Source: an uncultured Bacilli bacterium
GTDB lineage: Bacteria > Bacillota_I > Bacilli_A > RF39 > UBA660
Direction of reading: 5' to 3'
Length of the DNA stretch: 39,685 nucleotides
NCBI GenBank assembly: GCA_947630575.1
Contig: CANRIB010000009.1
Coordinates: 1-39,685, forward strand
Shown here: one piece after another, positions 1 through 39,685 of the stretch
Layout: each line of letters starts with the position of its first letter
Numbering within the stretch: position 1 is the first letter of the stretch
Made by a program: the position numbers and the translations under genes
Notes under the pieces: model-generated
Told to the model about the DNA's origin: nothing
Databases searched by the model: none
The model's input: the letters and a program-made list of their open reading frames with translations, nothing else

Positions 1-72
1 AAAAAGAAAGATATTTTCATGTTCGTTTGTGGCTTAAGCAAACAAAGTGAAGCGAAAGGAATGATTAGAATT

Positions 73-561
73 ATGAAAAAAATAATAATAATTAATGGAA
101 CAGGGGGAAGTGGCAAAGATACATTTGTTGAGTTAGTTAGCAAATATGCTTTGGTTTATAATTTTTCTTCGATAGATAAAGTTAAAGAATTGGCAAAAAT
201 AGTTGGTTGGACGGGAACTAAAACGGATAAAGATCGAAAGTTTTTAAGTGATTTAAAACATTTGACGACAGAATATAATGATATGGCTTTTAATAGTATT
301 AAAGAAGCAGTAGAAAATTTTAAAACAACAGATAAAGAAATAATGTTTATTCATATAAGAGAACCAGAAGAAATAAAAAGAGCAGTTAAAGAATTTGGGG
401 CTTTAACTTTGCTTATTAAAAGAGAGGGATTAGATAATATTAGCTCTAATTATTCAGATGCTAATGTAGATAATTATAATTATGATTATGAAATATTAAA
501 TACAACTTTAGAAGAATTAGATAAGAAAGCAAATTCTTTTGTCCAAGATTTAAAAGAATAG
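73..561 (+). CDS. P-loop nucleotide kinase-like protein
   Basis: A 162-residue soluble protein opening with a beta strand and a Walker A loop, GTGGSGKDTF (about residues 9-18), as in nucleoside and deoxynucleoside monophosphate kinases. The rest is charged and helical and fits a small kinase fold, but I see no diagnostic substrate motif, so the substrate is unknown. The frame stays open to the window edge. I chose ATG 73 because AAAGGA at 55-60 lies 12 bases upstream and because the P-loop normally follows the start closely; ATG 61 would sit directly against the ribosome binding site. Another frame reads open from base 3 to a TGA at 48-50 and may be the tail of a preceding gene. The gene converges on yidD with a gap of only five bases. 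Confidence 0.6.
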   Translation: MKKIIIINGTGGSGKDTFVELVSKYALVYNFSSIDKVKELAKIVGWTGTKTDKDRKFLSDLKHLTTEYNDMAFNSIKEAVENFKTTDKEIMFIHIREPEEIKRAVKEFGALTLLIKREGLDNISSNYSDANVDNYNYDYEILNTTLEELDKKANSFVQDLKE

Positions 562-566
562 AGTAA

Positions 567-785
567 TTATTTTTTAGGTGGTACTAAGTCAATGCCACTT
601 TTTTTATTGAAAGGATTACATTTTAATAGTCTTTTAATAGTAAGATATGTGCCTTTAAAAAAGCCGTGAGTTTCTAAAGCTTCAATTGCGTAGTTGCTAC
701 AAGTGGGGTAAAAACGACAATGATTGTGGAAGTCGCCAGGAATAGTTTGATAGAGTTTAATTAATTTAATTAGTAATTTTTTCAT
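567..785 (-). CDS. yidD: Membrane protein insertion efficiency factor YidD
   Basis: A 72-residue protein of the YidD (UPF0161, haemolytic-like) family. The hallmark is visible: a basic N-terminal amphipathic helix followed by [15 protein letters not shown] (about residues 23-37) with its paired cysteines, then a G-x2-(K/R)-G-x3-x2-K-R-L-x-K-C-x-P segment ending in NPF. Length is normal for the family. YidD lies at the inner face of the membrane and aids the YidC/Oxa1 insertase. In many bacteria it sits beside rnpA and yidC; neither is near it here. It converges with the kinase gene and is divergent from the PLP enzyme gene at 859, sharing a 73-bp intergenic region. Confidence 0.93.
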
Positions 786-858
786 GGTTATAATTTTAAC
801 ACTAAAAAATAATAATTACTAGGTTTTTTCATATAGTTTAGTAAAAGAAGGGAATTAG

Positions 859-2037
859 ATGAAAAATTTTACTAATTATACGGTTTATGATAAAAAAGAA
901 AAATATCATGATGATACTAAAGTAGTCAGAGGGGCTTTGGGGCATGATCCAGTTACAGGGGCCATAAGTTTTCCTATTTTTCAAGCAACAACATATAGAC
1001 ATATTGGAATAAAAGAAAATACTAATTTTAATTATAGTCGAATTATTAATCCAACAAGAGAAGAGTTTGAAAGAACAATGGCAATACTTGATGGAGGTTA
1101 TAAGGCTTTTGCTGTAACGAGTGGGATGGCGGCAGTATCCCTTGTTTTAACAATGCTTAAAAGTAAGGAACATATATTAATTTCGGATGATGTTTATGGA
1201 GGAACTGTTAGAGCGTGCGAAAATACATTAAAAACGATGGGAATAGAATATAATCAGGTAGATTTTACGGATATAGAAGAAGTAAAGAAAAATATTAAAT
1301 CTAATACAAGAATGATGCTTATTGAAACACCTACTAATCCGATGATGAAAGTTGCAGATATAGAGGAAATTGCTAATTTAGCGCATAAACATGGCATTAC
1401 AGTCGTGGTAGATAATACTTTTTTGACAGGTTATTATCAAAAACCTTTACTTTTTGGGGCCGATATAGTTATTTATAGTGCGACAAAATATATTGCAGGA
1501 CATAATGATGTACTTGCTGGGGTAGTAGTGGTTAAAACAGAAGAACAGGCTGAATATTTAAAGAATCAAAATGCAGTTTTGGGTGCTTCTTTGTCCCCGA
1601 TGGATTCATGGCTCGCGTTAAGAGGTCTTAAGACACTGGCGATTAGGATGGAAAAACATAGTAGCAATGCTTTTAAAGTAGCAGAGTTTTTAAGACATCA
1701 TCCAAAAGTAAAAAAAGTTTATTATGTTGGGTTTGAAGATCATCCTAATTATTTAGTAACTAAAAAACAAACAACGGGGTTTGGAGGGATGATTTCTTTT
1801 GAACTTGATACAATGGAAACAGTTAATAAGTTTTTAGAGAAAATTAATTTGATATTATTTGCAGAGAGTTTAGGAGGAGTAGAATCTTTGGTGACCCATC
1901 CGGCGAGTAGAACACATACTGAAGTAACTAAAGAAATTAGAGAAAAACTGGGTATAAGTGATACTTTACTTAGACTTTCGGTAGGAATAGAAAATAGTGA
2001 AGATTTAATTAATGATTTGAAACAAGCTTTAGATTGA
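859..2037 (+). CDS. Cys/Met-metabolism PLP enzyme (cystathionine gamma-lyase/synthase family)
   Basis: A 392-residue fold-type I PLP enzyme of the trans-sulfuration family. Visible landmarks are the YSRIINPTREEFE substrate/PLP segment (about 56-68), the TSGMAAVSLVL phosphate-binding region, the DNTF PLP-pyridine aspartate region, and SATKYIAGHNDVLAG carrying the Schiff-base lysine, followed by the LRGLKTLAIRMEKH element. Full length for the family. The members (cystathionine gamma-synthase, gamma- and beta-lyase, O-acetylhomoserine sulfhydrylase, methionine gamma-lyase) cannot be told apart by eye. It starts the wall-related run: GAGGGGGATAAAATG gives only a 10-base gap to dapF, so the two are probably cotranscribed. 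The ribosome binding site AAGAAGGGAATTAG fixes the start. Confidence 0.88.
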   Translation: MKNFTNYTVYDKKEKYHDDTKVVRGALGHDPVTGAISFPIFQATTYRHIGIKENTNFNYSRIINPTREEFERTMAILDGGYKAFAVTSGMAAVSLVLTMLKSKEHILISDDVYGGTVRACENTLKTMGIEYNQVDFTDIEEVKKNIKSNTRMMLIETPTNPMMKVADIEEIANLAHKHGITVVVDNTFLTGYYQKPLLFGADIVIYSATKYIAGHNDVLAGVVVVKTEEQAEYLKNQNAVLGASLSPMDSWLALRGLKTLAIRMEKHSSNAFKVAEFLRHHPKVKKVYYVGFEDHPNYLVTKKQTTGFGGMISFELDTMETVNKFLEKINLILFAESLGGVESLVTHPASRTHTEVTKEIREKLGISDTLLRLSVGIENSEDLINDLKQALD

Positions 2038-2047
2038 GGGGGATAAA

Positions 2048-2908
2048 ATGATTAATTTTACAAAAATGCAAGCTTATGGAAATGATTATATTTATATAAA
2101 TATGATTGATAGAGAAATACTTAATTTAAGTTCTCTTGCCCAAAAAATTACCAATAGACATTTGGGAGTTGGGGGAGATGGATTAGTTTTAATTGATAAA
2201 AGTCTAAATGCTGACTTTAAAATGCGCATATTTAATCCAGATGGAACAGAAGCAGAAATGTGTGGCAATGCGATTAGAAGTGTTGCAAAATATGTTTATG
2301 AAAAAGGTTTAACTACTAAAAGGGTTTTAAAAATTGAAACTTTGGGGGGAATTAAAGAATTAAAATTAATAATAAAAAATGATAAAGTGGATGTGATTGA
2401 AACTAATCTGGGATTACCAGAGTTTAGAACTAATTTGATACCAGTTAAAATAGATAAAGAAAATTTTATTAATGAAAAAGTTAAAGTGCTTGATAAAGAT
2501 TTTTGGTTAAGTAGTTTATCATGGGGAAATCCTCATACAGTTACTATTGTAGAAGATTTAAATAATTTAGATATCGAAAAGTATGGACCTTTGATAGAAA
2601 ATAATCAAATATTTCCTAAAAGAACTAATGTAACATTTTTAGAAATAAAGAAGAGAAACTATCTAAAGATTAGAGAATGGGAAAGAGGCACAGGAGAAAC
2701 TATTGGGTGTGCAACAGGGTGTGCAGCAGCCTTTGTAATAGCGCATTTATTAGGTTTAGTTGATTATGAGGTGGTGGTAGAACAAATCGGGGGAACATTG
2801 GAAGTTAAATTAGATAAGGAAACTGGGGAAGTCAAAGTAATTGGAACTACTAATTTTGTATTTGATGGTAGTCTTTCAAATTCATTTATAGAGGAGGTTA
2901 ATAAATGA
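2048..2908 (+). CDS. dapF: Diaminopimelate epimerase
   Basis: DapF, 286 residues, converts LL-diaminopimelate to meso-diaminopimelate in the cytosol, the last step before MurE or lysine decarboxylation. The N-terminal segment KMQAYGNDYIYI, the first catalytic cysteine in MCGNAIRSVAKY (about 72-83) and the second in GCATGCAAAF (about 218-227) are visible. The second motif is slightly unusual: the family norm is GTGACA, here GCATGCA, so an extra cysteine sits three to four residues before the catalytic one. The stop overlaps the murE start (ATGA), indicating translational coupling. Presence of dapF beside a DAP-type murE argues that this organism makes meso-DAP. Confidence 0.95.
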   Translation: MINFTKMQAYGNDYIYINMIDREILNLSSLAQKITNRHLGVGGDGLVLIDKSLNADFKMRIFNPDGTEAEMCGNAIRSVAKYVYEKGLTTKRVLKIETLGGIKELKLIIKNDKVDVIETNLGLPEFRTNLIPVKIDKENFINEKVKVLDKDFWLSSLSWGNPHTVTIVEDLNNLDIEKYGPLIENNQIFPKRTNVTFLEIKKRNYLKIREWERGTGETIGCATGCAAAFVIAHLLGLVDYEVVVEQIGGTLEVKLDKETGEVKVIGTTNFVFDGSLSNSFIEEVNK

Positions 2909-4368
2909 AAGCGTTAGAAATATTAAAAGATATTAAATATACAATTCTTGAGGGTGATTTAGATGTTGATATTAAAGATATTAAGTATGATAGTAGGAAA
3001 GTAGAAGAAGGTGATATGTATGTTGCAATTCAGGGATTTAATACAGATGGACATGATTATATACCGGAAGCTATAAGTAGAGGAGCGAGAGTAATTGTAG
3101 TAGCAAAGGTAATGAAAATCCATGGAGATGTAACAGTAATTAAAGTTAATGATACAAGAGAATTTTTAGCTTTAGCTAGTCTTAACTATTTTGGACATCC
3201 CGAAAAAGATTTGTTTTTAATTGGAGTTACAGGAACGGCTGGTAAAACAACTACTACGCATTTAATTAAAAATATTTTAGATAATTCTTTAATAAATTCT
3301 GGATTAATTGGTAGTATTGGGATTAAGTATTTAGATAAAATTGTACCAATAAAAAATACAACTCCAGAATCTTATTTGGTTGTTAAATATTTAAAAGAAA
3401 TGAAAGGTTTGGGGATTAGGCATGTAATTATTGAAGCATCTAGTCAAGCTTTTAAGCTCAAAAGACTTTTTGGTCTTACTTTTGATATAGGAGTGTTAAC
3501 TAATGTTACTAGTGATCATATTGGGGTTAATGAACATGAAAATCACCAAGAATATGTTAAGTGTAAGAATAAGTTATTTTTAAATAGTAAAGAAGTAATA
3601 GTTAATAATGATTCTAAGTATTTAAAAGAAGTATTAGATGGAGTAAGTTCTAATATTAATAGTTATGCGATTAATAGTAAGGCAGATTTGCAGGTTAAAG
3701 AATATGCGTTAGTTAATGATAAAGAAATATTTGGTTCAGTATTTAAAACAAAGGGTTTATTAGAAGAAGAGTTTAAAATTAATTTACCGGGGAAGTTTAA
3801 TATTTATAATGCTCTCGCGGCTATTATGGTCGCTCTTAAACTTGGAATAAATATAGATAAAATTAAAACATCTTTATTAAGTTTAAAAATAAGGGGTAGA
3901 ATGGAACTGGTGATGGTTAATCAAACTTATAAAGTTTTAATAGATTATGCTCATACGGAAGATGGTCTTAAAAATTTAGTAGCAACTTTAAGTGAGTATA
4001 AACCAAAAAGATTAATTGCCGTATTTGGAGGAGGAGGAAATAGGCCAAAAATGCGAAGAATAAGTTTAGGAGAAGTAATTGGGGCCTATAGTGATTTATG
4101 TATTATTACGATGGATAATCCGAGATTTGAAGAAATAAGTGCAATTAATGAAGATATAAAGTTAGGGCTTAATAAAGTTAATGCTAAGTATATTGAAATA
4201 GATGATAGGGAACAAGCGATTAGATATGCTTGTAATTATGCTAAAGAGGGAGATTTAATTGTGTTAATTGGTAAGGGGCATGAAGAGTATCAAGATATTA
4301 AAGGGGTTAAATATCCTTTTAGTGAATTAGAGATATTAGATAAAATAAAAAAGGAAATTAACAATTAG
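2905..4368 (+). CDS. murE: UDP-MurNAc-tripeptide synthetase, DAP-type motif
   Basis: MurE, 487 residues, adds the third stem-peptide residue to UDP-MurNAc-L-Ala-D-Glu. The N-terminal UDP-binding domain contains the family YDSRKV motif; the central ATPase domain has the P-loop GVTGTAGKTTTT (about 108-118), EASSQAFKLKR and the YVKCK region bearing the lysine that is carbamylated in this family; the C-terminal domain has DYAHTEDGL and GKGHEEYQ. Residues 404-407 read DNPR, the signature of meso-DAP-adding MurE enzymes such as those of E. coli and B. subtilis. It is the last gene of the PLP enzyme-dapF-murE run; a separate promoter follows it. A second, different MurE lies at 5695. Confidence 0.94.
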   Translation: MKALEILKDIKYTILEGDLDVDIKDIKYDSRKVEEGDMYVAIQGFNTDGHDYIPEAISRGARVIVVAKVMKIHGDVTVIKVNDTREFLALASLNYFGHPEKDLFLIGVTGTAGKTTTTHLIKNILDNSLINSGLIGSIGIKYLDKIVPIKNTTPESYLVVKYLKEMKGLGIRHVIIEASSQAFKLKRLFGLTFDIGVLTNVTSDHIGVNEHENHQEYVKCKNKLFLNSKEVIVNNDSKYLKEVLDGVSSNINSYAINSKADLQVKEYALVNDKEIFGSVFKTKGLLEEEFKINLPGKFNIYNALAAIMVALKLGINIDKIKTSLLSLKIRGRMELVMVNQTYKVLIDYAHTEDGLKNLVATLSEYKPKRLIAVFGGGGNRPKMRRISLGEVIGAYSDLCIITMDNPRFEEISAINEDIKLGLNKVNAKYIEIDDREQAIRYACNYAKEGDLIVLIGKGHEEYQDIKGVKYPFSELEILDKIKKEINN

Positions 4369-4412
4369 TTGTCAAATTCCAGATATTTCTAGGTTTAGAT
4401 AGTAATTAATTT

Positions 4413-4441
4413 TTGACTTATCTTTATTACTTTAGTATAAT
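4413..4441 (+). promoter_or_regulatory. Sigma-A type promoter for ATP-grasp/murE2 pair
   Basis: TTGACT at 4413-4418, a 17-base spacer and a perfect TATAAT at 4436-4441. The start of transcription would fall near 4448, only about 18 bases before the ATG at 4466, leaving just room for the AGGAAGTG ribosome binding site. It makes the D-Asp-ligase-like gene and the second murE a unit independent of the upstream dapF-murE run. Confidence 0.75.
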
Positions 4442-4465
4442 ATAAGTGTTTTAGGAAGTGATAAT

Positions 4466-5680
4466 ATGAAAATAATAGATAAAGAATTTGGGGCAGTACT
4501 TTTGGGAAGTGATATAAATACTTATAGTATGGCAAGAGCTTTTCATGAAGAGTATAAAATTAAAACAAAAGTAATAGGAAAGTTTTATACAGGTCCTAGT
4601 TTTCAAAGTAAAATAGTAGATTTTGAAGCTCATTCTGATATAGATAATAAAGAAGTATTTATTAAAGTATTAAATGATTATGCGGATTTAAATAAAAATA
4701 AAAAATTAATATTATTGGGATGTGGAGATAATTATGTTAGAAATATAATTGAGAATAGAGAAAGTTTAAGAGATAATTTTATTATTCCTTATATAAATAA
4801 AAATTTAATGGAAGATTTAATTAAAAAAGAATGTTTTTATGAGATGTGTGAAAAATATGGATTAGATTATCCTAAAACTTTTATCTATAATAAAAAAATG
4901 GGACATGATTTTAAATTAGATTTTGCATATCCAGTTATTCTTAAGCCTTCTAATAGTGTCGATTATTTTCTTCATGAGTTTCCAGGACAGTTTAAAGTTT
5001 ATAAAATAGAGTCAGAAGAAGAGTTATTAAAAGTAATAGATGACATATATAAGGCGGGTTATAGTGATACTTTAATATTACAGGATTTTATTCCGGGGGA
5101 TGATACTTATATGCGAGTTATGACTTGTTATTCTGATAAATCCGGAAAAGTTAAATTAATGAGTCTAGGGCATACTATGCTTGAGGAACATACCCCACAT
5201 GGGATTGGGAATCATGCCGTAGTTATTAATGAATATAATGAAGAATTAGCAGAGAAAATAAAAGGATTTTTAGAGGCTATTCATTATGTAGGTTTTAGTA
5301 ATTTTGATATTAAATATGATACAAGAGATAATACTTACCGAGTATTTGAAATTAATTTAAGACAGGGAAGAAGTAATTATTATGTAACGGGGGCTGGTTA
5401 TAATTTAGCTAAATATATTACTGAAGATTATATATATAATAAAGATACTGGTTTTACAATTGCTGATAATAAACATCTTTGGACGATGATTCCTATTAAA
5501 ATTGCTTATACTTATGTTAAAGATAAGAAATATGTGGATGAAATGAAAAAATTAGTTAAAGAAAAGAAAATAACTAATCCTTTGTATTATAAAGGAGATA
5601 ATAATTTAAAGAGATATATGAGGCTTAAAAGAGCAGATAAAAAACAGTTTGAGAAATTTAAGAAGTATTTGGGAGAGTAA
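4466..5680 (+). CDS. D-aspartate ligase-like ATP-grasp enzyme (peptidoglycan cross-bridge)
   Basis: A 404-residue ATP-grasp protein that resembles, along its whole length as I recall it, the Enterococcus faecium D-aspartate ligase (Aslfm). Shared features include LLGSDINTYSMARAF near residues 12-25, GCGDNYV (85-91), FYEMCEKYGLDYPKT (124-138), the ATP lysine in LKPSNSVDY (159-167), QDFIPGDD (206-213), and the metal/phosphate-binding FEINLRQGRS (294-303). Known members activate the beta-carboxyl of D-Asp and join it to the epsilon-amine of the lysine in the UDP-MurNAc-pentapeptide, giving an L-Lys-D-Asp cross-bridge. The next gene, 14 bases downstream, is a MurE whose specificity motif is of the lysine kind, which fits. 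Substrate (D-Asp, or another D-amino acid) is inferred. Confidence 0.85.
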   Translation: MKIIDKEFGAVLLGSDINTYSMARAFHEEYKIKTKVIGKFYTGPSFQSKIVDFEAHSDIDNKEVFIKVLNDYADLNKNKKLILLGCGDNYVRNIIENRESLRDNFIIPYINKNLMEDLIKKECFYEMCEKYGLDYPKTFIYNKKMGHDFKLDFAYPVILKPSNSVDYFLHEFPGQFKVYKIESEEELLKVIDDIYKAGYSDTLILQDFIPGDDTYMRVMTCYSDKSGKVKLMSLGHTMLEEHTPHGIGNHAVVINEYNEELAEKIKGFLEAIHYVGFSNFDIKYDTRDNTYRVFEINLRQGRSNYYVTGAGYNLAKYITEDYIYNKDTGFTIADNKHLWTMIPIKIAYTYVKDKKYVDEMKKLVKEKKITNPLYYKGDNNLKRYMRLKRADKKQFEKFKKYLGE

Positions 5681-5694
5681 TTTAGGAGGTTTGG

Positions 5695-7218
5695 ATGAAA
5701 ACTTTTAGGGTAAAAGATTATATTGAGGTTTTAGAAAAAGATAATTTAATAGAGTCTTTAAATATTAGTGATGATTTATTAAATAAAGAAGTAAAAAATA
5801 TTACGCATAATTCTAGAGAAGTTAAAGATAATACTTTATATATATGTAAAGGGATTAAATATAAGTCTATTTATTTAGAAGAAGCTATAGAAAAAGGGGC
5901 TATGTTATATGTATGTGAAGCTTCTAATTTAACAGAGCCAGATTATCCTTATATAGTTGTAAAAGATATTAGAGCGGCTTTAGCACTTATATCTATTCTT
6001 TATTATAATAATCCTGCAGAAAAATTAAGAGTGGTGGGTATTACAGGAACTAAGGGAAAATCCACGACGGCTTATTATGTGAAAAGTATCTTAGATAATT
6101 ATTTAAAAGATAAGAATAAAGATACGGCGATTGTTTCATCAATTGATGTTTATGATGGAAAGACAACTAAAGAAGCTTTAATTACGAGTCCTGAGTCAAT
6201 TGATTTGCAAAGAATTATGGCAAATGCAGTAGAGGCAGGATTAAATGATTTAGTGATGGAAGTTAGTAGTCAAGCTTTAAAACTTAAGAGAGTATATGGG
6301 GTAACTTATGATGTAGGAGTGTTTTTAAATATTTCTCCAGATCATATAAGTTCAATAGAACATTTAGATTATGATGATTATTTTTATTCAAAATTAAAAC
6401 TTTTTAAACAAGTTAAGAATTTAGTTTTAAATTTAGATACAGATAGATTAGATGAAGTATTAGAAAAAGCTAAAGAAGTAGATAATATAATTACTTTTAG
6501 TACTAAAAATAAAGCAGCAGATATATATGCTTATGATATTAAAAAAATAGATTATATAACAACTAGTTTTAAAGTAAGAACAGGAAAATTTGATAAAGAA
6601 TTTGTTTTAACAATGCCGGGATTATTTAATGTCGAAAATGCTCTAGCCGCGATAGGGGTTGCCTATATTTTAGATATTCCTTATGAAAATATGTATGAAG
6701 GATTGAAGATTGCTAGAACAAGTGGCAGGATGGAAGTGCATATAACAAGGGATAAAAAGATTATAGGAATAGTTGATTATGCGCATAATAAGCTTAGTTT
6801 TGAAAAATTGTATGAATCAGTTAAAAATGAATATCCTGATAAAAAGATTATTACTGTTTTTGGGTGTCCGGGGGGTAAAGCTGAGATTAGACGACATGAT
6901 TTAGGACTTTTATCAGGGCTTAATTCAGAGATAACATATTTAACGGCAGAAGATCCAGGACCAGAGGATGTTACTAAAATATGTGAAGAAATAGCAGGAT
7001 ATGTCAAGGAAAGTGGAGGAGCTTACAAAATAATAGAAGATAGAGAAACTGCGATAAAAAGAGCTATTTTAGATAATATTGATGCCGTTATATTAATAAC
7101 TGGTAAGGGAAATGAAACAAGACAAAAATATGGGACAGAATATTTGCCTTGTAAAACGGATACAGAATGTTTGTTAGAAGCTTTTCAAGAATATGAAAAA
7201 GAAGCTGTTTCAAATTAG
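5695..7218 (+). CDS. murE2: Second MurE-type ligase, putative L-lysine-adding
   Basis: A 507-residue Mur ligase, clearly MurE but distinct from the copy at 2905. It has the N-terminal THNSREV motif, P-loop GITGTKGKSTT (about 114-124, lysine 122), EVSSQALKLKRVYGVTYDVGVFLNISPDHI, the YFYSKLKLF carbamyl-lysine region, and DYAHNKLSF and GKGNETRQ in the C-terminal domain. At the third-residue recognition position it reads EDPGPED (419-425) instead of DNPR. Streptococcal and lactobacillal L-Lys-adding MurE enzymes, as I recall them, have DDPN/DDPG-x-EDP here. L-lysine is therefore the likely substrate. It follows the D-Asp ligase homologue by 14 bases with AGGAGG as ribosome binding site. Confidence 0.87.
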   Translation: MKTFRVKDYIEVLEKDNLIESLNISDDLLNKEVKNITHNSREVKDNTLYICKGIKYKSIYLEEAIEKGAMLYVCEASNLTEPDYPYIVVKDIRAALALISILYYNNPAEKLRVVGITGTKGKSTTAYYVKSILDNYLKDKNKDTAIVSSIDVYDGKTTKEALITSPESIDLQRIMANAVEAGLNDLVMEVSSQALKLKRVYGVTYDVGVFLNISPDHISSIEHLDYDDYFYSKLKLFKQVKNLVLNLDTDRLDEVLEKAKEVDNIITFSTKNKAADIYAYDIKKIDYITTSFKVRTGKFDKEFVLTMPGLFNVENALAAIGVAYILDIPYENMYEGLKIARTSGRMEVHITRDKKIIGIVDYAHNKLSFEKLYESVKNEYPDKKIITVFGCPGGKAEIRRHDLGLLSGLNSEITYLTAEDPGPEDVTKICEEIAGYVKESGGAYKIIEDRETAIKRAILDNIDAVILITGKGNETRQKYGTEYLPCKTDTECLLEAFQEYEKEAVSN

Positions 7219-7221
7219 TAC

Positions 7222-8082
7222 TTAATTTAGTGTTCTTAAAATAGTATTTAGTATTTCAATAGCAATATTATATGTTTTATTGTTAAGATCTTTTAAAGGG
7301 TTATATTCAACTAAATCAAAGGAACAGATGTGAGAAATATTTGCTAAAAAGAGATTAAGAGCTATTAAGCTTTCTTCTTTTGATAAGCCATTTATTTCAG
7401 GAACAGATACACCGGGAGCTATATTAGGGTCAATAACATCTAAATCAAAACTTATATGGATTTTAGATGTGTTTTTAGTAGCTATTTTTATAGCTTCTTT
7501 TATAACATGATTGATTCCTAATTTTTTTATGTCTTTAGTAGTAAAAATTTTAATACCATTGATAATTAGATTTTCTTTTTCGAGAGTATCAATACTTCTA
7601 GCACCAACAATGACAGTATTTTCAGGTTTAATATAGTTATTAGTAAATTTGGTTAAATCTTCATTGTGGAAGTTGTTAATAGCCGCGAGAGGTAATCCGT
7701 GGATGTTGCCTGTAATGGTTGTTTCAAAGGTATTATAATCAGGGTGAGCATCAAACCATATTAGACCAATATTTTCATTTATGGTTGCACTTGCTAGGGC
7801 GCTTCCGATGGCAAGAGAATGGTCACCTCCAATGATAATGGGGAATTTTTCTTTGTTGTTTAGGATAGTATTATATAGTTTTTGATTGAAAATATTGACA
7901 GCTTGAAGATTTTTTTTAAGATTAGTAGTTTCTTTTTCTTTAATAAAATTGGGATTGTTTTTAATATAAATTACTTCTTTATTTTGAGTTTCTAAATATT
8001 TTCCTAAATTATAAGCACCAAGACTTGCTCCATCTATATGAACACCGGCATCAGTACAAGCACTAATTATAATAGGTTCCAT
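7222..8082 (-). CDS. Arginase-family ureohydrolase
   Basis: A 286-residue manganese ureohydrolase. The three metal-binding motifs are present: GGDHSLAIGS, FDAHPDYNT and SFDLDVIDP. The stretch after the second motif, FETTITGNIHGLPLAA, matches arginases (usually TSPSGNIHGMPLA) better than agmatinases or formiminoglutamases, so conversion of L-arginine to ornithine and urea is the best call. The reading frame continues upstream to 8262 without a stop, but it would overlap the divergent pduL-like gene; ATG 8082 has AAGGTG seven bases upstream and begins MEPIIISACTDAG, where family members begin. It converges on the second murE with a 3-base gap, so each must stop transcription within the other. 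Confidence 0.87.
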   Translation of the reverse strand: MEPIIISACTDAGVHIDGASLGAYNLGKYLETQNKEVIYIKNNPNFIKEKETTNLKKNLQAVNIFNQKLYNTILNNKEKFPIIIGGDHSLAIGSALASATINENIGLIWFDAHPDYNTFETTITGNIHGLPLAAINNFHNEDLTKFTNNYIKPENTVIVGARSIDTLEKENLIINGIKIFTTKDIKKLGINHVIKEAIKIATKNTSKIHISFDLDVIDPNIAPGVSVPEINGLSKEESLIALNLFLANISHICSFDLVEYNPLKDLNNKTYNIAIEILNTILRTLN

Positions 8083-8196
8083 TTTTATCACCTTGTTTAT
8101 TTTAACATAAAAGTATATATTAATAAATAAGTTTGTTTTTACTTCTTCTTTTTTGAGAAAAAAAATGGTACAATTAAAGAGGAAAAGAGTGATAAT

Positions 8197-8781
8197 ATGT
8201 TGGTTAAAAAAACAAAGGAAAAAGTTTATGTAACGGTGGCGGTTAGTAATAGACACGTGCATTTAACAAAAGAAATATATGATAAGTTATTTGATGAGGC
8301 ATTATCAATGAAAAGACCTTTAAATCAAATTGGGGAGTTTGCATCATTTCAGACTCTAACTTTAAAGGGACCTAAGGGAGAAATACCAAATGTAAGATTA
8401 ATTGGACCACTTCGTAAATATAATCAGGTCGAAATATCTAGAAGTGATGCGATAGTTTTAGGGGTTAATCCTCCAGTTAGACAAAGTGGAGATTTAGAGG
8501 ATAGTGAGACAATTACATTGATAGGCCCTAAAGGAGAAGTTACTTTAGATAATGCTTGTATTCAGGCAGAAAGACATATTCATATGAATTCTAGTAAAGC
8601 TAAAGATTTAAAATTAAAACATGAAGATTTAGTTAAAGTAAAAGTTGAAAATGATAAAGGGGGAATTATGGAAGCTTTTGTTAAAGTAACGGATAATGGT
8701 TTTTATGAATTACATATAGATAAAGATGATGCCAATGCTTTTATGCTTAATACGGGGGATGAAGTAGAAATAGAGTGGTAG
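8197..8781 (+). CDS. pduL: PduL-type phosphate acyltransferase (phosphotransacetylase)
   Basis: A 194-residue PduL-family protein that exchanges acetyl- or propionyl-CoA with phosphate. Two similar halves are visible, each with a metal-binding histidine cluster: SNRHVHLT near residues 12-19 and AERHIHMNSSKA near 125-136. The central QIGEFASFQTLTLKGPKGEI and GPLRKYNQVEISRSDAI stretches are typical. The N-terminus lacks an obvious long targeting helix and no shell-protein genes are nearby, so this is probably a housekeeping enzyme that replaces Pta, linking acetyl-CoA from the PFOR at 26575 to acetyl phosphate and ATP. A hairpin terminator follows at once, so it is monocistronic. Confidence 0.92.
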   Translation: MLVKKTKEKVYVTVAVSNRHVHLTKEIYDKLFDEALSMKRPLNQIGEFASFQTLTLKGPKGEIPNVRLIGPLRKYNQVEISRSDAIVLGVNPPVRQSGDLEDSETITLIGPKGEVTLDNACIQAERHIHMNSSKAKDLKLKHEDLVKVKVENDKGGIMEAFVKVTDNGFYELHIDKDDANAFMLNTGDEVEIEW

Positions 8782-8792
8782 ATTGTTTAATT

Positions 8793-8821
8793 AGCTATAT
8801 TTAATATATGGCTTCTTTTTT
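8793..8821 (+). terminator. Rho-independent terminator after pduL
   Basis: Arms AGCTATAT (8793-8800) and ATATGGCT (8806-8813), an 8-bp stem with one G-U pair and a 5-base loop, followed by TCTTTTTT. Confidence 0.75.
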
Positions 8822-8838
8822 AGTTAGGTGGTGGTTAT

Positions 8839-9816
8839 ATGTGGAAAATTGGAAATGTGGAAATTAAAAATCAATTGGTGTTAGCGCCAATGGCTGGCAT
8901 ATCTAATACTAGTTATCGAAAAATAGTTAAAGAAATGGGAGCCGGTTTAATTTTTGCCGAGATGGTTAGTTCTAATGCTCTTACGTATAATAATGATAAA
9001 ACTATTAATTTACTTAAAATGAGTGAAAAAGAAAGACCTATAGCGCAGCAAATATTTGGTAGTGATGTAAAAACTTTTGTGGAAGCGGCAAAGATAGTTG
9101 AAAAGTTGATGCATCCCGATATAATTGATATAAATATGGGGTGCCCTGTACCTAAAGTAGCACTTAGAGCTCAAGCAGGTAGTGCATTACTTAAGAATCC
9201 TCAAAAAATTGGGAAAATAGTAAAAGAAGTAGTCGCGGCTGTAAATGTGCCTGTAACTGTAAAGATAAGAAGTGGTTGGGATAGTAATAGTATAAATGCA
9301 GTAGAAGTAGCTAAAATATGTGAGGCAAATGGGGCAAAGGCGATTACAGTTCATCCACGGACTAGAGCTCAAGGTTATACAGGGAAAGCAGATTGGAACG
9401 TGATAAAGCAAGTTAAAGAAAATGTGAATATTCCTGTGATTGGAAATGGAGATGTAACTAGTCCAATAGAAGCTAAAAAAATGCTTGATGAAACTAATTG
9501 TGATGCCGTAATGATTGGAAGAGGGGCTTTGGGGAATCCATGGATATTTAAAGAATGTTTGGCTTATTTAAATGATGGTGTTTTAATAGATAAACCTACT
9601 AATAAAGAAAAAATAGAAATGATAAAAAAACATTATGGGTTGCTCGAACAAGATAAAAATGAGAAAGTGGCATTATTAGAGATTAGAACTCACGCGCTAT
9701 ATTATATTAAAGGAATGCCAGAAGCCAAAATATATAAAGAAAAAATTTGTAAAACTAAAACTAAAGAAGAATTTTTAAATATATTAGAGGAATATGAAAA
9801 AGTAATTTGTAATTGA
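8839..9816 (+). CDS. dusB: tRNA-dihydrouridine synthase, DusB-like
   Basis: A 325-residue FMN enzyme that reduces uridine to dihydrouridine in the tRNA D-loop region. Visible motifs: LAPMAGISNTSYRKI at the start of the TIM barrel, DINMGCPVPKV with the catalytic cysteine (about residue 99), the KIRSGWD phosphate/FMN strand, HPRTRAQGYTGKADW (usual form HGRTR) and GNGDVTSPIEAKKM followed by MIGRGALGNPW. The C-terminal helical tRNA-binding domain is present and the length is normal. The cysteine context (APK after CP in most DusB) reads PVPK. The ribosome binding site AGGTGGTG lies just before ATG 8839. It converges on the hydrolase-fusion gene. Confidence 0.93.
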   Translation: MWKIGNVEIKNQLVLAPMAGISNTSYRKIVKEMGAGLIFAEMVSSNALTYNNDKTINLLKMSEKERPIAQQIFGSDVKTFVEAAKIVEKLMHPDIIDINMGCPVPKVALRAQAGSALLKNPQKIGKIVKEVVAAVNVPVTVKIRSGWDSNSINAVEVAKICEANGAKAITVHPRTRAQGYTGKADWNVIKQVKENVNIPVIGNGDVTSPIEAKKMLDETNCDAVMIGRGALGNPWIFKECLAYLNDGVLIDKPTNKEKIEMIKKHYGLLEQDKNEKVALLEIRTHALYYIKGMPEAKIYKEKICKTKTKEEFLNILEEYEKVICN

Positions 9817-9827
9817 TTTTTAAAATG

Positions 9828-9857
9828 AAAAAAATGATATTTTGGGTATCATTTTTA
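9828..9857. terminator. Bidirectional terminator between dusB and pilin-hydrolase gene
   Basis: AAAAATGATA and TATCATTTTT form a 10-bp stem with loop TTTTGGG. A-runs on the left and T-runs on the right let it serve both the plus-strand dusB and the minus-strand gene ending at 9860. Confidence 0.7.
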
Positions 9858-9859
9858 TA

Positions 9860-11149
9860 TTATTTTTTAGTTTGTCCTAAAGCCCATGTGAATACATTGT
9901 CGTTTGGAAATGAGCTTTGGGCGCCAGCATGATTGGTACCTGCATAAGAATATTTAGCATTTCCACCACTTTGATTGATACTATTTACAAAATTACTCAT
10001 ACAAGATATATACGTACTTTCTTGGTTTCCTGACATTGCCCAAATAGGGGTATTTGTATATTTACTGATATCTGAATATATTGGGCAACCACTTACAGGA
10101 ACTGCGGCTGAAAAAAAGTTGGGATTTTGGTAGACATAATTCCAAACGTCAACACCACCGAGAGAAAAACCCATAATAATTATTTTGTTTTTATTTATTT
10201 TGTATGTTGAAACAGTAGTATTAATAATGTTCATAATTTTAGATTGGATATCTTTCCAGTAAGTATAATTACTAGGAAGAACTGGGGCAATAAAAATGAA
10301 TTTACCATTTTTAAAAGCTTGATTTGATGTTACAAAAGTAACGGGTTTTAAATTCATAACTTGAGCTAATTTTCCTTTTTCACTAGTTCCATGTAAAAAT
10401 ATAATTAATGGTAAATTACTACTAGCATTTTCGGGAACAGTTTCGATGTAGCTTATTCCTCCTAAAGTTTTGGTGTTGGTTCCAGAACTTACATTGAGAT
10501 TAGTTGAAGGATTCTGGCTTTCAGAAGTATTGGAATCTGTATTTGGCTGTGAATTAGAACTTTCAGTAGGCTTTTGTGTTTGAGCAGGCTTTTTATATTC
10601 AAACTTTTTTACAACGCATTCATTGGGATGTAATATACAATCAGTACATACTTTAAATTGAGAACCTTTATAAGTATCGTTATAATCTATAACATTTACT
10701 ATAAAATCAACAATGGCAGGAACAAAGAATATAGCTATTCCGGCGATAGAACGTATTGCTAATGATTTTGCTGCTTTTTTTATTTCGTCATCTTTACTGG
10801 CAATCATTGCTTTACCAAAATCGATACAACCAAAAACAACAATAACTATGGGTATTACAACTTTTAAAATAAATAATATCCATCCCATAGCTCTAAAAAT
10901 TCGACTTACTTCTGCTCGATTGCAAAATGTTTTAGTATCAAAACCTTCAGTTTCAGTTGTGCTATCAGTTGTTTCATCACTATTACTAAAACCTCCACCT
11001 CTATCAGTGCTATCTCCAAAGCCATTAGCTAATAATATCGTTTTATCATTATCCTGATATAAATGGTTGTCTATTTTGTAAGCAGTAACTGTATTTGGAA
11101 ATAATAAACAAGTAAGAAAAATAAATAATATATATTTTAAGCCTTTCAT
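9860..11149 (-). CDS. Exported VirB2/TrbC-like two-helix protein fused to alpha/beta hydrolase
   Basis: A 429-residue protein in four parts. Residues 1-23 are a signal peptide (MKGLKYILFIFLTCLL...). Residues 35-75 are a Gly/Ser/Thr-rich linker. Residues 75-160 form a two-helix hairpin (WILFILKVVIPIVIVVFG, then SIAGIAIFFVPAIVDFIV) with a charged KDDEIKKAAK turn, which resembles type IV secretion pilins of the VirB2/TrbC kind. After a Ser/Thr/Asn/Gln-rich linker (180-225), residues 230-429 are an alpha/beta hydrolase: oxyanion segment FLHGTSEKG, nucleophile Ser in GFSLGG (about 329) and a C-terminal NHAG histidine (about 407), esterase-like. Topology would place the hydrolase outside the cell. 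The first 175 residues are almost identical to the protein at 12757. GGAGGAAT precedes ATG 11149. Function of the fusion is unknown to me. Confidence 0.8.
   Translation of the reverse strand: MKGLKYILFIFLTCLLFPNTVTAYKIDNHLYQDNDKTILLANGFGDSTDRGGGFSNSDETTDSTTETEGFDTKTFCNRAEVSRIFRAMGWILFILKVVIPIVIVVFGCIDFGKAMIASKDDEIKKAAKSLAIRSIAGIAIFFVPAIVDFIVNVIDYNDTYKGSQFKVCTDCILHPNECVVKKFEYKKPAQTQKPTESSNSQPNTDSNTSESQNPSTNLNVSSGTNTKTLGGISYIETVPENASSNLPLIIFLHGTSEKGKLAQVMNLKPVTFVTSNQAFKNGKFIFIAPVLPSNYTYWKDIQSKIMNIINTTVSTYKINKNKIIIMGFSLGGVDVWNYVYQNPNFFSAAVPVSGCPIYSDISKYTNTPIWAMSGNQESTYISCMSNFVNSINQSGGNAKYSYAGTNHAGAQSSFPNDNVFTWALGQTKK
10617..11053 (-). repeat. 437-bp inverted repeat, left copy
   Basis: Read on the minus strand, this segment matches 12859-13295 on the plus strand without gaps; I count five mismatches in 437 bases. 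It encodes the linker and two-helix pilin-like module of the hydrolase fusion. The copies are 1,805 bases apart with murC and both gene starts between them. Confidence 0.93.
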
Positions 11150-11191
11150 AATTCCTCCAAAATGTATTTAAAATTTTAAATAACTATAGTT

Positions 11192-11197
11192 ATTATA
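11192..11197 (-). promoter_or_regulatory. Putative -10 element of the pilin-hydrolase gene
   Basis: The minus strand reads TATAAT here, about 43 bases before the ATG at 11149. No convincing -35 hexamer lies at 17 bases, so the call is tentative. It lies inside the segment that would flip on recombination of the inverted repeats. Confidence 0.4.
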
Positions 11198-11229
11198 ACA
11201 AAGTTCGGAATAAAATAAAAGGCAAAGTT

Positions 11230-12609
11230 TTAGGCTTTTTCTTTTAAAAGAATTTGAGCAACTTTATTAATTGGACCAGCACCAATGGTTAAGATTAAAT
11301 CATTTTCTTTGATGTGTTCTTTTAAATAATTAGCTATTTCTTGATAGGTAGGAATATGAATAACATTAGGATTTTCTTTTTTTATCAAGTCTACTAAATC
11401 ATCTTCTTTGACGTTCCAAATATTAGTTTCTCTAGCAGGGTAAATATCACAAATAATTACATGGTCAAATTTGGCTAAAATATTAGCAAAATCTTCTAAA
11501 TGTTCTTTGGTACGACTGTAAGTGTGAGATTGGAAAATGGCCCAAGTTTCATTATGATTTATACTTTTAGAAGAATTATAAGTTGTAGTAATTTCAGTTG
11601 GATGGTGAGCAAAATCATCAAATAAATGGGCTTTTTTATATTCACCTAAATATTCAAAACGACGACCTACACCTGTAAAATCTTTTAAAGCTTTTTTAAT
11701 AGGTTCTTTTTCAATGTTGTAGTTTAGGGCAATACTGATAGCTGCTAGAGCATCTAAAATGTTGTGTTTGCCACGGACACTTAAAGTAATAGTATCATAG
11801 TAGACATTGTCAATATACACATCAAAAGTTGGAAAACCTAGGTCAGAATAGGAAATGTTACAAGCTTTTACTTTAGCTTTTTCATTATCAATACCAAATG
11901 TTGTAAGGTTTACAGAGGTATTTAATAATTCTTGAGTGTTATTATCATCGATATTAACTATTAAATAGCCATTTGAAGGTAATAGTTCGGTGTATTTTTT
12001 AAATGATTTTTTGGTATTTTCGATGTTTTTGAAATAATCTAAATGGTCATTATCAATATTTAAGATTATTTCGCTTGTAGGGTGAAAATGGAGAAAAGAA
12101 TCAACATATTCACAAGCTTCTAAAATAAAATATTTTTTATCGCCGATGTAGTAATTGCCATTTATTTTTTTTAGAGAAGCACCAATTTGAATAGTAGGAT
12201 TTAAGTTTGCTTCTAAAAATACGGACGCTACCATACTAGTAGTGGTGCTTTTACCATGAGTTCCACTTATACATATTAGATTTTCATAATCTTTGGTATA
12301 TTCTCCTAAAAATGGAGCTCTTTCAATCGCTTCAATATTATGTTCTTTGGCATAAATTAATTCGGGGTCGTCATTTTTAACGGCGGCAGTATAAATGATT
12401 AAATCAACATTTTTTAATAAATTTAAATCATGACCAATGGCGATTTTAATACCTAAACTTTTTAAATATTCGGTGTTTAGAGATTCATTTAAATCGCTTC
12501 CTGTAATATTTTTGCCATCATTTTTAAGCATGGCGGCGATGCAGTACATGCTTGCTCCACCAATACCAATTAAATGAATGTTTTGATAATCCTTTAAATT
12601 TCTTTTCAT
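11230..12609 (-). CDS. murC: UDP-N-acetylmuramate-L-alanine ligase
   Basis: MurC, 459 residues, joins L-alanine to UDP-MurNAc, the first amino-acid step of the stem peptide. Seen: N-terminal Rossmann loop IHLIGIGGASMYCIAAML (usual GIGGxGMSGIA, so the second half is divergent), SDLNES, the P-loop CISGTHGKSTTTSMV, the EACEYVDSFLHFHPTSEIILNIDNDHLDYF segment, GVGRRFEYLG, and DDFAHHPTEI characteristic of MurC. Length is normal. AGAGGTGC lies upstream of the ATG at 12609. It stands alone on the minus strand, between two nearly identical pilin-like modules; nothing else suggests a functional link with them. Confidence 0.95.
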   Translation of the reverse strand: MKRNLKDYQNIHLIGIGGASMYCIAAMLKNDGKNITGSDLNESLNTEYLKSLGIKIAIGHDLNLLKNVDLIIYTAAVKNDDPELIYAKEHNIEAIERAPFLGEYTKDYENLICISGTHGKSTTTSMVASVFLEANLNPTIQIGASLKKINGNYYIGDKKYFILEACEYVDSFLHFHPTSEIILNIDNDHLDYFKNIENTKKSFKKYTELLPSNGYLIVNIDDNNTQELLNTSVNLTTFGIDNEKAKVKACNISYSDLGFPTFDVYIDNVYYDTITLSVRGKHNILDALAAISIALNYNIEKEPIKKALKDFTGVGRRFEYLGEYKKAHLFDDFAHHPTEITTTYNSSKSINHNETWAIFQSHTYSRTKEHLEDFANILAKFDHVIICDIYPARETNIWNVKEDDLVDLIKKENPNVIHIPTYQEIANYLKEHIKENDLILTIGAGPINKVAQILLKEKA

Positions 12610-12703
12610 AAATGCACCTCTTAATTTATTATATTATATAACTAAAAAGTTAGAATAATCAATAAAAAATGGTTTTTATCTAGTATTTTATATTAAAGTT
12701 TGC

Positions 12704-12709
12704 TATAAT
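12704..12709 (+). promoter_or_regulatory. Putative -10 element of the pilin/VirB6-like operon
   Basis: TGCTATAATG is an extended -10 (TGn-TATAAT offset by one base) located 48 bases before ATG 12757. The -35 position holds only TAGTAT, so strength would depend on the -10 region. It is the only good promoter candidate between murC and the plus-strand operon 12757-17693. Confidence 0.45.
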
Positions 12710-12756
12710 GATTATGGTTGATTTTAAAAATTTTTGGAGATATTTGGGAGGAGTTT

Positions 12757-13311
12757 ATGAAGAGTTTAAAATATTTATTAGTAATAATTTTAACTTGGTT
12801 CTTATTTGTGAATACAACAAAAGCGGAAATTAATTATGATAATATTTTAAATTTCAATGATAATGATAAAACGATATTATTAGCTAATGGCTTTGGAGAT
12901 GGTACTGATAGAGGTGGAGGTTTTAGTAATAGTGATGAAACAACTGACAGCACAACTGAAACTGAAGGTTTTGATACTAAAACATTTTGCAATCGAGCAG
13001 AAGTAAGTCGAATTTTTAGAGCTATGGGATGGATATTATTTATTTTAAAAGTTGTAATACCCATAGTTATTGTTGTTTTTGGTTGTATCGATTTTGGTAA
13101 AGCAATGATTGCCAGTAAAGATGACGAAATAAAAAAAGCAGCAAAATCATTAGCAATACGTTCTATCGCCGGAATAGCTATATTCTTTGTTCCTGCCATT
13201 GTTGATTTTATAGTAAATGTTATAGATTATAATGATACTTATAAAGGTTCCCAATTTAAAGTATGTACTGATTGTATATTACATCCCAATGAATGTATAG
13301 TAAAGGATTGA
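12757..13311 (+). CDS. Exported VirB2/TrbC-like two-helix protein
   Basis: A 184-residue protein: signal peptide 1-23, a Gly/Ser/Thr-rich stretch 45-75, helix 1 (WILFILKVVIPIVIVVFGCIDFG, about 91-114), a charged turn KDDEIKKAAK, helix 2 (SIAGIAIFFVPAIVDFIVNVID, about 136-157) and a short tail with CTDCILHPNEC. Size and helix pattern fit VirB2/TrbC-type pilin precursors; I infer the family from pattern alone. A TTG codon at 12718 is in frame, but GGGAGGAG at 12746-12753 selects ATG 12757. The tail holds three cysteines in CTDC...C, also kept in the hydrolase fusion. It heads an operon with the genes at 13317, 14536 and 16869 (gaps of 5, 16 and 14 bases). Confidence 0.78.
   Translation: MKSLKYLLVIILTWFLFVNTTKAEINYDNILNFNDNDKTILLANGFGDGTDRGGGFSNSDETTDSTTETEGFDTKTFCNRAEVSRIFRAMGWILFILKVVIPIVIVVFGCIDFGKAMIASKDDEIKKAAKSLAIRSIAGIAIFFVPAIVDFIVNVIDYNDTYKGSQFKVCTDCILHPNECIVKD
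12859..13295 (+). repeat. 437-bp inverted repeat, right copy
   Basis: Counterpart of 10617-11053 in opposite orientation, five mismatches in 437 bases. The first begins with GATAATGATAAAACG and ends at GAATG just before the coding sequences diverge into a stop here and into the hydrolase linker in the other copy. Confidence 0.93.
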
Positions 13312-13316
13312 TAAAT

Positions 13317-14519
13317 ATGAAAAATAAATTATTATTGCTTTTGTTAGTGATATCAAGTTTTTGTTTTTTTCCTAAAGATATATTTGCAGTTGATTATAGT
13401 AAATTAAAAAAAGATGAAAGCGGTAATTATAGTGTTAATAACGCTGTATGTTATTATAATGTTAAAAATACTGAAGAATATCCCGACATAGGAATTTTAG
13501 TTCCGTCTGTTACTATTAAGTTTAAAAATGAGAAGTTAAGTAGTTTTGAGGGGAATACAGGAGCTTATAAAATTTATGCTGGTAGTGTTAGTTATACCCA
13601 TTTTTTTAGTAATAAAGAATTTAAATGTAAAGATGTTCTTGGCTTAAGGTTTGCAAGAATGCCTGATTTGAGTAGAGATAAGCATGGGCAAAATTATTAT
13701 GTTGATTTAGCTACTTGTGATAGTGCTGATTGTTATAAATTAGTATTAGATAAGTCAAAGTCGAAAGTTGTCTACAATGAATTAAAAGAAGGAGAAACTA
13801 ATTCAAGTGTTACGGGAAAATCTGTTTGTTCTTTTACTAAAACTTCAAGTAATTCTAGTGGCTCTAATGATCAAAAAAATTCTCCTTCGAAATTGAATTA
13901 TACAGAATATAGTGATGGAACGTCTGCTTTTGTTACTGAGGATAATGTTAAAGTTCCCATAAGTTCTGGCAGTATTAGTGATTGTTCTACTACTGAAACA
14001 TTATATTTAAAAATGCATATTGTGGGAGATAAGTTAAATAGTTATAGTATAGTTAATAGTTGTAATGAAAATTTTAGTACTGATTGTGTTGTTTATCTTC
14101 GTAGTAATATAACTTATAGTAGTGTCGATTCAGGAATTAAAGAAGATGGAAGTAGTTCAAATGAAAGTACTTCTAGTACACCTAGCGAGGTAGGCTCTAT
14201 ACTGGATTTTAGTATGGAAAATGAAGAAGAATGTAGTAGTTATTTAGGAAGTATAGCTAAATCAACAGATCCCGCTTATTATTTGCATTTTGCATTTAAT
14301 TTAATGAAGTATGCTGCTATATTAATTCTTTTTGCTTTAACTGTTGTTGACTTTTTTCAATCGGCTACTAGCGATAAAGAAGATTCAATAAAAAAGGCTT
14401 TTTATAAAGCAATAAAGAGATTGATTATAGTTGTAATTATTTTCTTTATTCCGATTATAGTGGAATTTATATTTGAGTTATTTGGAATTATAACTGATCC
14501 TAGTTGCTTGACAAAATAA
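13317..14519 (+). CDS. Exported Cys-rich protein with C-terminal two-helix (pilin-like) module
   Basis: A 400-residue protein that I do not recognise as a named family. Residues 1-24 are a signal peptide (KLLLLLLVISSFCFF). Residues 25-290 are an extracellular region rich in Ser, Asn, Tyr and Cys (at least ten cysteines, several in NAVCYY, CDSADC, DCVVYL contexts), probably disulphide-bonded. The C-terminus repeats the module of the upstream gene: helix LMKYAAILILFALTVVDFF, turn SDKEDSIKKAFYKAIKR, helix LIIVVIIFFIPIIVEFIFELFG, then a terminal Cys. The turn KEDSIKKA parallels KDDEIKKA. ATG 13317 has AAAGG ten bases upstream, and the gene begins five bases after the preceding stop. Likely an envelope partner of the VirB6-like protein. 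Confidence 0.7.
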   Translation: MKNKLLLLLLVISSFCFFPKDIFAVDYSKLKKDESGNYSVNNAVCYYNVKNTEEYPDIGILVPSVTIKFKNEKLSSFEGNTGAYKIYAGSVSYTHFFSNKEFKCKDVLGLRFARMPDLSRDKHGQNYYVDLATCDSADCYKLVLDKSKSKVVYNELKEGETNSSVTGKSVCSFTKTSSNSSGSNDQKNSPSKLNYTEYSDGTSAFVTEDNVKVPISSGSISDCSTTETLYLKMHIVGDKLNSYSIVNSCNENFSTDCVVYLRSNITYSSVDSGIKEDGSSSNESTSSTPSEVGSILDFSMENEEECSSYLGSIAKSTDPAYYLHFAFNLMKYAAILILFALTVVDFFQSATSDKEDSIKKAFYKAIKRLIIVVIIFFIPIIVEFIFELFGIITDPSCLTK

Positions 14520-14535
14520 ATAGGAGGTAATGTGT

Positions 14536-16854
14536 ATGCTAATGGCTTTTGATTTTTTTAATATAGGAGAATCAATTAAAGAATTTTTTATAGGAGTATT
14601 GTTAAATTTGGATGCTATAATATATTCTTTAATTAGTTGGGTTTATAAAGTTATACTAGCTTTATGTGGTAGTAGTTCTAATATTTTTAATGATACTGAG
14701 GCAATAAATACTTTTATTAGTAGAGTATATGTCATTATTGGAATTGTAATGATGTTTATGTTAGCATACTCTTTATTGAGATCTTTAGTTAATCCTGATG
14801 AGATTACTAAAGGAAAGCAATCTCCAGTGGCGATAATTAAAAATGTTGTAATTTCAATTGCTCTAATTGCGTTTGTTCCAACAATATTTGAATTTGCTTA
14901 TGGTTTTCAAAATGCTATACTTTCTCAAAATACAATTGGTAAAATTGTTTTAGGCTCTAATTCTAATGGGAGTGGAGAAGATAGTGGAACAATTATTGAT
15001 GAAGGTGGAAGTCGTATAGGAGCTACCTTGTTAGGAGGTTTTTTGCATCCTAATCTTAGTGAAGATGGTTGTAGTTATGAAGGTGGAGAATATAATTGTC
15101 CAAATATAAAAGTAGAAGGTTATGAAAGTTTTAATGATTTTTGGGATGATGTAGAAACAACTGGAGATTATTTTGCTTTGGCACAATTAAAAAGTGCAGT
15201 TGTAGATGGTAGTGTAAGTTATTTATGGTTATTTAGTAGTTTAGCGGGTATATTTTCTTTATTTGTATTAATTGGCTATTGTTTTGATATTGCTTTGCGA
15301 GTAATAAAATTGGCTGTGTGTGAGCTTATTGCTCCAATTCCTATTTTATGTAGGGTTGCTCCAGGAGATCAGGGTGGAAAAGTTTTTTCTAATTGGCTTA
15401 AAGCAACTGTTTCAATATATATAGAAGTTTTTATGAGGCTTGCGGTGTTATTTTTTGCAATTTGGATTATGGATATAGTTGTTAAAAATTTTGGTAGTAT
15501 TATATCTATTGATGGAACAATGGATGTTTCAGTATTTTTAGTAGCGCAGGTTTTAATATTTTTGGGTATTATTATGTTTATACAGCAAGCACCAAATATA
15601 ATTAAAGAAATTACTGGTCTTGATAGTGGGAAATTTAATCCTTTGAAGACTTTTAAACAAGGGTTAGGTTTTGTTGCAGGTGGACTTGCAGGAAGAAGTT
15701 TAATGGCAGGCATGAGAGCTTATAATGAATTAGGTGAGGCAAAAAACTTATTGGATTTTAATGCAATTGGTAATCAGTATAAAAGGAGACAAGCTGCAAT
15801 TGCTGCAAAAGAATTACAAGAAAATGCTGGATTAAATAGAAGTCAAAGGTTTAGTATGAATGCTCAGAATGGAGTGCGTAAGGCTTTTGGCTTTGGAACA
15901 TTAAAAGAACAGGCAGATAGAAATATTGAACATGGAATAGGAATTGATGGTTCTGCAATGACTGTCCAAAATGATACAGGAGAAAATATTGTTTTAAGAG
16001 ATGCTGATGGTAATGTTGTAAGAACTTTAGTTGCTGGTGCACAATATGATGTAGATGATGCTTTGATAGGTCAATTGCAACATCAAAAAGATTTGAATAA
16101 AATTAATGTTTCTAGAGCAGATGAAACTATTCGTCAAATAAAAGAAAATCAGGATTTAAATAAGAGATTTATTGATTTAAGGAGTCAAATTAAAAGTGAA
16201 GCTTTAGATAAAATTGCTGAAGGAGATTCGGCGATTGTTGATACTATAACAGATCATACGGGAAAAGCTATAGCTGGAAATTATAAGACTTTAATGGATT
16301 ATGTTCAAAGTAGAAGAGATAATGGGGCTAGTACTGCGGAGATGGCTCGATTGAATGCTGAGTTAAAGGCCGCTCAAGATAGAATGTGGGTTAAATATGC
16401 TGATGGCGAGATAGCTAGGGGTGACTCTACAAAAATCGGTTCTTTATTCCGTCAGGCTAGGGATTTTCATGATCGTGTTGGTGGAGTTTATGATGCTGCG
16501 ACTGGTACAGTTGAAAGAGTGGATTCACATACTTATACTTTTAGTGATGGTAAAGGTGGTACAATAACAAGAACTTTAGATATGGATTCTATGGAATTTT
16601 TTGAGGGAGCTAGAGATATTAGTGGAACAAGAATTAATGGAGCAGATGGCTCTGCTAAATCTTCAAATTCTTTGTTAGATATTCAAGCTGCACAAGAAGA
16701 GTCAGTTAAATCAACTATTGCTACGGAAACAACTCGAATTGATCGTGTATTGAATCAATTTGAAGAGGGAAAAGCTACAGAAAAAACTTCTGCAAGATAT
16801 CAAGCATATAAAGCGGCAGATGATGCTAGTAAATTAACGGGAGATAAAAAATAG
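14536..16854 (+). CDS. VirB6/TrbL-like polytopic membrane protein with long cytosolic tail
   Basis: A 772-residue protein. The first 350 residues hold about six or seven membrane helices: two near the N-terminus (VLLNLDAIIYSLISWVYKVILAL, then VYVIIGIVMMFMLAYSLL), one at NVVISIALIAFVPTIFEF, an external Gly/Ser-rich loop of about 90 residues with paired cysteines, then LWLFSSLAGIFSLFVLIGYCF, a semi-hydrophobic CELIAPIPILCRV segment, VFMRLAVLFFAIWIMDIVV and VAQVLIFLGIIMFI. This layout is that of VirB6/TrbL channel proteins. Residues 360-772 are soluble, helical, Ala/Arg/Asp-rich. Part of the tail (about 520-650) is related to the next gene's product. TAGGAGG at 14521-14527 favours ATG 14536 over ATG 14530 or 14542. 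No ATPase gene accompanies it here. Confidence 0.72.
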   Translation: MLMAFDFFNIGESIKEFFIGVLLNLDAIIYSLISWVYKVILALCGSSSNIFNDTEAINTFISRVYVIIGIVMMFMLAYSLLRSLVNPDEITKGKQSPVAIIKNVVISIALIAFVPTIFEFAYGFQNAILSQNTIGKIVLGSNSNGSGEDSGTIIDEGGSRIGATLLGGFLHPNLSEDGCSYEGGEYNCPNIKVEGYESFNDFWDDVETTGDYFALAQLKSAVVDGSVSYLWLFSSLAGIFSLFVLIGYCFDIALRVIKLAVCELIAPIPILCRVAPGDQGGKVFSNWLKATVSIYIEVFMRLAVLFFAIWIMDIVVKNFGSIISIDGTMDVSVFLVAQVLIFLGIIMFIQQAPNIIKEITGLDSGKFNPLKTFKQGLGFVAGGLAGRSLMAGMRAYNELGEAKNLLDFNAIGNQYKRRQAAIAAKELQENAGLNRSQRFSMNAQNGVRKAFGFGTLKEQADRNIEHGIGIDGSAMTVQNDTGENIVLRDADGNVVRTLVAGAQYDVDDALIGQLQHQKDLNKINVSRADETIRQIKENQDLNKRFIDLRSQIKSEALDKIAEGDSAIVDTITDHTGKAIAGNYKTLMDYVQSRRDNGASTAEMARLNAELKAAQDRMWVKYADGEIARGDSTKIGSLFRQARDFHDRVGGVYDAATGTVERVDSHTYTFSDGKGGTITRTLDMDSMEFFEGARDISGTRINGADGSAKSSNSLLDIQAAQEESVKSTIATETTRIDRVLNQFEEGKATEKTSARYQAYKAADDASKLTGDKK

Positions 16855-16868
16855 AAAGTGAAGTAATT

Positions 16869-17693
16869 ATGAGTTTATTGGGAGATTTATTTAGAAAACA
16901 ATTTGGATTTCCTTTGAAACAGGAAAGTTATGATCATAAAATCAATAATTATCGTGTTAGTGATAAAATTAATGTAGAGCATTCTATTGCTGATAGAAAT
17001 GTGGCAATTTCTTTTGTAAGCGAACAAATTAGACAAATTAAAGTTATAATAGATGATAATCAATTTTTTGTAGATTCATACAATTTGATAAAAAATGCAG
17101 CTATAGACAAAGTTCGAGAGGGGGATTGCCCTTTACAAGAAACTATATATAAAATTGATGGATTGCCTTTTATTACTGCTAATTTAAAGACTATAAACGA
17201 TTATTTTTGCGTTGTTAAAAGCAATTGTAAGGATTATATGGAATTACAGAATTATAATTTGCAAATGTCTAAAGCTTTAGAAACTATTTGGCAAAGATAT
17301 GCTAATAATGTTATAAATAATAAAGGTGAGTTTAGATTTGGCACTTTTTTTGATACAGAATATAGTATTTATACTGCTTATATGCAAATTAAGAATTCTT
17401 TAAGTTTTGGTAAATTAAAAGATTGTAATAGAAAAACTATTTCTCTATCATCAAATAATTTGGAATTAGTAATACAGGCTTCAAAATTAGCTGAAGAGTG
17501 TAATAATATATTGTATGTATTATTACAGGATTTGAATAGTGAATTAAGTATATTAAATGATAATCAAGCTTCTGATGAATATGTTTTACAAGTTATAGAC
17601 AACACTAAAAAAATGATGAGTTCTACTATGGAATATTTAAAAGCGAAAAAAAACAAAGAATTTATTGAAACGCATTTTAAGAAAAAAATATAA
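16869..17693 (+). CDS. Soluble paralogue of the VirB6-like protein's tail
   Basis: A 274-residue protein with no signal peptide or membrane helix. Its middle matches the cytosolic tail of the preceding protein: IRQIKVIIDDNQFFVDSY against IRQIKENQDLNKRFIDLR, AIDKVREGDCPLQETI against ALDKIAEGDSAIVDTI, NLKTINDY against NYKTLMDY, and IWQRYANNVINN against MWVKYADGEIAR. The last 90 residues are helical and may form a coiled coil. It ends the operon, 14 bases after the VirB6-like gene. A plausible reading is a cytosolic component that packs with, or competes with, the channel protein's tail. I do not recognise a named family. Confidence 0.65.
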   Translation: MSLLGDLFRKQFGFPLKQESYDHKINNYRVSDKINVEHSIADRNVAISFVSEQIRQIKVIIDDNQFFVDSYNLIKNAAIDKVREGDCPLQETIYKIDGLPFITANLKTINDYFCVVKSNCKDYMELQNYNLQMSKALETIWQRYANNVINNKGEFRFGTFFDTEYSIYTAYMQIKNSLSFGKLKDCNRKTISLSSNNLELVIQASKLAEECNNILYVLLQDLNSELSILNDNQASDEYVLQVIDNTKKMMSSTMEYLKAKKNKEFIETHFKKKI

Positions 17694-17702
17694 AAATTTT
17701 GT

Positions 17703-17718
17703 TTTTAGTATACTAAAA
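17703..17718. promoter_or_regulatory. Perfect 16-bp palindrome
   Basis: TTTTAGTATACTAAAA lies ten bases after the stop at 17693. It could be an operator or a weak terminator stem without a loop; no function can be assigned. Confidence 0.35.
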
Positions 17719-17720
17719 TA

Positions 17721-17858
17721 ATGAGTAATGAAGAAACTAAGTATTATTATGCTTTGCTTTATATAAAGAGTTAAATAATATTTTTTATAAAAGAAATTGA
17801 AGATTTAGAAAGATACATGATGGCTATTAATTTAGTTTATTCTTTTTTTAGCAAATGA
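17721..17858 (+). pseudogene. Possible remnant of a small gene
   Basis: ATG 17721 reads 17 codons (MSNEETKYYYALLYIKS) to TAA 17772, and the same frame then stays open for 27 more codons (IIFFIKEIEDLERYMM...) to TGA 17856. The composition on both sides of the stop is protein-like, which suggests one nonsense mutation in a 45-codon gene, but chance in AT-rich DNA cannot be excluded. Confidence 0.25.
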
Positions 17859-17884
17859 ATATACAAGATTAAATCAAGTTAGAT

Positions 17885-17921
17885 AAAGATGTTTAGATAA
17901 ATTGGATATAACATCTTTTTT
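17885..17921 (+). terminator. Rho-independent terminator
   Basis: AAAGATGTT (17885-17893) and AACATCTTT (17910-17918) form a 9-bp stem with a 16-base loop, followed by a T-run. Probably ends transcripts of the operon 12757-17693. Confidence 0.6.
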
Positions 17922-18175
17922 ATTTTCATTATAAGTAAATTTGTTTTATTCAGTTCTTATTTTTTAAAAATTTTGTGTTTTAATTTTATAAATCTAAAAA
18001 GTATGATATAATTATAAATAAGAACATAATTAAAGGAAAGTTTTCAATAAACAATTAAGATTGTACATAAATGATTATGGAATTAGTAGATAGGGAGCGT
18101 GTAATTATTAAATTAAAAAAAATTTACTAACCTTTTAATTATTTTTGACACTATATTTATGAAAGGTGATTATTT

Positions 18176-18646
18176 ATGGATGTAGTTTATGATAAGTATT
18201 TTGATAAAATTTATTCTTGGGCAATAAAAAAGACCAATAATAAAGAAGATGCAGAAGATTTAACAAATAATGTTTTCTTGGCTATATTTGAATATTTTAA
18301 TAAAAATATTCAGATTGAGAAATTGGATAATTTAATATGGAAAATAGCTCATAATATTTGGTATTTAAAAGTTAAGAATTATATCAGGGAGAAAGATAAT
18401 GTTTCTTTAGATAAAGCTAATACTAGTTATAGTGAAAATTATTTAGATAAAATAATTTATAAAGAGATAATTGATAATCTTGATGATATTGGTTTAACTA
18501 CTAAAGAATATTTATCATTTAAATTATATTATTGTAATGACCTTTCAATAAAAGAAATAAGTTATAAGTTAAATTCTAGTGAAAGTAATATTAAATATTA
18601 TTTATATAGCGCTAGATGTAAAGTAAAGGAGAGATATAATGAATAA
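18176..18646 (+). CDS. ECF-like RNA polymerase sigma factor
   Basis: A 156-residue two-domain sigma-70 family protein. Residues 1-60 look like region 2: YDKYFDKIYSWAIKKTNNKEDAEDLTNNVFLAIFEYF matches the usual pattern of YxxxxxxxxxxxxxxxxxDAEDLxQxxFL. Residues 100-152 look like region 4: LTTKEYLSFKLYYCNDLSIKEISYKLNSSESNIKYYLYSARCKVKE, an HTH with the A-R-x-K-x-x end typical of ECF sigma factors. No region 1 or 3, so it belongs with small alternative sigma factors. GAAAGGTGATT precedes the ATG. The next gene overlaps it by 8 bases, the place where an anti-sigma factor usually sits. Targets are unknown. Confidence 0.82.
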   Translation: MDVVYDKYFDKIYSWAIKKTNNKEDAEDLTNNVFLAIFEYFNKNIQIEKLDNLIWKIAHNIWYLKVKNYIREKDNVSLDKANTSYSENYLDKIIYKEIIDNLDDIGLTTKEYLSFKLYYCNDLSIKEISYKLNSSESNIKYYLYSARCKVKERYNE

Positions 18647-19328
18647 CTTAAAATTAGATAACTATTTAGAAATAGTAAATCAAGAAAAACTAAAGAAAGG
18701 ATTAGAAGATTATACACCACTTTATCCGATGTTAAGAGTGAAAGACAATAATCTTTATATTGGAGTGTTACTTACTAAAAATAATGCTAATGTTTGGGAT
18801 AAAGATAGTAATATTAAACCAGAATATTGGGTGTTAATTGATCCAAGTAATAACCAAATAATAGAATTTAATGAAACTGCTAAAAATGATTTTGTAATTG
18901 GGAAATTAATTTCTAAAGATGTAGAAAATAAACAAAAAGAAATATCTAAATATGCAGTAGAAAAGACTATGCAATATAAAGAATATCTAATGAATGATAT
19001 TAAAAATGATGAGCTTCCAATTCAAAAGAAATTAGCAAGTATTTTAAATAATGAAATAATAATTGATGGTGAAAAAGTAAATATTAATGATTATTTAATG
19101 GCTAATATAGAAAAAGATATAGTAGATAAAGTAAAAGAATTAGTTGATTTATTAGTAGCTTCTAAATATAATTCTATAACTTTCTATTATGATGCTTTAT
19201 TTAATGATATAGTAAATAATTATAAAAATAACAATGGAATAGATAAAGAAAAAATGGCTTTATGTGTAGAGATAATGAATAATTATTATGATGGGGTAAT
19301 AGGTATAGATAATTTCTTTAATACTTAA
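18639..19328 (+). CDS. Unrecognised soluble protein coupled to the sigma factor
   Basis: A 229-residue acidic/lysine-rich protein I do not recognise. The start overlaps the sigma-factor end by 8 bases, with AAGGAGAG (18628-18635) as ribosome binding site inside the sigma gene, so translation is coupled. No signal peptide, no membrane helix and no zinc-binding HxxxCxxC motif, so it is not a standard transmembrane or zinc anti-sigma factor. The first 90 residues have a beta-rich look with LRVKDNNLYIGVLLT and YWVLIDPSNNQIIEF; the remainder is helical. Position suggests a regulator or sensor of the sigma factor; sequence alone does not show it. Confidence 0.6.
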   Translation: MNNLKLDNYLEIVNQEKLKKGLEDYTPLYPMLRVKDNNLYIGVLLTKNNANVWDKDSNIKPEYWVLIDPSNNQIIEFNETAKNDFVIGKLISKDVENKQKEISKYAVEKTMQYKEYLMNDIKNDELPIQKKLASILNNEIIIDGEKVNINDYLMANIEKDIVDKVKELVDLLVASKYNSITFYYDALFNDIVNNYKNNNGIDKEKMALCVEIMNNYYDGVIGIDNFFNT

Positions 19329-19413
19329 TAAAATATATAAGCTTAAAAATATTTGATTTGTATGTAAAATATTTATATGTTTATAGAATTATGTTATATA
19401 AGAGGTGAATAGA

Positions 19414-19899
19414 ATGGAATATGATTTTGATACTGTAAAAAGATTATATGATAGATATGGTATTAGAATTGATTCGAAAAATAATACTTATTATATTATA
19501 GATAGAAAAGATGGTAACAAATATTCTTTTGAGGGATTGGGAGCTGAAAAAATAAAATTTGCTCATTATTGGTTATATGCTACTAAATATGGTCAGTCAA
19601 CTTCTTATGATAGTGGTTTTACTGAAAAGGAATACGAAAGAGCATTTAGTGATGCTTTAAGAGAAGTATACAATATTATAATTGGAACGGAAATTCAACA
19701 TTTACAAATGACTGGTAGAATGTGTAAAGTAGAAGCATTAAAGAGTGAGCTTTCACAAGCCCTTTATTCTCATGCCGGAATTGTTGCTGAGGGGCTTTAT
19801 TCTAGACCAAATGGATATGCAACATTTGAGACTTGGTGTAGAGAAGTTGCTAAAGTATATACTCCTGAAGAATGGATTTATAAGAATAGGGCTAGATAA
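19414..19899 (+). CDS. Unrecognised small soluble protein
   Basis: A 161-residue protein with no signal peptide or membrane segment and no motif I know. It is rich in Tyr, Glu and Arg, with FTEKEYERAFSDALREVYNIIIGTEIQHL as a clear amphipathic helix stretch. The family is unknown. The frame could begin at GTG 19405, but that codon is part of the AGAGGTG ribosome binding site, which points to ATG 19414. It is 85 bases after the sigma-partner gene and may belong to the same accessory group. Confidence 0.6.
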   Translation: MEYDFDTVKRLYDRYGIRIDSKNNTYYIIDRKDGNKYSFEGLGAEKIKFAHYWLYATKYGQSTSYDSGFTEKEYERAFSDALREVYNIIIGTEIQHLQMTGRMCKVEALKSELSQALYSHAGIVAEGLYSRPNGYATFETWCREVAKVYTPEEWIYKNRAR

Positions 19900-19926
19900 T
19901 TTTTTTGATATTAACTAGTGGCTATT

Positions 19927-20347
19927 ATGGAAAAAGAAGTAATATATAAAGATAATAATATAACTTTAAATATAAATAACAGCAATAATAAAACTATTGC
20001 TGTTATTTGTCATGCTAGATAGTAATAAAAATTCTAAACCTACTGTAAAATTAGCATAAAAATTAAACAAAAATAAAATTGATAACTTTCGATTTGATTT
20101 TGTCGCCTGTGGTGAGTCAAGTGGTGATTACAAAGATTATACTATAACTAATATGTTATCAAATCTTCATACTACATTAAGTTTGTTAAAAGAAAAATAT
20201 AATTTTAAAAATTTTATATTGATTGGTTGTAGTTTAGGAGCTAGAATTGTATCTTTAGTTGATTATAAGAGATTTAATATAGTAAAATTAGTTTTATGGT
20301 ATGGAGCATTAAATTACAAAATAATAAAAAACTCACTATTTAGATAG
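19927..20347 (+). pseudogene. Decayed alpha/beta hydrolase gene
   Basis: ATG 19927 encodes a normal hydrolase-like beginning ending TIAVICHAR and a stop at 20020. Shifting frame by one base near 20013, the protein resumes as SNKNSKPTVKLA, hits TAA at 20057, then runs on as FRFDFVACGESSGDY...FILIGCSLGARIVSLVD to 20347. The FDFxxxGxS and GCSLGA (nucleophile Ser in GxSxG) elements show the ancestry in serine hydrolases with a HGF oxyanion strand. One frameshift, one nonsense codon and a truncated C-terminus after LNYK, where the terminator hairpin begins, show it is dead. Confidence 0.72.
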
Positions 20348-20361
20348 AAAAGTGAGTTTTT
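20327..20361. terminator. Bidirectional terminator
   Basis: AAAAACTCAC (20327-20336) and GTGAGTTTTT (20352-20361) form a 10-bp stem with a 15-base loop, A-run and T-run on either side. It serves the minus-strand HD gene ending at 20368 and any plus-strand transcript through the dead hydrolase. Confidence 0.75.
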
Positions 20362-20367
20362 GCTACT

Positions 20368-20994
20368 TTATAAAGATTTTATATTTTCAACTTCATTAGA
20401 TAAATCTTTAAATATTTCATCTTCATATAAATGACGATCATATAAAATAAATCCGTCACTAGCATTTTGCATTTTAGGAATAATTTCGTTTGCTAATTCT
20501 TCTCCAAAATATTTGGCATCTTCTTTAGCAACATCTAAAGACATGTATCCATTTAAATCATAAATTTTAGCTTGTAAATCAGCTTCTAATTTACTAACTT
20601 GGTAAACAAATTTTGCTTCTTTTGATTGTCTTAATTCATATTCTTGCATTAGACTTTTAATTTCTTCAGCTTTAATTAATCCTTCTGTTATTTTAGTAAT
20701 TGCTTCAATTAAACTTTCTTCTTGATAATTTTCATTTAGATAATCTCTAGTTGTTGTTTCTTTTAAATTAACTTTTTTTAATTCTTTTAAAGTTAACATT
20801 TTAAATACTTTAAGCATATCTAAATCAAATTTATATTCACTTTCTAATCCAATAGCTAAAATTAAACAACCATAAATGTGTTCGGCAACTGATTCAAGTC
20901 TGTCGCTTGATACTTTAAGTTCTAACCAGCCAGTTCTAATAATATTTTTAAGTTTGTTGGCTGTTAAATAAAATTTAATAAGATTTGTATTCAT
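20368..20994 (-). CDS. HD-family (YfbR/HDDC2-like) protein with degraded active site
   Basis: A 208-residue protein related by pattern to the HD-domain 5'-deoxynucleotidase/HDDC2 group. It keeps LKNIIRTGWLELKVSSDRLESVAEHIYG (about 15-42, with the first metal histidine in AEH) and AKFVYQVSKLEADLQAKIYDL (about 127-147). Two things are missing: the central HD pair, expected in a LxLHDLxE-type stretch, reads LTLKELKKV at 67-75, and the late catalytic aspartate expected in YQxDKLExDLQ is serine (about 134). It has probably lost phosphohydrolase activity while keeping the fold. GAAAGGATG precedes ATG 20994. Monocistronic. Confidence 0.7.
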   Translation of the reverse strand: MNTNLIKFYLTANKLKNIIRTGWLELKVSSDRLESVAEHIYGCLILAIGLESEYKFDLDMLKVFKMLTLKELKKVNLKETTTRDYLNENYQEESLIEAITKITEGLIKAEEIKSLMQEYELRQSKEAKFVYQVSKLEADLQAKIYDLNGYMSLDVAKEDAKYFGEELANEIIPKMQNASDGFILYDRHLYEDEIFKDLSNEVENIKSL

Positions 20995-21153
20995 TTAAAA
21001 TCATCCTTTCTGTTTTTTAGTATAACATATTATGTTTTAAAAATCACTAAAAATAGGAAGTTTTTTTGATATTTTTGTTATATAAGATTTAGTTTTATGG
21101 ATAATTGATACAACATCTTTTTATTTTGTGTTATAATTTTAGAGGTGATGCAT

Positions 21154-22362
21154 ATGCACGAAAATGTTTTGATAGAGTCTTTAGATTATTATGGGAGAGG
21201 TATTACTCATTTAGATGGTAAAATTGTTTTTGTTAAAGATGCTTTACCGGAAGAAATTGTTGATATTCAAATTATTTTAGATAAGAAAAAATATAGTGAA
21301 GCTAAAGTTATAAAGTATAAAAAGAAAAGTTCTAAGAGAGTTGATAGTTTATGCCCTTATTTTAAAAAATGTGGAGGGTGTCAATTATTTTATTATAAAT
21401 ACAAAGATTCTTTAGATTTTAAATATAATAAAGTTAGAAGTTTTCTTGATAATAATAAGATTAGTTATGATGGTAAGATTGATGTTGTAGAAAATTCAAA
21501 ACCACTTGAATATCGGAATAAACTTAGTTTAAAAATAGTTAATAATAAAATTGGTTTTTATAAAGAAAGTACTCATGAGTTGGTAGAGATTGATAAGTGT
21601 TTAATTGCGAGTCCAATAATAAATGAAGTTATTAAGAATTATAAATTATTAAATATTGAAGATGGAGAGTTAACTATTAGAGTTAATAGTAATAATGAAG
21701 TGCTTTTAATTATTAAAACGTTAAAAAATAATTATAATATTGATATAGCTAAATTAAAAGAAAAAGTTAAATTAGTGGGTATTGTTTATAATAATAAATG
21801 TATTTATGGGGATGATTTTTATTATGAGAGATTAGATAATAAATTATTTAAAGTGAGTTTTGATTCTTTTTTTCAGGTTAATCCATATATAACTAAAGAA
21901 TTATTTAAGTTAGTAAGTAAAAATATAGATAGTAATAGTGTAGTTTTAGATTTATATAGTGGAGTTGGAACTTTGAGTATTGTGGCCTCTTTAAAAGCTA
22001 AAGAAGTTTATAGTGTAGAGATAGTTAAAAATGCAGTTTTAAATGGGAATTTTAATGCTAAAATAAATAAGATTAATAATATTAAATTCTTTTTGGGAGA
22101 TGCTAGTAAAATAGTTAATAATTTAAATGTTAATTTTGATACTTTGATAGTAGATCCACCAAGAAGTGGTTTAAGTAGTATGACAAGAGAGTTTATTAAA
22201 GAGAAGATGCCTAATAAAATTATATATGTTTCTTGTGATTTATATACTTTAATTAGAGATTTAAAAATACTTGATGGGTATGAAATTAAAGATTATAAAA
22301 TATTAGATATGTTTAGTTATACATATCATTTAGAGAGCTTTGTTGTTTTAACGAGAAAATAA
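21154..22362 (+). CDS. rlmD: 23S rRNA (uracil-5-)-methyltransferase, RlmD/RlmCD type
   Basis: A 402-residue SAM-dependent RNA m5U methyltransferase. It has an N-terminal TRAM-like beta domain (LDYYGRGITHLDGKIVFVKDALPEE), iron-sulphur cysteines in CPYFKKCGGCQ plus a later one in IDKCLIAS, the SAM loop VLDLYSGVGTLSIVAS, VDPPRSGLSS and YVSCDLYTLIRDL with the catalytic cysteine. The usual Firmicute form is about 450 residues, so this one is a compact member. In-frame GTG 21145 and ATG 21148 overlap the AGAGGTG ribosome binding site; ATG 21154 is properly spaced. A TATAAT at 21132-21137 would place the transcript start close to the ribosome binding site. Whether it targets one or two 23S sites, or tRNA, cannot be told. 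Confidence 0.92.
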   Translation: MHENVLIESLDYYGRGITHLDGKIVFVKDALPEEIVDIQIILDKKKYSEAKVIKYKKKSSKRVDSLCPYFKKCGGCQLFYYKYKDSLDFKYNKVRSFLDNNKISYDGKIDVVENSKPLEYRNKLSLKIVNNKIGFYKESTHELVEIDKCLIASPIINEVIKNYKLLNIEDGELTIRVNSNNEVLLIIKTLKNNYNIDIAKLKEKVKLVGIVYNNKCIYGDDFYYERLDNKLFKVSFDSFFQVNPYITKELFKLVSKNIDSNSVVLDLYSGVGTLSIVASLKAKEVYSVEIVKNAVLNGNFNAKINKINNIKFFLGDASKIVNNLNVNFDTLIVDPPRSGLSSMTREFIKEKMPNKIIYVSCDLYTLIRDLKILDGYEIKDYKILDMFSYTYHLESFVVLTRK

Positions 22363-22375
22363 TATGTTTTTGAAT

Positions 22376-22404
22376 TTGACAGACGTATATTTGTATAGTA
22401 TAAT
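22376..22404 (+). promoter_or_regulatory. Consensus sigma-A promoter of the ZIP-SDR-patatin operon
   Basis: TTGACA (22376-22381), 17-base spacer, TATAAT (22399-22404): a perfect match to consensus. It lies 32 bases before ATG 22437. Confidence 0.88.
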
Positions 22405-22436
22405 TTATTTAGAATATTTTATGGAAGTGAGTAATC

Positions 22437-23189
22437 ATGGATAAAATTTATGGAATATTTTTAACTTTAATCGCGGGATTATTCTTTTTGATTGGAGGGG
22501 TAATAGCCTCTAAAGTCCAAAATAAAGATAAATTTAATCATTTTAGTGTTGCTATGGCTTTTATAATTATGTTTGGGCTTATTGTTTTTGATTTAGTGCC
22601 CGAAATAATAGAGTTGTTTCAAGATTATTCACTTAGTCAAAGTTTTATTATATTTTTGATTTTTGCTTTAGTGGGATTTTTAATATTAAAAGGGTTAGAT
22701 TTAATGATTCCCCATCATCATCACAATCATAAAGATAATGAGAAAAATAAGAAAGAACATATAGAACATGAACATCATGTAGGAACAATTACTATTTTAA
22801 GTTTAATATTACATAATATTTTAGAAGGTTTTGCAATATTTGGGATGACAATAAGTGATTTAAGAGTAGGTATTCTTATTGCGGTTTCCGTAGGATTACA
22901 TAATGTGCCTCTTGGAATGCATATTTTTAGTACTTTGAATATTAAAGAAAATAAATTAGCAACTTTGGGGCTTGTTCTTTCAAGTTTAATAGGAGGAATT
23001 ATGTTTTTAGTTGTGGGAAGCATTAGTGATTTAATTATTGGTATTATTACTTCTATTACACTGGGTATGCTTATATATATTGCTTTATGGGAATTATTAC
23101 CGGAGATTAAATGTGCAATTAGAAAACATGAAACTATGGCTGGTTTAGGGGTTGGAGCACTTATTCTTATAGTTTCATTATTTATATAG
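22437..23189 (+). CDS. ZIP-family divalent metal transporter
   Basis: A 250-residue membrane protein with about eight helices. A histidine-rich cytosolic loop (HHHHNH...EHEHH, about 98-119) separates the first three helices from the rest. The metal-site helix motif ILHNILEGFAIFG (usual HNxPEG) and SVGLHNVPLGMHIF (usual GxHxxPEG) carry the ligand residues; the second motif has LG where most ZIPs have EG, so one ligand is altered. ZIPs move Zn2+ or Fe2+ into the cytosol. Its strong promoter and GGAAGTGAG ribosome binding site suggest steady expression; no metalloregulator operator is evident. The SDR gene follows in 9 bases. Confidence 0.88.
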   Translation: MDKIYGIFLTLIAGLFFLIGGVIASKVQNKDKFNHFSVAMAFIIMFGLIVFDLVPEIIELFQDYSLSQSFIIFLIFALVGFLILKGLDLMIPHHHHNHKDNEKNKKEHIEHEHHVGTITILSLILHNILEGFAIFGMTISDLRVGILIAVSVGLHNVPLGMHIFSTLNIKENKLATLGLVLSSLIGGIMFLVVGSISDLIIGIITSITLGMLIYIALWELLPEIKCAIRKHETMAGLGVGALILIVSLFI

Positions 23190-23198
23190 GAGGTATAT

Positions 23199-24134
23199 AT
23201 GAAAAAAGTATTAGTTACAGGGGCAGCAGGAGTTATTGGACAAAAAGTTATTAAATATTTGTTAAGTGAAGGAAAATATGAAATTACCGCCCTTGATTTA
23301 AGAACTAAAGAGGCAATGAAAAAGTTAAAAAGATATCGCCGAAGAATTAATTTAATATATGGTGATATTAATGATACAGTACTTATGGAGGCGTTAGTAA
23401 AAGACCAAGATTATATTATTCATTTAGCAGGAGTTATGCCACCACTTGCCGACATTAAAAAAGATCTGTGTGAATTAATTGAATATAATGGAACTGAAAA
23501 TATTGTAAAGGCAATAAATTTTTATAATCCAGATTGTATGCTTTTTTATGCATCTTCAACGACTATATATGGTGATGTTGCAACAGCAGATGTTAAGTCA
23601 GAATTAAATGTACTTCCAATTGATTATTATAGTAAGAATAAAATTAAGATTGAAAAACTAATTCAAAATAAATTAAAAAATTATAGTATAATTAGACTTC
23701 CTTTAGTTCTTTGTAATCCAAAAAGTAAAGCTTTTATGTACAATGTTAAGAGAAATAGTTATGTAGAAGCTATAACGGATAATGATGCAGCATATATGTT
23801 TGTTAGTGCACTTAATAATAGTGATAAAATAAATAAAAAAATATATAATGCGGGGGGAGGAGATTCACTAAAAGGAAAATATGGAGAAATTCTTTCTCAT
23901 GTTTTAGATATTTATGGACTTAGTTTTGCTTATTTATTTAATTTAATATTTATTGATAAAAATTTTTATTCGCATGTATATACTGATAGTGATAAATTAG
24001 ATGAAATATTAGAATTTAGAAGTGATTCTTTATCGTCATTTTATATGCAACTTAAAAGAAATGTTAAAGGGCGAAAAATAGCTAAAATACTTGCTAAACC
24101 TTTTGTGTGGGTTTTGAGGAAGAGATATAGATGA
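23199..24134 (+). CDS. NAD-dependent epimerase/dehydratase-family (extended SDR) protein
   Basis: A 311-residue extended short-chain dehydrogenase. The Rossmann motif TGAAGVIGQKV (about 6-16), the GDINDTVLMEAL strand, HLAGVMPP and the catalytic segment SSTTIYGD followed by DYYSKNKIKIEKLI (Y-x3-K) are present. The C-terminal half is divergent, and the tail is basic (LKRNVKGRKIAKILAKPFVWVLRKRYR), which may bind membrane. The substrate is unknown. AGGAGGTATAT precedes the ATG. The stop overlaps the patatin start (ATGA), so these two are coupled. Confidence 0.82.
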   Translation: MKKVLVTGAAGVIGQKVIKYLLSEGKYEITALDLRTKEAMKKLKRYRRRINLIYGDINDTVLMEALVKDQDYIIHLAGVMPPLADIKKDLCELIEYNGTENIVKAINFYNPDCMLFYASSTTIYGDVATADVKSELNVLPIDYYSKNKIKIEKLIQNKLKNYSIIRLPLVLCNPKSKAFMYNVKRNSYVEAITDNDAAYMFVSALNNSDKINKKIYNAGGGDSLKGKYGEILSHVLDIYGLSFAYLFNLIFIDKNFYSHVYTDSDKLDEILEFRSDSLSSFYMQLKRNVKGRKIAKILAKPFVWVLRKRYR

Positions 24135-25186
24135 TTGGACTTGCTTTAGAAGGTGGGGGAGTTAGAGGTTCATATCAAGCAGGGGTATATATGGCAATGT
24201 ATGAGTGTGGGCTTAAAATAGATGGAGTATGTGGTACTAGTATTGGAGCTATAAATGGGGCAGTTATTGCAAGTGGGCATGGAGAAGATTTGCCTAAGAT
24301 ATGGCGAGGTCTTTCAATGGCTCATGTTTTTGGATTTTCAGATGATTTTGTAAATTTATTATTAGGCAAAAAAGTTAATACTAATTTTATGAAATTAACT
24401 TTAGCTAATATTATTAAGATTTTAAGTAATAAAGGAATAGAATTAAAAGGACTTAGAGAAGTAATTGATAATAATATAGATGTTGATGAATTAATTAATA
24501 GTAATATGGAATTTGGACTTTGTACAGTTAGATTTAAAGATTTAAAGCCTCTTTATTTGTTTAAAGAAGATATGAAGCCAGATAAAATAAAAGATTATAT
24601 TTTGGCTAGTTCTTTTTTGCCATTTTTTAAGAAAGAAAAATTGATTGATGATAATTATTATTTAGATGGAGGATTTTATGATTTAGGTCCGGTTAATATG
24701 CTTTTAAATAAAGGGTATGAAAAAGTTTATTTAGTGAAAGTTCATGGAATAGGAATAACGAGAAATTATCCTGATAATGCAAATGTAGTAGTTATTGAAT
24801 CTAAAAGAAATTTGGGAGGAGTTATTGATTTAAATCCAGGAAGAATTGAAGAAAATATTAAGATGGGGTATTATGATACTATAAGAATATTGAAGAATTA
24901 TGATGGAGAAAAGTTTGTTTTTAAAAGAAGAAGAGAAGAGTATTATCAATTTTTAAATAGAAAAGTAAGTGATAAATTATATAAGAGGGTGGCAAGATTT
25001 TTTAAAGCTCATAGTTATAAAGAAACAACTATTAGAGTTTTAGAATATATTATGGAAGAGAATAAGATTAATTATTATAAAATATATAAAGTTGAAAAGA
25101 TAATAAATAAAATAAAGAAAGGTTATAATAAAAGAAATTTTATATATGATTATGCAAAAAAATTAAGTTTTTGTTTATTAGACTAG
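24131..25186 (+). CDS. Patatin-like phospholipase
   Basis: A 351-residue patatin-family serine lipid hydrolase. The oxyanion loop GLALEGGGVRGSYQAGVY (about 3-20), nucleophile elbow GTSIGAING (Ser about residue 37) and the DGGFYDLGPVNML motif with the catalytic aspartate (about 180) are intact. After residue 240 the sequence becomes very Lys/Arg/Tyr-rich, typical of the cytosolic Firmicute family (YqhO/YlbK-like). Likely acts on membrane phospholipid from inside; no signal peptide. The C-terminal tail is unusual for a soluble enzyme in its basic charge. Third gene of the ZIP operon, and its last codons contain the -35 of the next promoter. Confidence 0.9.
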   Translation: MIGLALEGGGVRGSYQAGVYMAMYECGLKIDGVCGTSIGAINGAVIASGHGEDLPKIWRGLSMAHVFGFSDDFVNLLLGKKVNTNFMKLTLANIIKILSNKGIELKGLREVIDNNIDVDELINSNMEFGLCTVRFKDLKPLYLFKEDMKPDKIKDYILASSFLPFFKKEKLIDDNYYLDGGFYDLGPVNMLLNKGYEKVYLVKVHGIGITRNYPDNANVVVIESKRNLGGVIDLNPGRIEENIKMGYYDTIRILKNYDGEKFVFKRRREEYYQFLNRKVSDKLYKRVARFFKAHSYKETTIRVLEYIMEENKINYYKIYKVEKIINKIKKGYNKRNFIYDYAKKLSFCLLD

Positions 25187-25212
25187 ACATAATTCAGGGA
25201 TAATGTTATAAT
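25184..25212 (+). promoter_or_regulatory. Promoter of the yebC-like gene
   Basis: TAGACA (25184-25189, overlapping the patatin stop codon), 17-base spacer, TATAAT (25207-25212). The AGGAGGA ribosome binding site follows before ATG 25239. Confidence 0.68.
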
Positions 25213-25238
25213 GAAAAACGAATTTTAGGAGGAATATT

Positions 25239-25958
25239 ATGGGACGTGCTTATGAAGTAAGAAAAGCAAGTATTCAAAAGACAGGAGCAATGAAAGCTAA
25301 GTTATATTCAACTTATGCTAAAGAAATATATTTAGCAGCAAAAAAAGGAACACCAGAAATAGAATCTAATGTATTTTTAAAAAGAATTGTTGAAAAAGCA
25401 AAGAAAGAACAAGTTCCTAGTGATATAATTAATAGAGCAATAGATAAGGCTAAAGGAATGGGTGGAGAAGACTATCATGAAGTTATTTATGAGGGTTTTG
25501 GTCCAGGAGCTTCAACTTTGATTATTAAAACTTTAACAGATAACGTTAATAGAACTGTTGGTATGGTTAGGGCGGCTTTTAATAAAGTTAATAAAAGTTT
25601 GGGAGTCACTAACAGTGTTTCTTATAATTATGATTATTTAGCCATATTATCTTTTAAAACAGATAGAGAAGAAGAAATATTTGAGGCTTTATTAGAGGCA
25701 GGAATAGAACCTGTGGAATTTGAAGTAGAAGAGGGAGAATTAACGATAAGTGTTAATCCTAATGATATTAATAATACTAAAGATGTTTTAGAAAAATTAA
25801 TGGGTAATATAGAATATAGTATTGATGAAGTAGGAATGTATCCTAAAAATAAAATAGAACTTCAAGGAGAAGATTTGGAAACTTTTGATAAACTTTATAA
25901 AATGTTAGATGAAATAGATGATGTTACAGAAATATATCATAATGTAAGTAATAGATAA
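25239..25958 (+). CDS. YebC/PmpR (TACO1)-family protein, YeeN-like subgroup
   Basis: A 239-residue three-domain YebC-family protein. It begins [39 protein letters not shown] and lacks the HSKW motif of classical YebC, which places it with the YeeN/YeeI-like subgroup. The conserved [23 protein letters not shown] (about 86-108) is present, then a C-terminal domain with [13 protein letters not shown]. Members of the family act in transcription control or in easing ribosome stalling; which applies here is not visible. A terminator follows directly. Confidence 0.93.
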
Positions 25959-25961
25959 GAT

Positions 25962-25985
25962 AACTAGACAAGTTCTAGTTTTTTT
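25962..25985 (+). terminator. Rho-independent terminator after yebC-like gene
   Basis: AACTAGA (25962-25968) and TCTAGTT (25974-25980) with loop CAAGT, then TTTTTTT. The cysE coding region begins within about 25 bases of it. Confidence 0.8.
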
Positions 25986-26007
25986 CATATCTTATATTGT
26001 GAGATAT

Positions 26008-26502
26008 ATGATAAAATTTTTTAAAAATTTAATAAATATTATTAAAGAGAAAGATCCGGCAATACATAGTAATTGGGAAGTAATAGTTTATCCTTTTTTT
26101 AAGGTTTATATTTATTATAAAATAGCTCATTTTCTTTATTTACATAAGTTTTATTTTTTAGCACGTTTTTTAAGTGAAAGAGCAAAGATTAGAACAGGAA
26201 TAGAGATACATCCAGGAGCAGTGATAGGAAAAAATTTTTTTATAGATCATGGGGTAGGAGTCGTGATTGGAGAAACTGCAGTTATTCAGGATAATGTAAT
26301 GCTTTATCATGGAGTTACTTTAGGTGGAACAGGAAAAGATAAAGATAAAAGACATCCAACCATAAAAAATAATGTAATTATTGGGGCAGGGAGTATCATT
26401 TTAGGAAATATTACAATTGGAGAAAATGCTGTTATTGGAGCAGGTTCTATAGTTTTAAGAAATGTGCCTGATAATATGGTGGTTGTGGGGGTTTATAAAT
26501 AA
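26008..26502 (+). CDS. cysE: Serine O-acetyltransferase
   Basis: A 164-residue short-form CysE/EpsC, which transfers acetyl from acetyl-CoA to L-serine, the first step of cysteine synthesis. The N-terminal helices ([32 protein letters not shown]) lead into a left-handed beta helix with [29 protein letters not shown] and the [21 protein letters not shown] loop containing the catalytic histidines. It stops at VVVGVYK where most relatives read VVGxPAK and carry on for some residues, so the C-terminal cap is a few residues short. There is no visible ribosome binding site: GTG 25999 and ATG 26008 lie 14-23 bases after the T-run of the previous terminator, so the message may be leaderless or near so. 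Confidence 0.86.
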
Positions 26503-26574
26503 AAGCTTTAAATAATTTGATAAAATAGTTTTTAAAAAAGTCTAAGACATGTTATAATAAAGATGGTGATTATA

Positions 26575-29500
26575 ATGAAAATCTGTGATGGAAATAAAGC
26601 TTGTAGTGATATTGCTTATTATTTTAGTGAGATATGTTCAATTTATCCAATTACACCTTCTAGTCCAATGGCTTCAAATATTGATAGTTTAAAAGAAAAT
26701 AAATTGAATTTATTTGATAGTCCGGTTAAATTAATAGAAATGCAAAGTGAAGCTGGGGCAGCAGGGGCATTACATGGAGCTTTAATAAGTGGTTCTTTAG
26801 CATCTACTTTTACGGCTAGTCAAGGATTACTTTTAATGATGCCTAATTTATATAAGATAGCAGGAGAGATGCTTCCGGGTGTTATTCATGTAGCTTCAAG
26901 AACGGTTGCTACGAATGCTTTATCAATTTTTGGTGATCATAGTGATGTTTATGCGATGAGGCCAACAGGAGTAGCAATGCTCGCTTCTTCAAATGTATTT
27001 GATGCTCAAAATTTGGCAGCAGTTGCCCATCTTGCGGCGATTAAAGGAAGTATTCCTTTTTTGCATTTTTTTGATGGTTTTAGAACTAGTCATGAAATTA
27101 GTTCTATTGCCGAGTTAGATGTGAATAAATTAAAGAATATTATTCCTTGGGAAGAAATTAATGATTTTAAGAATCGAGCTTTAAATATTGGAACAGATGT
27201 GGAAAGAGGACTAGCTTTTAATGAAGATATTTATTTTCAAACGCAGGAAGCTCGAAATAAATATTATGATAAATTACCAGATATTGTAAATAATTATATG
27301 TTAGAAATTAATAAAATTATGGGAACTCATTATAAACCATTTAATTATTATGGAGATATAGAGGCAACAAAAGTAATTGTGGCCATGGGAAGTGTTACAG
27401 ATACAATAAAGTTAGTGGTGGATAAAGAAATTAAAACAGGAGAGAAAGTTGGTTTAATAACCGTTCATTTATATAGACCTTTTAGTAAAGATTATCTTTT
27501 AAAAGTACTTCCTAAAACAGTAAAGAAAGTTGCAGTTTTAGATAGGACTAAAGAAGCGGGAGCTAATGGAGAGCCTTTATATTTAGATATTGTTAATGCT
27601 CTTAAAGATATCGATATTAAAGTAGTTGGGGGAAGATATGGTTTATCAAGTAAAAATACAACTCCAGCAGATATTAAAAGTGTTTATACAATGTTAGATA
27701 AAGAATTAAAAAATAATTTTACAATTGGAATTATTGATGATATAACTAATACTAGTTTACCTAAAGAAGATTATAATATAGAACTTGATGTTGAAGAATT
27801 TTTGATATATGGTTATGGTTCTGATGGGATGGTTAGTGCATCAAAAGATATTTTGAAAATACTTGGGGAAAAAGATTATTTTGTTAATGGTTATTTTTCT
27901 TATGATTCTAAAAAATCAGGGGGAGTTACAGTTAGTAATTTAAGAGTAGGAAAGAAGAAAATTAATGCTCCTTATTATGTTACTAATCCTAAATTAGTAG
28001 TGGTTACAAAATTGGAATATTTTAAAAAGTTTGAGATGATTAATAATATAGTTAAAGATGGAATAATAATTATTAATACAAATAAAAATAAAGATGAAAT
28101 ATTAGAGGCAATTTCTAATAAAGATAAGAAAATAATTCAAGATAGAAATGTTAAATTGTTGGTGGTTGATGCCGATAAAATAGCTTTAGAGTGTGGAATT
28201 AAAGGAAAAATAAGTAGGATAATGGAAATGCTTATTTTAGATGGTTTGGGAATAAATGAAGCATTGGCAATATTAGAGGAAAGAATTAAGAAACAATTTA
28301 AAACTAAGGGAGATAATATTGTTAAGAGTAATATTTTAGCAATTAAAGAAGCTAAAAAAGAATTAAAAAGAATTGAAATTAAAGTTTCTAATGAAACAAT
28401 AAAACAAGAAAGTTTAGATATATTTAGTAAAATTAATAAAAGAATGGGAGATTCTTTAACAGTTGGGGAATTAGCTTGTTTTAAAGATGGAGCATTTCCA
28501 AATGGTTTAAGTAGATTTGAGAAAAGAGCAGTTAATAAGATGGCTCCTAAATGGATTAAAGAAAATTGTATTCAGTGTGGTAAATGTAGTTTTGTGTGTC
28601 CTCATGCGGTTATTAGAGCTTTTATTAAAAAAGATAAAGATAGTGATTCTATTCCATATTTAATTAATAAAGAATATAATTATCAAATATTAGTAAGTGA
28701 AGTAGATTGTACAGAATGTGGATTATGTATAACAGAATGTCCAGGAAAAAATGGAAAAAAAGCTTTGGAATTTGGACCAATAGAATTAGATAAGCAAAAG
28801 AACGCTAATAATTATTTTAATAATTATGAAAATCCAGAAATATTTAATAAATTTAATGTAGCAGGGGCAAGTTTATGTAAACCTAAGTTAGAGTTTAGTG
28901 GAGCTTGTGCCGGTTGTGGAGAGACTCCATATATTAATTTAATAACAAGATTATATGGTAATGAATTAGTTATTGCTAATGCGACTGGATGTTCAAGCAT
29001 TTATGGGGGTTCAGCACCATCTACACCTTATACTATTCCATGGGCTAATTCATTGTTTGAAGATAATGCTGAGTTTGCTTTAGGCATGCATTTATCTTAT
29101 GAAAATAAAAGAAATTTAATAGTTAAAATAATGCAAGAAGAAATGGATAAAGTAAAACCTAAAGTAAAAGAACAATTTGAGAAATTTTTAAATAATAAAG
29201 ATGATTTCAAGAAAACTATGGAAGTTAAACAAGAACTTATTAATTTACCTATACCTGATAAATTAAAAGATTTAATTAATTATATTCCAGCGAGAACAGT
29301 TTTAGCGCTTGGAGGCGATGGTTGGGCTTATGATATAGGTTTTGGAGGGCTTGACCATGTATTATCGACAAATGAAAACATTAAAGTTTTAGTTTTAGAT
29401 ACAGAAGTATATTCTAATACAGGAGGACAGGCTAGTAAAGCAAGTAGAATAGGGCAAGTAGCAGAATTTGCAGATTTAGGAAAGAAAACAACTAAAAAAG

Positions 29501-29928
29501 ATTTATTTAGAATTGCAATGGCTATACCTAATTGTTATGTTGCAAGTATTTCTTTGGGAGCAAATATGATGCAGGCGATAAAAGCAGTAAAAGAAGCAAT
29601 GGAACATAAAGGACCTGCTTTATTAATCGCGTATTCTCCTTGTATAGAACAAGGAATAAAAACAGGGATGGCTCATTCAATTGAAGAAGAGAAAATAGCT
29701 AGTGAAGTTGGTTATACTTTGTTAATGCGTTATAATCCAGTTGAAGAAAAACTTTATATGGATAATAAAGAACCAATTTTTGATAATTATGAAAATTTCT
29801 TAGATAATGAAGTTAGATATAATGCTTTAAAAATTAAAGACGATGTTTTAGCTAAAGAACTTTTAAATGAACAAAAAGAATATGCTAAAAAAAGATATAA
29901 TTATTATAAAGAATTAAGTGAAAGATAA
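26575..29928 (+). CDS. nifJ: Pyruvate:ferredoxin (flavodoxin) oxidoreductase
   Basis: A 1117-residue single-chain PFOR: pyruvate + CoA + oxidised ferredoxin to acetyl-CoA + CO2. In order: the thiamine pyrimidine-domain YPITPSSPMASNID (about 25-38), domain II, the gamma domain at about 400-600, two 4Fe-4S ferredoxin motifs CIQCGKCSFVCP and CTECGLCITECPG (about 665-735), and the thiamine-pyrophosphate domain with CAGCGETPYINL, NATGCSSIYGG and the GDGWAYDIGFGGLDH metal motif followed by NTGGQAS. The enzyme is slightly shorter than the 1170-residue norm. An in-frame ATG at 26563 is inside the GATGGTGAT ribosome binding site, so ATG 26575 is right. TATAAT at 26553-26558 is a probable -10. Confidence 0.95.
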   Translation: MKICDGNKACSDIAYYFSEICSIYPITPSSPMASNIDSLKENKLNLFDSPVKLIEMQSEAGAAGALHGALISGSLASTFTASQGLLLMMPNLYKIAGEMLPGVIHVASRTVATNALSIFGDHSDVYAMRPTGVAMLASSNVFDAQNLAAVAHLAAIKGSIPFLHFFDGFRTSHEISSIAELDVNKLKNIIPWEEINDFKNRALNIGTDVERGLAFNEDIYFQTQEARNKYYDKLPDIVNNYMLEINKIMGTHYKPFNYYGDIEATKVIVAMGSVTDTIKLVVDKEIKTGEKVGLITVHLYRPFSKDYLLKVLPKTVKKVAVLDRTKEAGANGEPLYLDIVNALKDIDIKVVGGRYGLSSKNTTPADIKSVYTMLDKELKNNFTIGIIDDITNTSLPKEDYNIELDVEEFLIYGYGSDGMVSASKDILKILGEKDYFVNGYFSYDSKKSGGVTVSNLRVGKKKINAPYYVTNPKLVVVTKLEYFKKFEMINNIVKDGIIIINTNKNKDEILEAISNKDKKIIQDRNVKLLVVDADKIALECGIKGKISRIMEMLILDGLGINEALAILEERIKKQFKTKGDNIVKSNILAIKEAKKELKRIEIKVSNETIKQESLDIFSKINKRMGDSLTVGELACFKDGAFPNGLSRFEKRAVNKMAPKWIKENCIQCGKCSFVCPHAVIRAFIKKDKDSDSIPYLINKEYNYQILVSEVDCTECGLCITECPGKNGKKALEFGPIELDKQKNANNYFNNYENPEIFNKFNVAGASLCKPKLEFSGACAGCGETPYINLITRLYGNELVIANATGCSSIYGGSAPSTPYTIPWANSLFEDNAEFALGMHLSYENKRNLIVKIMQEEMDKVKPKVKEQFEKFLNNKDDFKKTMEVKQELINLPIPDKLKDLINYIPARTVLALGGDGWAYDIGFGGLDHVLSTNENIKVLVLDTEVYSNTGGQASKASRIGQVAEFADLGKKTTKKDLFRIAMAIPNCYVASISLGANMMQAIKAVKEAMEHKGPALLIAYSPCIEQGIKTGMAHSIEEEKIASEVGYTLLMRYNPVEEKLYMDNKEPIFDNYENFLDNEVRYNALKIKDDVLAKELLNEQKEYAKKRYNYYKELSER

Positions 29929-29951
29929 GTAAAAAACTATATAGATAGAAG

Positions 29952-31160
29952 GTGATAAAGATAATAATACGAGAAGAATATCTGGAAGAATTAAAAAGAT
30001 GGAAAGATAAAGATTTAATTAAAATTGTTACAGGAGTAAGAGGAAGTGGGAAATCTACTTTGTTTCAATTATTTATTGAGTATTTAAAAGATATTGGTAT
30101 AAGTGATGAACAAATAATACAAATAAATTTAGAAGATGCTAATTATGATTTTAAAGATTATAAAGAATTATATAGTTATATAGATAAGAAAATTGACAAG
30201 CATAAAAATTGTTATGTATTTTTGGATGAAATACAAAATGTTTTAGAATTTCAAAAGGCAGTAGATAGTTTATATATAAAAAAGAATGTTGATGTTTATA
30301 TTACAGGTTCAAATGCTTATTTATTATCTGGAGAACTTGCTACTCTTTTATCTGGTAGATATGTAGAAATAAAAATGTTGCCTCTTTCTTTTAAGGAATA
30401 TGTATCAGCATTTAATGATAATAATTATTATCAATTGTTTTTAGATTATATGAAGAATGGGGGAATGCCTGGGAATATTGATATACTTAAAAATAATCCT
30501 AATGATATAGATAAATATTTAGATGGAATATTTTCAACAATTGTTTATAAAGATATAATGGCAAGAAATAATATTTCTGATAAAATGTTGCTAGAAAGTA
30601 TTATAAAGTTTTTGTTTGATAGTATAGGTAGTCCTGTGTCAACTAAAAAAATAAGTGATACTTTAACTAGTAGAGGTATTAATACAAGCAATCATACTGT
30701 AGAGAATTATATAACAGCATTTTTAGAAAGTTTTTTAATATATAAAGCAGAAAGATTTGATGTTAAAGGAAAGAACTTGCTTGCAAGAGATTATAAATAT
30801 TATGCAGTGGATGTAGGGCTTAGAAGTTATTTATTGGGTAAAAAAGCTGATAGTGATATGGGACATATACTAGAGAATATTGTATATTTAGAATTGCTTA
30901 GAAGAGGTTATAGGGTATATGTTGGTAAAGTGGATGATTTAGAAGTTGACTTTGTAGCTGAAAATAGAGATGGTTTAAAATATTATCAAGTAGCATTGTC
31001 TGTTAGAGATGAGAAAGTTTTAGAAAGAGAACTTAAGTCATTACAAAAAACAGGAGATTATTATCCTAAAATATTATTGACTTTGGATATGGATTTAGAA
31101 GCTGATTATAATGGCATAAGAAAGATTAATGTTGTTGATTGGTTATTAAAAGGAGAATAA
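29952..31160 (+). CDS. AAA-type ATPase with DUF4143 domain
   Basis: A protein of about 400 residues from the common AAA_14/DUF4143 family. Walker A VTGVRGSGKSTLFQLF (about 27-42), Walker B YVFLDEIQNV, sensor ITGSNAYLLSGELATLLSGRY, and a C-terminal DUF4143 part with HILENIVYLELLRRGYRVYVGK and EVDFVAEN...YYQVALS, a pattern like the PD-(D/E)xK nuclease fold. The biological role of the family is not settled. The start is doubtful: GAAGGTG (29948-29954) is the only good ribosome binding site, and it points to 29961, where the codon is ATA, not ATG; the GTG at 29952 is part of that site. A bidirectional terminator separates it from the XRE gene. Confidence 0.82.
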   Translation: MIKIIIREEYLEELKRWKDKDLIKIVTGVRGSGKSTLFQLFIEYLKDIGISDEQIIQINLEDANYDFKDYKELYSYIDKKIDKHKNCYVFLDEIQNVLEFQKAVDSLYIKKNVDVYITGSNAYLLSGELATLLSGRYVEIKMLPLSFKEYVSAFNDNNYYQLFLDYMKNGGMPGNIDILKNNPNDIDKYLDGIFSTIVYKDIMARNNISDKMLLESIIKFLFDSIGSPVSTKKISDTLTSRGINTSNHTVENYITAFLESFLIYKAERFDVKGKNLLARDYKYYAVDVGLRSYLLGKKADSDMGHILENIVYLELLRRGYRVYVGKVDDLEVDFVAENRDGLKYYQVALSVRDEKVLERELKSLQKTGDYYPKILLTLDMDLEADYNGIRKINVVDWLLKGE

Positions 31161-31194
31161 AAAACTATTAAAGCATAAATTTTAATAGTTTTTT
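31160..31194. terminator. Bidirectional terminator
   Basis: AAAAACTATTAAA (31160-31172) and TTTAATAGTTTTT (31181-31193) form a long AT stem with an 8-base loop. It overlaps the last codon of the XRE regulator on the other strand. Confidence 0.7.
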
Positions 31195-31627
31195 ATATTC
31201 TTCCTAATAAATAATCAGCAGAAACATTATATTTTTTACATATTTCATATAGAAAAGGAGTAGCAATTAAATATCTTCCGCGTTCGTAATCGGCAATAGT
31301 TGATTGAGTTGTATTTAAAATATTGGCAAGTTTTGCTTGAGTGATTTTTCTTTCTTTTCTAAAATTTTTGATTCTTAATCCACTTATTTTTTTATCTAAT
31401 TCTTTATTTATAATTTTATATTTTTTAGTATTATTTAAACCTAAAATATAATCTATAGAAACAGTGTAATAATTTGCTATGTCGTTTAATCTTTCTAAAG
31501 GAAGCACTCTTTCTTGGGTTTCGTAATGATTATATGTTATTCTTGCAATACCAAAAATATTCGCTATTTGTTCTTGTGTTAAGTTTTTTTCCATTCTTAA
31601 TTCTTTAAGTTTATTTCCAAAATTCAT
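31193..31627 (-). CDS. Double HTH (XRE-family) transcriptional regulator
   Basis: A 144-residue protein made of two Cro/C1-type helix-turn-helix domains in tandem: LKELRMEKNLTQEQIANIFGIARITYNHYETQERVLP (about 7-43) and IKNFRKERKITQAKLANILNTTQSTIADYERGRYLIA (about 86-122), each followed by an LxxIAxYYxVSxDYxLG end. They share the same ends (SIDYILGLN and SADYLLGRI). Two DNA-binding domains in one chain suggest binding to an extended or doubled operator as a monomer. It is divergent from the surface-protein gene at 31796. TATAAT on the minus strand at 31639-31644 is a likely -10, putting its start very close to the coding region. Confidence 0.88.
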   Translation of the reverse strand: MNFGNKLKELRMEKNLTQEQIANIFGIARITYNHYETQERVLPLERLNDIANYYTVSIDYILGLNNTKKYKIINKELDKKISGLRIKNFRKERKITQAKLANILNTTQSTIADYERGRYLIATPFLYEICKKYNVSADYLLGRI

Positions 31628-31700
31628 TTATATCACCGATTATATTTTCTCATTAATTATCAAAACTCTAAATTGTATGGTTCAAAATGCGATATTTTTC

Positions 31701-31729
31701 TTGACTTTTAATATTTGAGATATTATAAT
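31701..31729 (+). promoter_or_regulatory. Promoter of the surface-protein gene
   Basis: TTGACT (31701-31706), 17-base spacer, TATAAT (31724-31729), leaving an mRNA leader of about 60 bases before ATG 31796. Confidence 0.8.
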
Positions 31730-31749
31730 TTTATTATAAAGAGTGGTTC

Positions 31750-31763
31750 TCTAATATATTAGA
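31750..31763. promoter_or_regulatory. Palindrome in the leader, possible operator
   Basis: TCTAATATATTAGA, a perfect 14-bp inverted repeat, lies about 14 bases past the expected transcript start. The neighbouring XRE regulator is a candidate binder. AT-rich context raises the chance that it is fortuitous. Confidence 0.35.
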
Positions 31764-31795
31764 AATTGTAATGAAAAGGTAAGTGAAAAAAAGTT

Positions 31796-33646
31796 ATGGA
31801 AAAGAATAAAAGAGTATTGATAGTATTGGGAATATTAATCGTAGGGATAGGAATATCTTTAGCCTATTTTGTAGGAAAAATGTTAACAGGAGGAGAAGGA
31901 GCAACAACAAAAGTATTAACAGCCAATATTAAGAATTCCGAAGTAACTATAGAGGGAATATTAAATATAGAAGATTATGATATGTTACCAGGACATCAAA
32001 GTGCTTCAGGAATAAAAGTAAATGCAAAAGGAAATAATGAATTAATCCCATTTAATATAATATGGGAAGGAACAAATACTTTAGGTAGTAAATTAAAGTT
32101 TAAAGTATATAAATCAAGTAAACAATTAAATGTAGATATAAAATGTAATGAAGTAAGAAAACCAACAGGAGGAGGAACAATGCTATATGAAGAGTGTAGC
32201 ATAAATAGTGAAGAAGAATTAGGAGAAGTAATACAAGAAGGAGAAATACCAATAAGTGAAGTATCAGAAAAAGTAAATATAGCATTAGACCAATTTATAA
32301 CATCAACAGAAGAACCTGGAACGGATATATATTACTATGTGATAATTGAATATCCAAATGAAGATAAGATTCAAAATGACGATATGTTAGATAAATCATT
32401 TAAAGGAGAGTTAAAAATAGAAGCATCAGAAACAGAGGCAGATGTAAATATATTTGCAGCATATATAGAACAAGAAGATGGGAGTTATGAGAAAGTAGAA
32501 GATATACCTCAAGAAGGATATACAATAAACAAAGATAAGAGTAAATGTAGTAATGGAGCAATACCAAATTGGGATATATCAAATAAAAGATTATATATAG
32601 ATAATTTTAAGAAAATAGGAACAGAATGTTATTTGTATTTTGAAAAAGAACCTGCTAAGGATATTATCTTAATGGAGAGAAGTATAAATGAAATTCAAAT
32701 TCCATTTACGGGTCCAGATAAAATAGAACATAAGACAACTAACAATAAATCTGATTTATATATAAGTGAAGATGATTTAGGAAATACTTATTACTTTAGA
32801 GGAATAGTAAATGATAATTGGATTAAATTTGGGCAAACAATAGAAGGAAAAGATTTATACTGGAGAATTATCAGAATAAATGGAAATGGCTCAATTAGGA
32901 TTATTTATAACGGAACAAGTACTGAGGCAACAGGTTCAAATACGCAGTTATCATCTACGAGTGCATTTAATTCAGATAGTGGAGATAATATGTATGTAGG
33001 ATATATGTACGGAAGTAGTTCTGATGATTACACAACAACTCATGCTAATGATAATAAAAGTACAATTTTAAAAGAGCTAGAAAGATGGTTTGTTGAAGAT
33101 ACGAATTTAGATGACTTAGTGGGATTATTAGATAAAGAAGCAGGATTTTGTAATGATAGAGAAGTAAAAAAAGTAGGAAGTTATTATACAGGAAATGGAA
33201 CCGGTACATTAAATACATCTTATGCGCCATATGTAAGATTAACTAATGGAAGTAATTGGGATAATCAAACACCAACTTTTAAATGTAGTCAAAATAATGA
33301 TAATTTCACAGTAGTAGGAAGTTCGAATGGTAATCAAAAATTAACTTATCCAGTAGGACTTATAACTAGTGATGAAGTAGTATATGCTGGAGGCACTGGA
33401 GGAAGTACAGTAGGTATATCTAATACTAGTTATTATTTATATACAGGGGAATATTATTGGACAATGTCTCCATGTCATTTTGATACTGTTTCTTCAGATA
33501 TGTTCTTTGTTGATATAAATGGAAATGTAAATGGTCATCGTGTACTTTACTCTCGTGGCGTTAGACCTGTAATAAATCTCTCTGCTAATATAAAATTATC
33601 AGGTGATGGAACATATACTAATCCATATGTAGTAGAAAATACTTGA
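31796..33646 (+). CDS. Large membrane-anchored surface protein with C-terminal VRPVINL-type domain
   Basis: A 616-residue exported protein. Residues 6-28 are a hydrophobic anchor (VLIVLGILIVGIGISLAYFVG) with no obvious cleavage site. Residues 35-290 form an acidic region of beta-type repeats with cysteines in KCNEV, ECSIN, KCSNG and ECYLYF. Residues 310-616 are another region: YYFRGIVNDNWIKFG, DLYWRIIRINGNGSIRIIY, then a tail with YYWTMSPCHFDTVSSDMFFVDINGNV and GVRPVINLSANIKLSGDGTYTNPYVVE. That ending recalls a domain frequent in surface proteins of gut Firmicutes with a C-type-lectin-like look. Codons end in A (ACA, GCA, GGA, ATA) more often than in neighbours, a hint of different origin. 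Ligand and function are unknown. AAGGTAAGTG precedes the ATG. Confidence 0.75.
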   Translation: MEKNKRVLIVLGILIVGIGISLAYFVGKMLTGGEGATTKVLTANIKNSEVTIEGILNIEDYDMLPGHQSASGIKVNAKGNNELIPFNIIWEGTNTLGSKLKFKVYKSSKQLNVDIKCNEVRKPTGGGTMLYEECSINSEEELGEVIQEGEIPISEVSEKVNIALDQFITSTEEPGTDIYYYVIIEYPNEDKIQNDDMLDKSFKGELKIEASETEADVNIFAAYIEQEDGSYEKVEDIPQEGYTINKDKSKCSNGAIPNWDISNKRLYIDNFKKIGTECYLYFEKEPAKDIILMERSINEIQIPFTGPDKIEHKTTNNKSDLYISEDDLGNTYYFRGIVNDNWIKFGQTIEGKDLYWRIIRINGNGSIRIIYNGTSTEATGSNTQLSSTSAFNSDSGDNMYVGYMYGSSSDDYTTTHANDNKSTILKELERWFVEDTNLDDLVGLLDKEAGFCNDREVKKVGSYYTGNGTGTLNTSYAPYVRLTNGSNWDNQTPTFKCSQNNDNFTVVGSSNGNQKLTYPVGLITSDEVVYAGGTGGSTVGISNTSYYLYTGEYYWTMSPCHFDTVSSDMFFVDINGNVNGHRVLYSRGVRPVINLSANIKLSGDGTYTNPYVVENT

Positions 33647-33679
33647 TAAATAAATAAAATAATAAAAAATAATTAATGT

Positions 33680-33776
33680 CTTGCTCATATTGCTTAACTA
33701 TCATATATGGGCAAGTAGATCTTCTTAGGTCTATCTTAATACTGGAATAGAGTTTAGGCTCTATTCTTTGTTTTTT
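33680..33776 (+). terminator. Three consecutive hairpins ending in a terminator, after the surface-protein gene
   Basis: First hairpin: CTTGCTCATAT (33680-33690) with ATATGGGCAAG (33705-33715), 11 bp including one G-U, 14-base loop. Second: TAGATC (33716-33721) with GGTCTA (33728-33733). Third: GAATAGAG (33745-33752) with CTCTATTC (33759-33766), followed by TTTGTTTTTT, a good Rho-independent terminator. The first two hairpins may be a 3' UTR structure or part of a separate small RNA; I find no convincing promoter for the latter. Confidence 0.68.
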
Positions 33777-33780
33777 AGGC

Positions 33781-33881
33781 AAAAAAAAAGAAGCTGCCCC
33801 CTGAAGACAGCTTCAAAAAGAATAAAAAGGGGTTGACTAGTGTGATACTAGCACCAATTCGCCTTGTTAAGTGAATTGGTG
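33781..33881 (-). ncRNA. Likely structured small RNA of about 100 nt, unnamed
   Basis: A minus-strand transcription unit with promoter, structure and terminator but no frame. From the promoter at 33916-33888 the RNA would begin near 33881. It folds as hairpin 1, CACCAATTC with GAATTGGTG (33881-33873 and 33860-33852, 12-base loop), hairpin 2, CTAGT/ACTAG (33851-33837), a single-stranded linker with CCCC (33832-33829), and hairpin 3, GAAGCTG/CAGCTTC (33814-33808 and 33796-33790), followed by nine Ts. The loop of hairpin 3 holds GGGGG (33801-33797), able to pair with the linker CCCC as a pseudoknot. It does not resemble 4.5S/SRP RNA, tmRNA, RNase P, 6S RNA or tracrRNA as I know them. Confidence 0.7.
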
Positions 33882-33887
33882 ATTGTT

Positions 33888-33916
33888 ATATTAAAGGATA
33901 AACTGTTTTTTGTCAA
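33888..33916 (-). promoter_or_regulatory. Promoter of the minus-strand small RNA
   Basis: On the minus strand: TTGACA (33916-33911), 17-base spacer, TAATAT (33893-33888). The -35 is perfect and the -10 has four matches of six. The hairpin 1 arm starts about seven bases downstream. Confidence 0.75.
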
Positions 33917-33944
33917 CACTTTTCGTAATATTTTTTTAAAATAA

Positions 33945-33973
33945 TTTACAAAGGTCAATTAGTTTGCTAAAAT
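33945..33973 (+). promoter_or_regulatory. Promoter of the gene at 33994
   Basis: TTTACA (33945-33950), 17-base spacer, TAAAAT (33968-33973). It is divergent from the small-RNA promoter, with the two -35 boxes 29 bases apart. Confidence 0.65.
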
Positions 33974-33993
33974 TAAGATGGTAGGTGTTAGAA

Positions 33994-35616
33994 ATGATAT
34001 TAAAAAAGCCTTATGCATTTATTATTAAACATTTTAGGATGATTCATTTAATTTTATTAATTCCAATGCTTTATTTAGCATTTGCTACTAGAGGAATAGT
34101 TACTTTCTTTAGGGATTATGTTAGTAATGGATATATGGTAGGGGCTAATATTGTTTTATCTAATTTAACTAGTACTTATATAAATATATATATATATTTG
34201 GCTATTATTTTAATATTGGCTATTTTGATAACTTTATCGCTGGTGTTACAAAATAAAAGTAAGCCAACTAGATTATATAATATGGGAATATTATATTATT
34301 TAGGGTTATTTGCTCTTATTACAGGTTGTTTTGTTGTCTTTGGAATGATTGAAAATGATACACTTGATAATACCTTTGCAAGAATCTTAAGAGATTTAAG
34401 CATGCTTATTTATTATGGGCAGTATATATTTATTGTTTATGTGTTAATTCGTGGGGTTGGGTTTAATATAAGGCAGTTTAATTTTAAGGATGACTTGGAA
34501 GATTTAAAGATTAGTGCTGAAGATAGTGAAGAGTTTGAGTTTTTAGTTGGAAGAGATACATATAAGACAAAAAGAAATATTAGAAGATTTTTAAGAGAAT
34601 TAAAATATTATTATAAAGAGAATAAGTTTATTTTTACAATTATCTTTATTGTTATTGGGGGGGTAATTGTAACAAGTATGTTTATGAAAAAAGAAGTATA
34701 TGATAGGGTATATAAAGAGGGTGAGGCAACTTCTTTTGGGTATCTTAATATATCAATGGAAGGGGCTTATATTTCTAATTTAGATTTAAGAGGACAAGTT
34801 ATAAAAGAGGATAAAACATATGTGATTGTTAAAATTAATGTTAGTAATAGATTTAGAGATGATAAAACATTTAATTATGCGAATGTTCAATTAGTTGTTA
34901 ATACACTTAGAATTTCACCATCAATTACAATGGGAAATTATTTTGCTGATTTAGGTAATCCTTATGGGGGATCTTTAATTAAGGGTAATAGTGAAAACAC
35001 TTATATTTTAGTTTATGAGATAGATAAAAATTTAGTTCATGGGGGTAAATATGAATTAGAAGCATATTCTGGAACGGATGTTTCACAGGGAGGAATTGGA
35101 GTAGCATTTAAAAAATTTAGAGTATCACCAGAAGTTATTGATGGAGAAGTAGAAACTTTAGATATAAATATGGGAAATGTTATAAATTTAGATAATACTG
35201 AAATGAAACAATCGAAAGTAGCAATTATTAATTATAGTTTAATGGGAAGATTTTCTTATAATTATCAGTATTGTGTTAATGCTGATAATTGTTATACATC
35301 TAGTAATGATTTATATATAAATCAAAATGAAATAGGAAAGCTAACATTAATGGTTATGGATTATAGTTTGCTTTTAGATGATGAAGCTACTTATATGGCA
35401 TATTCTAATAAAGATTTTAAGAACTTTTTTGCTGATTTTATGAGAATTAAATATACATTTAATGGGAAAGATTATTATAGTAATGTGTCTTTAATTAATC
35501 CTAATGGTTATACGGATAAATTAGTATTTAAAATAAATAGTAATATTAGTAGTGCAGATAGTATTAGTGCTATTATTACAATTAGAAATAAATCATTTGA
35601 TATTAAATTAAAATAA
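33994..35616 (+). CDS. Polytopic membrane protein with large C-terminal extracytoplasmic domain, unrecognised
   Basis: A 540-residue protein with about five membrane helices: residues about 13-35 (MIHLILLIPMLYLAFATRG), 60-85, 100-118 (MGILYYLGLFALITGCFVVFG), 130-150, and 210-232 (FIFTIIFIVIGGVIVTSMFM). After the last one comes a beta-rich domain of about 300 residues rich in Asn, Asp, Tyr and Ser, with Cys pairs (YCVNADNCYTS). A charged stretch at 155-205 between helices four and five is cytosolic. I do not know the family. GTG 33985 is in frame but forms part of the AGGTG ribosome binding site; ATG 33994 is correctly spaced. Monocistronic, between a promoter and a terminator. Confidence 0.72.
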   Translation: MILKKPYAFIIKHFRMIHLILLIPMLYLAFATRGIVTFFRDYVSNGYMVGANIVLSNLTSTYINIYIYLAIILILAILITLSLVLQNKSKPTRLYNMGILYYLGLFALITGCFVVFGMIENDTLDNTFARILRDLSMLIYYGQYIFIVYVLIRGVGFNIRQFNFKDDLEDLKISAEDSEEFEFLVGRDTYKTKRNIRRFLRELKYYYKENKFIFTIIFIVIGGVIVTSMFMKKEVYDRVYKEGEATSFGYLNISMEGAYISNLDLRGQVIKEDKTYVIVKINVSNRFRDDKTFNYANVQLVVNTLRISPSITMGNYFADLGNPYGGSLIKGNSENTYILVYEIDKNLVHGGKYELEAYSGTDVSQGGIGVAFKKFRVSPEVIDGEVETLDINMGNVINLDNTEMKQSKVAIINYSLMGRFSYNYQYCVNADNCYTSSNDLYINQNEIGKLTLMVMDYSLLLDDEATYMAYSNKDFKNFFADFMRIKYTFNGKDYYSNVSLINPNGYTDKLVFKINSNISSADSISAIITIRNKSFDIKLK

Positions 35617-35638
35617 AAGAACTATTTGGGTTCTTTTT
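35615..35638 (+). terminator. Rho-independent terminator
   Basis: AAAAGAAC (35615-35622) and GTTCTTTTT (35630-35638), loop TATTTGG, followed by CTTGCTTTTT. Confidence 0.72.
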
Positions 35639-35639
35639 C

Positions 35640-35668
35640 TTGCTTTTTAAAGTTTAATTTGTTATGAT
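35640..35668 (+). promoter_or_regulatory. Promoter of the Rel-family gene
   Basis: TTGCTT (35640-35645), 17-base spacer, TATGAT (35663-35668). The GGGAGGC ribosome binding site and ATG 35695 follow. Confidence 0.6.
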
Positions 35669-35694
35669 AGCAGTATCTTAGGGAGGCTTGGGAT

Positions 35695-37161
35695 ATGTTT
35701 CAATTGTTATTATTAGAGTTACCAAAATATTTTACAGCAGAAGAAATAGCTTTAGTTATTAAGGCTCATGATTATGCAGCTTTAAAACATCAGGGAGTTT
35801 TTAGAGATAGTGGAGAACCATATATTACTCATCCGGAAAATGTGGCATATATTTTGTTTGATGAGATGGGATTACATGATGTAAATAGTGTATGTGCGGC
35901 CCTGCTTCATGATGTAATTGAAGATACTTTTACAAATAAAGAAGAAATAATTCAGGAATTTAATAAAGAAATAGCTTTTTTAGTGGAAGCTGTAACTAAA
36001 ATTAAAAATATTAATTTTGTTTCGAAAACTAAAAGAGAGCAAGATAATACATGTTTATTGTTACGAAGATTAATTATGGATTATCGGGTTATATTAATTA
36101 AATTAGCAGATAGACTTCATAATATGCGAACTATAGAGTTTAAGAAAATTAAAAAGAAAGCACATGCGAAAAGTTTAGAAACATTACAATTATTTGTGCC
36201 GATTGCCGATAGGATTGGAGCGTATAATATTAAATGTGAGTTAGAAGATTTGTGCTTTAAAGATTTGTATGCGAGTAAGTATAAAGAAATTAAAGGTATT
36301 ACTACTGATTATTTAACTAGACATCAAAGTGAAATAGAGGATATATTAAGAGAGATAAGATATGTATTACAATTAGAGGGTATAGATAATGAACTTAGGG
36401 TGAGATTTAAAAATGCTTATGCTTTATATAAGGAACTTAGAGTAAAACAAAAAATGTCAACTCTTCCAGATTTAATATCTTATCAAATAGAAGTAGAAAG
36501 TTTAAAAGAGTGTTATATAACATTAATGCTTATGCATGAAAAATATAAAGTGGCTAATAAAGGTTATTTTAGAGATTTTATTTCCAGTGCTAAACCTAAT
36601 GGATATAGAGCAATACATACAACTGTTACAGGTTTTAAAAATCATTATGTGCAGATGCAAATATTTACTAAGAATATGGGACTTATAAATAAATATGGGT
36701 TTGCAGTTTTAAGAGATTTATATCCGGATAAAAGTTTTAGAGAAATTCAAGAATATTTAATGACTAAAGATAGCTTTATGGCCTCAATTAAGGAAATAGA
36801 AGATTTATATATTATAGATAATGATAGTTTTTTAAAACAAGTTTATGGAGAATTATTAAAAGAACAAGTTCAGGTGTATGCAAAAGATGGGACTATGTAT
36901 AGTTTTCCTAAAGGGGCATGTGTTTTAGATTTTGCTTATAAGATTCATAGTGAGATTGGAGATAAAGCAGATAGGGCTTTGGTAAATGGTAAAATGGTAG
37001 GACTTAATTATGTTTTAAAAAATGAAGATGTAATTGAGGTTATAATTGATGAAAATAAATTAAAGCAAGATAGTTCATGTTTAGATTTTGTTGTGACGGC
37101 GATGGCTAAAAGAAAAATTAGAGAGGGAGTAAAAGAACTATCACGAACAAGAACAAAGTAA
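35695..37161 (+). CDS. Short RelA/SpoT homologue (HD-synthetase-TGS), synthetase apparently inactive
   Basis: A 488-residue Rel-family protein. The N-terminal HD hydrolase domain is intact: HQGVFRDSGEPYITHPENVAYIL and LLHDVIEDT (about 71-78), then DRLHNMRTI. The synthetase-like domain retains FRDFISSAKPNGYRAIHTTV, but the YDLIAxR-type site reads LPDLISYQI (Asp 259 kept, Arg replaced by Gln 264), and the EIQIRT motif reads QMQIFT (320-325), so the catalytic Glu and the Arg are lost. A TGS domain (VQVYAKDGTMYSFPKGACVLDFAYKIHSEIGD) follows, and the usual zinc-finger and ACT domains are missing. Probably a (p)ppGpp hydrolase, not a synthetase. TTGCTT-N17-TATGAT promoter upstream. ftsA follows with its own promoter. 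Confidence 0.85.
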   Translation: MFQLLLLELPKYFTAEEIALVIKAHDYAALKHQGVFRDSGEPYITHPENVAYILFDEMGLHDVNSVCAALLHDVIEDTFTNKEEIIQEFNKEIAFLVEAVTKIKNINFVSKTKREQDNTCLLLRRLIMDYRVILIKLADRLHNMRTIEFKKIKKKAHAKSLETLQLFVPIADRIGAYNIKCELEDLCFKDLYASKYKEIKGITTDYLTRHQSEIEDILREIRYVLQLEGIDNELRVRFKNAYALYKELRVKQKMSTLPDLISYQIEVESLKECYITLMLMHEKYKVANKGYFRDFISSAKPNGYRAIHTTVTGFKNHYVQMQIFTKNMGLINKYGFAVLRDLYPDKSFREIQEYLMTKDSFMASIKEIEDLYIIDNDSFLKQVYGELLKEQVQVYAKDGTMYSFPKGACVLDFAYKIHSEIGDKADRALVNGKMVGLNYVLKNEDVIEVIIDENKLKQDSSCLDFVVTAMAKRKIREGVKELSRTRTK

Positions 37162-37191
37162 ATAGATTAGAAAACTTTAGCTCTTTATAAC

Positions 37192-37220
37192 TTGAAAATA
37201 GATAGAAATTAAAGTATAAT
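37192..37220 (+). promoter_or_regulatory. Promoter of ftsA-ftsZ
   Basis: TTGAAA (37192-37197), 17-base spacer, TATAAT (37215-37220), 23 bases before ATG 37243. Confidence 0.72.
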
Positions 37221-37242
37221 TAGAACAGAATAGGTGGATGCT

Positions 37243-38487
37243 ATGAGGAAGATTATAGCTAGTTTAGACATTGGAGATAGTTCAATTAAACTAATTGTGG
37301 GTGAATTCGTTAAAAATTCATTAAATATTCTTTGTGTTTCTGAAATTCCAAGTAAAGGAATTAAAAAGGGTTTAATTAATAATAGAGAAGAGTTAATACC
37401 AGTTTTAAAAGAGGTATTTCATAAAGCAGAGGAAATGATGGGGCTTGCCATAAAAGAAGTAGTACTTGCAGTGCCAGCATATTATACGGAAGTTTTGATT
37501 AGTGAGGGAAGTACTACGATAACTAATGAAGATAAAGTAATTGAGCATCAAGATTTAATTAGAGCAATGCAAGCCGCAAGTTATAATAAAATAAATGAAG
37601 ATCAAGAGCTTGTGAGTATTATTCCGACAAGATATAAAATAAATAATGAAGAAATAGTTAAAAATCCAATAAATATGTTAGGAAATAAATTAACAGTTAA
37701 AGCAGTATTAATTACAGTACCAAAAGCAACAGTAAATCCTTTTATAAATGTTTTACAAAAAATAGGAGTAAAAGTGTTAGATGTAGTTACAACACCTCTG
37801 GGAGATTATGAAGCTAATAAAACTAAAGAGATGGCAGGTCTTTTGGGAGCAGTAATAAATATTGGAGCAGAAACTACGACAGTATCTATTTTTAATAAAG
37901 GCATTTTAATGAAATCAGAAGTTATTGAGCTCGGTGGTTCTTCAATAGATAGTGATATTGCTTATATTTATAAGATAACTAAGAAAGATGCGAAAGATTT
38001 AAAAATAAATTTAGGTTTGGCAGTTCCTGATATGGCTAATGGACAAGAAAAGGTTAGTTTGACAGATAGATTGGGAGAAAAAATTGTTATTAATCAAAAA
38101 GATTTAAGTGAAATAATTGAAAGTAGATTAGAAGAAATATTAGAATTAGCTAAAAAACAAATGAATTTGCTAACAAAGAAAAATATTGAATATATAATTG
38201 TAACAGGAGGAACAACAGAAATAGGAGATTTTAATATTTTGCTTGATAAAGTCTTTACTAAATCGCATATTCTTGGTAAAATAGATATTGTAGGTGTTAG
38301 AAATAATAAGTTTAGCACAAGTATTGGAACCATTAAATACTATAATGGAAGATTAAAATTGAAAAATAAGGAATATTCGGTTTTTAATTTTGATGAGTTA
38401 GAAGCATTAAGTGGTGCTCATAAAAAAGTTAATATAAATGAGAATTCAATATTAGGAAAATTATTTGGATATTTTTTTGATAGTTAA
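37243..38487 (+). CDS. ftsA: Cell division protein FtsA
   Basis: A 414-residue actin-like protein that anchors FtsZ to the membrane. The phosphate-1 motif [19 protein letters not shown] starts the protein, and the second phosphate motif [19 protein letters not shown], then [14 protein letters not shown] and [18 protein letters not shown], follow in order. The SHS2-type subdomain 1C region (about 85-165) is recognisable by [11 protein letters not shown]. The C-terminal end [12 protein letters not shown] is a short amphipathic membrane-targeting helix. GTG 37234 lies in the AGGTGG ribosome binding site, so ATG 37243 is chosen. Translation is close to ftsZ: stop and ftsZ start are 11 bases apart. 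Confidence 0.95.
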
Positions 38488-38498
38488 GGAGAGTGCGT

Positions 38499-39581
38499 AT
38501 GAACGGTTTACAGATGGATCAAATAGCAAAGATAAAAGTTGTAGGCGTTGGCGGCGGCGGTATGAACGCGGTTAATCGAATGATTGAAGAAGGAGTAAAA
38601 GGCGTTGAATTTATTGTTGTAAATACTGATTTACAAGTACTTAATGCTTCAACATGTGAGAATAAAGTACAAATTGGGGCAACAATAACGGAAGGTTTAG
38701 GAGCAGGAGCTAATCCAGAGATTGGACGGGCAGCAGCGATTGAGTCTAAAGCTGATTTAGAAGAAGTTATTAAAGGCGCTGATATGGTTTTCATCGCATG
38801 TGGTATGGGTGGTGGAACCGGAACAGGAGCAGCACCAGTTATCGCAGAAATTGCTCAAGAGTCTGGCGCTTTAACGGTTGGAATTGTAACTAAACCATTT
38901 AGATTTGAAGGCAAAAGAAGGATGGAAAATGCTTTATTGGGCCTTGAAGAATTAAAAAAACACGTTGATACGCTTATTGTTATTCCAAATGATAAATTAA
39001 GAGATATAATAGATCGCAATACATCATTTAAAGATGCTTTTAAAGAAGTAGATAATGTTTTACATAGAGGGGTACAATCAATTTCAGATTTAATTGCCGT
39101 TACTGGTATAATTAACCTTGATTTCGCGGATGTTAAAACAGTTATGCAAAAAAGTGGAACGGCAATTATTGGTATTGGATGTAATGCCGGAGAAAATAGA
39201 GCTATTGAAGCAGCACGTCAGGCTGTTGCAAATTCTTTACTTGAAGCAACAATTGAGGGAGCAACAAATGCAATTGTTAATGTTACAGGTGGTTCTAATT
39301 TAACTTTATTTGAAATTGAAGATGCAGTAGAAACAGTTAGAGCAGCAGCCAATAATGATGTTAATATTATATTTGGAGCTATTCAAAATGATAATTTAAC
39401 AGATGAAGTTATAGTTACTGTTATAGCAACTGGATTTGATGATGATGGGGAAACAGAAGAAATGCTTTTCTCAGATAAAGCAACTATGCCTAGAAGAAGA
39501 GCTCCAGAACCTGTGGAAACACTTGATAATGAATATGATATTCCGCCATTTTTAAGAAATAATAAAGACAGATTTGACTAA
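38499..39581 (+). CDS. ftsZ: Cell division protein FtsZ
   Basis: FtsZ, 360 residues, the tubulin-like GTPase that forms the division ring. Seen: [16 protein letters not shown] (about 12-27), [11 protein letters not shown], the tubulin signature [16 protein letters not shown] (about 105-120), [14 protein letters not shown], and the T7 loop [11 protein letters not shown] short linker of about 40 residues ends in [10 protein letters not shown], the conserved C-terminal peptide that binds FtsA, SepF and other partners. GTG 38493 is also in frame; AAGGAG at 38487-38492 fits ATG 38499 better. Composition is less AT-rich than neighbours (GGCGTTGGCGGCGGCGG), as is common for highly expressed genes. 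Confidence 0.97.
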
Positions 39582-39606
39582 GCTTAACCATAAAGTTAAG
39601 CTTTTT
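39580..39606 (+). terminator. Rho-independent terminator of ftsZ
   Basis: AAGCTTAAC (39580-39588) and GTTAAGCTT (39595-39603) form a perfect 9-bp stem with loop CATAAA, then TTTTT. The stem begins inside the ftsZ stop codon. It is the probable insertion landmark for the intron that starts at 39609. Confidence 0.87.
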
Positions 39607-39608
39607 AC

Positions 39609-39685
39609 GTGTGCCGTGCATGGCATATATCTAGTTGGTGAAAGTCCAATACACACGTAGGTATCGACGAAGTGTTAGGGAAGCA
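39609..39685 (+). mobile_element. Group II intron, 5' end (cut by window edge)
   Basis: The sequence from 39609 begins GTGTGCC, matching the GUGYG 5' boundary of bacterial group II introns. It continues GTGCATGGCATATATC and GGTGAAAGTCC, close in pattern to the domain I starts of gut-Firmicute introns that I recall (GTGTGCCCGGCATGGGTGCA...GGGTGAGAGTCC). Group IIC introns characteristically insert just downstream of terminator hairpins, and the ftsZ terminator ends three bases before. The remainder, including any reverse-transcriptase gene, would lie outside the window, so the class and completeness cannot be judged. Confidence 0.68.

What the first reader, a model, noticed from the sequence alone, without database searches (positions are those of the whole stretch)
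2048..7218. Two MurE enzymes with different third-residue motifs beside dapF
The first MurE has DNPR (404-407), a meso-DAP signature, and stands next to dapF. The second has EDPG (419-422), as in lysine-adding MurE. One genome would then have enzymes for both DAP and Lys stem peptides. This could mean mixed or condition-dependent wall chemistry, or specialisation of one copy to another substrate. Two separate promoters would allow differential use.
Basis: partly seen in the sequence, partly recalled or inferred. Interest (0 to 1): 0.75.

Follow-up and report, generated by a model that had tools for sequence, protein, structure and literature searches.

The report
Two wall-building enzymes, two chemistries
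A gut bacterium that cannot make the usual cell-wall building block DAP keeps one wall enzyme next to genes that could make a sulphur stand-in for it, and carries an inserted three-gene package that looks able to build a second kind of wall link from ornithine (or lysine) plus D-aspartate.

Summary
In detail: dapF, MurE1 (DNPR, 404-407) and MurE2 (EDPG, 419-422) are there, and both MurEs are under purifying selection. The reading needs three corrections. (1) The genome seems unable to make DAP. DapB is missing from all 25 genomes of the genus, and dapA, asd, lysC and lysA are missing from the 95% of this genome that was searched. MurE1 instead sits in a conserved cluster, PLP enzyme-dapF-murE1, pointing to a sulphur analogue (meso-lanthionine or allo-cystathionine) or scavenged mDAP. 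(3) ATP-grasp-MurE2-arginase is an insertion exactly between murE1 and pduL, in 4 of 25 congeners. MurE2 groups with Lys-type MurEs (Enterococcus faecalis, Latilactobacillus curvatus) and lacks the DAP-carboxylate arginine; the arginase suggests ornithine as much as lysine. An ATP-grasp-Asp racemase-MurE2 operon is widespread in Clostridia, four times within a few kb of a DNPR MurE. Best model: one stem chemistry from cluster 1, and a second, Orn(or Lys)-D-Asp, from the inserted module. Chemistry and simultaneous use are inferred, not shown.

The parts
859..2037 (+). PLP enzyme of the cystathionine gamma-synthase/gamma-lyase family; proposed to make the L,L-diamino dicarboxylic acid (cystathionine or lanthionine)
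   Evidence: Pfam Cys_Met_Meta_PP 5e-148; 40% identical to E. coli MetB, 29% to MetC; MetB Y46, R48, Y101, R106, K198, E325, S326, R361 kept; next to dapF-murE1, or murE1 alone in G002, wherever the contig allows a look
2048..2908 (+). dapF; proposed L,L to meso epimerase of a DAP analogue
   Evidence: TIGR00652 250.6 bits; catalytic Cys and distal-carboxylate residues kept; Gly in place of H. influenzae Gln44 (PMC12039745)
2905..4368 (+). MurE1 with DNPR (404-407); third-residue ligase for a meso-type diamino dicarboxylic acid
   Evidence: NF001126 474.5 bits; DNPR in all MurE1 of the genus
4413..4441 (+). promoter-like site in the 97-bp gap between murE1 and the inserted genes
   Evidence: TTGACT-17-TATAAT, 11 of 12 matches, best in 560-8400, but total count equals chance
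4466..5680 (+). ATP-grasp carboxylate-amine ligase, D-aspartate ligase (AslA/Aslfm) homologue
   Evidence: 37-41% identical to homologues in L. crispatus (next to asnB), L. curvatus (next to an amino-acid racemase) and L. fermentum; AlphaFold pLDDT 89.8, ATP-grasp matches in PDB; tree places it with the LAB enzymes
5695..7218 (+). MurE2 with EDPG (419-422); predicted L-Orn- or L-Lys-adding ligase
   Evidence: TIGR01085 297 bits; clade with E. faecalis and L. curvatus MurE; relatives in ATP-grasp-racemase-MurE operons of Clostridia
7222..8082 (-). arginase (the 8262 start of the longest ORF is probably wrong; MEPIIISA start at 8082)
   Evidence: TIGR01229 198 bits, cut-off 227.6; DAHxDYNTxxTTITGNIHG signature and orthologues of 283-302 aa

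Best explanation
The locus joins two stem-peptide systems. System 1 (PLP enzyme-dapF-murE1) is fixed in the genus: an organism without the DAP pathway condenses cysteine with an activated hydroxy-amino acid (or a second cysteine) into L,L-cystathionine or L,L-lanthionine, DapF turns it into the meso-type form, and MurE1, whose DNPR arginine needs a distal carboxylate, adds it as residue 3 in place of meso-DAP. System 2 is an insertion into the murE1-pduL gap in one sub-lineage: arginase makes L-ornithine from arginine, MurE2, which lacks the carboxylate-binding arginine but keeps two acidic residues for a side-chain amine, adds L-Orn (or imported L-Lys) as residue 3, and the ATP-grasp ligase adds D-Asp to its side-chain amine, giving an Orn(Lys)-D-Asp cross-bridge. 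Shown: gene content, conservation, insertion site, pocket motifs, homology of the parts, purifying selection. Inferred: every substrate, and that both chemistries are used by one cell. Separate likelihoods: MurE1 takes a meso-type dicarboxylic residue 0.85; made in-house as a sulphur analogue 0.45; MurE2 takes a non-carboxylated diamino acid 0.8 (Orn over Lys about 0.55 to 0.4); ATP-grasp protein is a D-Asp ligase 0.75.
For: DapB HMM above cut-off in 0 of 25 genus genomes while 11 control genomes ring; DapF above cut-off in 22 of 25. No dapA, dapB, asd, lysC, lysA, thrA or cysK in the 94.9% of this genome fetched. PLP enzyme-dapF-murE1 contiguous in 22 genus genomes; in G002 dapF is gone and the PLP enzyme abuts murE1. 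MetA-type acyltransferase in 24 of 25 genus genomes, missing only in G002; serine acetyltransferase in the window with no CysK found. DapF has the Gly form reported to tolerate lanthionine (PMC12039745); E. coli and Anabaena MurE use D,L-lanthionine (PMC12681378). Precise insertion: murE1-pduL-dusB in genus mates, murE1-ATPgrasp-MurE2-arginase(-)-pduL in four. MurE2 in the Lys-type clade, 100/100. ATP-grasp homologues beside racemase, asnB or MurE2 relatives. Arginase also adjoins EDPR MurEs in G512, G326 and G161. dN/dS, window against G019: MurE1 0.15, ATP-grasp 0.10, MurE2 0.13 (ratios).
Against: Many other genomes of the family have DNPR MurEs without DapF or this PLP enzyme, so a meso-type residue can come from elsewhere, such as scavenged mDAP or muropeptides. 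G002 keeps the PLP enzyme without DapF. No D-Asp racemase, active Alr, Dat or Ddl was found in 95% of this genome, so the D-Asp source is unknown. MurE2 relatives with an E in the first motif position occur in Clostridia without arginase, so EDPG does not itself indicate ornithine. Other DapF-bearing genomes of the family lack both DapB and the PLP enzyme. All chemistry is inferred.
Confidence: 0.5

Rival explanations
1. MurE1 adds scavenged meso-DAP (or muropeptides are recycled), and the PLP enzyme beside it serves sulphur-amino-acid metabolism or works as an alanine racemase supplying D-Ala, as E. coli MetC can. DapF is a relic or acts on imported L,L-DAP.
For: Order RF39 and relatives were predicted to be mDAP-type with precursor steps missing and to need scavenged muropeptides (PMC10868615). 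Family members without DapF or the PLP enzyme still have DNPR MurEs. The only Alr-like protein here has Ser at the PLP-lysine position, and E. coli MetC is annotated as also an alanine racemase. G002 keeps the PLP enzyme without dapF.
Against: Scavenged mDAP is already meso and would not need DapF, yet DapF is kept in 22 of 25 genomes and coupled to murE1. The PLP enzyme is MetB-like (40%) rather than MetC-like (29%), and MetA is missing only in the genome that also lost DapF.
Confidence: 0.35
2. MurE2 adds L-lysine; the arginase is a passenger of the insertion, and the bridge is Lys-D-Asp.
For: MurE2 shares the DPG motif with L. curvatus MurE (a Lys-D-Asp lineage) and groups with E. faecalis and L. 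curvatus. Clostridial relatives in ATP-grasp-racemase-MurE2 operons have no arginase in sight.
Against: No lysine biosynthesis (lysA, dapA, dapB not found). Arginase lies inside the insertion in all four genomes and is beside EDPR MurEs in three further genomes.
Confidence: 0.38
3. MurE2 and the ATP-grasp ligase make a specialised molecule, not bulk peptidoglycan.
For: The pair is accessory (4 of 25 congeners) and in Clostridia lies as a compact operon beside a housekeeping DNPR MurE in four loci.
Against: No tailoring or export genes in the insertion; all three proteins resemble cell-wall enzymes; the nearest named homologues are in lactobacilli with D-Asp bridges.
Confidence: 0.12

Closest known systems
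aslA-racD D-aspartate bridge system of Lactococcus lactis and lactobacilli (Aslfm in Enterococcus faecium), with AsnH amidation (PMC4155827)
   Same: ATP-grasp ligase of the same family; homologues in L. crispatus beside asnB and in L. curvatus beside a racemase; AsnB homologue elsewhere in this genome (C20)
   Different: Here the ligase is in one operon with its own second MurE and next to an arginase, with no racemase found, in a genome that also has a DNPR MurE
Fusobacterium nucleatum meso-lanthionine peptidoglycan
   Same: No DAP pathway, DNPR MurE (F. vincentii), sulphur diamino acid proposed as residue 3
   Different: F. nucleatum uses a CysK-type lanthionine synthase and its 'DapF' is a histidine racemase (PMC11602996); here a MetB/CGL-type enzyme and a canonical DapF are clustered with murE, and no CysK was found
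E. coli dap mutants with cystathionine or lanthionine in place of DAP (Mengin-Lecreulx 1994, cited in PMC12681378)
   Same: DNPR MurE and DapF can handle the sulphur analogues
   Different: There forced by mutation and feeding; here proposed as the natural state
ATP-grasp-Asp/Glu racemase-MurE2 operons of Clostridia (Clostridium aminobutyricum, Flavonifractor plautii, Evtepia)
   Same: Same ligase and MurE2 families in one operon; four loci have a DNPR MurE within a few kb
   Different: Racemase instead of arginase; no PLP enzyme-dapF cluster

Membership tests
meso-DAP-adding MurE (EC 6.3.2.13) | Mur ligase domains and DNPR motif | tested here: met
   MurE1:
meso-DAP-adding MurE (EC 6.3.2.13) | DAP biosynthesis available in the organism | tested here: not met
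   DapB absent from 25 genus genomes; dapA, asd, lysC, lysA not found in 95% of own genome
meso-DAP-adding MurE (EC 6.3.2.13) | Selectivity for meso-DAP in vitro | not testable with these tools
   enzyme assay needed
L-Lys/L-Orn-adding MurE | No arginine in the DNPR motif, acidic residues for the side-chain amine kept | tested here: met
   MurE2 EDPG and GKGNE
L-Lys/L-Orn-adding MurE | Groups with characterised Lys-type MurEs | tested here: met
   100/100 clade with E. faecalis, L. curvatus and Collinsella; S. aureus lies elsewhere
L-Lys/L-Orn-adding MurE | Choice between Lys and Orn | tested here: inconclusive
   arginase in the insertion, but motif not diagnostic
D-aspartate ligase (AslA/Aslfm) | ATP-grasp fold and full-length homology to enzymes of D-Asp-bridge species | tested here: met
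D-aspartate ligase (AslA/Aslfm) | Linked aspartate racemase or other D-Asp source | tested here: not met
   none found in own genome, although relatives' loci have one; so the protein is described as a homologue, not filed as a proven member
D-aspartate ligase (AslA/Aslfm) | D-Asp ligation to a peptidoglycan precursor | not testable with these tools
   assay needed
Diaminopimelate epimerase (DapF) | Catalytic cysteines and distal-carboxylate residues | tested here: met
   MCGN, GNPH, TNV, ERGxGET, GCATGC; Gly at Gln44
Lanthionine peptidoglycan of the Fusobacterium kind | CysK-type lanthionine synthase | tested here: not met
   no CysK homologue found
Arginase | Arginase signature and family score | tested here: inconclusive
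   signature present but 198 bits is below the TIGR01229 cut-off of 227.6

The most novel reading that the evidence does not exclude
One bacterium builds two peptidoglycan stem chemistries from adjacent gene sets: a natural sulphur analogue of DAP (meso-lanthionine or allo-cystathionine) made by a MetB-type enzyme plus a true DapF, and an L-Orn-D-Asp branch supplied by an acquired ATP-grasp-MurE2-arginase module; similar ATP-grasp-racemase-MurE2 modules add a second stem type in many Clostridia that also carry a DNPR MurE.
Probability: 0.27. Interest if true: 0.85.

Novelty: new variant of a known kind. Interest (0 to 1): 0.6.

Why it matters
A large group of uncultured gut Bacilli was predicted to be mDAP-type but unable to make DAP (PMC10868615). 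A PLP enzyme-dapF-murE1 cluster offers a concrete in-house answer for one genus that can be tested with a few enzymes. A compact ligase-MurE2-arginase insertion would show how a second wall chemistry is acquired. DAP-containing and DAP-free stems are seen differently by host sensors such as NOD1 and by wall-cutting enzymes (established knowledge), so mixed walls would have consequences. The clostridial ATP-grasp-racemase-MurE2 operons include culturable species (Flavonifractor plautii, Clostridium aminobutyricum) in which this can be checked at once.

Tried and rejected
Pfam and phmmer against PDB gave nothing for the ATP-grasp protein; family, tree, context and fold were used instead. The weak DapB-like hit in the genus (E about 1e-7, N-terminal only, 351 aa) resembles 2,4-diaminopentanoate dehydrogenase (best NCBIfam match 128.6 bits, below its cut-off of 400), not DapB. 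EDP motif as an ornithine signature: rejected, because Clostridia with Asp racemase and no arginase share it. DapF-PLP enzyme co-occurrence across the whole family: not found; DapF occurs in about 11 sampled genomes of other genera near none of these genes, except G425, where murE and asnB are 2.5 to 6 kb away. The PLP enzyme in G512 beside cysK and an ABC transporter is the ordinary transsulphuration pair. Literature on paired MurEs with D-Asp ligase: nothing in the open library.
Full report
OBSERVATION. Window 859-8082 holds, in order: a PLP enzyme (859-2037), dapF (2048-2908), murE1 (2905-4368), an ATP-grasp gene (4466-5680), murE2 (5695-7218) and, on the other strand, an arginase (7222-8082), followed by pduL and dusB. 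dapF overlaps murE1 by 4 bases and starts 10 bases after the PLP gene; murE2 starts 14 bases after the ATP-grasp gene. DNPR is at residues 404-407 of MurE1 and EDPG at 419-422 of MurE2. The only promoter-like site that stands out (11 of 12 positions) lies at 4413-4441, before the ATP-grasp gene; promoter-like sites as a whole are at chance level.

NO DAP PATHWAY. The dapB model is above its cut-off in none of 25 genomes of the genus (window genome included), one of them 99% complete, while it rings in 11 of 14 control genomes. DapF is above its cut-off in 22 of 25. In 1,266,163 of 1,334,683 bases of the window's own genome, DapA, DapB, Asd, LysC, LysA, ThrA, ThrB, ThrC, CysK and LuxS were not found with E. 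coli queries, and a second pass with HMMER gave the same for DapA, DapB, Asd, LysC, LysA and CysK; MurC, MurD, MurF, MurG, MraY, MurT and MurI homologues were found by the same kinds of search. The N-terminal DapB-like hit is a 351-aa protein nearest to 2,4-diaminopentanoate dehydrogenase. Published work predicts order RF39 and its relatives to be mDAP-type with precursor steps missing (PMC10868615).

SYSTEM 1. The PLP enzyme, dapF and murE1 are contiguous in 22 genus genomes, one further copy being cut by a contig end; in G002, dapF is missing and the PLP enzyme directly precedes murE1, which still has DNPR. In a sample of 283 family genomes the PLP enzyme occurs only in this genus and in G512, where it sits with cysK and an ABC transporter, the usual transsulphuration setting. 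It is MetB-like and keeps the MetB active-site residues, with D45 changed to N; in G020 and G347 R106 is E and E325 is G. A MetA-type acyltransferase is in 24 of 25 genus genomes and missing only in G002, which also lost dapF. A serine acetyltransferase lies at 25999-26502 of the window although no CysK was found. DapF keeps the residues that bind the distal amino acid, and has Gly where H. influenzae has Gln44; the Gly enzymes epimerise lanthionine as fast as DAP, the Gln44 enzyme hardly at all (PMC12039745). E. coli and Anabaena MurE accept D,L-lanthionine (PMC12681378). These facts fit a sulphur analogue of DAP, with cystathionine slightly favoured by the MetB-type active site. They do not prove it: the family has many DNPR MurEs in genomes without DapF, so scavenging remains a serious rival, and an alanine racemase role of the PLP enzyme cannot be excluded because the only Alr-like protein here has lost its PLP lysine.

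SYSTEM 2. In the genus mates examined murE1 is followed by pduL and dusB where the contig allows a look, except in G002 and G021. In the window genome, G019, G011 and G012 the ATP-grasp gene, murE2 and the arginase lie exactly in that gap. The branching order of the four is the same for the ATP-grasp protein, MurE1 and MurE2, so one acquisition is enough. Between the window and G019, dN/dS is 0.15 for MurE1, 0.10 for the ATP-grasp protein, 0.13 for MurE2, 0.08 for the PLP enzyme and 0.34 for DapF (ratios): all are maintained. G021 has a MurE2 (DDPG) elsewhere and an ATP-grasp homologue beside a FemAB protein and AsnB.

WHAT THE ATP-GRASP PROTEIN IS. It has no Pfam match. Its model (mean pLDDT 89.8) matches ATP-grasp enzymes, among them L-amino acid ligase and PylC with lysine. 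It is 41% identical to a protein beside asnB in L. crispatus, 39% to 'carboxylate-amine ligase' beside an amino-acid racemase in L. curvatus and 37% to one in L. fermentum. L. lactis AslA is an ATP-grasp enzyme encoded with the aspartate racemase; most lactobacilli have Lys-D-Asp and L. fermentum ornithine (PMC4155827). Other homologues in the family lie beside an Alr-type racemase and AsnB. In the tree the window protein is in the same main branch as the lactobacillus enzymes.

WHAT MURE2 IS. It has lost the arginine that holds the DAP carboxylate and keeps acidic residues at the two positions that, by established knowledge of MurE structures, hold the side-chain amine. With E. faecalis, L. 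curvatus and Collinsella MurE it forms a clade with support 100/100, apart from the DAP anchors. In genome contigs, 48 of the 80 nearest ATP-grasp loci have a MurE2 relative and 69 have an Asp/Glu-type racemase, mostly as an ATP-grasp-racemase-MurE2 operon in Clostridia such as Clostridium aminobutyricum and Flavonifractor plautii; four of these loci also have a DNPR MurE within a few kb. The arginase inside the insertion, and arginases beside EDPR MurEs in G512, G326 and G161, suggest ornithine, but the E of the motif is shared by clostridial MurE2s without arginase.

GAPS. No D-Asp racemase, active alanine racemase, D-amino-acid transaminase or Ddl was found in the 95% of the genome searched; these may lie in the unread 5%, be divergent, or be made good by uptake. 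The genus sample is MAGs of 53-99% completeness. Substrates and simultaneous use are inference throughout.

VERDICT. Observation confirmed. Interpretation partly supported: two third-residue chemistries are likely encoded, but the first is probably not home-made DAP, and the second comes as a D-Asp-bridge module with an arginase.

Noticed in passing
G418:C18, G419:C21, G244:C12, G567:C30, G264 (L245-L250): Other genera of the family carry a second kind of MurE pair: DNPR plus DDPH or DDLH, head to tail or nearby; 11 of 29 family genomes in a hand-picked sample have two MurEs.
   Followed up: partly
L339, L348, L350, L356 (clostridial contigs): ATP-grasp-racemase-MurE2 (EDSG) operons with a DNPR MurE within a few kb.
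   Followed up: partly
G002:C4 48204-50886 (L244): dapF is missing between the PLP enzyme and murE1; the MetA homologue is missing from the same genome.
   Followed up: partly
L118:4488-5546 (G000:C29): Alanine-racemase-like protein with Ser where the PLP lysine should be; possibly inactive.
   Followed up: no
window:25999-26499: Serine O-acetyltransferase although no cysteine synthase was found in the genome; its product may feed another enzyme.
   Followed up: no
G020 and G347 PLP enzyme: Two active-site residues of the MetB-type enzyme are changed (R106E, E325G) while the cluster is kept; G020 also has the ATP-grasp-racemase-AsnB cluster.
   Followed up: no
L098:7691-8746 (G000:C8): Homologue of 2,4-diaminopentanoate dehydrogenase (ornithine fermentation), present in much of the genus.
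   Followed up: no
window:9860-11149: Membrane protein with a hydrolase-like C-terminal part between dusB and murC, kept near murC in several congeners.
   Followed up: no
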